Positions 1-64,000 of a stretch of 64,000 bases of DNA are shown piece by piece (position 1 is the first letter of the stretch; each line of letters opens with the position of its first letter). The position numbers and the translations under genes are program-made. This DNA comes from Strigamia acuminata (Eukaryota; Arthropoda; Chilopoda; Geophilomorpha; Linotaeniidae), in contig OX442316.1 of NCBI GenBank assembly GCA_949358305.1, positions 11,904,001-11,968,000 of the forward strand, written 5' to 3'. The notes beneath the pieces were generated by a model. The model did not search any database and had not been told where the DNA came from. It was given only the letters and a program-made list of their open reading frames with translations.

Positions 1-665
1 GTTTAAGTTAAAGCTCCAAAATTCTTCAAAAATGAAAATAAACTTTTCACTCTGCAATGCAACATGGACTTTCCCTCCTCCATCTTAAACCAACACAGAT
101 AAAAATCTTCAGATATCGAAGTTTAAGAGTTTCGTTCCAAAAATGCCAAGGGCTTCTGCAGAGATTGAACAACAGTTTAAGCTGAGTGTTCTTGATAAGC
201 AACATTTGCAAAGACGATCATATCTCTCTAATGTCTGCATTTGGTCTGAGCCGGAGGAGAAGACAGATATTAACCTAATCTCAAACTTACGCGCAGTCGA
301 CTTTCAGTGTCATGTCACTAATCCTCTATTTAATGCATAACCATATCTTTATCACTTTTTCAAGTGATTCCAATTTTCAAAAATGTCTCCCTTCTCCCCT
401 ACATCTAACCATCCAAGTACTTCCAAAAGAATTTTCCTCCCATCCTCAGAATCGAGCAGGATTAATATTGGTTTCAATTTGGCACCAAACCGGCCGAAAT
501 GCAACTTTAGGTTCACTCCACAAAGTTTGTGCTCGCCAAAAAACTAGTTTTTGATGCGTTTGCATCAAGAATTACAAAACCATATTTTCTGGCTAGCATT
601 TAGCGAATAGACAATCAACTGGCCATGCTACGCAAGGAATTGTGAAAAGTGTTCTGGGCAGTTAT

Positions 666-872
666 CTACAGTCCGCGCACGGTATCTTGATGCTAAATTC
701 GTACAGCGCATCCCATTTTGCGCAGACAATTTTCTAATTCCAGTTGTTATATGGCAGTATTAAGCCTAATATTAGGTTTAATACTGCTAAATAACAACTG
801 GAATTAGAAAATCGTCTGCACAGAATGGGATGTGCAGTACGAATTTAGCATGATACCGTGCACAGACTATAG
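666..872. repeat. About 200-bp inverted repeat (MITE-like hairpin)
   Basis: Two arms of about 100 bp are reverse complements at close to 90% identity and meet at the palindrome CCTAATATTAGG near 767-778. Several arm mismatches are CG in one arm against CA or TG in the other (for example GCGCA against GTGCA), as expected from decay of methylated CpG. No open reading frame and no clear target-site duplication were seen. It resembles a non-autonomous foldback or MITE-type element; the family is unknown. Confidence 0.75.
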
Positions 873-891
873 TTCATACAACTGGATTAGA

Positions 892-927
892 ATTATCTGG
901 TTTAAAAATATTTAAACTAGATAATTT
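892..927. repeat. Short AT-rich palindrome
   Basis: ATTATCTGGTTTAAA and TTTAAACTAGATAAT form an almost perfect palindrome just to the right of the larger hairpin. It may be part of the same element or an independent cruciform-prone site. Confidence 0.5.
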
Positions 928-3900
928 TGGGCTTGATGCGTTCGAACTAAGAACCAGAACTAGATTTAAAACAGTGATGTCCAACTTGCAACTGTGGATG
1001 CGGCCCAACATAAATACTTAAAACATTAAGAGATTTTTTTTAGATTCTAGTGTTTTTCTTTGAACAGCAAACAGCATTAAAATTAGAATTATTATGAGGG
1101 AACATTTTTGCTTGTGGTGTTGTATATCACGAAAATTATGCATGGACCTTCTTAATTGCTTATTTTTTTGCTCATCAGCTATCGTTAGTGTAAGTGTATT
1201 TTATGTGACCAGGGGAAGCCACAATGTTGGACACCCCTGATTTAAATGTTAGTCTAGCCCAAAGTGCAAATTGGGTATTATGCCCGGCATTACCAGTTAG
1301 TCAGTGATTCCGAACACGTTTTGCTAATATTTCTATAACGTTTTTGAAAACACCAATCATGATTTTTAGGCGCAACGCTACGAAAGATTAGTCGAGTGGA
1401 AGACCAGGTGCAGCCACCATGCCCGCACATGCGTAAAAACCAATCCTGGTGCACATCAAAAACTGATAAAATGGGCCTCGATTTCACCCATGTAACAAAA
1501 TAACTTATTTCAACCTACAGTCTGCGCCCACTACCCCAATGCCAGATCCAATCACTGATTTCCATTTGTGGCACATGAAAACACAAAAGTCTAAAATTAT
1601 CTATTATTTCACCAATTTTTCACTTTGATTTTGGCATCAATATAGCGAGTAATCACAACTTTTTATCACCTTAACACAACTTTCTTCTAACTAGAGGAAA
1701 CTCGAGCCAAACTGGTGATTTCCAGTCAGTGTGGTTTCCTATATCGAGAGTACAAAACCACTTTCGCACGTAGTTGAATTGCTCTATTCCCGCCACCTCC
1801 AACCCAGAGCAAAATCTGCAGTCTCACTGTCTAGCTCCTGTTGCTACCTGATTTAACTTTCCATGCACTCTACCATTCCTCTTTTTATCTAATACAAAAT
1901 CATGACCAACTTTGCAGCTACATTCGAATTACCATACAATACCCAGCACCCTTAAGCGAGCTTCAAACTAATACAACTCGAAAAGATCCCTCGCCATTCC
2001 TTCCCACTACCCACTAAATGCAAAAAATGGAAATGCGTGCGTCCGGTTCTCGTCGAGTTCCTCGCCATAAACGCGGGCATCCGAACGGAATATAAATCAC
2101 GACTTAATAGCAGCGCATAACGCACTTGCAGTCCCCCTCGGAGGCTAAAAGTCGAACGAGACGAGGATGTGGCATGCTTGCATTAGCCATGTCAACACCA
2201 CGTTGTTTATACTCTGTTTCTTGTTCACATTTTGCGCATAAGATTGCAAAGCCGAATCCAGCCCCGATTACAAGCAAAACACAAGCCAGAAATGGAAAGA
2301 GGAGGAAAAAAAGATAAAAATCCGTCCAATTTCATGTTGGCGACAACTTGCTTGATTTACTCGCGCACTTTTGCCAATAACTTTTTCCTCGCTTCTCTAA
2401 CTCGGCATGGTAAAACCTATCGCGTTGCAGTCAAGCAAACGCCTTTATTTCTTCTGGTGAAATCAAGTGCCGCTTTTAGATTTGTTGTGGTGCGAGAGAC
2501 AGCTCATACAGAATAAACCCCGCCACGAAAAAAGTGTCGAAGGAGATGGGTGTAGAGCACACGTGATCAATAGTGTTCGTCTTATCTGATTTCACAAACC
2601 TCCTTGCTTGTTCTTTCTCTCTCTTTCGAGAGAGGACCTTCTTCCAACTCGCTGCTGATGCCTCTAATCTGCGACCAAGAACAAGATCCTCATCGTTCTC
2701 TCCCTAAATCCGAACAGAACTGGAGAAAAAAAACATTATTCGCTGACTAACTTTTTCAAAAAAAACCCTCCAATTTCTTTTTAATTCCATCTTCCTTTTT
2801 CGTTGGAAAAGCAATTGGCGGATTCAAACTTGAGGTTTTTAAATCGCTTTTCGAACAAAACGTGACATTACTTAATTATTGGCAATTAAAATTCCTTCAT
2901 TTTCACCCAATCAACGAACTATGACCAATGTCTTTGAACAGTTATGTCATTACTGTAATCACATTTCTTGGTAGTGGATCTGCTCGACCCCAATCTCACT
3001 TGTTCGGCAGCCATTTTGAATTTGGTTGTAAAAACCTAAATCAAGCATCACACGCTTTTTACAAAGTCGTTGAGGTTTTTGTTTATTGCAGGTTTTGATG
3101 GTTTTAAGACGTTTTTGATATCCATTCTGCTTACAGGAACACTAAAAACAGCAAAACCAGAAACTTTGTGTGCATTGGTTTACAAGGGTCGCCATGGCGC
3201 CTAAAAATTCTTGCCTGGTGCCTACATTTTCAACAATCCAAAAATTCAAAATCTCCAATAAAAATATTTTTTTTTATACCACATTTCAGAATGTGTAGTT
3301 TGATTCATTCAAAAAAATGTGCTGGCGCCTGCATTGCCTTTAGTCTTGTCGACCCCTGATTGGCGATAGATGTCAATCATCTTATGTCGGATGGCAATTT
3401 AACTAATTTCCATTAATTTGCTAAGCTAAGTCAAGTTAAGATCAGATTTGCTTCTCGTCGAGATTAGAATATCCTTCACGAAAGATTGGATTTGCCTCTT
3501 TTGGCACGGTGCCTCGAACAAAATGCACCTGTCTTGTCACCCGGAAGAAAAGAATAGAAGAGAGCATTAACCACACATAAACATGGATTTACAATTTTGT
3601 TACGTTTTTCTTCTACAAAATGGATAAGAATTAGTTCCATTTCGACCACTAACTTGTAAGTCATACTCTGCATCTGTTCTCATCACATTTCCTCATACGC
3701 GCACGCGAAAATCGAGAACAGCTAAAACCACTTACGATGCTCCATGTTTTAATGAATCTGTACACAAGTGGTATCAGTTTTCCAAAGGAAAACAAAAGAA
3801 AAAAAAATAAGGATCAATATGCTGATTCATGGTGGGAAATAAGAGGATAACATCGAGAGTTTCGATCCATTGTGTCGCCCTTTCATCCAGATTGTATTTT

Positions 3901-4141
3901 CCTCTAACACTGCGGCTCACTGCAACTTCAAACGAATTTATGAACAATAACTGTTAATTGATTTTTCACAATCGGTAGCCAACAGATGTATCAAAATGTA
4001 TGTGATACTCGTGTTTGATTCCTCTCTTCACTAAAGAGGCTTTAGTCAGCAGTTGAGGCATTAATCACTGCGTCCACGCAAGTGGTATTAATCGTGGTAC
4101 GCTCTTTATACGCCAACTTAATATGATCACGTCCCCAAAGA

Positions 4142-4260
4142 CAGTGGGCGCATTCATAAAGTAGTTTAGACTAAACAGCATTTTAAACAACACGTTTCAA
4201 CTGCTCATTTTGTTTTTAGTCGCTGTGGACATGCGCACAACATTATGAATGCGCTCAGTG
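4142..4260. repeat. 119-bp element with about 20-bp terminal inverted repeats
   Basis: The left end, CAGTGGGCGCATTCATAAAG (4,142-4,161), is matched in reverse complement by the right end at 4,241-4,260 with three mismatches. The interior is about 80 bp, AT-rich, and has no ORF. The size and structure suit a very short MITE. The family is not recognised. Confidence 0.55.
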
Positions 4261-7200
4261 CAAATTCTTAATTCTTTTGAGTCGCAATTTCTGTGCAGCA
4301 AACAACTCCCATCGGGTTGGTAAATTTTGATTAAAAATAAATTAGAAAATGCCACAATGAATTTTTAACCTTTAGCCGAAAATCTTGATCGCAGCGTCCA
4401 ATCTCTCTCATTAAACCATTAATCAGCTTATTATTTTCAATGATAATGCTTTTAAAGAACAAACAACTTGTTTATCTTCGTCCTCGTGCACAACAGTTTT
4501 GTCAATACCCCCTCAACCTATAATCTAAATCTATTTTGCATTCATTTCCATTCAAACTCTCCCTAACAAAAAAATTAATGACCAATTTCAAAGTTATCAA
4601 TTCATCAGTCTGCACCCACAGACTCAATCTGAGCAATCCCCAAGAGATTTTTTTTTTATTCTCCCCCAAAAATCTCAAACTAAAATCCAAACTTTTTTTT
4701 GTAAATAAATAAAAATAAAAAAAATAGAAAAGAAAAAGTGAAAAACCCTTTTTTCCCGGATTGAAAACTTAGAATTTTTTTACCCTCTTAAACTCCCCAC
4801 TAAAGCCACAGTACCACGAGCTTACCCCACATAATTCCTCCAAAAAAAACTAAATATTTAAGACGATTTTTTCCCTTTATTAGAGAAGTTTTATTACGGA
4901 TTTCCAGAGTTCTAGGTACTTCAACAAAGAACCCACGCAGTAAACTGGAACATTAAAAACTACATGTTATTTTTTCTACAACCGTCTTCTTTCTCTCTCC
5001 ATTTCATGATCCTTTTCCCCAATTTCTCCTCTTTTTTATCCCTCATTCAACTCCATATTTAGCTTGACACATGTCAACAATATGACAACATCCAAAAAAA
5101 AATCCCAACCAACAACTTCTACATTTTCAACGACAACACGAACCCAAAATAAAAATAAAAATAAAAATAAAAATAAAAAGGCGGCGACACTAAATTGCTT
5201 TCAGCGCATTATGAATACCGATATCAGGGGTCGCAACACTGGTCACGAGGCGAGAAACCTCCGATCAATCCATTTTCCCCTAGTAATCCATCGCCCTATC
5301 ACGTGACAACGATCTGGTCGCAAATATGGCGGGTGCATCAAATCTAAAAGTCCCCCTTTTGGTGGTTCGCAGCGCTTCATCGACTTGAATGAAAGTTGAT
5401 GTCAACTTTTGAATTGGATTTATTTTACTCTGACTGAACCCCCTCGCAGGCACGAAATGAACACGATCCGACATGAAATCTAATCATACCAACTCAAACC
5501 TGTAATCCGTGATTACAAGAGACAACTGAGCAGGCGCAACTTTTTTCAACATTTTCTTCCTCTTCTCTTATGGAACGTGGTCTAAATTCAATTTCATTTA
5601 TTCGCAGTGTCAGTTTTCAAAAATATTTTCATAGAAAACTCCACAAAAACGGGACGAATTGGAAAAATATCCTTAAAAATTGGAAAAATATCACAAATAA
5701 TTCCAATTAAAGCCCAATCCCTTACACAACTCCCTGCTGAGCTGCATTTCGCATTTTTTTCCCTTCAGCTATTCGATTTTTACAAAGAATTTCGCAACAT
5801 TTGTAGAATGTCGTCCCTAACTCGAGCCACGCTTGGCTGGGGATTCATTTAGAACGACCGTCGGCACCTCAAGAACCGTACTTCATTCCCGGATGATTCC
5901 TAACATAATTACCACTTTTCGGAAAGCAGCACAACACGGATGACGTCTTGCCATCACGGCGCTCCTCATCCCATTTGCTTTTCACCCGACAACACTCAAG
6001 CGTCCCGTAGTAAAAGCGCTCTATTAGCGCACCTAATTACCGACAGAAATCTACAAGTACACAGTTTCTTTAGTTTTTCAACTCGAAAATCAAATCATTC
6101 GGAACAACTCGCAACTCGAATATCCAAAATGCGACATTTCCGGCACAAAAAACCGTCAAAAATTAAAAAAACTCGTAACACACAGATTCATTTCGTTGAG
6201 ACGAACCTAATGAGCTCAAGTTTTTTAACTTTGGTTCAGTGGATGGCCAGATATCTCGAAAAATGCCCGCCATGTTGGTTTTGGCTTCTATTATTGACAT
6301 TATGTGCTTTTTGTGCATTTTCGGAGACGTCGCTGTGAAATTTTCGAGTCTTTCTCTAATCCCAGCACTCAATAAAGCTTTTGTGCACCTGTAAACTTTT
6401 ATCAAACTCTTTTATCAACCAAAGACGTCCAAAGGGAAACGGCTCGTTATCTTCTCGATGGCAATAAAAATGTATGCAAATTACAGCCTTTGACTCCGAA
6501 CTCATTTCCCATGTTTGGGCAAGGGGCGGATGTCGCCACCTGGCGTTGTCGGGCGAATATCGACCACTGTACAAAACTCCTATGGATAAATGGCGGGTCC
6601 CTTGTCGAGCAGACGCACGTTCCCTGTGCGAATTACGATGTCCTCAAGACCCTATCTCCTGCAGATACATTTTACTTGTCGAGACACTGGCGATAAATTT
6701 TCAAAATGGGATAAATTCAACACCGCAAATGAGATGCTTTCTATTTCATATAAAAAAAAACCAAAATAAAAATGATATAAAAATTAAAAATTGAATAATA
6801 AAAAAAAATGGTAAATTAAAAATGAGAAACGAAGAGAATACGATCAACGGAGCGTGCTTTATTAGCAACGCAATTTCAACGAACAAACAAAGAAAACGAT
6901 GCCCCGAAAAAGGAAATTATTTACAAAATGGCGGGACTCGTTTGTTATGTTTGTTCGCTTTTTTTTGTTTTAACGTGAAGTTTTATCTGTTGGTTCCATT
7001 TCCATCGGAAATTTCATACACAAAAAGTATAAAATCTATTTTTTAAATGGAATAAAGTCGCATTTCAACTTGATTTTTGTAATTTTTTTTGTAGGACGAA
7101 AGAAATCAAATCTAAATTGTTTTCGATGTTTTACTTATTCATGGAGTTTAAACGATGTAAATAGGTAAAATTGAACCGAGCCCCTGGAAATTTCATCATC

Positions 7201-7443
7201 ACGCAAGTTTACGTCAATAATGTCAAGGGATCAACTTGACATTTGAGCTTAACGTAAGCAAATCAAACGGGGATTAACCGAATTAATACTCTCCGAATAT
7301 TACTTTCAACTAATAAACACAACCTCGCACGGAAGACTACATCGACGTTCGACACAAAATTCAAATAAACATGATTACATTCAATAAACAAAATAAAACG
7401 TTATTTCGATAAATCAAAATAAATCCAAAGTTTGAAATCGGTT

Positions 7444-7500
7444 TACCTTTCAGCTTGACAGCCAGAAGTAGAGCAGTGAGAAAATAGTCCAGTAGTCTCA
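7444..7500 (-). CDS. Signal-peptide first coding exon of a leftward gene (partial)
   Basis: On the minus strand an ATG opens a 19-residue hydrophobic stretch, MRLLDYFLTALLLAVKLKG, which reads as a signal peptide. It ends in phase 1 at a good donor (AAAG|gtaaac). The sequence upstream on the minus strand (7,501 to about 7,700) is less AT-rich and could be 5' UTR and promoter. No following exon was found between here and position 1, so the mature protein probably lies beyond the left edge after an intron of more than 7 kb. The protein cannot be identified from its signal peptide. Confidence 0.5.
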
Positions 7501-7699
7501 TGCTTGATTAGGCACTACATATCCTTGTCCTCGAGCCGAAATCGACGTAAACGAGCGTCGAAATGAATTTTTCTTGAGAAGAATCATTCGTTGATGCTCA
7601 CGTGGCGTTTGGCGGGATCCTTTCTCTCAGCAACCATCGCATGCTTCGGAATCCACTAGCAGAAATGAGTTTGAAACGGGACACAGTCAGTCCCAACTG

Positions 7700-10600
7700 C
7701 TGTCGAAGCGATCAATGCGCCGCTAACTCTATCTAGTGGCAAATTGCAAAACTAGCGCAGCTTTTCCAATAGCTTTTTGCTATGAGATCATAAAGATCCC
7801 CGTGTTTCTCCCTCCTCGTACGGGCAGAGCTGAGAGCGGCTTGGAATTTTCTCTTGGGGTGTCAGCGTGAAAAATTAATGGGCGGCAAGATGAAGTTTTT
7901 GGTAGGAAAGTCGAAGTCTGCCGAAAGGAGGAATGGGATTATCGTTTTTGTTGCTGTTTCGTCTGATGGAAAGGGGAAAGTGCGAAACATAATCGATGAG
8001 AGACTTGTATCTATCTTCAAAAGTAAAGAAACCAAGTTATATAACGGGGGCGGCGCAAAGGCCAATAATTTTCGCTTGATTTTAATAAAAGTAAATAAAA
8101 AATGATCATGTCAGCAAAAATTTTATCCACATTTCTTATCTTGGCTTCCCTACTTGACATCCTTCTCCCTTTTAACCGCAGGCATCAAATGTCACCATGT
8201 GTTATTAGAATTTTTATATAATTGTATGTTTTATATGCAGCATCGCCATGGCAACCCAGCAACACAAGGGTGAATCAATGAGGTAAAGAAATCATGGCAA
8301 AAATGTCAATTTTTTAAAATTAATTTAATGTTTTAAGTTGATTTGTCAGCTGGTAAAAAAAGCCGCACACGAAATCGGATTAGCACGTGTGAAAATTCAA
8401 GTGTTTTTTTCTTTCTTTTTTTCCTATTTTATTATAATTTGATGCATTTTACAAACGTTAACTTGAAAATTCAACTCTGGTTAACGTTTGTGGCAAGTCT
8501 AGTAACCAATGAACAACTTTTCTATTTTTTTTTAAAAAAATCAAACAGTTAGAATTAAGATTTCAAACGTCTTTTCACGTTATTTTGAAAGGTGCTTATT
8601 TTTCGACAGGACAGTAAGTTCCTTCTGCAAATCATGTTGAGAATCTAAAGCGGGTTCTCTGACTGACATGTGAACAACAAATCAAACTGTATTTCCCAGC
8701 TCTCAATTTTGTCGAGACTAAAATAATTAACTTTTGTAAATACGTAATGAATTAAAAAGCAACTAAAATGTTTGCTGTTGAGTTCGTAATTACGTAAATA
8801 GATAATGCACGGTTTATGACTTTAACTTGGGTGTGCGATGGTACTTGACGGCGGAAATCATTATCTTTCACCTGGCGGTTATTTTAACTGTGATTAAATC
8901 CTGGCATCAACTCAATGTGGATCGAATCGACATTTACATAATTTATTTAAGTGCGGGAGTGATTTGAATACAGTTATTTCTTCCATCCGAAAGAAATAAA
9001 ACAAAGATTTTATTTCACGAAATTGAATCGAACACACGAGGGAATTTGAACCACGAAACGAAAACACACAACACAATGTAAACAATGTAAACAAACTATC
9101 CTTTAACCATAACTTCGAGAGCGAGAGGAATGTTGACACCATCTGTCGTCAACAAAGCGAACCCGGGCAATATAATCGATTTTACACTTCAATTTCCACA
9201 CTAACAGATAATTAAGAAGTCGGCTTTTCTTAATGCTTCTTTTCTTTCTTATTTTCAACTCACGGAATCAGATTACAAAAATCTCTTATGTTCAATCCTT
9301 TCCACTTGGGACAATTCTGGAATTACATTTCCTGATTGCAATCTCGATCGTCGCAGTAAAGAAACATAATATATGTGGTCGTAATCAAAGAAAAATTGCA
9401 ATGGGGTTAGGGTTTCTCTGCGCTTTTTCTATGGTCGATCAATGCTTTTCTTCTTTCGACCAGCAAAGGAATGACCAAAGAAAGCCGATCTGCAAACATC
9501 CCTGTGCATCATCTGGATGCTCACGGTCTCCTCACTCATCTCTGGCACTCAAACAGTGAAAAAAATGATCTTTGTACCAAGTTCGCCATGACTCTCTCTT
9601 ACCTTATCGAGTTTCACAGCCTTTCCAATTGGCAGGGGGAACTCCAAACTCCCTACTAATGGTTCCCGCAGCCTGGACGTTCGCTGCTCGCAAGCGCAAA
9701 CCGATTTGTATTCATGATAACAACTCAATCACTTGAAAGAGCAAACTCTCTCATGCGTGGATGCTATTATCAGAGTATGCTTGGGGTGTGGGGGTATGGC
9801 ATATAAGATCTAATTCTCGACCCCCCCTTCAAGATGTACGAGGTGAAATGGGAAAGAGGGGAAAAATGGGGTTGCACAAGTAAATTACCAATCAAATTGA
9901 ATTGGAAGCAGACCAAATACACCGAATTTCAAGACTTTTTTTCCTACTTCTTTATTCCAAATTTCATTCTTCTTCTTCTTTCTTCTGCAAACTTTTATTT
10001 TCTTTTTTATTTAATCGCGAGTGTGTACTGCATTAGCAGGTGTTAAGAGCAATTATTCTTGGTGGAAACTCCCACAGCAACAAGCTTTGATCCATTTGCT
10101 TGATAATTAGCAGGCGGGAATAAGCTGACATTTTAGTATATGTAATCTCAAACCTATGTGTGTGTTAATGAGACAATGAATTGCCTTTTCCTTCTAACAA
10201 ATCTTGTGAATAAACGATCCGAGTGCGCGCATTTGGATGAGGCTGTTATGAGAGAAGCGTTGGGAAGTTGCCCACCTGCTTCTGCTCATTACAGCCACTG
10301 ATTTCGTATTCATCCGCCGTAGTAAATCTCAATGGCAATTAGCGCCAGCCACCTATGGCGCACTGACTTCATTAGCAAGTCTAGTCTTTTTTATTTCTTT
10401 GCCACTCCAGTGACATTGCATTTTATTCCAATCTGTTTCCAGACCGTTGGCTGGAAAAAGGACTTTCTTTCCCTTCATCTTTTTTTTTTAAATTATCCCA
10501 TCCTCATCTATTTTTTCTCTCATTTCTGAGTTGTTATTAGTTTGCTCGTTAAATAAATCTTTTAGTAAAAAAAAAAAAGAAAAAAAATCTCAAGGATACA

Positions 10601-12627
10601 ATTACATTTTCCATGTAGCCAATAAAGTTTGTGTTTATTTTTTTGTGTTTGTTTTTTTGTGTTTGTGTTGTGGATTTATATTGAATAAGACACAAAATAA
10701 CTTTTTCAAACACTTGTATTACGATTTTTAATAAACATGAAAAGTAAAAAGGAAAAACCAGAATTTTTAAAAAAAAAATTCAACATGAAAAAAGTTGTAA
10801 AGAATTGCACCAAAACATATAACCACACATGAACCTTTCACTGACCATTTGCTTTTAAAGTACTGATTAAGATTAAGTATACTTGTCCGTTTCTAAGTAA
10901 CCATCAGTATAAAGAGATTCTAAAAGATTAAAATTAACATTTGTAGCATTCGTTTCTGCAACATCTCTTAGCTGCCATTAGGGAAAACTAAAACTTTAGC
11001 TAACACGGTAATCAGACGAAATGAAAAACTTTGTACACTGTTTTTTCTCCTATTAAACCATTCTACATCAACAAGAAACAACATGTTATCACAACCGATA
11101 CAAGTAACTTTAATATTGAAGAAAGGGGAAAATGAAGAACAAAAATTTCATGTTAAAAAGCTGAGGATGAATTGATACAAAGCGCAAAATAGATGAGAAA
11201 ATCATTCATACAAGGAAGTATCAATTTAAAAATAATATTTCTAATTTTTTTTTTTTTTTGTAAATAAAATGCCAGGAAACATGAATAGAGAGAATAAAAA
11301 AATTCAGTCATGCAAGATATTGCTTTTCCAATAGAAAATGTGTGATATGTAGCACACACATGCAGACAATCATTGATTGGGAATATTGGCAGTGCTGGTT
11401 CAAACCATTTGTTCAATTATTATTTTTTTTCTTTTTAAATACATTTTGACTTTTACATCCAGCACAAAATATCCGAAGCCTTCATACAAAATTAAAAGAT
11501 GACTAAAAGTTATACAAACAACTCAATCATGCAAGTTTTCCTTTCCTGCCAGCTATATGATTCAGATCAGATTTGCATTGGTTTTTCATATTCTTTTCAG
11601 TGGCAAACTTGCAGCAATATATGATAGAAACATAACCACAACTTGAGCTTTTACTTTAAGTATTTTCTCTTCAATTTGAAATCAAACTTTAACAAATTTG
11701 TTTTTAGAAACCGAATCGATCTACAACTTGGTTGTGACTACATATAACAACAATTAGCAAACATTTGACAATATAATGAGAACTGAGAATGATTCGTTAT
11801 CATTATGATGGAGAAATTGATTGAAAAATCGGTGCAATTTATATTTCTACAAGTGAGGTAATAAACTAAAATTTCTTTATACAATAATTATTTAATACTA
11901 CAGTTTTTGTACTGATAGTAAGCCTCTCAACTAATGAAATGGTTTTGCTTAAAGTTTTTAAGTACCTAAAACTTGATCACATTTCACGCTAAAAGTAAAT
12001 TTTTTTTTGGTTCCACAAACACTTAGTAAACATTGAAATAGGAAATGATTGGATGAAAATGACTTATCATACATGAGATCCAACTTTCCTTTGTCTATTT
12101 ATAATATTTATATCTCTTTGCTTTTTTTTTCTTTGCTTTTTTTAATGTAGATAAAGTAAAAATTTCTTATATAATTTTTTTTTTGCAGTTGATTCGATTT
12201 ATGTACAAAACAAGACCTCACCTTGTCATATGGCAGTTGATTGGCGCCTTGTAGTAAAATTGGCAGTTATTTTCATCAGAATAAAGTATTGTATAATTTT
12301 ATCTTTTAGATTGTTTTTAGTTTTTCTACTCCTTTCCGTCTGCCTTTGCCTAGTGGAATGTGACGTTTTTCAAAACCTGGGCCTCATCCTAGGACAATCA
12401 CACGTTTTAAAACAAACAATAATCAATGGTCTGTGCTCGACAGCTGGCTGGTCATCGCCAGGCAATGTGGACATTTAAAATCGTTTGTGCAGTGCAGCAA
12501 AGCTTTATGTGCAAAATTCAAAATGTCCGCATTTCTGCTGGCTATGTATTCGTTCAATAAGCGCACACGTTCCAAGATTTATATTGCAATTATTATTATT
12601 TTTTTTAAATCGAAATGCTTTTTCCAC
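7700..12627. other. Intergenic region and possible 3' UTR of the Dscam-like gene
   Basis: No gene was recognised. The sequence is strongly AT-rich with many T and A runs. The part just left of 12,628 would be 3' UTR of the Dscam-like gene, or could hold one more terminal exon: acceptor-like sites face the minus strand near 12,380-12,445, but none encodes a recognisable Dscam tail. Confidence 0.5.
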
Positions 12628-15600
12628 TTACTTACGATCCCTCTTAGCATCAACAACTTCCGAATAGTCATCTTGAAATGACGTCGGAAAAACAAATGTT
12701 GTTTCTTCACCAGTCACACTGTGAACAAAAAAATTAACTCTCTCATTCATCTTTCACACGAACAGCCAGCAGAAGCACTTGCTCAACTACTTAATAAAGA
12801 GAAATTTAAAAAAAATATATATCATTACCCATGGCTGGATCTTCTAGACACTTGTTGACCGCGCGCAGCACCAGAATGTCGTGGAAAACCGGGTGATGGT
12901 TCGCGACAACCTTGTGGTTCGTACGCAAGAGATGATGTTTCAGACATTGGAGGAGCGGTGGGAATGGCCATTGGATGAACGACGCGTAAACCCCGAAGGA
13001 AACTTGGACTCGAACCACCTAAAACACAATATTTTCAAAATAGTATTTTTAATTTTTTTTTTTGTAAATAAATTAATTAGTAATGATTCCATTATACCTG
13101 CTGATGGTCCATGCACTGGATGCAACATCTGAATTCGATTCCGGTTGTATCCATCTTCGGAACCAGGCTAAAAAATAAAAAAAAATACAAATTCGGTTGT
13201 AAAATTTACTTTTCTTTAACTTTTGCTCAATTTTTACAATTGGAGGCGGATCGTAGTCAGGAGCAGGTGTCCTCGGGGTTACATTTCTGAATTCGTCATC
13301 TCGCATAACTTGAAAAAAAATAAACAATTAATAAATTAATGAATTAGTCACACGAGTGAACATCTTACTCTTTTTAACTGGGCCTTTTCTAGGCGGTTTT
13401 TGAATGGCAGGTTTCTTTTTATGTTGATGACCAGAATGACCATGACTAGAAGAGTGTTTTTTACTGCCATATGCACGTGGTAAAAATCGTGGAATCGCTA
13501 AAACAAAAAAAATGCAAAAATTAAAATCAAATGTCACCTAAAGCTTTTTCTCACCTTTAACTCTTCGCCTGCTCGTTCCTTTCCTTCGCCTCATGCAAAG
13601 ACAAATGACTACTAAAATGACACATATAGCAGTAACCGAAATGCAGATGGGAATGACAATACGAATATCGGAGAAGAACGATAAACTGGAACTGTGATCG
13701 ATTTTCTCAATCTCTGGCTCCACGGTTCCTCCGTCCACTTTGAGAGTGGCAAATTTATAAGCGGCGACACTGGACCCGGCAGTGTTGTGAGCCGTCATGC
13801 GCAGATCGTAACGCATGGCCGGGATTAGGCCGGGAATGACGAGTTTTCTTTGCTCCGGTTTGATATTGTTAGAAACGAAACTCCAGTCGCTGGACATTTG
13901 GAGTTTGTACTCCACAACGAAATATTGGATCGGACATTCTTTATTTTTCCATGCGTAAAGGTTGAGCGTGACTGAAGTGACTCCAGGTTCAATTACGGTT
14001 TCCATGGGTGGAACATTGGGAACTGCGCAAAATTTCCCTCAGTATTAGATAATTGTTCGTAAATTTATAACTTTTGAGCGTTTCTACCTGTGCCTTCGGT
14101 TGAGGGTACCGCAACCTCGGATGGCGATCCCATTCCCACTTTATTAAATGCAAATAGGTAAAGGTGATATCGGGTACCGCATTCCAAATTGGTTAGTGTC
14201 GTGTTGCGCACTTCGGGCGAAAGTGTCATCTGCTCCCATTGACCGAATTCGCGTTTTAAGTTTAATGTATAGCCTGGAATTGGTGGGCAACGTTTTTATT
14301 TTAGTTTCTAATAGAAAATAGAATTCGTGTCAATTTAAAATGACCTTGAATTCGAATTCCTCCATCGTCTGGTAAACTCCACGCGATGTCAATAGTAGTT
14401 GGCGTAGTGACCACAATTTGCAAAGCAGGTGCTGCTGGTGGAACTGAATTAGGAGAATTTTTATTGAGAAAAATTAATAAAAAAAACAATCAAAATCATC
14501 TACATTTACTCCTTTACCCAGCACTATTATGGCATATGTCACAGAATCATCGCCAAATCCATTTTGAACTACGCAAGTGTAGTTTCCTGCATCGGTCCGA
14601 TGAACATTCTCAAATTGTAAACTGCCATCTTTCAATATGCGAATTCTCTCATTTTGTTGAACATGATCGCCACTAAATGACACAAGCAAGATTTTCCATT
14701 ATTTACGTTAATCAACAGAATATTTCCATACTTTATAATCCATTTCTTATCCGGAGTTGGTGATCCTACTGCCTCGCACAACAACTTCACATTATTCTTC
14801 CAAGCTGTTAAAACCGGCTCACTGAAAGACAACGCTCTGGCAGGAACTAATTGAACATTAAAAAATCGCAATTAACATTAAAATATCAATATTATTTTAT
14901 TTCTTAGACATAAACCTATCGGTCCATTGGGTATCTGCGTAACAACAGCTGATCCTGGTCCTTCTCCCGCCGATGTAGATGCGGTCACCCAAAATTCATA
15001 CCTCTGCGTTTTCTTTAAACTTGTTACTTCGTAAGATATGGACGATGCTGGTATTACATATTTTACTGCATTCTAAAATGATTTTCTTATAATTTTGTAC
15101 AAACCAATTTTTTTTTTAAATACTGTTTATTTACCTCAAATCTTTGGCCAGGTATTTTACGATAAAGAGTATACTGTTTAACCAAACCGTTAGGACGACT
15201 TGGTGGCAGCCAGCCAACCACAATAGAGTTCACAGAACTTGGAATGGCTTTAATGTCAGCCGGTGGATTTGGCACTTAATGTTCCATGAACAAAGTGATA
15301 GATTACTGTTAAAACTAACATTTTGTCAATTCACTTACCATCATCTAAAGTCCGGCAATATATTGGAGAACTGGAAACTCCATCCCCCATTTTGGTGTAC
15401 GCTAGAACTTGCAAACTGTAATTAGTGAATTTTTCCAAATTTTTAAGCGTTATTTTCTGAGTGTCGATTTTCTCCTGAATAGTGGCGTCGTCTGCAACGA
15501 GCAAAAATGTGAAAATAATGGAGTGACAAAAAAATCTAATTTGTTATTTACTTACCATACCATTCCTTGATTGGTTTATAGAATATTTTAAAACCCCGCA

Positions 15601-18600
15601 AAATTCCATTCGTGCTATCCGATGGTGGGGGTTGCCATGTCAAGTGAATACTTTGTGACGTCAAAGTGGTACAGCGCAATTCCTGAGGTGGTTTGCTCGG
15701 AACTAAACATCAATTTAAAATTAGATAAATACTATAAAAGATTAATATAATAATTGTACCATCTTCCGATGTCATAGCTACGACTTCTTTTGACAGTGGA
15801 CCTTTACCAGCATCATTATACGCCTGCACTGCAACACCGTACTGAGTAAACTTTTGTAAATCGGTAATAAATGTATGTAAATCATCTCCTGACAACTCGA
15901 TTAAATCGGTATGTCTAAAGTTATAATTTGTATCAACTCCATTGCCCACGATTCGATGACCAATGTTGTAACCACGAAGTTTGCCATTCCATTGCTCTGG
16001 TTTTGGTGCCTAAAAACATTTCGTCTATTAATCAAACTGATTTTTATTAATTTTTGCTAATTTCTTCAACAAAAATTCACCTTCCAAGACACTTTCAGGG
16101 TTTGCGGATTAACCGCTTCAACTTTAGCTGATTCCGGTGGTCCAGCAGGCGCTTCTTCCGCCATGGTCACATTCACTTCTTCCCCGAGTGCACTCGTTCC
16201 CAACATATTTTCAGCCAACACTCTGAAGTGATAAGAAGTTGCTGGTGACAAGCCAGCAACAGGAGCGATTGTTTCTTTGCCATTGACCGATACTTCGTTA
16301 ACTTTTTCATTTTGCCAATTGCCTTTTGATGTAAAATAACAAAAGATTCAAACCCAGCAATCAAATCGACTAAAAAAAAATACTAACTTCCAATTGGTTG
16401 ATACTGGACGACATATTTAGTAATTCTACTGTTGCCATCAAACGGAGTAATCCATTCCAGGACCAACTCTCGACTCTCAATATTAGCTACCGACACATTT
16501 TGTGGAAAATCTGGAGGTTCTAAGCAATAAACGAAACCAACTTAAAGCATTTGGAGAAAATAAAAGTTGATTTAGTTTCTAACCTTGAACAATAATGTTT
16601 ATATTGGCTTCATCTCTACCAAAAGCGTTTTCTGCTATACAGGTAAACACGGCTGTGTCTCGTCTGTCCGCTGCCATAACATGCAAATGGGAGACTGGAG
16701 CTTCTGCAACTGTGCCTTCTTTAACTGCATACCTGGTTGCAATTCGTTAGTATTCTTTAGTATTCGTCCGAAATTATTATTTATTCTAATCCCCATACCT
16801 GGAGTCAGCTTGACTGCCAATTCGTTCTTCTCCATCTTTAATCCATTCAATGTTTATGGGGTAATCACCTCTGGCTTCGCACGGCACTTCAAAACTTTCA
16901 CCTTTTCTTACTGTTTGATTTCGATATTTAATATCGAATATTGGTGGACCTAATGTTTCGTAATAAATGATATCATATCACCTTTTTACTAAAGTAAAAT
17001 TTGTTGGCTTACTATGGACTAGGATATTAATTGGCGTGCTTAATCCGCCCCCAATTCCATTCGTAGCCTGGCAGAAGTATCTCCCTTTATGTTCAATTAG
17101 AGCTTGTTTTATCCATAATGAACCATTTGCGAACACATGAAGGACGGAAGATGAAGATATTACTTCTTTACGCTCGTTGTCACCAGGATCTGCGCAGTAT
17201 TATTTTGTGAGTACATTTCCACTATTTTATATATATTTTTTCTTAAATCACCTTCTACTTTTGTCCAAGATATAACCGGTTTTGGGAATCCGTCAGCCGA
17301 ACAGTTGATCAATACTGAACCTCCAAGAACGACAGATTTGTCCTGCGGTTGGATTACCCACCATGGAGGAACTGCAAAACGAACACTGTGTCAGAAAAAA
17401 TGTGAGAAACTTCGCATTCCCATGGAAATTCTGTAATTTGTTTTTAAATTTATTTTTATATCTTTAACAATCTCCGTATTTTTAGGACTATTTTTTATTA
17501 TAACAATACGTTAAGTTGATCTAGACTAAACACAGTAACAAAAGTGCAAGTGCAATTTGACATAAATTTAAGACTAATTTCAAGGTAATTTCAATACGGT
17601 ATGTACCGATTTTACCGTACGAAGAAACTTCTAGAAACATTAACACATTTGATAGCGCTACATCTCGAATTCCACTTACGTACTTTGCCATATAATCTTG
17701 ACTCTTAAAATTGCATCAAAACAAAGCACACAATATGCGTGCTCATTCAACAGTATCGACTGAGACAACTGAACATAAACCAAACTTCACTTTTAAGACC
17801 CACCCCGAATAGAAGCAATTCCTAAAAAAAAGCTCGTTGAATGTTTAATTGCACCACTCGATAAAATTGAAAGCTGCACGCAAACACATTTCAAAATAAC
17901 CACAACAAGCTTCCACTCATCACAATATCACACAAATGTGCACATAAGGATCAAAATCTAATTCGCCATTTAGATTTAAGTCACGTACAAATTGCAAAAA
18001 CACGAAATTTATGTAACCTCAACATTTTACTATTACTGTAGAGTGGAAACTGATGTCTTACCTTCATCCTGAGTGTGTTACTGACAAAAATGATTAGCAC
18101 AAATATTATTATACATCCACAAACCAAAATTGAATAACAAATATGATAATGTTGACTTTGTCCCAACAATTTCATCCCTTTGGATCAAAATCAACAGTAA
18201 AGTAAAATTGTGTGTGTGTACATGACAGGTCACGTCATTTACCATCCACTCTGAGTAGGGCAAAATGTGATGCAGAGCCGGCATCGTTACTAGCGATGCA
18301 TGTGTAATTGCCATCATGTTTGGCCTCCACGGACCCAATCGAGAGCACACTTGTATACTCGTCAAATAGTCTCACTTCAACACCCAAACTGGAGTCCAAT
18401 CGGACACCGTCTTTTTCCCACGTAAATTTCAAAGGTAAATCACCGTGACTCACTACGCACGACACACGGGCCAGCATGCCCTGGTGAGCATCTTGGAAGG
18501 AAAACGGAGTGATCTTTGGGGGGACTGGAAAGTGAAGATAGCAGGTTGATGCAAAAAGTGTGTTTTTTTAAAGAAAAAAAAAGATTGCAAACAATATGCG

Positions 18601-19423
18601 TGTGGCACTAATTATCGCCATATACATACTGACAACGCCAAAGTGCTATATGGTAATCCTATGAATTGAAGCAGAGAAAACAAAGCTTGCGTGTTAAATG
18701 TATAATACTTTTAGAAAACACTTTAGAAAATGAATTCGTTGAAAAATATATGGAAAAAGTTGGTAACAGCAAAAAAAAAAATGTGAAAAACGCTTTGATT
18801 GAAGAAGTGCGGACGTGTGTAGGTAAAAAAAAAAAGTTATTGAAAAAGAGATGATAAAAAATTGTGAGAAAAATAGCAAAAAGGATCAAAAAATTGTTTT
18901 TGTTTGAAAACAGAAGACATGATGATGTCGACTGCAGTGGCGCCTACCATTGACAGCAAGGTGTGTGTGGTATTCAGCAACTCCAGCCTCATTTCTTGCG
19001 ATACAAGAATATGTGCCACTGTGTTTTCTTTGTACGTTTTCTATCGTCAAAAGACTAGAATAATCGTCAATGACACGGATCGAGAGCCCGACACTTTCTT
19101 CGAGGTCGGGGCGGCGGCCATCTTTCTTCCATTGTAAAGAGATGGGAAGATCTCCCTGAGAAACGACACAAGAAACTCGCGCCTCGCCTCCCTCGTATAA
19201 ATAATCGCCGTGAAAGGAAAAAGGAACTAGTTTTGGGGCAACTGGAAAAATGTTCAAAAATATGCAAAAAGTTTTAAAAAATTGTGCACAAAAATAGAGA
19301 TCGGTGCCAAAAAAAAAAAAGTGCGAAAAAGTCAAAATTCGAAAATTTCTGCAATAAAAAAATTGTTTAAAAACTTACGTAGTCAGTCACAAGTCCAAAA
19401 ATTCTGTAAAAAAATGTTTTCTC

Positions 19424-19456
<33 letters not shown>

Positions 19457-22400
19457 CCAAAAATCCAAAAAACAAAAAAAAAATATTAATACCATACCAC
19501 ACATCCGTCAAGTTGCAAAAAAGAGGAGAGAAAAAAACAGTGGGGCAAAAATTAATTAGTTCACATTTCCAGTCAAAAAAACTGATCTGTCAAAAATAAT
19601 GAAAAAAAAATATTCTGCGAAAAAGTTTCATTGATTATGAAGTGGTGATGGTGAGACGACAAGTTAGTTTGTTTGTTTTTTTATATATTTTTTTTTTCAC
19701 ATATCTTCAATTGCAGATCCAAGAACTGATGATATTACATGGAGAAACAAAAGGAGAAAAAAAGAGAAGAAACACATGATTAATTACCCTGCACAAGAAG
19801 CTGTGCACTGTGCGACGTGGTGCCTGCAGAATTGGCCACAACACACGTGTAGTTGCCACTGTGCTGCGAAGAAACACCTTCAATACTCAAGGAACTCGTG
19901 TGTTGATCGTAACTGCGGACCACCACGCCTAACGTGGTTGGCATTTGACGTCCATCTTTGAGCCACTGGAAACGAACGGGTAAATCTCCCTCGGAAACTG
20001 CACACGTCAAATGCGCTCTCATCCCCAAATGGAATTGATCGCCAACAAACGCAAATGGAATTATCTTAGGCGGAACTGAAATGAACTAAATTCTATCAAG
20101 TCAAAGTATTAAAACAAAAAATGGCGGATCAAAACAAAACGGTCCAATGAGGCCTCTAAAATAAAAAATACTCAAAAGAGTTGATAAAAAGTGCAATTAA
20201 AGAAAATATCGGGCGCAATTTCTTCAATCCCGATTTGTAAATAATAAACGTGCGATCGACTGCCTCTCTTTTTGCAATTTCCGATTCCGAGCCAATAAAA
20301 AGCGGCGCAGTGCCATTTTTACTGCCAATTTTGTTGACGGATCAATAGAATTTTAATGAAGAGAGGCAGTGGTTTAAACTCTCGTAAACCTGACCCATTA
20401 CGACGAGCTGCTTATCCTCTTTTGCAGCTTGGCCGTGCTTATTATTCACGATACAAGTGTATCGACCACTGTCCACGCCTCTCTGCACATTCGTAATCTT
20501 TATGGTCCCGTTTCTGAACAAGGATTGACGCAGATCGAACGGCAAGCTTCGACCATCTAATCAACATATTCAAACGAAAATAAATATTCAATTTACACTT
20601 TATTTCATACACATAAAAGCGCCACCTTTTTCCCAAGTGATATTATCAATCGGATACCCATACATTGGACAATCGACCCAAATATCGTTTCCGGCCACCA
20701 CGGCTAATTTGGGAGTTTTTCGAACGGCTGGCTTACCTTTTACGTATCAAGAAAATGACAATCAAAAACCCATATCTTGCCTTTTCTTTAAAAGCAGAAC
20801 ATTACCAAAAATATTTACACGTGCCATATATTCGACAATACCCGCCTTATTTTTAACTATGCATCTATACAAGCCACCATCTTCCGTCCGCGTGTTACTA
20901 ACGTTGAATGTGCTCACCACATCTCCGGTAGGATCCAAGAATGTATAAACAGATACGCGATCTTTGCCACTTTTCAGTGTAATGCCGTCTAGGGTCCACG
21001 TAACTGAGGGAGGCGGGCTTCCCACTGCTACACATTGCAGTGAGAATCCTGGACCGGGCTGCAGCACTTTATCGCTGAAACCACGTTTTAAAACCGGTGC
21101 TGCGTCTGAAAATAAATAAATAAAATATACATAAAAAAAGCACAAAATGAATATTTAAATTTCTTTATCTACCTTTTAGTCTGAGCTCTCCTGAAGCTTG
21201 GCTCGATTCTTGACTGTTTTTGACCACGCACTGATACATTCCTCGACTTTCTAAATCCGCCGATTCCACTTTGAGTTCGCTCACGTGACTGATGTTGTGG
21301 TTGATTTTCATCAGAACACGGCCATTTTTGAGCCACACTATGCCAGTGATGGGGAAACCCGAAGGATAGCATTTGAATACAGCTGGTTGTTTTTCTTCGG
21401 CTATTAAGACTGACGGTTCAATTTTCGCCGCCAATGAGACTAAAAGATGACGAATAAATAATAAACAAACACTGCAACGATATTTATCAATTTATTAATG
21501 TATTTATGCATTCGTACCTGTCACCATGACTTTGATCTCTGCTCTCTCGGTTGCCACTGAATTTTGTGCTTCGCATATGTAAATCCCACCGTCGGAAACT
21601 TGAGGGTCGACTAAAACCAAACTACTCGCTGTCTGGTACGCTCTATCACCCAAATGAACTAAATGCTGTACATTTCGTTCTGGTTTAACGTACCACCTGT
21701 ACGAACAAATTATTTGTTTTAAAAAAATATGTAATTAAACGAGTATTTTTGCTATACTTGAATTTCGGAGCCGGATTCCCGTGAGCAACACATGGTATGA
21801 CCAAAATGTCTCCTTGTTTCACTTTAACTCTGGTGAGAGTATCGGTGAGTTTTGGAGGAACATTTCCCTTGGGATCTTTAAAAATTAAATAAAATAAAAT
21901 TTTAACCTGACGATCTACTGTTTTCACAACTTTGTATTCTAAATGTGGGAGATGTTTTCAGTGGGAAATGCATGTATGCCCTTTTTTGCATAAACAAACT
22001 CAGCACCTTGGGTTGAGAATATCTTAGAGAGAGGCAGATGTAGGAATGCAAATCTTGTGGTTAGAAAGAAAGCAATCGTTGAGACGTTTCTTCCGGACCT
22101 CTTATTTGCCCCCAGCAGACCTAGGATCACCAGATAGCGCTTTGTAATAAGATGCTGAGATTGTCTTGCGTTTTCAAAACAAAGTACAACATAAGCTAGA
22201 TTCTCCTATTTTGTTTTATTTTACGACGTTTCAGTTTTTATACCCATCTTTTGATTTTGATTTCAAATTTTTTAAATAAGCGAGTTAAAGATAGAGATTG
22301 ATCGATAAAAATACAAGAAAAACACTTTTAATCAAATATTTCAAGGCTTTTCGTGCTGGAAAAACATCCATCTATTTATTCTGCAGATTTATGAAGAAGA

Positions 22401-25400
22401 TTATGATGCGTTGCTTTATTTTAATTGAATTTGTGCATCCAATTGCAGCAAGATGGAGTTCGCAGCGACTAGAAACACAACCCTTTACGACCTGCACATA
22501 TTCTAAACATGACGTTAAAATTATGACACGACAAATCACAATGACTCCAGCAATTTAACCTCGAATTCAACTCGCAAACTATTAAGTTTTATCATCTTCA
22601 AAATAATTTTTTTTCTTATTTTAAACCCTACTGTCACACAAACAAAAATAACTTAAATTTCTCTAATTATGTTATTGGAAAATTTCATTAAAAAGAGTTT
22701 GACTTCTGTCAACGTCAAAATTGGAAAACATCAATAAAGATAAATCCCATTTGGGACGACTTGGAAGACCACTGGCAATAACTAGCCAGGATATATTTCG
22801 TGGCCATTTAAAGTCACGGATCACTAACCAGTTACGAAGAGGCGCCCTGAGATGACACTCGTCCTTCGTTGACCGGTCAGTCGATTGATTGTCTGGCAAT
22901 GGAAGCGCGAAGAGGCGTCACTTGTGCGCGCATGACGTATGTGCAGATCTCCATTCGGCATGACCACATACTTGGCATTAGGATCTATTGGCAAACAAGA
23001 AAAATCAGTCGAGCCGAAGACCCAATCATCGCGAAAATCATTTTCCTTTGCCTTTAGAGTGCGTGGGAGAAATGATATAAGCCTCGTCCCTCGTCCATGA
23101 GATGACTCTAACGAAATCGGACAACACCGAGGGAATATGACATTTGAGGACGCCTGTGTTGCCCGAGATGACGTACGTGTCGTACACATGAACGTCGTAC
23201 ACTTGAAGGAGCACTGAAGTAAAGCGAGAAAAATAGACATACATATGACATGAGGCGATGAAGAAAACAGCAAAACAAGTCGCTTTCGTTTTTCTTTTGG
23301 TAACCCGGCAACTTGCTTTCGCTCATAATGCCCCACAAATAACTCGAGACAAAGACGTTTAAAAAGCTCTCAAAGACACAACACATTGAAAAGCCGTCCT
23401 CGTACCCAAACAAAACAATCTAGCTAATAAAAAAAGAATAGAAAAAAAATCTTCCGCAACAACAAGATTGATATCAATCATTTTATGGGAAAGGAACAAC
23501 ACAAAAGCGTCGTATATCAGCTAATGACGCATTTAAAATACCCGTTTTAATTAAATTAATACAGACATTAAAGATTTATTGTTATATATTTTTTAAATTG
23601 ATGATGATAAACAATTTTCCCAAAGGATGACCACACCTGAGCATTTAATTAACGAGCCTACCTGCTCTGACCTGGACTTCTCTGCTAATAACACTTCCCA
23701 CTGAATTGGCGGCGACGCAGCGATAATGTACGGCGTGCACATCTTGTCTGTAGTCTTCGGCTCGAAATGGGAGGAATGCGAGCTTCCCTACTGTCAATGC
23801 TTCACGAAGGCCGGATACGTTGCTCACGGGCGTACCGTCCACCTGCAGACGTAGACACAGAGGAAGTCTTGAGAACTGACATGCATTATAATCTCATCAA
23901 GGCGAATAAATGACGCGCTGCTCCAGATAACATCCTTGAATCGTGCATTTAAATTTTTATCTTTCTCTAGGGTATCTTCACGCTCAAAATTCATATTTAT
24001 TAGCATTGTGTCAACAATTATTAAGCTCGCAGATCTTACTGTACGTTGTTGTTGCTCTTTAAATTCAATAAAATTAAGTTGAACTAGTCTCTTTGATGAT
24101 AAACAAAAAGATCTGCGGCAACAACTTAGTGTGTAACCATAATGTTGACGTGAAACAACGCTTAGACAAATGTAAAAGGATTATTTTTTGAACTCCTTTT
24201 TACCTCAAGATTACTTGCGATTTCAGACAACGTAGCGCAGACTTAATTGAGTCATTCCCACAAGCCATTTTGCCTTGGTATTGCTTACTTGCAATTTTTC
24301 TTTTCTTTTTTTTTTTACTTTTTTTAACGCGGAAAAAGGATTTAAATTTTGATTAAGAGTGTTACTTTTTTTTCAATATATGACTAATCCAATTTAAACT
24401 GTAATTCAAATGCCGTAAACAGTTTAATTAGATCAAGTAAGATGATTATATTAAAAATAAATACTTGTAAAACCCAAAGAGAAATTTAACCTTCACGACA
24501 AACTTAATTAAATGGATTTGCATATCAGTTAACACTGTATCAGAATAACAACTTGAGACAAAAGGAATGAGTGAAACTGTATAATGGCTTTTTGGTAAAA
24601 CGTTTAAATTAACCAAAAGGCTATTTTTAGCCCCAAATTAATTTTAAATTCAACCAAAATCGATAAAATGAAATAAAAACATCAAAACAGAGAGATTTAA
24701 TTGCTAAATTTAGTCTAAAAACACATAAAACTTGCAAAATATATACAATTTTATGCATCAAACTCATCACTTTATATTTTACGAGCAAATGCGAGATGAT
24801 ACGAACCCTACGACTTCCTTTTTCGCACACATTTCTTTAAAAATGATAACGACGTTAGCGACATGCAAAAAGCTACATTCTACGAAATATCACACCTGAC
24901 TGAAGGCTATTGCCTTAAATGCCAAATGACATCATTCGAACGTTGACAAATCAATACAACACCTTAAATAAGTACGCTGCTATGTATTTAAATAGTAAAT
25001 TTCTTTACAGTGTCATAAAAACAGCCGAGCCATCAGGTTCATACGTTCATTTACTTGCGAATTTTTATGACTCTTTCAAAAAAACCTTACCTGGACCCAT
25101 GAAACGGCAGGTGTAGGCCATCCGCGTGCAGAACATTCTAAGATCGCTCCTGTTGAGTTAGAGAAATCAATCTGGTTCGGCGGCTCCACAATAAATTCCG
25201 GTCCCTGAGCTTCCTCCTCAGCCCGAGCATCTATTGACAAAAGTGTGTTTTCAGAGATGGAACTTTAATTGCAATAAACTCACACAGAGAAAGGATATAC
25301 GCCAAGAAAAAACATTTGCATCTTTAACGAGGTTCATCCGTAAAATTAATTATTCTTTAGAGACTAATTCCAACGAAAATACGAAGACCCCTTCTGAGTA

Positions 25401-27031
25401 TTTGTTAATGACAAATAAAAGATTTGTCTTAATATTTCAAACGCTGGAATGGAATTTTTTTTTAGAAAAACTCACGATGTTTACTTCACATTTTTCGTTT
25501 ATGAATGTTGACGTTTAAAAATTCAGCCTCGAGTTAAGTTAACCGCTGAGTATAATTCGATTTAGATTATTTCATTTCGCCTAGTTTTGGTTTCTCTCTA
25601 AATTTCATCGATCGAGCGACTCTTGTTTTTCTCTCTGTCTACATGCTTTACATTTGTTATTGTGTGTGTGTCTTTTTTTAACATCTTTTCAAACGCCGCC
25701 TTGCATTTCCTGGACTAATTTCGCGGTTCACGTCAGCAAGTCTCACCTTTGACCTTCTTTCAATTCTCGCCTTCAATTTCAACGAAGCAACAACAAACGA
25801 ATTGGAGCAAAGAAAATAAAAGGAGCTTTTCTCAATTCTCTTTGGTTCGCACTTGAGGGTCGAATTTCATGTTGCACAAGGGGGTTTGTTTTATCAGAAA
25901 GAAATCTTCCCATGGCTGCCTCTGAGGCAAAAGTGCCATCCCTACACCCCTGGAACGCGCGAACGAACGCGAGGGGGAGTGGTTGGTCAAGCTCACGCAC
26001 ACACTGTGTAATCAAGTCAATTACCAACTTTTTCTACCTTTTTCTATTAATATTTCTAACTTAAAGCGGAGAATTGTGTTTAAAACCACTTAAATGTAAT
26101 TGTCTGCGTCAATGGCATAGAAAATGCGTTAAACTAAGTTTGAAAGAAGAAAAAATGTGTGGAATAAAATAGAATGCGAACAAAAAGAAGATTTCTAATT
26201 GCTTTGGATTTTCAACTGTGAAATAAACAGGTGATGTGAAAATATTTGAGATGACAGGTGAAGTTTATATAGCTTTGTTCCCCGAACCGTTCTCCCGCTG
26301 GATTGCACACGAAAAATCGGCGTTTGTTGACCGCCAAACAATAAACATTTGATAACTAAGAATAAACAGAATAGTGAAGTTTATACTCTCCATCGATTCG
26401 CGCACCCACTTCATCAAAAAATCTGCAAAATCTGGTATTCATCCGACTGCACAGCATGCTTGGCACACGATACCAATTTTCTACTGCCATTTTTAGTCAC
26501 ATTTTTCCATATTCATCGCACAAGTGTAAATAATTCCAACACTGTAAATGCAAGAAATCCTCCAAATAACCTGCACCCCTCACCCCACCAAAAATAAAAA
26601 AAATAAAAAAACCTTAAAAAAATAAATAAAAAGTCCAATTTTCCCAATAGGTTCTCTCAAATACTTTTCTCCCCCCTCCGACTTATTAAAAGAAAACACA
26701 CGCGTATGGAATAACAAAAATGTAACAACCAAGCCGGAATGCTGTTGTTTTTACCTGCAGATGCAGATAAGAAAAATTGAGGCAAATTTAAATATTATTA
26801 TCCTTATATTACGACAAAACGTGATGCTAATCAAATTGTTTCGGTGATGTGATATGGACGAGAGAAAGAAAGAAGACGAGGATCGCGAGGATCATTTGCA
26901 CCAAGGTCAAGTCGACTAAAAATGAGGGGATCGTTGAACTTAATGGGAAAAGGTGATAGAAATGGATGCTGGAGCTTACCTGTGAGGCTGAAAATCAGCA
27001 CGACCATCATGAAGCGAGCGTGGGCGGGCAT
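12628..27031 (-). CDS. Dscam: Dscam-like Ig/FN3 cell-adhesion receptor with alternative Ig7 exons
   Basis: Homophilic immunoglobulin-superfamily neuronal receptor. The exons join in consistent phase into about 1,832 residues. Order: signal peptide (26,980-27,031); Ig1 (25,091-25,230; 23,662-23,842); Ig2 (23,052-23,213; 22,829-22,984); Ig3 (21,758-21,875; 21,518-21,696); Ig4 (21,173-21,439); Ig5 (20,806-21,105); Ig6 (20,626-20,727; 20,395-20,556); one of three Ig7 exons; Ig8 (17,252-17,371; 17,013-17,189); Ig9 (16,799-16,949; 16,584-16,732); FN3 1-4 (14,916-16,519); Ig10 (14,732-14,846; 14,518-14,672); FN3 5-6 (13,555-14,443); helix within IRIVIPICISVTAICVILVV; tail exons 13,369-13,497, 13,238-13,308, 13,098-13,167, 12,829-13,018 and 12,628-12,718. 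Motifs typical of Dscam include FRAEDYRQ in Ig1 and GYPIDNITWEK in Ig6. Ig2 and Ig3 are single copy, so it resembles insect Dscam2/AbsCAM rather than hypervariable Dscam1. The stop at 12,628-12,630 assumes read-through of a GTAAGTAA that also looks like a donor. Confidence 0.93.
18243..18524 (-). CDS. Dscam: Dscam Ig7 alternative exon, variant 3 (3'-most)
   Basis: A 282-bp exon encodes an Ig domain opening PPKITPFSFQDAH, with SHGDLPLKFTWEKDGVR and DGNYTCIASNDAG. It is phase 1 at both ends (ccag|TC and G|gtaaat). The following intron to the constitutive Ig8 exon is 871 bp, long for this gene, and could hold splicing control elements; no fourth Ig7 copy was found in it. Confidence 0.85.
18948..19241 (-). 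CDS. Dscam: Dscam Ig7 alternative exon, variant 2
   Basis: A 294-bp exon encodes an Ig domain opening APKLVPFSFHGDY, with SQGDLPISLQWKKDGRR and SGTYSCIARNEAG. It is phase 1 at both ends (ccag|TT and G|gtaggc). The intron from variant 1 is 546 bp and contains a run of about 28 T on the minus strand (19,426-19,453 as A on the plus strand), which could act as an unusually long polypyrimidine tract. Confidence 0.85.
19426..19453. repeat. Dscam: Poly(A)/poly(T) run inside the Ig7 exon cluster
   Basis: An uninterrupted run of about 28 A on the plus strand, hence T on the transcribed RNA as U, lies in the intron between Ig7 variants 1 and 2. Confidence 0.8.
19788..20075 (-). CDS. Dscam: Dscam Ig7 alternative exon, variant 1 (5'-most)
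   Basis: A 288-bp exon encodes a complete Ig domain opening PPKIIPFAF, with SEGDLPVRFQWLKDGRQ around the second strand pair and SGNYTCVVANSAG at the second cysteine. It is phase 1 at both ends, with acceptor ttcag|TT and donor G|gtaatt. It is homologous along its full length to the two exons that follow, as in the alternative Ig7 exons of insect Dscam2. Confidence 0.85.
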
Positions 27032-27735
27032 CGCTTCGAGGAGGTTGAGTGAGGTGATGGCGGCAAACGCTGCGCGCTGCTCACAAGCTCCGGTTTTCTT
27101 GAACGTTTGGCACGCAGATGCTGAGTAGCATCGCTGGACCAGAATAGCAGTCTGATTCAATGTGAGAAGATGCTCGCTCTTCAAGATGGTGGTGTTTGTG
27201 GGTTAAAAATGGTGGCCAGGTGCAAATCCAATGCTCTTAGGCATACAATGAAGCTCTGGGGAGTCTGGAGGAAAAGGCCATGCTCAGTGCAGGATGCTAT
27301 AAATGCAGTTCTGGAGACGCTGGAACCAACAGCGGAGCGCGGAGGGATGAGAATCGACAAGGATCATGCGCATGCGCGCTGAACGTTCGTCGCCAGCATC
27401 CGTCCAATGATTATCGATGCGTCATCTGTCCTTGAGTTGTTCAATAATTTTGCCATGAAATTTCGCTTTTATTTATTTTTCAAATCAGGTTCTTCTACGG
27501 CGCTTTCCGATTGCAAAGAAAATTAGATTTTTATTGTTATTGTTATTTTTTTTTAATTTTTTTTTTACAAAAACAAAATAAATTTTAAGTTTTTACAAAT
27601 TTTGATTTTTCGATGATTTCTGCGCATAAAATTTACAATTCACGAAATTAAAACTGATTTAATGATTTAACGACAAAAAAAAAACATCAAAACAAATAAA
27701 TATAATATTAATTACAATTAAAATAAAAACAAGCA
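27032..27735. other. Intergenic: Dscam 5' region and sulfotransferase 3' flank
   Basis: The first part (27,032 to about 27,400) is less AT-rich and probably holds the Dscam 5' UTR and promoter. The Dscam frame stays open upstream to another ATG at 27,184, but MPAHARFMMVVLIFSLTG gives the better signal peptide. The rest, to 27,735, is AT-rich and is likely the 3' UTR of the sulfotransferase. Confidence 0.5.
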
Positions 27736-29562
27736 TCAAGACGTTTCCAAATATTTCCTTCTGCCTTCCGACGTGATTCTGAACGAATAATACGGCATCT
27801 GTTGTTTCCTCAATTCCGCCGTGTACGGCAGCTCAGCTTTAGCCAGATTTTTACATGTAGAATCCGTCATATTTACTCTCAATTTAAACCCATAAACTTG
27901 ATCACTAAACGGTTTGTAACTGAAATCTAAATTCGACGCTTCGACTTCCCCTTCGACACAAAAATCGTGCCAAAACTTCACTTTCTTCTCCAACTCCTCC
28001 ACCTCGACTTTCATTCTCTCGACACCGAACTCGGCGATTTGCTGCGACAATCGTCGGTCAAAATAATCGTACAATATTTGATCGGCTCGATTAAACTCCC
28101 TCAACCCATCTTCGATATCCGGCTCGATGCTGAGTTTACTAAAAGGCATCCGCACGTTATGTTTAAAAATAAGCACATCCTCGTCCTCCCAACACAAACG
28201 GTGTCGCAACAATACGAGCGACTCCATCATCCGCTCGGCCATCATCACCAAGTCGAATTTGCGATCCAAATAACGCACATAAATCACAACAGCGTCGGTG
28301 TTATCAAAATGCCGTTCGTCTAAACCCAAGTCGAAAAGCATCTGATTGCGTCCGAATTTTTGGAAAAGTCGTTTATTGTTCAATGCCAGAGCATCGTGTG
28401 TTCCATAAGCGAAATCTTCTAAGGTTAAATTAAAATGTCTGTTAAATTTGCTGTACGAGTAGAGAGATTCGAACATGTGGGCCGGATCACGAAGTATAGT
28501 GACAAATGTGGCGTTACCATTAACGACGCGGCGCATCTCGTGGAAATTGAAGCGTGCGTGGTGACACAGGATGTTGTAGGAGTAGCCTGGTTTGAGTCGA
28601 GGCACAAACTCGCGTTTAAACGGCTGAGGATGTCCAAAATAATTGTTTGACGGGGGTAGAGCGATGAGAAGTCCGTGATTTTCCGCATATCTCATGAAAA
28701 TGTTCTGGATTGTCGATCCTGCGGTTTTGTGCGTTTTCAGGAAAATCACCGAATTTTTCGGCGTGCATTGCGGCTGCACGTCATTCCAACCTGGTGCTGA
28801 TTGCAAATAATTGTGATAAAGGCCAGGGCTACTAGAAATAGAGAATATCGAATAATCACACGTCATTTCTATCGATTATATGGAATCGTGCAATCATTTT
28901 TTATTGCACTAATTTTAAAATTTTGCGCAAACTAAAGCGGATTTCTCGAAAACCATGCAAAATGACGACCACAGAAATGACAGAACATTAAAAAAAAAGT
29001 TTATTTTGGTTTTGCTTTCGTAAATTGTTCACATTTTTCATTCGAAAAGTTCCAGTCCCTTATCTTAAAAACCTGTTTATCAGGTCGTGCACGTGTGGGT
29101 TCGAAAAGCCATTTTTAAACCAGTGTAATTGGTTTCGCATGTAAAACAAGCGATTTACACTCGTTTAAATGACTTTTCGGACCCACCTAATTATTTTAAA
29201 TGCCATAAGATTTTATTTGAATTTTCAAATTGTTCGCGGCTAATTTAAACCGATGATTAATAAGTGACAAGGACAAACACTTGAAAAGGTTGCCTTGCCA
29301 ATTGCAACAAACCAGCACTGTTAAACACGGTCAATTAAACATCCCCTTTTCCCGAAACACAGCAATGGCAAAGGTCAATATCCCCAAACAAATTCACGCT
29401 TCAATTGTTTAATTTGTAAGGGAAAAAAATAAAAATCATAAAAAAAAGAACTTACCTTAAAATTGTAAAGTGATAAAACCCAAATATTGCCACAAGAAGG
29501 CACATAAAACATATACATAATTTAGGCCTAATTCTTAAAACGGATCCTATACTTGCCGTCAT
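27736..29562 (-). CDS. Galactose-3-O-sulfotransferase family protein (Gal3ST-like)
   Basis: Type II Golgi enzyme predicted to move sulfate from PAPS to a galactose-type sugar on glycolipid or glycoprotein. Two coding exons, 29,456-29,562 and 27,736-28,831, join in phase 2 to give 400 residues. Exon 1 encodes a short basic N-terminus and the signal anchor CICFMCLLVAIFGFYHF. Exon 2 is the whole lumenal domain with no further intron. It has the 5'-phosphosulfate loop FLKTHKTAGSTIQNIF and the 3'-phosphate motif TILRDPAHMFESLYSY of the galactosylceramide sulfotransferase family. An acceptor just upstream of the ATG (29,577) shows that a further 5' exon exists; 31,160-31,252 is a candidate. The acceptor sugar cannot be inferred. 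Confidence 0.88.
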
Positions 29563-29930
29563 CAAAAAAACGTTGCACTAAAAGAAAAGAATCAAAAATA
29601 TATACGTGAATCACTTGAAAAGGAAATTAACATTCCATTAGACATCCAAACGTCTAAACTTAGAACGAATTTGATGTTCGTGGATCAATGTGCTCAACGC
29701 ACTCTCTCGAGTATCATTGATAAGATACCAAAATGTTTTCTCAATTATTGAAATTTTTTTTGAAATAATAAAAATAATAATAATAAAAATAAAAAAATCC
29801 CAAATGACATCACCACCTAATTTAAATAATACGTACAATCAAAGTGATTGTTACTGCTATATGCAAATCTCGAGTTGAAGCACATTTGAAGGTTTATGGC
29901 ACACTTTAAAGTGATGAAGAGTGCACACTG

Positions 29931-30053
29931 ACCACAACTGACCTTTACACGACTATAAATCGCATGCAACTTGTCAACCACGAGGAGAAGACAAATTTTT
30001 TGCTCGCCGGTACCGGTAGTTTCCGTAAAATCCAAATTCTCCATTTCCATCAC
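29931..30053 (-). other. Candidate unassigned exon
   Basis: A minus-strand block with a plausible acceptor (cctttag|TCG) and donor (AAAG|gtcagt) is open for about 40 codons in one frame (VMEMENLDFTETTGTGEQ...). Its phase does not join the 31.2-kb exon, so if real it is an alternative 5' exon of the sulfotransferase. Evidence is weak, and the end coordinates are approximate. Confidence 0.2.
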
Positions 30054-30439
30054 GACTAAAGGAAAGTGTTTGAGATGTTTATGCATTTTGCCAATGGAGT
30101 GGGACTGATGAAATATTTATTATTTTCAAGTTGTCGTTGCGTAATGTAAAATGATAAAGTTTAATTGTCACAGCGAAGGGAAAAGGCTGAATTGATTGCA
30201 AATAGGGAGAAAATATGAGATCGTATGTTGCACTTTCACTTTAAATGAAACATTAATAAAGATGCATGTTTGTCAAGCGAATAGTCATCTACACATCTAC
30301 TCTAAACCAGAGTAGCGAACTCGAGTAATAAATTGCAAACAACTTCAGCTCATTAAACTTGGAACTCGCTTCACATTACCAAGGACTAATCATCTATTTG
30401 GGATGAGTTTGCCTTAATTAATAAAAAATAAATGTCACC

Positions 30440-30474
30440 AGACATAAACATAAACATTTGTTTATGTTTGCGTC
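30440..30474. repeat. 35-nt hairpin
   Basis: AGACATAAACATAAACA is followed within a few bases by its near-perfect reverse complement, TGTTTATGTTTGCGTCT. Function unknown; it lies in the presumed sulfotransferase 5' intron. Confidence 0.5.
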
Positions 30475-31159
30475 TTAAAAACGAGTTTTAGATGGGAAAA
30501 TGTACATTTTCTCACTTTATTACTGCATAAAAATGTTACGAAATCAATAGGTTAGAGCATAGATATAAATTAACTACCTCTGGTTTAATCCTGCTAGAAT
30601 GGCAATATAAACTTGCAAGCAGACAATGGCATTACATTCGGATTAAATGTCAACTTGTAAATTGCATAACACGGGATAATTCGTGTTGAAAAGCAAATCG
30701 CGGTCAATATTGATGCCTCAACAAATTGAATAAATTTAAAATGAAGAAATTATTATTATTATTTTTTTAAATTAGAGAAGACATTACTTTTGCAGTGTGA
30801 TTTCTGTCGCTTTGTACGTACCGCATTATGCCAGTTTGTCAACATTTTATGGTCTGTGACGAAATAATTGCACTTATTGTTTTTAATCCAGTGGATCTTT
30901 CTCGAGTCCTAACGCTGTGATGGCATTTGCCACACATTTTATAACTTTAGATTGTAAAATGTTTTATGTACTTCAGCTGTCAAACTATTAAAATCACTGC
31001 ACCCCGCCCAGAAGGAAATAAAAGACTTAAATATTAGAAAATAACTAAAATTAAATTGATAAATAAAAAATATAAACAATATAAAAAAAACTTTTCCTCA
31101 TTATGCAAAAAAATTCACTCTTACGTCATAGCAAACTTTTGCCGCTCATTTTTACCCAC

Positions 31160-31252
31160 CTGTATGGCATTTTTTGTTTCCGTCTTCGAACCACGTGAAT
31201 CGTCTTCTGGCTTCAGAGGACACAGTACCAGCATCCGTTCAAGGTTCCTCAT
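31160..31252 (-). CDS. Possible upstream first exon (N-terminal extension of the sulfotransferase)
   Basis: A minus-strand ATG opens 31 codons beginning MRNLERMLVLCPLKPEDD and ends in phase 0 at a strong donor (CAG|gtgggt). Spliced to the acceptor at 29,577 it stays in frame through CNVFL into the sulfotransferase ATG, adding a basic cytosolic tail. No homology supports it. It could equally be a non-coding 5' exon. Confidence 0.35.
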
Positions 31253-33240
31253 AGCTTTATCCTTGAATGATATTTTACATCAGCGACAGACGTCTCTCCG
31301 GGCGAGCGTGTTGTGACTGGTTGGCGACAAGACAAAGGGCGTCTTGTGTTAACGCCACGACGCGAGTGGGATGACAAACTAGATTAAACTAATCAAGTTT
31401 GACACACCAAACAACACACGGAGACACCGAGGAATGCAAGAATCTCATCTATTAAGCGTATTGCTCCATTTCTATACGAATAGAACAAATAGCAGCGCTT
31501 GTGTCTGGGGAACCGGGAGAATCAAATGTGAGATTGGGTGGGGGTAGGAACACATTCCTCGTTTCGTTGAGGCAGCGATTTGGGCTTGTGGAGGGTGACA
31601 CATTGCCACTGCAGGGGTGTTGTAATGCGAGACACTTTTCACTTGACAGGGAAGCGAAAAAGTTGCGATTTAGTAAACAATCGTTTCCGGGGTGGAATAA
31701 AAATTAGTAAATAGCATTTCATAAAACTTGGTACATGTGGTCGCACATGCCAACTGTAAGACATGTTAATTCTATATTTAGGACGTGATTTTTGATGTGT
31801 TGTGGATAGTTGCGAGTGCAATGCACAACTCTAGACTGTAAAGCAATTTCTTACCTTTTGGAAGTAGAAACGTCTCTTGTGAATGTCTACTGAAAAACAA
31901 CAGATCGTCTTTCTTCCAATAACGCAGAATTATCTCTATTTATGCTGGCTGTTTCCTCTTTAGTTTTCACATGTGATTACTAAATTGTTTTTAAAACTGC
32001 ACATTGATAGTTCACATATTTCTGTTGACGCTGCAGAAAAGATAATTTAAATCGAATCGAGTCTTATTTAAATGTTTTCTTTCTTATTCGTAATTTTGTT
32101 CTTGATATTTGGAAAATACGGAAAATACTTGTAACATTGATCAAAATAAATTATTTACGTACAAACGTATCACTGCATTCGTCATTACATCGTAAATATT
32201 TTAAAAAATGGCGGGCTTCTTGACAGCTCCCAAATTTATAAATAAATTCTTTCTTCAGACTTTGATTAATCAAATCATGGAAAAAAAATCGCTTTTTCTG
32301 TTTCAATTCAGAGAATATTTCATTAAAAAGAAAAAAAAAAGGAGACCATACATAATGATGACATTGCAAATGGCTTTTATTTGAAAAATGTTGTCCCAAA
32401 TATTGATTGTACATAACGTTGAGCATATCAAGGCAAGGCAATCATCAAAAATAAAAATATCTCTTTGAAATAACAATGCAATAAAAAGAGATATAAATGG
32501 ACCCTTTTTTAGGTCATTAAAATAATTACTTATAACCTTTAAAAGGCACATATCATTAAGTTAAGGCAAAAAAATATATTTACAAATCATTAATCTACCA
32601 CCAAAAATTAATTTCAGTTTCGCACTTGAAATTTGCGTCTAAAATCCACAAAAAAAAAATAAAAAAAAATAAATTTTTACCATCAAAATCCAATGGAAAC
32701 TGACAACTGTGACATTCAAGACATCAATAAATGTCTGGAATTAAGTTCATCTATTGTGGAATTTGCTTTTCAGTAATAAATAACGACATTACCATTAAGC
32801 AACAATCTGCATAATCAGTAAAAATAAATCTAAAAAACACTTGTAAAATAATAATTAGCATATTTTACCACTATTGCAAGGGAGATAGGAAAAAGACTCG
32901 TGTAACGAGAAACAAAATTCGTTATCCCGCACGGAAAAAAGAAAATATGACATTTTTTATGCGTGAAATAATTGAAATAAATCTATGCAAATGTACGTGT
33001 ACTTGGTACTTAAATTTCAATTGGACGACCACACAAAGCAAATCCCGTTTGCGTTTTTTCGGAAAGTTGGATACGTAACAGCAGGACTGCATTCCAAAGT
33101 GACAGTACGACTCTTATTACCCAACATGCACTGCAACTGCGAAGCTACAATAACTCGAAGTTCTCGTTTTTGGCTCCTAAATTTGCATAATACAATAATT
33201 AAATCAAATTGCTCAACTTTAACGGTATGCAAAGTATTAT
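31253..33240. other. Intergenic between myosin 3' end and sulfotransferase 5' region
   Basis: No gene was recognised. A less AT-rich part at about 31,270-31,660 could be promoter for the leftward sulfotransferase transcript. The remainder is AT-rich and includes the likely 3' UTR of the myosin gene. Confidence 0.45.
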
Positions 33241-36200
33241 TTACTGTTGCCACAAGCTGCAGAGAGCGCCAACCAATTCGCCGACCCTATTTTCTTTGCC
33301 ACCATTACTAATAAGGGTCATCACCATATCGTTTCCCTTTTTAGAATGGATGACCACCAGTTGGTCCTTCCCTGGACTCACGCTGATCCCTGTAACCTAA
33401 ACAATTAGCCGTTTTAATGAAAATACGATTAATCAAACAATTTTATGTCGCAATACTTCTGTCAACAGAAACGGAGTTTTCAACGAAGTAAATTTCTTGT
33501 TTTCCAATTTATAAATTAACTTGTCCGTTATGAGAAGCGAGCGTTCTGCGGTTTTAAAATGTTTATTTACCTAAAAAAAAAATTATTTATTATTATTTCT
33601 TATATTATTATTTTTTTTTTTAGTTTCTGAGATTCACCTTCCTAATAAGACTTGAAAATACAACTTTGTGGAATTTATCTTTTATACGAAGATGACTGAC
33701 GGATGAAACAAATGCGGCTACGTTGTCGTTTTCGTTCACTAAAGATAAATAATTTCCGTCCCATTTCCGGTGGATGCCCCAATCTGGTTTACGATTATTC
33801 AAAGCTTCGTACGCAGCTGCCTTTTGTCGCAACTGGGGCCAATCTTCGCGTGGAATCCTTTGCAACACCATAAAAGCTTGCCAACTACAACAGTTTACTA
33901 TTACTCATACAATACTGAATCCTAAATCGTTTTGCATACCGATTGAAAATGCTTGTCAACTGCGATGCAGCCATTTTGAGCACACACGGTGTTGATGGCC
34001 AATTTAAACTTTTGCCATAATCTTTCAAGGCTTTCGCATTTCTATTGCCAAAAATAATGAATATTATTAATAATTTAAACGGTGTTCAAGTAAAAATATC
34101 ATTACGCGAAAGTACTCGCCAACTGTCGAACATAATGCCTCAATTTATATTGGCGGTAAGAAGACATGATAGTTTGAACGGCTTTTATCTTGCGTAGTCG
34201 AGTCCGGACCAATGTTCCTCTCCATATCTTTAAAATTCCGAATATTACAAAAACAAAATATATTTTAACTCTGAATATCATCATCTTACTTTCTGTAAAA
34301 ATATGACAATTCCAGGAATAAGTCGACTTCGAGCATTCTCCAAATTAGAAAGGGTCTGTGGCGAGCGAACAAAAATTTTCGTGTTTCCATACACAACGTC
34401 GTCGGAATAACTTTGTTGTTCGATCAAAATTCGAACGCCATCTTTATCGGTTCCACCACAGAAGTTAGGCCATGTATATTTGGAAATCATTTTATATCTA
34501 AAATTTATTTTTTCAAAAAAGATAAATATTCATTCTAATAATATTTTTTTTTTTAAAAAATCATATTTTATTTACCTACGAAGAAATCGATCGTATGTCT
34601 GTCTGTATGCAAAGCCGGCTCTACGCACGCGTATATTTTCAAGAAGTCCCAAATAGCACACTTGATGACGTACTCGTTCTTCAGTAAAAAGTACCGGAGA
34701 CTTCTGTTCGTTTGGTTTAATACATCGCACATAATACGGCTCCTAGTATATATAAAATAATTAAAAATTGAAACAACAAACTGCAAAAACCACGTAAATC
34801 CATGTCGTACTTTGCTAGTAAGATTTTTCACCAATTCAATCATCGAATTCTTAAATAAAGTTCCGGCTGTAAGCGGTCTTTTAGTCACCTAATGTAAAAC
34901 ATTATAAGAAATGAATTGTTTTCACAATTTTATAGACATTTTTGCTTACTTTTGTCACATGTTGCGCACCTTCGGGCCACATAGATTTTATCAATTCATT
35001 CGAACTATAAAATTAAATGTTTTATTTTGTGTAAAAGGTTAAATTTCGCATTTATTACCTATTGTATAGAAGTCTTTTAAAATCTTGAAACAACATGTCT
35101 TTATTTTTGTCGATGAATCCAATTATGTTGTAAGTGACATCGCCAGCATAATGTTTAACTCGAAAATCACGATGATGTTCCAGGGACTTATCTGCAGGAT
35201 TCGTCTGCAATTTTTAACCAATATAGATAAATGTGTACTCAAAAACTAACATTAATAATTACCATACGACTGGCGTAATGCTTGTGACCAATCAGTTTGT
35301 TATTCATTGCCTCCAAAAGTAACTATAGAAAAAAAATATTTTTTTTTTGTCAAATTTTCCTTTTTCTTCACCGTAGACCTGAATTACCTCATCGTTAATT
35401 TTCCCCACGTTCAGACAAGCCTCGTCTAAAATAGCAATTATTCCTTTATGATTTTGTTCGGCCAGTTCACAAATTACTTGGTTGTTAAAATATTCAATCT
35501 AAATATTTAAAAAATAAAAAGTATGTTATAACTCGAGTCGGGATTAAAAACAAATTTATAACCAACGTATTGCCATTCAATTCCTTCTCTTCTGTATTCT
35601 TCCTGTTCGGATTTCAAGACAAGTTCAATAAAAAGCTGTTGTAATTTCTCGTTACAATAATTAATACAAAATTGTTCAAAGCTGTAAAAAAAAAAAGAAT
35701 TTAAAATGCAGTATGGTTTAAAATTGAAATACCAACCTGTTGTTATCAAATATTTCAAATCCATAAATATCCAGCACTCCAATTACAGTGTCTTTGGCAT
35801 GTTTATTTCCACCTGTCTTAACATGAATCGCATCATTTACTTGACTGACAATCCAAGTGAACATACGTTCATAAATCGCCTAAAAAAAATTAAAATTCCA
35901 TTTATAATGCACCAAAAAAATTGCAGTTACATCGTTTTACTTTAGCCAGAGCATCTTGGCCGTATTTCGCTTGTTCAACCGTGTGCTCCTTCTCCATAAC
36001 TTCGCCACCCGCAGCGATGACTCTGTGACATAACGCTTTAATCAAACTTTCTTCGGAAACACTCAGCAATTCTGCAATGGTCCGCAAGTTTTCTAAATCG
36101 ACAATTTTCGTCTCGTCATTCTCGGATATAAATTCTGCATTTCCCTGAAGTAAAATAAAAAAAAATTTAATCAAGTATAAATCAAATAAACATGAAAATA

Positions 36201-38287
36201 ATTTTACTAAATGCAAGATGGCAGCTAATATGGTCCACAACGAATGAATGCGTTCAGGTTTTAAGCCCAGTACTCGTAAAGCTGAATTAACCGTTTTATA
36301 ATCCGTTCGATCGTTGATCGAATCAACCTAAAAGCATACATAAAGATAAAAATTATTGTTTTTAATATTCGCGTAATAAATTGTTAATCATGGCAGTCTC
36401 ATAAAATTAAAGTGTGCGGTAAACAGGATGCGAAATTTACCAAACAAACCAAATAAAACAGGTCAAACGACACAAAATGCCTCATCAAAGGTGCATAATC
36501 AATCAACAAGTGCAAAATAAAAAGGAATTTCGCAGCATAAATATCAAACTTCCTCATTCAACATCCTGTCAACACACGAAGAGAAAAATATTCAAGCGAA
36601 ACACTTAATTTACTCTACTTTTGGTGATTTTCCTTGGTTAATATAATAATAAGCGTTTGGATCTCGCTTAAGTTTCCACTTATTTAATTCTTGATCTGGA
36701 GAACCAAATATCAACTAAAAAAGACAGAAAAAAATTAAACATTTCTTCAATTTATAGTAAAAAATTTCACATACCTGATAAAAAGAATGAAAATTTCTTT
36801 CACCAAACTGCTGTGCCACAACCCTCGACTATATAAAAAATTAAAAAAAAATTGAAAATTGCCTCAAAAAATGGGTTAACAACTAACATACCTTTTCCAA
36901 TAGATAGTCATTGATATGTCCACCAACTGGATCGCCTTTAAAATCAAAATTAATATCCATATATTTTCCAAACCGACTTGAATTGTCATTTCTATTCGTC
37001 TTAGCATTCCCAAACGCTTCCAATATCACGTTTGATTGCAATAAAACATTTTTCACCCTAAATTCCATTCCAAACCACCAAAAATAAAACCACAATCTAT
37101 TTATTCAATTTTTATTCACAAAATTACCTGTCAACCTCCTGTTGCCCACTAATATTCGTCACCGCAGCGATATATCGCATAATAATTTTAGATGCTTCAG
37201 TTTTTCCAGAACCACTCTCACCTACACAAAAAAAAATTAACATTAAAACACGATTTGTTTTAAAAACTCTCATTTACACATACCAGAGATGACAATGCAC
37301 GTGTCCTTGCCTCGTCTTTTCATCGCTTTGTACGACGCATCCGCAATGGCAAAAATATGCGGCGGTCTTTCGAATATTTCCCTTCCCTTATATTGGTTCA
37401 CGTAATTTTGCCCGTAAATGTCCACAGTTCGATACGGATTGACCGAAATACAAACTTCGCCGATGTACGAGTATATTTTGCCGCCATTGTATCTGCGAGA
37501 TTGTTTAGATTAGATAACAATGGAGGGAAAAGTGTGTCCCGTTTTTTCAATGAAAATAAATTTAGCTCAAGTGCAATGAGTACCAAATGTCAAGTTCATG
37601 GAAGGGAAACGTGAGTTAAGACGTTGAATTTTTTTTTATTATTTTTTATACAGTATTTTAATGTTACTTATTAAGGTGGAGTTTATTAATGATCAATAGT
37701 TAATAGAAAATGTCTGCCAACAAACTTTTATTACGTAATTATTGTTTTTAATCCAGTCCGGATAAAAGGCGGTGGCTTATGACTCAATGCATGAGTTCAT
37801 AATGTAAGGGCAAAAAATGGGATCGTAGTGCTACAAGTGTGTTTATATAGATATTTTTTTAAATGAGAAAGATTAAATTATTATTTTTTCGTGTCAAGTG
37901 ATAAAATGAAGTTGAGTTTTTATTTACATTTACACTTCCTCCCCCCAGAAGTTATTTAAAGAATGTCAAAAGGTTCCAGGTGGTCTGTCAATCGCTGAGT
38001 AATTAATATTTTGTCGTGGTTTGTGAATTAACCTTGGCGATTTGGTAATAGCGTGGGACTTCCTCGAGAGATAAGTTTTTAAACAAAAAGAATTTCTGCA
38101 TATTTTAATTGTTTTGATTGTGATTGGTTGTATTGTTTGGCGATTGGTAAATGGTGATTTTATTTGTTTATTAAAGTTGGGATTGTTAATTGACTTACCT
38201 GACTCGGAGATTTTCGAGAACAGAGTCTAGTGTGATGTTTTCCAACAGGACAAAATCTCCAACGCCAACTTCGTCGTGAGATTCCAT
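33241..38287 (-). CDS. Myo1D: Unconventional class I myosin, myosin ID type
   Basis: Actin-based motor with a membrane-binding tail. In Drosophila the orthologue (Myo31DF) sets left-right organ chirality. The first exon (38,199-38,287) reads [20 protein letters not shown], close to the Myo1D N-terminus. The second (ending 37,492) has [20 protein letters not shown]. The P-loop [13 protein letters not shown] is at about 37,180-37,220. Later come [17 protein letters not shown] (switch I side), [20 protein letters not shown] (relay region, about 35,680-35,790), [12 protein letters not shown] (about 34,700) and two IQ motifs ([14 protein letters not shown] and [12 protein letters not shown], about 34,140-34,330). 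The TH1 tail ends in the last exon, 33,241-33,396 ([15 protein letters not shown] to the stop after LCSLWQQ). About 20 short exons. Family length is about 1,000 residues, which fits. Confidence 0.95.
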
Positions 38288-38543
38288 CGTAGGCGGGATG
38301 GGCAGACCGGCAGCGGTGTGAAAGCTGGAATTTTTAAACTTGTGCGATTCATCGGCAACCACCACCAGAGGGAGAAATGTTTTGTATTTATATTTATTTT
38401 TTGTTGCAGAATGTAGTTTATTAATTATTAGGTAATAAAAATATCTTTAAATAAATTCTGAGTTTCTAAAAGTTGAGTGAAATATTTTTTCGGGATTAGA
38501 GATGTATATATAGAGGCAAATATAGAGGCCGCTCAGATTTAAA
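38288..38543. promoter_or_regulatory. Divergent promoter region between Myo1D and NUP42
   Basis: Only 256 bp separate the start codons of the leftward myosin and the rightward nucleoporin, so both 5' UTRs and promoters must lie here. No TATA box or other motif could be assigned with confidence. Confidence 0.6.
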
Positions 38544-39950
38544 ATGGCGTCTTCCATACCGTGCAAGTTTTATGCTCGTGGTTACTGCCGAAATAACAAT
38601 AATTGCCGATTTCTTCACGGTATTATGATGAAAAACAAATTTAAACTTGAGAAAATAAATGTTTTGTTTTTAATTTAGATGGGCAAGAAAACAACCAACA
38701 AAATTCGTCCGGTAATAATAATTACAGATACATTAGATCAAGTGTGCTATCAGAAAACAGGAATCAAAACAATTTTCCAAACACAAATCGACACGAACAA
38801 GACAGAGAAATTAGGTATTAAAAATCATTTTTTAAAATATATATAAAAATACTAAAAAAAAGATCATTAATTTCAATAGGCAAACTGTTATTCAAGATGT
38901 CAGTGCTTGGGAGGCAGGAAATCAATGGCTGTTCTCGTGCTTTGGACCGATAAAAGATGGAGAAAATTTCCCCGAATTAAATGACCTATCGCCCGAAGAA
39001 TTACGCTTTAATGCATACCAAGCAGAAATACAAGGAACCATCCACAATTACGTAAACGATTGTCGACCATTTATCTATATTTTTCACTGTTTACAAAATC
39101 TGATTGCTACAGAAAGAAGAAGTTGCAAATTTGGCATCGGAAATGAAACACAAACGTTCACTGCTAAAAAATCCATCGCAAAGCGTTATGGACACCTTGG
39201 TGAATATTTGGAAACCAAATTATCCAATTAACCGACTTAAACATTAATTTCAACAGATTAAACTCTACAGTCATTCATCAGAGAGAGAAGAACCGAAGAA
39301 TAGATCACTACAACGTAAAACAAACCAAATTGTTGATAAATTTCACAATTATTCCACTTTTTTTTTCTTCTTTAGCCAACGTATTCGGTTCTTCGGCACC
39401 ATCCAATCCCGCATCGTCGTTTTCGTTTAAATTACCAACGAACAGAAGCGCATTAACAACAAATTCGAGCTCTCTATTCGGAAATCAACCAAACACTGCG
39501 AGTTCGTCGCTTTTTGGCGGGCAAACAAATGCAAATTTTGGCACTGTTGGACAATCCGGTTTTGGAGCAAATCAGCCTGTCCAGTCTGACAATTTATTCA
39601 TGGAAACCCAGAATAATGTTTTTCAAAACCAACAGCAAACGAATGCATCTGCCTTCTCATTCGCAGCTGGTCCTTTCCAAAACAATTCAACAAATTCAAA
39701 TATGCAACAGAATTCGTCCAATATGCAACAGAATTTTGGTTTTGCAGCGAATAATCAAACGAATCAGTCAAATAGTTTATTCGGTCGAAGCAATCCTTCA
39801 AATAATTCTTCATTCGGGGTTCGCGAGGAGGAAACGACTAAATACTCTAAAATAGAGAATTTAACTGACGAAGAAAAACAACAATTTCTAAGTACTTCGT
39901 TTACTTTGGGATTAATTCCAGAAAAACCGCCACCGCGTGAATTCATTTAG
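38544..39950 (+). CDS. NUP42: NUP42/NLP1-like FG nucleoporin with CCCH zinc finger
   Basis: Cytoplasmic-face nucleoporin that docks GLE1 during mRNA export. Exon 1 (38,544-38,619) opens MASSIPCKFYARGYC and holds one C-x7-C-x5-C-x3-H zinc finger at the extreme N-terminus, as in human NUP42. Exon 2 (38,679-38,814) is Asn/Gln-rich. Exon 3 starts at 38,880 and has AWEAGNQWLFSCFGPIKDG and LSPEELRF, matching the conserved middle of NUP42. The last exon begins near 39,376 and holds about eight FG dipeptides (LFGNQ, LFGGQ, GFGAN and others). It ends LTDEEKQQFLSTSFTLG then IPEKPPPREF, the C-terminal GLE1-binding motif. The exon boundaries between about 39,053 and 39,376 were not resolved. Identity is well supported at both ends. 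Confidence 0.88.
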
Positions 39951-40216
39951 TCATGTTATTCTTTTACTATTATTAATTGTATCAAGCCAGAAATTCGCAT
40001 CATGTATATATATATAATATAAATTAAATACATTTAACTATCTACGGAGTTTTAATTATTGTTTTTTTTTAAAATCAGAAAGAATACCACAATTTAACCA
40101 ATGCTAGATTGTTTACATTAAGCTAAGATTTTCACAAACGACCAAAATATTTAAAAACGAATAAAAACCACATTCTATTTACGCAAATAAATATCGTTTA
40201 CTTCAAGACATCCTCG

Positions 40217-41207
40217 CTATCTTCTCTTTTCACCCTTCTGTGTACGCTTTTTCTCTTTTTCCTTTCGTTCTAATTGCTGTTGTTTTTGTTTTTCTCTGCG
40301 TAAATTTTAAAAAACGTCAATAAAAATCACTAAAAAAATTTAAAATCTTAAGTTTCTCAACCTGTTGACTTTATCCTGAGCTTTTTTCTTCTCCACGTCT
40401 AACTTAGCTTGCTCTCGTCGTTCTTTTTCAGCTTTAACCACCGATTCTGCATTGACATTTCGAACGAGATCTAATTTCGCGTTAAGTATAGAGTGGCGAT
40501 AATAGTAAAACTGAGTAAATTACAACGTGTAGTAAGGATACGGTTACTTCCGTGCGGTGTAATGGTAACGGCTCGTTCTGTTTTGCTAGCTTCGTCCGAA
40601 TTTCCACTGAATTTAGTTAAGATATTGCTTATCGTTCGTTGTTACGTGGGATTTTAAACAGAATTTTTGAAAGGATACTCTTCGTCGTCGGATACTTGAC
40701 TGTATTGCGCTACAATGGCATCACGATATTGTTTTTCTTCATCCGTGATTTTTTTCATGGTGTTTACTCGTTGCGTTTGTTGCTCCATTATCGTGACGAA
40801 TTTTTCATTTACGTCGAACGTTTTTTCTAAAAATAACACACAAAATGAAGCCAATTCGAGTCAATTACGTGGTGACTTGCAATTTACCGTTTTTATCGGA
40901 ATTGGCAGACATGTTGCGCATCGTCCACTTCAATAAAATCTCTTTACAGAGAGGCGTAATTATTTCTTCCTGAAATTAAAATTTCGTATGCAAAATTAGC
41001 ACGCCATGTGATTTTTTTTTTTACGTTACAAAATTTTACCGAAATTTCGGAAAGTATTCCTTCTAGAGCTTCAATTTTTTCTTCATCGGATTCATCACCT
41101 TCAAGAATGCTTTTGATGTAGCCTCCGAAAACCTCTTGATCTGTATTTAAAGCTTTTAATTCGTTGTCTAGCCATTCCTCAAATTCACCGCTACTTGATG
41201 CCGCCAT
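40217..41207 (-). CDS. CCDC43: CCDC43 homologue
   Basis: Small conserved eukaryotic protein of poorly defined function with a basic coiled-coil C-terminus. The first exon (41,040-41,207) reads FEEWLDNELKALNTDQEVFG then YIKSILEGDE, matching the N-terminal PWI-like segment of CCDC43. Next come KEILLKWTMRNMSANSDKN (about 40,888-40,972), then MKKITDEEKQYRDAIVAQYS followed by QVSDDE (to about 40,666; donor AGA|gtatcc in phase 2). A further exon lies near 40,546-40,608. The last exon ends ERKEKEKKRTQKGEKRR, almost the same as the vertebrate C-terminus. One internal junction (near 40,500-40,550) could not be put in frame with certainty. It is tail-to-tail with NUP42, 266 bp apart. Confidence 0.85.
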
Positions 41208-41563
41208 TTTGTAGTTGCACTTGTCGACTATAGAGACATCTAGCGAGTAAAATCAGAACCTAAACCAAACCTGATCGATGCTTATTGATGTCCGATGATA
41301 TGATTGATTACAGATTACAGTCGAGCTGTTGTTGCGTGCAAATTCCCCATTATCAAAATGAAAGGAAAACAAAAAAACACCATTCATTTTCTCCTCGTAT
41401 ACATTTATTATTCATTTTATTTTCTTTCATAAAATATTATCAAAATTGTATACATACAATTTATTTATGTTTTAAAATAAATTTCTCACACCCGCATAGC
41501 AAAACTTTTTAATTCTATTTAAATATCACAAAATCAAGGAAGGCTACTGTAATTTGTTTCTAG

Positions 41564-42127
41564 TCAATCATTCGTTAAGAAATTTTTGTACAGGTAACTA
41601 AACACAAAAGCAAAGCTCATAGCTAAAACTACAATGGTAATGATTTTTGCGTAGTTATTAAGGCGACGCTGCAGAGCTATATGGCCGCCCAAATGTTTTG
41701 GATTTTCACGCTGTCCATCACTTGACGTTTGTGACGAAGTAAAAGCCAAACTTTGCGTAAACGACATTCTGTTTGGATCATCAATACCCAGCATTAGCTT
41801 TAAAAAATGCAACAAAAAAAAGAATTAATTAATTAAATTAAATTAAATAATTAATTAATTAAAAAAACCAGATTGAAACAAATAAATTTAAATTACCAAA
41901 GAGGTCCACGGTGGAGAGTCGTCATTCGCGTTTACTTCTTCTGGTTCTGCGCTGTCTTTGATCGTAGAAATTTCTAATGAATTACTTAAAGTGTCTTTCG
42001 ATCCAATTCCGTTGCTATTAGACTTTCGGCGGGTTTTGGAAAAACTGGAACAACCTGTGGCTGGCGAAACGGTCGAATGGGATCTTGAAGGACTTTTACT
42101 CGATGGTTCGGTGATCGTTTTGCTCAT
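41564..42127 (-). CDS. Small C-terminally membrane-anchored protein, unrecognised
   Basis: Two exons, 41,897-42,127 and 41,564-41,797, join in phase 0 to give 154 residues. The first half is Ser/Thr-rich and polar (KSPSRSHSTVSPATG), probably disordered and a possible phosphorylation target. Near the C-terminus a single hydrophobic segment, IITIVVLAMSFAFVFSYLY, is followed by only about eight residues, the architecture of a tail-anchored protein facing the cytosol. The stretch just before the helix (HIALQRRLNNYAK) is basic. No family is recognised. The start is the first ATG after an in-frame stop region. Confidence 0.75.
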
Positions 42128-42411
42128 ATTTTAAAGACTTCACGCTCCGCCTTAACTCCTGTGGTGATGTGGAAACAGAAGAGAGTCGTTCGCGACTGAT
42201 TCTTTTAGCGTTATTCCACAACTAAACTGGAATTGATTTTATCGATCTCGAAACCAACGTTATGTTGGTTTGGTGAAACGGAAGTAAACAAATAAAAAAC
42301 CTTAAATAATAGACCAAACCCAAAAAAAATTTAAAAAAACATAAATAAACCATTTTATCATTAAAAAATAAATAAAAGACAGACTGAAAGCGTTTTCCTT
42401 AATTTATCTTG

Positions 42412-42620
42412 TTAATAGCGATACACAACCTCTCCACCATGTATGAAATATGCAAATTGATCCAAACTAATCTCGTGGATTACTTTTTCTTGGCTGAAAC
42501 ACGTAAAACCAAAGTAACCGCACATATTGCAAGTGCACGCATGCCTGCCAGACGGAATTATGCAACCACATGATGACAAATTAATTGCATTGTTCCTAGA
42601 GAAAATAATAATAGTCACGT
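42412..42620 (-). CDS. Putative cysteine-rich terminal exon
   Basis: After a good acceptor (ttctctag|GAAC, minus strand, exon start about 42,598) one frame is open to a stop at 42,412. It encodes CGCIIPSGRHACTCNMCGY with several closely spaced Cys, then a hydrophilic tail ending GGEVVYRY. A small upstream exon (about 42,697-42,741) has good splice sites, but its phase does not give an open join in this frame. The parent gene is uncertain. It may be a separate small gene or another 3' end of the Mpv17 locus. The upper boundary given is approximate. Confidence 0.35.
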
Positions 42621-42782
42621 AAAACATTAAATTCTTTATTATTTCAAAATAAAATCGCATTACATTTGTTCAAACTTTTTAAATTATAGCATTATACCTG
42701 ATTTGACACGATAAATGCGGTGCACATTGTTTTAAAATTTACTACAATAATAAAATCGAAAAAAACATTTCAATAAAATTCC

Positions 42783-42995
42783 TTAGTCACAAGATACAGA
42801 GGGGGGCGGGTTGCATAGGTTGCATTGGCATTGGTCCTGTTTTTTCCTTCGAAAAAACTTAGCTATCGATTTCAATTTCGAAGAGATCACATGTCGAGGG
42901 GCATTAGGTTCGTGGTGGTCACACTTGGTGGGTCTTGGTGGGTCTTGGTGGGTTGTTGGACTTATCACCCTCTGAGAACACAGAATTTTGATCAT
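42783..42995 (-). CDS. Putative cysteine-rich exon, possible further Mpv17-locus 3' end
   Basis: The minus strand is open for about 65 codons. It contains a basic amphipathic segment, SSKLKSIAKFFRRKK, followed by QCQCNLCNPPPSVSCD and a stop. A plausible acceptor (gttctcag) precedes the ISPTTHQDPPRPTKC part. The mix of an amphipathic basic helix with Cys/Pro clusters resembles the giant Cys/Pro tail encoded just upstream, so the two may be related. No full gene model could be built. Confidence 0.35.
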   Translation of the reverse strand: MIKILCSQRVISPTTHQDPPRPTKCDHHEPNAPRHVISSKLKSIAKFFRRKKQDQCQCNLCNPPPSVSCD

Positions 42996-43098
42996 TCGTG
43001 GACGTGGAGCAGCAATGTAAGAATAAAACTTTTCTTTTCATAAAAAAATTACTAAAATTTTACCATAAAAAAATGGGCATATATTATCGCTATTGTTA

Positions 43099-46000
43099 TT
43101 ATTCGTTTGGTTCACAAGTACAATTATCTTGCAGTTTATGCTTAGGTGGATATTGGAGCGCGCTTTCTGTGGCAGGGAATTGATCCGCTGAAGTTGATAC
43201 TATAGTTACAACATGGGGCGATAGAGCTGCTGGCGGAACAGGAGGTTCAGCCGATGCAGTTGGCGGCACGGCACACGGATCAACCGGTGGAGTTGGCGGG
43301 ACGGCACACGCATCAACCGGTGGAGTTGGCGGGACGGGACACGCAGCAGCCGGTGGAGTTGGCGGGACGGGACACGCAGCAGCCGGTGGAGTTGGCGGGA
43401 CGAACGGTGCAGCCAATGGTGGAGTTACAGATGGAAGTGGAGGTGCTGATAAAGAAACTGTCAAGTGAATTTGGGTTGCCGAATTTGAGGGCACTGGAAA
43501 CGTGCAAATCTGCGCGCCAGGAGTGGAGGAGATAGCCACAGGACCGAACTGCTGGTAAGGCAATTGCGGCCCGTGCAAGTACAAAATCGGATAATTATTA
43601 GCCATTATTGGTTGGTTGTATTCCGATTGTTGTTGTGGTGGTGGCGGCGGTAGCGGTGCTGGTTCCGGTTCCGGTTCCGGTTCCGGTTCCGGTTCCTCTA
43701 ACTCGGCATTATTGGTACCGCATGGTAACACCAAGTCCACCAAGTCCTCTCCAGGCATTGCCGGATCTGGTGACTCGCAATCAATTGAGGGCGGCAAAGA
43801 TTCTTCTTCAGCAAACCACGGATTGACTCCATCGTAAATTGAGGCATCGAATTGCGCATCGTAATTACACGGGTCGTCCGTAATGGGATCGAAATTTTCT
43901 TCTAGTTGTTCATCGTCCGGTATAATTTGCTCTGTGGGCTGCAAAGGGGGAGCTAATTCTGACATGGGGAACTCCTCGCCTTCACTGGACAATAAAGGCT
44001 GCTCATTGTCGTTGGACAGAAGGGACCGATCGACAATTGTGTTCGTTAATTCGTCTAATTGTATCGGCGTTAATTCGACTGATTGTGGCGGCTCTAATTC
44101 GGCTGATTGTGGCGACGCTAATTCGCCGCTTGCCGACTCGTAATAAATAGACGGCGCGGGCGCTGGTTCCTGCAGGAAAAACTCATCGGTCGCATCGGGT
44201 TTTAAATCTTCGGATAAAGGTGTGGGATTGTAATCCTCTTTGCACGGGTCGCAAGGTTCGCACGGGTTGCACGGGTCGCAGGGGTCGCAAGGGTCGCAGG
44301 GGTCGCAAGGGTCTGGGGGCGGTGCTGGAGGTTTATCAGGGACGCAAGCGACAGTGTAGGTTAATTTAGCAGTTTCTGCGCAATCGGGAGGCGAGGGCAT
44401 CTCACCGGCGATGGTTGAAGTTGATATAGGGGCTGATGGACAAGGTGCCGCCTCCAAGATATTTTCCTGCACCGGAACGGACGGAACCGAAGTCCCCGTT
44501 TGGGGCAGCAACAACGAATACACCTGGAATTCTTGGCACGGATGAGTGAACTCGAGCCGCGTTGGCGGCACCTCGAATTGATACGGAGGAGCATTCATAT
44601 TCCGATCGGCAATTTCGATATTGATCGGCGGTATCTCGACATAAGTCGGACCGCTAAACGAATCATCCCCCATTTGCAATTCTTCATCCATCGGCGGCGG
44701 ATCCACATTTGGAACAAACGCTTCCTTAATCTTGAAGCAAAAATCTTTACAGTCGAGTGGATACACCTTGGGTGGGGGACACGTTGATTTTTTGATGCAC
44801 GGTTGGGCCGGACACGTTTTCTTTCTTATGCACTCCTGCTTTAAAGGCGGGCATTTCGGCACCGACACCACTGGGCATGGCGGGGGGGCAGGTCTAGGGC
44901 ACGTTTTATTCTTAATGCACGGAGCGGGCACGACTATTGCCGGGGAAGTGCACGTTTTGGGGCAGGAGGGTCGCCCGGTGCAGATCGGCATCGGACACGG
45001 ACACGTGCCTTTTTGGATGCAGACGGGGGGTGGACGTGGCGGGGGGCTTTTCTGTTTTCTCGGGCACGAGCAGGTGGGCTTGGGTTTGCAAGTGCAGCGT
45101 GGCGGAGGGGCAATTTTTTTAGCCGGTCGAGATTTGCACGTGCAAACTTGGCTCCTGGGTTGGGGGCAAATGGAAACCGGTGAAGTGGTAGAGTGTTTCC
45201 TCATGCAAACTCTCTTTAGGTTCTCTTTGAAGGTTTGCAACTTTCCTTTATTCGACGAGCAATCCGGCACCGATTTCGATTTGCGGATGCATTCGGCCGA
45301 GCGGAATGGATTTTTCACGATCCCCCACACTTTCGATACCAATGGCCAAGTATCGCTATTGTTCAAAGTTACCTGCGATGAGTCACAGAGCTGCAACACT
45401 TCTTCGCTCTGTTTTCCCTCCACGCAGGTGCAGCTGTCCTCTTGACATCGTTTCACCGTCGGTTGTTCATCAAAACACATCAAGACTTTCTCTTCGGGTT
45501 TGTCTCCGCACTTTGCTACGAACGTCTCTTCGCTTTTGTCTACGCACTTCGCTACGAAGGTCTCTTCGCTTTTGTCTACGCACTTCGCTACGCACGTCTC
45601 TTCGCTTCGTTTTTGGGGCTTTGGTTTCTTGTTGCACGTGCAGATCGGTTTCTCTATCGGCGTGTTGTCGCGGGGACAAGTCGCCTTGCCGATGCATTTT
45701 GGTTTTGCCGGCCTTTTCACTTCGACATGCGGTAGCGAGACTGTTGTGGCTAGAGCCGCGATTTGGTTATCGGGGCTTCGAAATTTCATGCAGTCGTCTT
45801 TCTGCACTACCACGCACGTCGGTTTCACTCCGCACGTAATCTTCTCGACTTTACATGAGTTGTCGCAGCATGGTGGTTCGGGCAATTTCTCTTTGGGTTT
45901 GATCAAGCGACAACATTCGTCAAATTCCACGGGTAGATCGTTCTTATGTTTGCCGAATAATACGTTGTTCGCTACGTGTCCTAGTTTTGGTAACATTTGT

Positions 46001-46297
46001 TTGATGCGTTCACCAGTTGATGGACCCTCGTCTTTTTTCTCGGGGAGATCGGGGTGATCGGGGAGATCGGGTTCGTAACAAATAGTTTTCCTGTTCGGGA
46101 AAGGAACGTCGCGACAGATGACTTGTGAGGGCGCATGGACGATGGGTCTTGGTTTGCGGAAAAATTCACATTCTTCGTCTAGTATATAAATTGAACTTGT
46201 TCCATGAACTTTAAAGGGGCATTGTAGACAGGGTTTATTGCACAGCCACATCAGGTAGGAATATGTTATCAACATTGTAGCGTTAATCACTAATATC
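43099..46297 (-). CDS. Alternative last exon of Mpv17: MPV17 terminal helix plus about 1,040-residue Cys/Pro-rich tail
   Basis: A single 3,199-bp exon. After the acceptor (ctacag|GATATTAG) it encodes ILVINATMLITYSYLMW then LCNKP, a diverged copy of the normal MPV17 last segment (IIVVNITALCWNTYLAW then KLNKP; 11 of the first 21 residues identical), in the same phase. It then runs on for about 1,040 residues to the stop after CTCEPNE. The tail has CIxKxTCP motifs (about 44,785-45,690), three SEETFVAKCVDK-type 12-mers (45,491-45,608), about seven xPC triplets (44,241-44,312), an EP run (43,661-43,696) and 11-residue PPTPPxxxC repeats (43,258-43,402). It is clearly more GC-rich than its surroundings. 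No known domain is seen. The repeats recall Cys/Pro-rich structural proteins, for example of sperm mitochondria or tails, but that is inference. Confidence 0.75.
43258..43402. repeat. 33-bp coding tandem repeat, about four copies
   Basis: The unit on the plus strand includes GGTGGAGTTGGCGGGACG. It encodes PPTPPAAACPV and PPTPPVDACAV variants on the minus strand. Copies are nearly identical, so the array is probably length-variable. Confidence 0.85.
44241..44312. repeat. 9-bp coding tandem repeat (DPC triplets)
   Basis: About seven to eight copies of a GGGTCGCAA-type unit encode (D/N/E)PC triplets on the minus strand, placing a cysteine every third residue. Confidence 0.85.
45491..45608. repeat. 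36-bp coding tandem repeat (SEET...KC units)
   Basis: Three copies of a 36-bp unit encode SEETFVAKCVDK-like 12-mers on the minus strand, followed by a degenerate fourth. Confidence 0.8.
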
Positions 46298-46430
46298 CTG
46301 TAGTAAAAATGGCAAATTAGATCAAAATTAAATGCGATTTTTTTTTAACTTAAAAATAAATTAATTTAATTCTACTATGAGTAATCGGTTTCTGCTATTC
46401 GGAACGTTGTGTCCATGCAATAAGATTTTT

Positions 46431-47506
46431 CTAAACATTTAGATTTAGTTGTTTGTTTTCGAAAGGCTTATTCAGCTTCCATGCGAGATATGTATTCCAG
46501 CAGAGAGCTGTTATATTGACGACGATAATCCTGTAAATTAAATAAATTTGGTAGAAATAAATATGCAACTTTTGTTTACATAGCTGCCAATGGATTTAAG
46601 TGGTTTTGGGATAATTTAAACGTTCAAATTAATTTTTAAAAAAAAATCTTCACGTATCATTTGATAAATCGGCAAGAATTACCTATGTTGGAGTGGAACT
46701 ACGTAAAAATTAATTGTCTGCACGGCTGGCCAAATCTAAAAGAACAAAAATAAAGTATTTAAGTTTTTAAACATACAAACACGTATATTCGTTGAAATAT
46801 TAAAACGTACTATGTAATTGGCTTGCAAAATATCTAAGTATTCCTAAAAAATTAAAAAAAAATTCCAATTATCAATTAATTTAAAAACAATTAAAAAAAA
46901 CCCATCAAATATCTACCTCGTTTAATTTATCCCACACTTTAGGAAATGGTTGGTGTTGAACTAACCCCATTACAAGCATAAAGTTCCCTACAAACAACGG
47001 GGCGAAGAACAACTAAAACAAATTTAAAAAATAATTAAAAACAAATTAAAATTTAACAAAATATAACAAACTCAACCTGATCACTCAGCATCTTCTTCAG
47101 AGCTGTCCCAGTAGTTAAACTACTGCCGAACATCTTTTCTAAAATCACATACCAGCCTCTTATTGATGGACCCTAAAAAAAAACATTTAGATTATTCTTT
47201 TTCGTTTGTAAAAGTGTAAAAAAAAAAAAAAACAGAAATAAAAGAAAAACTCACGACGAAAAACATTCCCATAGCTGCAAATCTCGCCGTCCTAGTCGGG
47301 TCTAATTCATTTAATTCCTTCCTGTCCACAAATACTTGGGATAGTACATCCCCAGTACCCATTATAGCAGCTAAAATGAATAAATTAATAAAATTAATGT
47401 AAATAATCGTTAGAAATGTATTTATCTGCAAATTCGATTTCATATAACCCGCTATGCCTACCGGTCTGGAGTGACCATGTTCGCCAAGGACTTTTTTGTA
47501 GAACAT
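46431..47506 (-). CDS. Mpv17: MPV17-like inner mitochondrial membrane protein
   Basis: Member of the Mpv17/PMP22 family, four-helix channel-like proteins linked to mitochondrial DNA maintenance. The first exon (47,449-47,506) reads MFYKKVLGEHGHSRPVGIA and joins in phase 1 to AIMGTGDVLSQVFV. Then come GPSIRGWYVILEKMFG, LFFAPLFVGNFMLVMGLVQ, EYLDILQANYI, IWPAVQTINFYVVPLQHR and the last exon, 46,431-46,530, IIVVNITALCWNTYLAW, ending KLNKPFENKQLNLNV. WPAVQ.INFYVVPLQHR is the family signature. Seven exons with introns of about 50-120 bp. Length of about 180 residues is normal. The same first six exons can also splice to the long exon that ends at 43,099. Confidence 0.92.
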
Positions 47507-48104
47507 GTAAATACCTTTGCCACAGAGCGCTCGCTCTATGCATTTTTTTGTTTTGCTATATTTTTAGAAACACAGATGGCTTTAAGCCTTCTTAAAATTT
47601 GGGATTTTTCTCATCGAATTTGTGTTCGCGCTGCTGCTTCCACGCCACCGTCTGCTCCGGAAGTAAATGCACGCGCTGTTTTTTTCTAGTCGATAAATGA
47701 GCATCGATTATTTATCGATATATTTTATTTCTACTTTTAAAAGCAATTTTATTCGATTAAATAGTGGCAAAAGAAATGACTGTTCTCAACATCGATATTT
47801 TTATTAGTCGCGCCTGCGCAGTTTTTATTTTGGCGGTAAAAGCGAAGTTCCAGTTCAGTTTTAAACACAACCGTACTATGATGTATGGTGACGTCATCGA
47901 CACGGGAGAAGTTGTAGACTTTTAGAAACTTGTTTGAAAAATAATCAGTCTATGCCAACGTGATGTGAGTTAAAATACAGAGAACTTGATGACGCCTTAT
48001 CTACTAATATCAAAATCGCATCACTAACCTATGACTCATCAAGATACCCAACTGCAACCATCAGTAATTATTTCTTGGTATCCACCCACACCCACGTACT
48101 TACA
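47507..48104. promoter_or_regulatory. Divergent promoter region between Mpv17 and ADA, with DRE- and E2F-like motifs
   Basis: About 600 bp separates the two start codons. TATCGATA, the arthropod DRE/DREF core-promoter motif, is at 47,713-47,720. A TTTTGGCGGTAAAA block with an E2F-like core is near 47,828-47,841. Both motif types are common in housekeeping and proliferation promoters; assignment here is from sequence alone. Confidence 0.5.
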
Positions 48105-49650
48105 ATGAGCGCTAGTAAACTGAAAGCGAGGGTAAACATCTTAAGAAAACATTTATTTAACGTGTATAATGTGTTTCTATTTTTACAGGTGGAACTTCAT
48201 GTACATATCGATGGTGCTGCGAGACTTTCCACTATCTGGGAGCTTTCTAAGTGGAATTATTTGTTTTATCTAAGTTTTTAAAAAAAAATTAATTTTATTT
48301 TTATTTCTAGGAAAAAAGGTCTCAAATTACCTGGCGATGGCAGTTTCCAAGCACTGATAGATGCTGTTGTTTCGACCAGAGCTTCCAGTTTGCCCGATTT
48401 TTTGCGTGGTTTTACATACATTCTTGCTGCTCTGAAGTATTATTTATAAACTTTGTAAAAACTCGACCTAATTTTTTGTTATTCAGAGGAGACGAGAAAG
48501 CAATCGAGCGAATTGCATATGAATTATGCGACGATCAGTCCCGACATGGAATAATTTACTTCGAAGGTCGTTACAGTCCTCATTTGCTTGCAGACGGCGA
48601 TGTGACGCCAAGTTTAGTCGTCGAAGCAATTAATAGAGGATTAAAGCGAGGGGAAACCGATTTTAAGCTTAAAGCGAGAAGTATTTTGTGTTGCATATTG
48701 GGCAAACCAGGTATATCTGTGTCGAATTAAGTGTGTGGATTTATAATACGTGTAATTTATGTTTAATTGTAGAATGGTGCGAAGAAGTTGTGCAACTTTG
48801 CGCTAAATATCACGACGCAGGTGTTGTTGCAATTGATATTGCGGGAGACGATTCGATTTACGGTCCCGATTACCCTCAAGAGTACATTGATGCTTTTTTA
48901 GTTAGTATTACAAGTTATTAAATGAATTATTTTGTTGTTATACGATTTAAATTAATTTCGATTTATTTTAGGAGGCTGAAAAACTTGGTATACATCGAAC
49001 TATGCACGCAGGCGAGGTTGGCCCTTGGTTAGAAGTTTATAAAGTATTCATACAGTAAAAAAAAAATAAATGATTTATTAATATGATAATAATAATAATA
49101 AATATAATGCTGAAACGTGTTGGTATAGGCTGTTAACGATCTACATGCTGAACGAATAGGTCATGGCTACCACGTTCTCGAAAACGAACCGCTTTACGAA
49201 GAATTAGTAAAAAAGGACATTCATTTTGAAATGTGTCCGCACTCCAGTCTTTTAACTGGTGGCGTAACTCAAACCACATTGGTTCATCCCATCGTACGGT
49301 AAATTTTATGAATTTTTTTATTTGTTTTTATGAATAAATTTTTCTTTTTCAGCTTAGCAAATGACCGAGCGAATTTTTCTATTAATACTGACGACCCGAC
49401 AGTCACTAACACTTGGATTACGAATGAAATCCAGTTGGTACAACAATGGGGTTTTACCGAAGTTCACTTAATTCGTGCTGTAAGTTGTTTTTTAGTTTTT
49501 TTCTTTTTAGTTTTTAACATTTTTTAAAATTAAAAAAGTATATTTGGGTATTTTTAGGCGTTTAACGCAGCCCGTTCGTGCTTTCTTCCTGAGAATGAGA
49601 AGAATGAGTTGATACAACAACTCAAGTCTACTTTCGGCATTGCTAATTAA
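48105..49650 (+). CDS. ADA: Adenosine deaminase
   Basis: Zinc hydrolase converting adenosine and deoxyadenosine to inosine forms (purine salvage). Nine exons, all phase-consistent, give 342 residues: 48,105-48,131; 48,189-48,250; 48,311-48,436; 48,487-48,710; 48,773-48,900; 48,972-49,043; 49,129-49,298; 49,353-49,479; 49,558-49,650. Zinc and catalytic signatures are present: VELHVHIDG (two His), IHRTMHAGEVGP (His and catalytic Glu region), ERIGHGYHVLE (His) and FSINTDDPTV (metal and catalytic Asp). YFEGRYSPHLLA and KARSILCC also match classical ADA1. There is no signal peptide, so it is the cytosolic ADA type rather than the secreted growth-factor type (ADGF). It is tail-to-tail with the next gene, with about 320 bp between stops. 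Confidence 0.95.
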
Positions 49651-49969
49651 TTAATCCCCGCTATAATTATATACATTTATATATTCCAGAAATCTAATTT
49701 TGTTTAAATTTATATAATAATACTTTTATATAATAATACTTTTATGAGATAATTTACTCGAATGCCTTATTTTACGGGATTAATCAAATGGTGTAAGATG
49801 AAATGCGTCTCTTTTGTAATACGAGTCGTCAATTTGTCATAAATTCTCCCTTCCTATGCAATTATATTAAAAATTTGGTTTAGCACCATATGATCTGACT
49901 AAAACAATAATTATAATTGATATACAAAAAAAGCCGAACGGAAGGGCATAAAACATCAACATGCTGTTT

Positions 49970-51466
49970 TCACCACGAATGGCGTGATTCTAAACGTTGA
50001 GCTTGTTTTTTCAGCAATGGAAGCTCTTCGTCCTATAATTTATATTTTAGAAATTATATACATTATTTGTATACACACACACCCAATTATCTTACTTCAA
50101 TTTCTTCAGCATTTAGATAATCTATGGGCAAATCAACTTGAATATTTTCATTTTCCCGAACAATTTGCGAACTGTCTCTTCGCACTTTGGCGCGATAAAC
50201 CCCACTAAGATCTGTCAAAAATAAATCACTCGAGGTCAACTTAATCTCAACGACATTTAACTCAATCTATTAATAATTTAAATTCCACCTTTATCATAAT
50301 CCACTTGCTCGATTCTTGAAGTTGATGAAGCAGATACTTGATCTTTGACGTTAAAAACACTTGGCCCGCCTGCATTCAACGGGTTCGTACGAGTTCTCCC
50401 ACTGCAAAAATGAAAAAAACATTATTATTAAACATCCCGAGATGCCTAAAAATTGTCAGGGTTTCTTCCGAGTACATCACCTGTCGTGTCCAGCACGATG
50501 GCGTTCTTTTGTGGGCGGATTATACCACGCCGGTTGTGAAAGTTTATTCACTTTGGGTTTCTCTTCATCTTTCACGTAATAATCGTCGTGCCAAACGGGC
50601 GAGTTTCGATCGTTTTCTAGATTCACTGGCACCGGCAATTGGTCATCGCCTTTCATGAAGGACAAACTGGAACGTCGATTTTCATCGAGTATTTCGTCTC
50701 TCAATTTGAGTTTTTCCTTTGTAATCTTATGAGGTTGATAACCTCCCAACAATTGTACGCCGTCCGTTGAATTTGCATTAGAATTTGACCCTTTTTCCTT
50801 TTTCGATTTCTGATTTGCTTGCTCGGTGATCGACAATACAATAAATGGCTTCTCTCCAAGTTTTTCCTCCGACTCAGCTCGATCACTATTTGATGTGTGC
50901 TGACCTTTCTTTTTGCCCGTGCAATCTTTTTTCTGTTTTGTCAATTCACTTCCGGGATGGTTTAAATTTAAAACGTCTTCGATTTCCTTAGGGTTTTCTA
51001 ACACTTTCTTATATTTTTCGCCTTCGAATCTGTTTTTCTGTTGGTCTAGTTCATTTTTCAACTTTTCTTCAACTTTTTTTTTCTGCTTTTTTGATTCCTT
51101 TTCGAGTTCTTTTAGCGAATTTTTAATTTCTATCTGTTTTTCGGGCTGTTTTGACGCAATTTTCGTTATATTTCCATCACTTTTTACTTTTCGAGGGTCT
51201 AATTTGGACTGTTTAGCACCTTTTTTGTCCTTTTTTAATGATTGAGAGTCTTCAACCTTACTAAACAGTGGCTGCAATTGATTCGGCTTTAAATTAGCTT
51301 TGATTTCGGGCCTTCGAAATTTGACGCTGCTGGGAGCTTTGTACAATCTGTCGAACACACTAATGGTCGTTGACTCGACTGGAGCGGAATTAATCGGTTG
51401 AGCTTTGGTCTCTTCTCTTTTTCCTCCATAAAGTCTACTAAACACATCTTGTACAGGCGCACTCAT
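49970..51466 (-). CDS. Charged lysine-rich protein with duplicated F-x-RLY motif, function unknown
   Basis: Four exons (50,481-51,466; 50,289-50,401; 50,096-50,211; 49,970-50,032) join in phase to give 425 residues. The N-terminus carries two short similar motifs, DVFSRLYGGKREE and SVFDRLYKAPSS, about 25 residues apart. The middle is very rich in Lys/Glu and likely coiled-coil or disordered (LKELEKESKKQKKKVEEK). A conserved-looking patch, NSPVWHDDYYVKDEEKPKV, with PAWYNPP follows. The last exon ends EELPLLKKQAQRLESRHSW. No membrane segment, signal peptide or recognised domain is seen. A scaffold or cytoskeletal role is possible, but this is only inference from composition. Confidence 0.85.
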
Positions 51467-53408
51467 CTTTAAACTTCAAGCTGTTTTGTGTCGGTCTATC
51501 TTCTAACTTGGTTTTGTCTGCTTCTTGGAAATTTCTAATGATCTATTCGGACTTGCAAAACACACACGATCGGCGAATCTGTACAAACACATTAAAGATC
51601 ATGAATAAAGATTACACAGTTAATATAACTACAATCGTAAAGGGTCGTCTCGCGTGAACTATAGCTAGCTTTCTTAAAAGCACTCAATTCAGCATTCCAC
51701 GAGAATTTTCAAGGATAACGACGTTATTCGTAGTTCAGTCATTTGTTTTATTACAGTTAGTCGTATTAAGAGTATCAGTGAGTGCTTTTAAAAATTAAAT
51801 TTTTCACAAAATATCTGCCCAAACCACAACTTATAAAGTAAATGATTATTTTACCGACTCGTTGCAATAATACCGTAATGCTACTCGAGTTTTGACACCA
51901 GTGATTAATCAAGACGCAGTTTATTAGAGCAGTGCAGTTAAGCTTATCTAGAGTAAACTGATGTTTGTGACTGGGTAGAATGAACTTAAAAAGTAAATAA
52001 TTCAATAACTGTGTGTATATTACGATAAATTGATGTAATACGTTGAGGGAAAATGATTAAATGTGTAAAATTGAAGTTATTATACACTTACCCTGGTTTT
52101 TTAAATCACAAGGTTGTAAAAGCCACTTCTCGCACAACATGGAAATAAACATTTACATCGGATGCTAGGGCTTGTGTAAGCTTGTGTATTAGCAACACGG
52201 ACGGATCGATATAAACTAAAACTACCTTAGTAACTACCGTATCGTTTGACAGTTTTGGGCAACATAAATTAAACATTATGCATTACGTACTGTTTTTTTG
52301 TTTTCTTACCTGTGAATGGTTTTTTGTAGCAGCAGCAACGGAAATCTCGATTCGATTTGGTGTGAAGTGTCTAGAGTGGTAAAAATGAGGCTTGCATCAC
52401 CATAGTGATGGAGTTGAGTAACACGTCCCTAATTTGTTCAGAAACAAAATATTTTTTACTTATTCATTCAGGTGTTACACGACTTCTCCGCTACAATAAA
52501 GATTCGCACCCGTTTGGTTTTTATTTGTCTACTCGACTTTATGACCTGATGGGAATAAAAGTTGTTTACAACACATTGTTGCTAAGTAACTGTATTGGAA
52601 AAGTTTGAAGAATCAGTAGGACTGGGAAATTGTCAATATTGTGAGTCAAAAATTGAAATATTTGCGAGTTGTTAAGGAAATTTTAAATGTAGATTACAAA
52701 AAGTTAACAAAATGATGAAATAGTTTATTATTTTTTGTTTTTGAAGTACAAATTTCACTTTTTAATTAAATAAAAAGAGCGTATAAAGAAGAAATGAAAG
52801 AAACCCCACAAAAAAAAAACAAAAAAAAAATTTCATGCTCTACACAAAAACAATACATTAAACATCACATACAAAATTAAATGAAACAAAAATGCATACC
52901 GTAATGTTACTTTAGACAAAAAATTAGTGCAGGTTGCACGTGAAAGTGCATGTATCACATTTGAGAGTACATATATATATATATAATATATATATTAAAG
53001 TTAAAAAGAAAATTGGATTTTAGTTTGTTTGTTATTGTACACGAATGTTATTAGAAGACTAAAAGCTAATTTGCTAAATACTGTAGGTGCAAAAATTGTC
53101 TTTATAATTATTTTTCGCTTTAAATCCGGAAATAAAATGTTGGTTTACCGCTAAAATCACGTGAAAGAAACTAAAAAAAAATGTATGTGCACTTTGATTT
53201 TTGGTTCATTGCCAATATCTTTGACCACTAGTCCCAGATGAGGTCGTCCTTACGAAACTATTTTTCATTTTTCAATGCATTACAAGCTGTTATTTCGTTG
53301 ATGGTTTGATAACTTAATATCAAGATAAATGTTTCCAAATTTCACATCTCATTCTGTGGACAGACAGAGCACATTCTTTGGCACAAGAAATAGCACTTTC
53401 TGCTTTTC
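51467..53408. other. Intergenic, no gene seen
   Basis: AT-rich sequence between the start of the lysine-rich gene and the stop of the next leftward gene. The left part should hold the 5' UTR or promoter of the lysine-rich gene. An (AT)n microsatellite lies at about 52,972-52,998. Nothing else was recognised. Confidence 0.5.
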
Positions 53409-56400
53409 TCAAACCCTTTCTGATAACAACACTTTTCTGGTAACAACACTTGGTTGTGTTGTAGTGATATTTGATTTTGGATATGATGTCACTTGGCGAA
53501 CATTTGAAGTCTATAAATAAAATAAATAAAATAAATAAAAAAATTAGATTTGAAATTGCAAAAAAAATTAATTTAATCGATTTCTTACTTGGTTATTGAG
53601 TTTTAAAGCCGAAAGGTTATTCTTCACTTCTTCTATTGGCGACAAGGTGACGTCATCTGTCCCCGTATTGCTGTCAGCAAGCATTGCTGACATTCTGGGA
53701 GTGACTACTGCAGTGTTGTTCTTTTTGTTGTTCTTCTGCAGTGCATTTTCCACGTGTTCCCTCCAATGTAAGAGCCACCACTTATTGACCGGACTATCCG
53801 AAGTGGAAATCTGAATTGGAGTTACTGAATGTCTTTTTGGGGACGGTGGATTTGTGCCGCGATACTGAGCATGTTTGCGTTTCACTTCCGAAATTTGGTC
53901 GTGGATTTTTACTAGCCACCATTTGGTTGTCATTTTAGTTGATGGTCGCGATGTTGGTCCGGTCAGTATGTTTTCAGTTGTAGTGTGGGCGTTTGAGACT
54001 GAGGCAGAGCTGGAGATCAACTCTTGGAGTCTTGTTGGGAATATTGGTACAGTAACGCTGAAAAATAAATTGGAAAATTTAACTTTTATATATTTCTTTT
54101 CTTGGAAAACGTTTATGTATGAATTAAAATAATTCTCGGACTTACTTGTCAGTTTTGTTGACATGGTGTGTGCTGTACGGAAAAGTATAAAAAAAAATAG
54201 AAATATTTATAAAATATGATATTTTAGGATATTAGGACATATTAAAGAAATAAAATTGAATTAATTTTATAAATTTCACCATTTTTTGAAATATTTTAAT
54301 ATTTAAAGAAAAATATATTTTGGTACGTTTTTTTGGGTGTAGCTTACAAAGGATTTCCGGTTTTTTATGGCAAAAAGTGTAGGTTTCAATCAAAATCACA
54401 TTTTGTACGCAATTTTTTTGTATATGCAAACGGAAATGCCTCTTTCTATTTCGTTCAATGGTTTATTTTATCTGATACTCGAGTCAAACATAAAAGACGA
54501 CGTTATCAAGTTAATTATTAGAGTAAAAAAAAATAATAAGAGAGGGGGCCGAATCACGTATTACTAATTTCAGTTACCAAGAAAATAAGTAGTTCAATTT
54601 TACGTCCTCATTCCAATCAACCAGATAACTAAACAAGAAATAGGCCTAATATCCAAAGCAATTAACTACAAAAAATAATTTCCTAATAGGAAATAAAACA
54701 TATGACACGGAATCATTTTAAATGCAATTTTTTCTTGTTGGATAGGAAGTAATTAATATTAGACTTAAAAAATTAAAATGTCACACAAATTAATAGGCCT
54801 ACCGTAAATCTTTTGGTTTATAGCATTAAATTTCGTGAACGCGAGTAATAACAAGAAATATTTAATAGAAAAGCATGAATTTGTAATTTTTGACGGGAAC
54901 TTGGGAAGTGACCTTCACAATACATACCTGTTGTTCAGGCCAACAAGTCGGCCTGAGCCTGACGAAGGGTCAGCGCGAGACGAGTCATTGGCGCCGATAG
55001 AAGGTTTTTCATGAATTGTGGCAGGAAGAACGAAGCCCAGAAGACATCCGGCCAAAAGCAGAGCAAGTGCTGTTGTGCCAATTCTGCATTTAAAGAATTA
55101 AACAAATATTTGAAACTAAAAATAAATAGACAATTCACTTTATACACTTTCGATTCGCGAGTTGTATACAAATGGAAGAAGCGCACGAGAAACAACGCGC
55201 GGCGTCGTCTTTCGAGCTTGGCCAAGGCCAGTATTGAAAAATTCAATAATATTTTCAAAATATCAAACAAATAAAGATATATCTTTTTCAAAAACTTGTC
55301 TGAACAAATGCCTGCAGGTTTAGGATTAATAGAAAGCATAATTAAATGGAAGGGGGAGAAATGGTGAAAATAAAAAATATAAACAAAAAAAAAACAAAAA
55401 AAAACAGACCACGACCTTTAATACGGTTGAAAGAGCCACCCCTCTTCAGGTTTTTCATTTTTTTTTAAAGATTTATTTTTCACTTATAAAATGGTGTCGT
55501 TTATATATGCCATTTCGGATTGATTGCTTTATATTCTTAGAAAACTGAAAAGAGTTTCTTTGTTTTGGGAACAGCGGCCTCATCGCTCGTCTTGTTTAAA
55601 GCTGAAGAGTTGAGCTATTTTATTACTTGTTAGTTACCGTGTTTAGAAAGTTATAGAGAGAAATTGGTTTAGATAATAAATTTTTAATGTAATGTAATGT
55701 AATATAAGGAAAAGTATTGCTTAATCAGTGATAAATTTGAGGGAAAAATCAATGAGTGCCAAGCGCATCAATCAGTGTGGCTATTTTTAAATACGGTAAG
55801 TAATGAGTACTGGATTGGACTAGAGAGAAAAATTATATTTAAATGCAGGACAAGGCTACACTTGATCACAATGGTTATATTATAATTCTAAAAAAACAAA
55901 GAAGGAAAAGAGACTGAAAAATGGGAGGGGCAAAAACATGTCACTTTTTTTCGAAGTTATACGAATCTTTCTGGTTTTTATACCCTGTCATTTACTAAGA
56001 GACGAATAATACAGGATGAAATAATTAGAAAAAAATAACCCCATAAAAACTCGATTGCAGGTCACGACCAATTTTATAATCACTCACAACACAAACTAAC
56101 AATGCTTAACAAAAACTCAAATAACATTAGAAAAACAACTTTGTTGAAGCGGTGACAATATCAAACAATTATTAAGAACAATGTTGACACATCAAATAAT
56201 TGTCAAAACAATGCCGAAAACATTAAACAATTGTTAAAATTTTGACTAACAATCTTAAAACAACATTTAACAATGTTAAAACATCAATTTTACAGCAGTA
56301 TTGTTGATATATCAAACACTATTGATTTGTCATCGCGCAACATTGTTAAAACATAAAAATTAGTGGCGAGATTTGTAAGAAATATAATTTCTTTTTAAAG

Positions 56401-56950
56401 ATTTATGAAATATATAAGCATTAAAAGATTTTTTTTTTTTAAATAAACATTATTTAGATTAAAAAAAAAATAAAAATGTAAACGCATAGTTAAAAATTTA
56501 TGCATGTTCTAAGAAAACAGTTAGCTATGAATAAACAAGTAGATCAGGAAGAAACTAGGGAAAATGGACAAATTTTATGGCGGTATCAATATAGGCCATC
56601 ATGGCAAGTCGCTAAATTGTCTCCAAAAGAATTCTCATCATCAAGTGAGCCAAAGCGTCCTCTTTTGTGTTATCAAAGTGACAAGTATAAACTGCAAAAG
56701 GTATTATATTTTTATCACAAACGAAGGAACGAAGAGAGAGATCTGTCAAGGTCCTCATGTCGAGAGTTCAGATTTAAAGCCCGTGGCAAGTGGCAAGTAG
56801 AGGAATTTAAAGGCACTCAACTACTTACAAGATCACCTTGAGTCTTCTATAGAACATTCTCTTTTTATACTGACTAATGTTGTCAGCATTGGCCATTGTA
56901 GCTGCTGCTTGAGCATTGCTGGCCCTCACTTCAGGTCCTCTCGCTGTCAT
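53409..56950 (-). CDS. Type II membrane protein with duplicated KWWL motif, unrecognised family
   Basis: Five exons join perfectly in phase to 291 residues: 56,829-56,950; 54,928-55,083; 54,146-54,172 (a 27-nt microexon); 53,589-54,057; 53,409-53,510. The N-terminus (MTARGPEVRASNAQ...) is polar, then basic KKRMFYRRLK immediately before the hydrophobic segment VILIGTTALALLLAGCLLGF, which places the N-terminus in the cytosol and the rest outside or lumenal. The outer part is Ser/Thr-rich with N-glycosylation sequons (NDS, NNST, NKT, NVT). It contains two similar blocks, TKWWLVKIHDQISEVKRKH and NKWWLLHWREHVENALQKN, each followed by a Pro/Ser linker. The intron after exon 1 is about 1.7 kb. No known domain was recognised. 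An acceptor-like site just before the ATG suggests a further 5' exon. Confidence 0.75.
56100..56360. repeat. Degenerate AACAATGTT/AACAATTGTT repeats
   Basis: About ten variants of an AACAATGTTAAAACA-like word, in both orientations, are packed into about 250 bp in the first intron of the KWWL-motif gene. Spacing is irregular, so this is a decayed satellite or an AT-rich low-complexity patch. Confidence 0.45.
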
Positions 56951-59192
56951 GGTCTTTGCAAGCTCTAAAATCACCCAGCCAACTCAGGTAGCAAGTTGTA
57001 CTATGAAGCTTAAAATGAGCCTCGCGGGCCTTATGACTACCACGTGATCATCGGTCGGCTAGATACATGTGACGATTGCAATGACGTACTCGGCGAATTT
57101 AATGAGTCGACAACTGACAGCCGTCAATGCAGCGAACATTACAATTTGAGCATGAAGATTAAAGATAAAGAAAATTTATGGAGCTTCTACAGCGTTCTTG
57201 TTTGATTTTATTGAAAAATTTCATTTTTTTTATTTTTTTATTTATTCTTTTTAAAAAAAATGCAAAATTCTCTTCAAGCATCATCACGCGATTATATAAG
57301 TGCAATTTCTACATTTTTAACAAAACTTTTCTCCCTACCGGCCTCCCTCCCGAAAAAAATTGTAATTGCTTTATCTGAAGCGAATAACGAACTAATAATT
57401 TGCAAAACACTAGTATTTCACTGCAGAATTTCTTTTTGTAAATGAAGTAGAGTAGAAAATAATAATAATAAAGCAATAAACAAAATTTGTTGTTGCACAA
57501 ATCCCATTCGAAATAAAGAATATTTTTTCCCGTCTTCATAGACAAAACTATTTTACATCCGTAAACATCACGCAATGCAACGTTTGAATGACTACCCACG
57601 TAAAGCAATTCATGATTAGTCTGGAGTGTTTATTTTATTTTATTTTATTTTATTTTATTTTATCTTTTAATGTTTAATTGATATTAATTGATTTCAAAAT
57701 AATGTGATTCAGTCGCGCCGAGTCGCGTTTTAATCACGGTTTATCAGATATATTACAGATGTTATATTGTAGCAATTCGATATAAGGTGAAAGTCATTTA
57801 AAATTACATAGCTGTTCCCATTCGTCATCGTTTTCTGACAATTTGAACGCACTTTGACAGATAAGCGTGTAAAACTGAACTATTACACCAATTAAGACAC
57901 CTTCTTTTAGGCTATAAATAACCAATGCACTTAACCCAGTGAGTCAGGATCATTAAAACGCCAAGTGCCCGAGTGTTATCTTCTAAAACAACCAAAGCAA
58001 AATAAAAGATTTATAATTTTTATCTCGGTTGATAAAAATAATTGAATTTTTTGTATTGTATTTCTGCGAATGGATTAGAAATTTTTTTTTATTGAACATT
58101 TAATCGATGAACACGAATTTATCTTCTTTTTTTGTGCAATTGAAACTCATTTATCATGTTTAATATAAATTTCGTAAAAAGTCAGCTGACTGGCGGCTTG
58201 ATGGCGCCTTAAACACAGGCCGTCGACCTCTCCATCTTGGAAGACCTTCAAGTTTCTTCAAGTTTCTTCCTGCATTGTAAAATTTGTCGGGAAACATTTA
58301 TTTTTACATTTTTTTTCTAATTGCATTACAATATACACGCAAAAAAAAAATACAATTACCTTACACGATATAAACTTCGTTGACGCACGAACGCAAAAAA
58401 ATGAACTCAGGAGTCAACTTAAAATTTGAATAATGGCTCCCAAAAAAACTAAATAAAAAGAGAAATTGAATAAAATTAATGTCCACTTTTGTAAAATATT
58501 TTTAAAAAAATTAATAAATCCTTCGTATCGCGCTCCAGAATTTTAATAAAACAAAAATTCAAACAAGTTTGACAGGAAAAAAAACTAATGGGATGAGTGT
58601 AAATAATAATAATAATAAAAAATTCGGAGTAATAATTTATTGCCATTCCAGAGAAAACAATGCACTCATCAAATCAAACTAAGTGAATCCCAACCTCTTT
58701 AACTCTGATACGACAATTTATGTCACCAATCTTTATTTTATTACTCTAGTTTCTTAATTCCCCAGCAACCTGTTTGAGCAAAATTGAAAACTTACGTAAC
58801 TTTTTATTCACACCTGCACTCTTGAATGGTCGTGTCGAGCTCCTCAAAGTCAAAGCCATTTTGTTACATAAGTTTTATTAAATATGTATTTGTATTGACA
58901 TTGAGTATTCATGTCGCCTTTTCCACGTCGTAGAATTTGTTGCTGTGTGAGGATCCCTTGACCTCGACTTTACCAATGTCCTGAATTCAAAGATGGTTTA
59001 TTTGATACAAACATTTGTCACAGATATTATGGAAAAAGTGACCTGACTTACAAAGTATGTAATTGATTTATTTACAATCAGAAATCAGAAACACCACTAC
59101 AGTACCGTATTTGATTATGCCTATACTTCCTATAATGATTTTAAATTGTATTAGAAATTAAAAAGTATGCATTTATTTGATATATATTTGAT
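56951..59192. other. Intergenic, no gene seen
   Basis: AT-rich sequence with no convincing exon. It includes an (ATTTT)n pentanucleotide microsatellite at about 57,630-57,663. The part next to 56,951 probably holds the 5' region of the KWWL-motif gene. Confidence 0.5.
57630..57663. repeat. (TTTTA)n microsatellite
   Basis: About seven perfect TTTTA pentanucleotide copies. Confidence 0.9.
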
Positions 59193-60528
59193 TTAAGACG
59201 GGTTGTTTGTAGAAGCCGGGGCTCCGGTCGAACTGCTGGCAGGTGAAGAACTGAAATCAAACGCTGTGGAAGTTACGTTGAATGACGATGTACTGGTCGA
59301 AGTACTGAGCTCAATCAAAGTGGCTGGCTTGAAGGTGGTTGTAGTTTGGCTTTCGAAGACTGGGGGCGCAGTTGAAGGCTCAAAGACGGTTGTAGGGGGA
59401 TTTGTGGACTCTGGAGTTGATGTTGTTGAGAGTACGATGGGAGTAGTAGCAGTTGTTGTTGTTGAAGGCTGAGTGGTAGGCTGAGTTGATGATGCTTCTT
59501 GCGTTGTAGTTGTGGTTGAAGTGGTTGAAGTAGGTGGGGTCGTGGTGGGAGTAGTGTTATCAATGGCAAAAATCACTGTTTTTGCTTGTTCCGCATTGCT
59601 GCTTGTTTGTCCAAGTTCACCCGAAACGGAAGTTGTTGTTACGACATTGACGTCCTACAAAAATGAAACAAACAACAACGTTAAAGAATGGACCTTGGCA
59701 AAAGAGGGCGACCTTCAGATTTCACGTATGATCTCAATAACGGAAGTTTGGTAACTTAAACTTTTCAAAAAAAGTGTAAAAAATGTAAAAAAAATATGAA
59801 AAATAAACTCGGCGTGCTGCGTCGTTAAAAACGAAGTAAAACAAAAAGCGAAAAAACTTTCATCCTGTCATTAAGAGCATCATAAAACATGAAACTTTTT
59901 TTAAACACATGACAAGACAATTTCGCTTATATGTTATTGCAAGTGCTGTGTTTTTTGACCCATTTCTTTAAAAGAGGTCATGAAAGAGTTTTAAACTCTT
60001 TTTTCCTTTTATGTGCAGCTAAATACGGACAACTTTTAGAAAGAAAAAAGATGAAGGAAGTACAGTCATATACATAAACAGTTAAACAGATAAAACTACA
60101 AACAGCAATTAACATTCTCACGTTACCTGTAACGGCATCAACTTAGACAGGAGAAAACCAGAACTCGAAGACGAACCATTGCTGCTGCTTAAAGTTGTCG
60201 TTGGAGGCAATAAGGTGGATGGAATTGTGTCTGTTATAAAGAAAGGTCTGAAAGTACTTGTAGGGATATTGAGATTGACCACTTGTAAAGTGCTTGGACT
60301 TTCAGCTTTAAGTGTGGTTGTAGTCGGATTTGTTGTCGTTTGTGCAACTGTGGAATCTGTATTCTGTGTCGCAGTTGAACCAGCAGTTTGGGTCACGGTG
60401 GATGTTGCAGTCTGAATAACAGTCGCGGTTTGCGTTTCAATTGCGGTTGCAGTTTGGATTTCAATTTCTTGCGATAAAGCGCCGGAGACGAGAATAGTTG
60501 CTAATACGCAAATGAAAAACGGGGCCAT
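59193..60528 (-). CDS. Small secreted mucin-like Ser/Thr-rich protein
   Basis: Two exons (60,127-60,528 and 59,193-59,654) join in phase 0 to 287 residues. The N-terminus, MAPFFICVLATILVSGALSQ, is a clear signal peptide. The first exon then has short threonine-rich repeats (QTATAIETQTATVIQTATS); the second is almost entirely Thr/Ser/Pro with runs such as TSTTSTTTTT. There are no cysteine-rich gel-forming domains, membrane helix or GPI-like tail, so a short, soluble, heavily O-glycosylated protein is predicted. This is a fast-evolving class in which homology is hard to establish. The start is the only ATG in frame with the signal peptide. Confidence 0.82.
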
Positions 60529-62086
60529 AATTGTTGGTACCTGCGAGTATTGGCAATTTGCTGATCAGTAGTAATTATTAAAGCTCTTGTGCGATAATGT
60601 TTTTACTTATACTTACTGCTGTGAATGTTTTGCGGAATAGAGTTCGTTCGCTCCCAATTGGGTCGACAATCTGAATTACCTTGTATAACTAGACATGCAC
60701 AGCTGTCACGTGATCCGAATATAGTCTTGAACTGCTTTCCTGCGGGCTCAGTTTTTCGACAGGTGTGTCAAAGATAACGGCATTTATTATTAACGTCTAT
60801 TCAAAATACTGTACCAATATTCTACACTCTTGTTTATACATCAAGCTTTTACTATTCAATAAAGAGTTTTTCTTTTTTCTTTTTTTTTTTTAATTTGCAT
60901 AGAAAATTCATTTCTAATAATGATTTCGCAAAAAATTATCAGGTTATCCTTGCATTGCATTGACGTGAGTTTCAGACTGGTTTTTCTACCAAGATGCTGG
61001 TTTGAAGTCCAGTTTTTGTTAAGCAAAACTAGTAGAAATTTGAAGTAATCATTTAAAATGATTTATTGCGATGTAAACTATTATTACCTACGTTAAACTT
61101 AGTGTTCGGAAACAAACATTACCTCGTTCAAAGTAAAAGTAAAAATTTAAAAAAAAAAATTAGAAAAAGCTAATTTACGACGTAAAAACTCAAATTTTAA
61201 TTGACGTCATTTTGCTCAGTCATTCGGCTCGTTAATTACATAACTTTTGCCGAGCATAAAAAACCTTTCAAAGAGCTGTCAGCAAAATCTTCTCTTTCCA
61301 GGTAAAAGTGTACATTTCCTCTGCTGAAGGGCGTAATCTACATTCATGCGGAAATGAAATATTGGACAAAAAGTTTTTTATTTTGTGTTCACAGTATAGG
61401 GCAGTTGCACAAGGCTGGGTAAGAAATATATTGATAACAAATATACCGTAAAATCATCACTTCACATGTCATTACATCTTTAAATAATAATTAAATTTCT
61501 CACCTGCGTCTATCACTGTTTAGTAACTGCCTACACCTTGACCTAGAAACATCATTAAGGTGTTTGACGGAAATGACTGTATTTCATCATTTTATCTTAA
61601 CATTCACATTAAAATATAAATGAAATAAAATATGAACCATTACTTTCAAATTGATAAATGACTATAACTGTATAATTTATTAATCCCAGCATGTCACAAC
61701 TACAGTGCTTTGTTTTTACTTAATATGAGCTTTAGAACATTCGAATGTTGTTTTAAAGTGCAATTTAAATAAGTTACATACTTTTCGTTTAACTTTCTTC
61801 CAGTCATAATAAATAAGTACACGTGCTGTATAGCTTTTTTTTATCATTAACACCAGCTCATATTAAATAAACAGAAAAAAATAATTATTGAGTTGAGTTA
61901 TGTTGCAATAACCCTACATTAGAATTACAAAATATAAATCATAAATTCTTTGCTGTTTTGGCACAACTCAGGCAAATTCATCAAAGTATAGAATATTTTA
62001 ATTTTGAAATAAATTGCAGATATTAAGTAATGGATTTAGAATTTCATAAAAAAAAACAAAAAAATGGCGACGGTTTGAGTTTATTA
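60529..62086. other. Intergenic, no gene seen
   Basis: AT-rich sequence between the mucin start and the peroxidase stop. The part next to 60,529 would carry the mucin promoter and 5' UTR, with an acceptor/donor-like pair near 60,540-60,620. Nothing else was recognised. Confidence 0.5.
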
Positions 62087-64000
62087 TTATTTTTTTAAGT
62101 AACTGGAAGTTCCAACATCTCTCCATTTTGATAAATCTAGTCGAGGCATAATACCACTCTTGCAAGCTACTCGTGGATTTCTTAATAACAAAAAACAAGA
62201 AATAAAAAAATCTTAACTTCTATACACTTAACCTTTAGATATTTACATTTCGTGGGATGGAAGAACCATTGCATAAATCTGCAAACTTGCCATGTCATCA
62301 GTATTGTCACACAGCATTCGAGATAATTTACTTTTCCTAATTTCTTGAAGTTGCTCTGTAACACGTTTGAACAAATATTTGGTATTATTAGTCACTTTAG
62401 AATACAAAACATTAGCTTTCATTTTTATTAGAGAACCAATATCATTTTAAAAAATGCAAATGCCTTATTGGGGGTCTTTGATCAACCTTTGTGTGCACCA
62501 GCCTCACCTCAAGACCCTCGAAAATTCGCAATTTCATAAACCATTTAATTGTGCTTACATAACTTTTTGGGCAATTTAGTTGTATTGGAATTTTATTTAA
62601 ATTTTATTATTATTATTACCTAATGTAAATGAGCTAGGCCAATCTGGATTTTCATGCCAAAATCGATCACCTTGGCGTAAGTTTCTGAATTGAATTGCAA
62701 TAATACATGATAAAGTTGGTCCCAACATTGCATCAGGTAGAGGACGCTCAGATACACCACCACTCCAGAGGTCGATGTCATCAGGATGACTATAATGGAA
62801 AAAAAGAAGAGGAGAAGGTCAAGGCGAATTACCTGGAAAAAGCTCGAGAGACCTTGAGAGCCAATCCCCAATTATTGGTTGCTACGTTATTATTTCCGAC
62901 TGATTTGTATTGCCATATAATTTTTAACTGTGTATTTTCTAAGGGTGAACACGCAACATAAATACGAATACATTTCAACATTTTTTCAAAGTTAAAAATA
63001 CTCTCCATAAATGTTTAAGTAATAAATAGCTGTGCATTTAGGTTAATATATCGTCTTTTAACTCTCCTATCACCATCACCAATAACATACTGCCCTCTCT
63101 CGAGAAAATGCGTAAAGTAATAAATCAATAAAAAAAATTACCGATAAATTTCGCTGAACTTTCGGACAGTTTCGTTCGGCATTGTTCCAATTAATTCATC
63201 AAATGAATGTACACGTCCCATGCCACAATATTCACGGTATGCGTTATATCCAGATACGCCATATTCACGAGCACGAGCCAAATTCAGAGATGCCAAATCC
63301 ATTCCAAACTTTTCTCCTGGTCTTTTAAATAAATGATTGGTCACCTGAAAAAGATTAGACAATTGTATCTACCATATATTGTAAAAAAAAAATTAAGAAT
63401 TTTGTCTTACTTCTTCAGTAATTGAAGCGTCCATTGCTTGAGCGACTTCGTTAGCAAATCCCAATATGTATTGATCCATAAAACCACCTTTGTACATATC
63501 AAAAGGGTGGCGAAGAACAGAACTTAATTTTTGGGATCCTTTGAACAAGAGAAACTTGTTTAATTTAATACCTTATGTCGAGATATCTGAGAAAAAATAC
63601 CGACAAATTTGTGATATTTATTCCATCTTTCAATATTGGATGGTAACAAACTGTGACCAAACCTAAACGCAGCTGTTAAAAACTCTGCGGTAGTACCCGG
63701 ATTGACATTTGGGTCATAACCATTGTAAAAACCCTAAAGTTAAAAAAAGCGTACGATAATTAAGATCTATGTTCTTGTTTTGCTTTCTGTAAAATCTTCG
63801 CCTCCCTGCACAACACGGATGTTCAGGGAGAAGCGACATTACAGGCGGGCAATGCGCACCTCTTTGAGCAATTTGAGACCATATTTTTCAAGGACAGTTT
63901 TTCCTAATAAAATCGGCAAAAATTCGTTAAAAGTAATAAATTGAACAATAGCTGCCATAATGTGTCTAGTTTCATGGTATAATGTTTCGTCTTCCCAATG
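62087..64000 (-). CDS. Animal haem peroxidase, C-terminal part (continues beyond the right edge)
   Basis: Haem enzyme of the peroxinectin/chorion-peroxidase type. Seven exons are visible: 63,860-64,000 (partial); 63,601-63,733; 63,411-63,538; 63,142-63,344; 62,620-62,789; 62,247-62,355; 62,087-62,180. They are phase-consistent and give 325 residues. Motifs in order: [19 protein letters not shown] then [33 protein letters not shown], with the proximal haem-ligand His in [26 protein letters not shown] then [28 protein letters not shown] then [11 protein letters not shown] and [23 protein letters not shown]-like [11 protein letters not shown]; last residues [10 protein letters not shown]. The distal His region and any signal or pro-peptide lie outside the window. 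The family is certain; the exact subtype (peroxinectin, chorion or cuticle) is not. Confidence 0.93.

Follow-up and report, generated by a model that had tools for sequence, protein, structure and literature searches.

The Mpv17 locus analysed here lies in a window of 64,000 nucleotides from Strigamia acuminata, the window being the whole stretch of DNA that was considered, and it raises the question whether the choice of last exon lets one gene encode not only ordinary MPV17 but also a protein that is anchored by MPV17 and ends in a very long Cys/Pro-rich tail. Rebuilding of the gene from the sequence gave six Mpv17 exons on the minus strand (47543-46683) which can be joined in the same phase to either of two last exons, called 7a and 7b (Table 1). 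An acceptor AG precedes both exons and both open with G|ATN in phase 2, where the first G completes the Arg codon of exon 6 (...LQHR). The predicted products are 191 aa long via exon 7a and 1,224 aa long via exon 7b, which measures 3,199 bp and contains 1,065 whole codons. The preliminary description of this DNA had placed exon 7a at 46530-46431 and the beginning of exon 7b at 46297, with both acceptors in phase 2, and this was confirmed on the rebuilt gene. It had also predicted two products, the sizes of which (about 180 and about 1,200 aa) had to be corrected to the values given above, and while the identification as an Mpv17 locus stands, its edge at 47506 is not the start of the gene, since the start codon is found at 47543. 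The reading of 7a and 7b as alternative last exons of Mpv17 is well supported by the sequence.

Table 1. Features of the rebuilt Mpv17 gene with its two last exons (window coordinates).
Feature	Positions	Strand	Remark
Mpv17 exon 1 with start codon	47462..47543	-	ATG at 47543, donor G|gtaggc
Mpv17 exon 2	47255..47370	-	gene rebuilt from sequence
Mpv17 exon 3	47077..47172	-	weakest donor of the gene: gttgag, score 2.7
Mpv17 exon 4	46917..47012	-	gene rebuilt from sequence
Mpv17 exon 5	46811..46843	-	gene rebuilt from sequence
Mpv17 exon 6, shared donor, phase 2 (...LQHR)	46683..46735	-	
Exon 7a: ordinary Mpv17 last helix and stop	46431..46530	-	full PF04117 match
Gap between 7a and 7b, 133 bp: 7a 3' UTR (a single ATTAAA, at 46370) followed by the 7b acceptor	46298..46430	-	
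Exon 7b: second version of the Mpv17 last helix, Cys/Pro-rich tail, stop	43099..46297	-	
22 codons of 7b resembling 7a (ILVINATMLITYSYLMWLCNKP)	46231..46296	-	
First half of tail: basic, Cys-rich; five CIxxxTCP motifs and 36-bp tandem repeat 45489-45607	44677..46230	-	
Second half of tail: acidic, Pro-rich; DPC array 44242-44313 and 33-bp array 43247-43402	43102..44676	-	
Candidate poly(A) signal of 7b: nearest AATAAA past its end	42635..42640	-	

Donor sites were scored with a generic metazoan matrix. With this matrix the six inferred Mpv17 donors score 2.7 to 8.8, and the GT dinucleotides in exon 7a (three) and in the gap that follows it (three) all score between -4.6 and -0.9. The claim that 7a ends in a stop and has no donor is thus borne out, six of six candidates lying below zero. 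Because 7a is without a usable donor, exon 7b would be reached by skipping 7a, and a transcript including both exons in line was rejected for the same reason. Among the 15 nt scored at each acceptor, 10 are pyrimidines for 7a and 11 for 7b; the five upstream acceptors have 11 to 13. For 7a the ATTAAA at 46370 is the one hexamer that resembles a poly(A) signal, and it is weak evidence because the surrounding DNA is AT-rich. The first AATAAA is located 459 nt beyond the stop of 7b.

Comparison of the two last exons showed that the first 22 codons of 7b (ILVINATMLITYSYLMWLCNKP) and of 7a (IIVVNITALCWNTYLAWKLNKP) specify 11 identical residues out of 22, with a BLOSUM62 score of 58. None of 200,000 shuffles reached this score or identity, which excludes a chance likeness of the helices; when the comparison is restricted to the first 19 residues, a fraction of 8e-5 of the shuffles reaches the score and 1.5e-4 the identity. 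Similarly, the 7a isoform matches the Pfam family PF04117 (Mpv17_PMP22) over profile positions 1-62 of 62 with 81.2 bits, passing the cut-off of 27 bits, and the 7b isoform, represented by a construct of the Mpv17 core and the first 35 residues of 7b and not by the full 1,224-aa protein, reaches 64.1 bits over positions 1-61 of 62, a full-length match that includes the last helix. The core without a last helix scores 52.1 bits, and the core joined to five shuffled 7b helices scores 54.1-57.3 bits, with the match stopping at profile position 47-50. A Pfam scan of 7b alone, without the upstream exons, gave no PF04117 match. The alignable last segments that had been noted in 7a and 7b are therefore upheld by both the shuffles and the PF04117 scores. 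Within exon 7b the hydropathy rises to 1.0 or more in a single peak, which is the last helix, and the later maximum is 0.91. Ordinary MPV17 is a four-helix protein; the whole fusion protein shows three peak regions of at least 1.0, not four.

In a hand-set, ungapped comparison 7b shares 12 of 23 residues with 7a (BLOSUM 63), as against 5-7 identities and BLOSUM scores of 2 to 34 with the last helices of four Mpv17-like paralogs of the same genome, a set in which the C3 cluster is represented by L013 only. Derivation of 7b from another Mpv17 paralog is not favoured, 7a being the nearest of those compared, and local duplication of the last exon would account for 7b most simply. This duplication, if there was one, is old, since just 30 of the 66 helix nucleotides are identical and the intron sequences ahead of 7a and 7b (22 of 51 identical) have no residual similarity.

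Eight of the ten identical residues that have more than one codon use different codons in 7a and 7b, and pS is 1.06 (saturated) with a pN of 0.40 in this short comparison of 22 codons. For the codons of 7b ahead of its first in-frame Met the values are 1.03 and 0.29, respectively, from seven codons only. Saturated synonymous sites together with partly kept residues, also ahead of the Met, are difficult to account for if 7b is not spliced to Mpv17. Though short, the codon comparison is the best sequence evidence that 7b may be translated as an end of Mpv17.

The same seven codons bear on the possibility that a promoter within or ahead of 7a makes 7b a gene of its own, which would start at the in-frame Met eight codons into the exon (MLITYSYLMWLC...) and would have kept its Mpv17-like beginning as a leftover of the duplication. 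Codon 8 of 7b is indeed an in-frame ATG, and a long Cys/Pro-rich single-exon frame would resemble many germline genes with short promoters. However, the codons ahead of the Met would be untranslated in such a gene, and the fact that they and the phase-2 acceptor keep Mpv17-like residues despite saturated synonymous sites counts against it, as does the hydrophobic stretch remaining after the Met, which is short for a membrane helix. We consider such a separate gene unlikely. The mutually exclusive 3' ends put forward in the preliminary description are supported by the phase, the donor-less 7a, the Pfam scoring and the codon-level comparison; that both stem from one promoter, as also put forward there, is a prediction.

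The frame of 7b is free of stops over 1,065 codons, for which the iid expectation is about 3e-20, so that a chance open frame was rejected; the other five frames over the exon contain 19-47 stops. The exon encodes 75 Cys and 188 Pro in these codons. Its first half (codons 1-540, helix included) has 53 Cys, 89 K+R and 58 D+E, whereas the Pro-rich second half has 22 Cys, 9 K+R and 81 D+E. Five CIxxxTCP-type motifs occur at 7b codons 201, 426, 460, 489 and 500. An earlier characterisation of the tail as more than 1,000 residues of Cys/Pro repeats holds for its richness in both residues but not for the repeats, which are tandem only in short stretches, with periods of 9, 36, 33, 24 and 6 bp, all multiples of three.

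Three protein searches of the own genome, with whole 7b at E 0.001 and with two segments up to E 10, gave 4, 2 and 1 first-look candidates, and no further copy of 7b came to light in the 237.5-Mb assembly. An origin of 7b as a transposon or multi-copy element was rejected on this ground. The 719 bp downstream of 7b are also single in the genome. Kinship of two small downstream frames with the tail is not supported, as 287 of 300 shuffles score at least as high for one frame and 30 of 300 for the other, and these frames have no Pfam match at the cut-off. As a separate observation, telomere-type TCAGG repeats gave 37 forward and 32 reverse 25-mer matches, and the reversed control gave 1 and 0; this is no more than a hint of an arthropod, for instance a beetle.

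Constraint on the tail was judged on five arrays defined at the DNA level, because picking by amino-acid motif favours conserved residues. The DPC array at 44242-44313 (pN 0.068, pS 0.45) and the 36-bp array at 45489-45607 (pN 0.045, pS 0.20) look constrained in frame. For the arrays at 43247-43402 and 44047-44125 pS is 0 with pN values of 0.11 and 0.27, and constraint looks stronger in the two shifted frames; the 6-bp array at 43661-43696 has zero differences. The sequence signal of constraint within the arrays is mixed. It enters into a second alternative, in which 7b is spliced to Mpv17 and the tail, evolving fast and expressed weakly, is a by-product of little function. Such a by-product would agree with the two of five arrays that have nonsynonymous but no synonymous differences, and with the failure to detect a second copy of 7b in the genome. 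On the other hand, 1,065 stop-free codons, array periods in multiples of three and the constrained DPC array argue against it, and we regard it as quite improbable.

No Pfam family was found in 7b at E values up to 1, and a single-sequence AlphaFold model with a mean pLDDT of 31.9 speaks neither for nor against a fold. For the 191-aa MPV17, no PDB chains matched by sequence at E up to 10. A metal-binding role, which had been mentioned in the preliminary description, would make the tail a metallothionein-like extension; its 75 Cys in 1,065 residues and the counts of CxC (7) and CxxC (8), slightly over the shuffle means of 5.3 and 5.2, would agree with this. However, 143 and 81 of 500 shuffles reach the CxC and CxxC counts, 300 and 225 of 500 reach those of CxxxC (5) and Cx9C (6), and adjacent CC is rarer than in the shuffles (2 versus a mean of 5.2). 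No clear excess was found among these spacings, be it of the metallothionein-like CxC/CxxC type or of the twin CX3C/CX9C type of intermembrane-space proteins. As there is also no Pfam domain in 7b, metal binding is not favoured and appears highly improbable. With its low complexity and no known domain, the tail would look more like a cross-linked structural protein than like an enzyme or a metal-binding domain, and it is probably a disulfide-linked structural element.

We propose that 7b goes back to a local duplication of the last exon that took place long ago, and that the duplicated exon gained about 1,040 codons of sequence which is rich in Cys and Pro and in part repetitive. The route through exon 7a would yield ordinary MPV17, whereas splicing of exon 6 to 46297 with 7a skipped would yield the 1,224-aa protein. 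Its MPV17 core would serve as membrane anchor and its tail would be located in the mitochondrial intermembrane space, where oxidation and cross-linking of the cysteines would turn it into a structural element; spermatids, with their remodelled mitochondria, would be the most likely setting. The sequence itself shows the exon structure, the common phase, a beyond-chance likeness of the two last helices, the codon-level pattern and a single detected copy, while the splicing of the 7b isoform in vivo, its location, its cross-links and its germline setting are features that we infer. That 7b is spliced to Mpv17 and its tail anchored in a membrane appears likely, although a tail of 1,000 residues on an imported membrane protein is unusual and counts against the fusion, as do the shortness of the codon comparison, the mixed signal of the arrays, the poly(A)-like hexamers and the three hydropathy regions in place of four. 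The structural, spermatid part taken alone is put forward tentatively. A male-germline or sperm role of the 7b isoform is suggested by analogy, and the window sequence contains no direct pointer to testis. In its complete form, the proposal is that exon duplication and extension gave MPV17 the role of anchoring a disulfide-linked scaffold in the intermembrane space of sperm mitochondria, one gene giving the housekeeping protein or the scaffold by last-exon choice; this is possible but rather doubtful.

If the proposal is true, a natural isoform made up of the MPV17 core and a huge Cys/Pro tail would show that the fold can act as an anchor, and loss of 7b only would be a clean genetic test of a tissue-specific role of MPV17, which was called a protein of unknown function in a 2014 abstract (PMC4117752). 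It would also bear on the building material of mitochondria, perhaps those of sperm.

In the Mpv17 literature, covered by titles and the starts of abstracts with most subscription journals outside, no MPV17 form with such a tail was found. Exons 1-6 with either last exon resemble MPV17/Sym1 and match PF04117 well above 27 bits. Four MPV17-family paralogs of the same genome end 0, 0, 4 and 9 residues past the last-helix segment and 7a ends 10 residues past NKP, whereas 7b adds about 1,040 residues. Disulfides are formed in the intermembrane space by the Mia40 pathway. MPV17 is an inner-membrane protein, the endogenous form of which resists trypsin once the outer membrane is ruptured, but tagged recombinant human MPV17 and yeast Sym1 have the C-terminus toward the intermembrane space (PMC4117752). 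Placement of the 7b product in the inner membrane with its C-terminal tail in the intermembrane space would fit MPV17 and makes the inner-membrane location given in the preliminary description more precise; there the cysteines of the tail could undergo oxidation to disulfides.

A parallel to SMCP is analogy only. SMCP is not known to have a membrane anchor and is far shorter. This Cys-rich placental protein, named for sperm mitochondria, resembles the tail in being rich in Pro, Cys and Gln; it is linked to sperm mitochondria by its name, and its expression is higher in testis than in skin (PMC10791643). Unlike 7b, it has a gene to itself, located in the epidermal differentiation complex; this gene is described there as found in placentals but in neither monotremes nor marsupials, and its role as uncharacterised (PMC10791643).

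In almost all insects a mature sperm contains two mitochondrial derivatives, paracrystalline material accumulates in one of them or in both, and the Drosophila S-Lap proteins are constituents of this sperm mitochondrial paracrystal (PMC6388916). These proteins differ from the 7b isoform in that they are products of paralogous genes and not of an alternative exon, and the word cysteine is absent from the main text of that paper (PMC6388916). The likeness, which serves as a precedent for the proposal, lies in their history, as members of the leucyl-aminopeptidase family with mitochondrial targeting sequences were re-used as structural material of insect sperm mitochondria (PMC6388916).

The proposed alternative last exon of Mpv17 (exon 7b) contains two strong donor-like sites, and additional isoforms that splice from within this exon are therefore possible on sequence grounds. 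The stretch that directly follows the exon 7b stop codon may be 3' UTR, an additional exon or a relic. Close to the Cys-containing frame found there, a second frame, which includes an ATG, terminates at a threefold 10-bp repeat. Further downstream, another short Cys-rich frame is preceded by a good acceptor whose phase equals that of the donor at the end of Mpv17 exon 6. Neither Pfam at cut-off nor a shuffle-tested comparison with the exon 7b tail revealed a homology of this frame.

Features in and near the Mpv17 locus and related genes in the same genome
Feature	Position	Strand	Remarks
Adenosine deaminase gene (PF00962), start	window 48105	+	
Donor-like site CAG|GTAACT	window 45372	-	in exon 7b; strong, score 9.2 (generic metazoan matrix)
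Donor-like site CCG|GTGAGA	window 44405	-	in exon 7b; strong, score 10.0 (same matrix)
Short Cys-containing frame ...KLKSIAKFFRRKKQDQCQCNLCNPPPSVSCD	window 42790-43042	-	immediately downstream of exon 7b stop
Threefold 10-bp repeat	window 42924-42953	-	within 42790-43042
Short Cys-rich frame SSCGCIIPSGRHACTCNMCGYFGFTCF...	window 42415-42595	-	good acceptor, phase 2
Mpv17-like gene copies (L013)	G000:C3:27.26-27.85 Mb		
Mpv17/PMP22 paralog (L002)	G000:C3:26142247-26142696		PF04117, 74.7 bits

On its other side, Mpv17 lies head to head with an adenosine deaminase gene, with an interval of about 560 bp (47543-48105) between the starts, which may therefore constitute a common promoter region.

Elsewhere in the genome, a different Mpv17-like gene is present in seven near-identical full-length copies (96-100%), six of them at 27.26-27.37 Mb, and one partial copy (75%). 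In the paralog L002 the PF04117 match is contained in a single unbroken frame of 217 codons; this gene is possibly a retrocopy.
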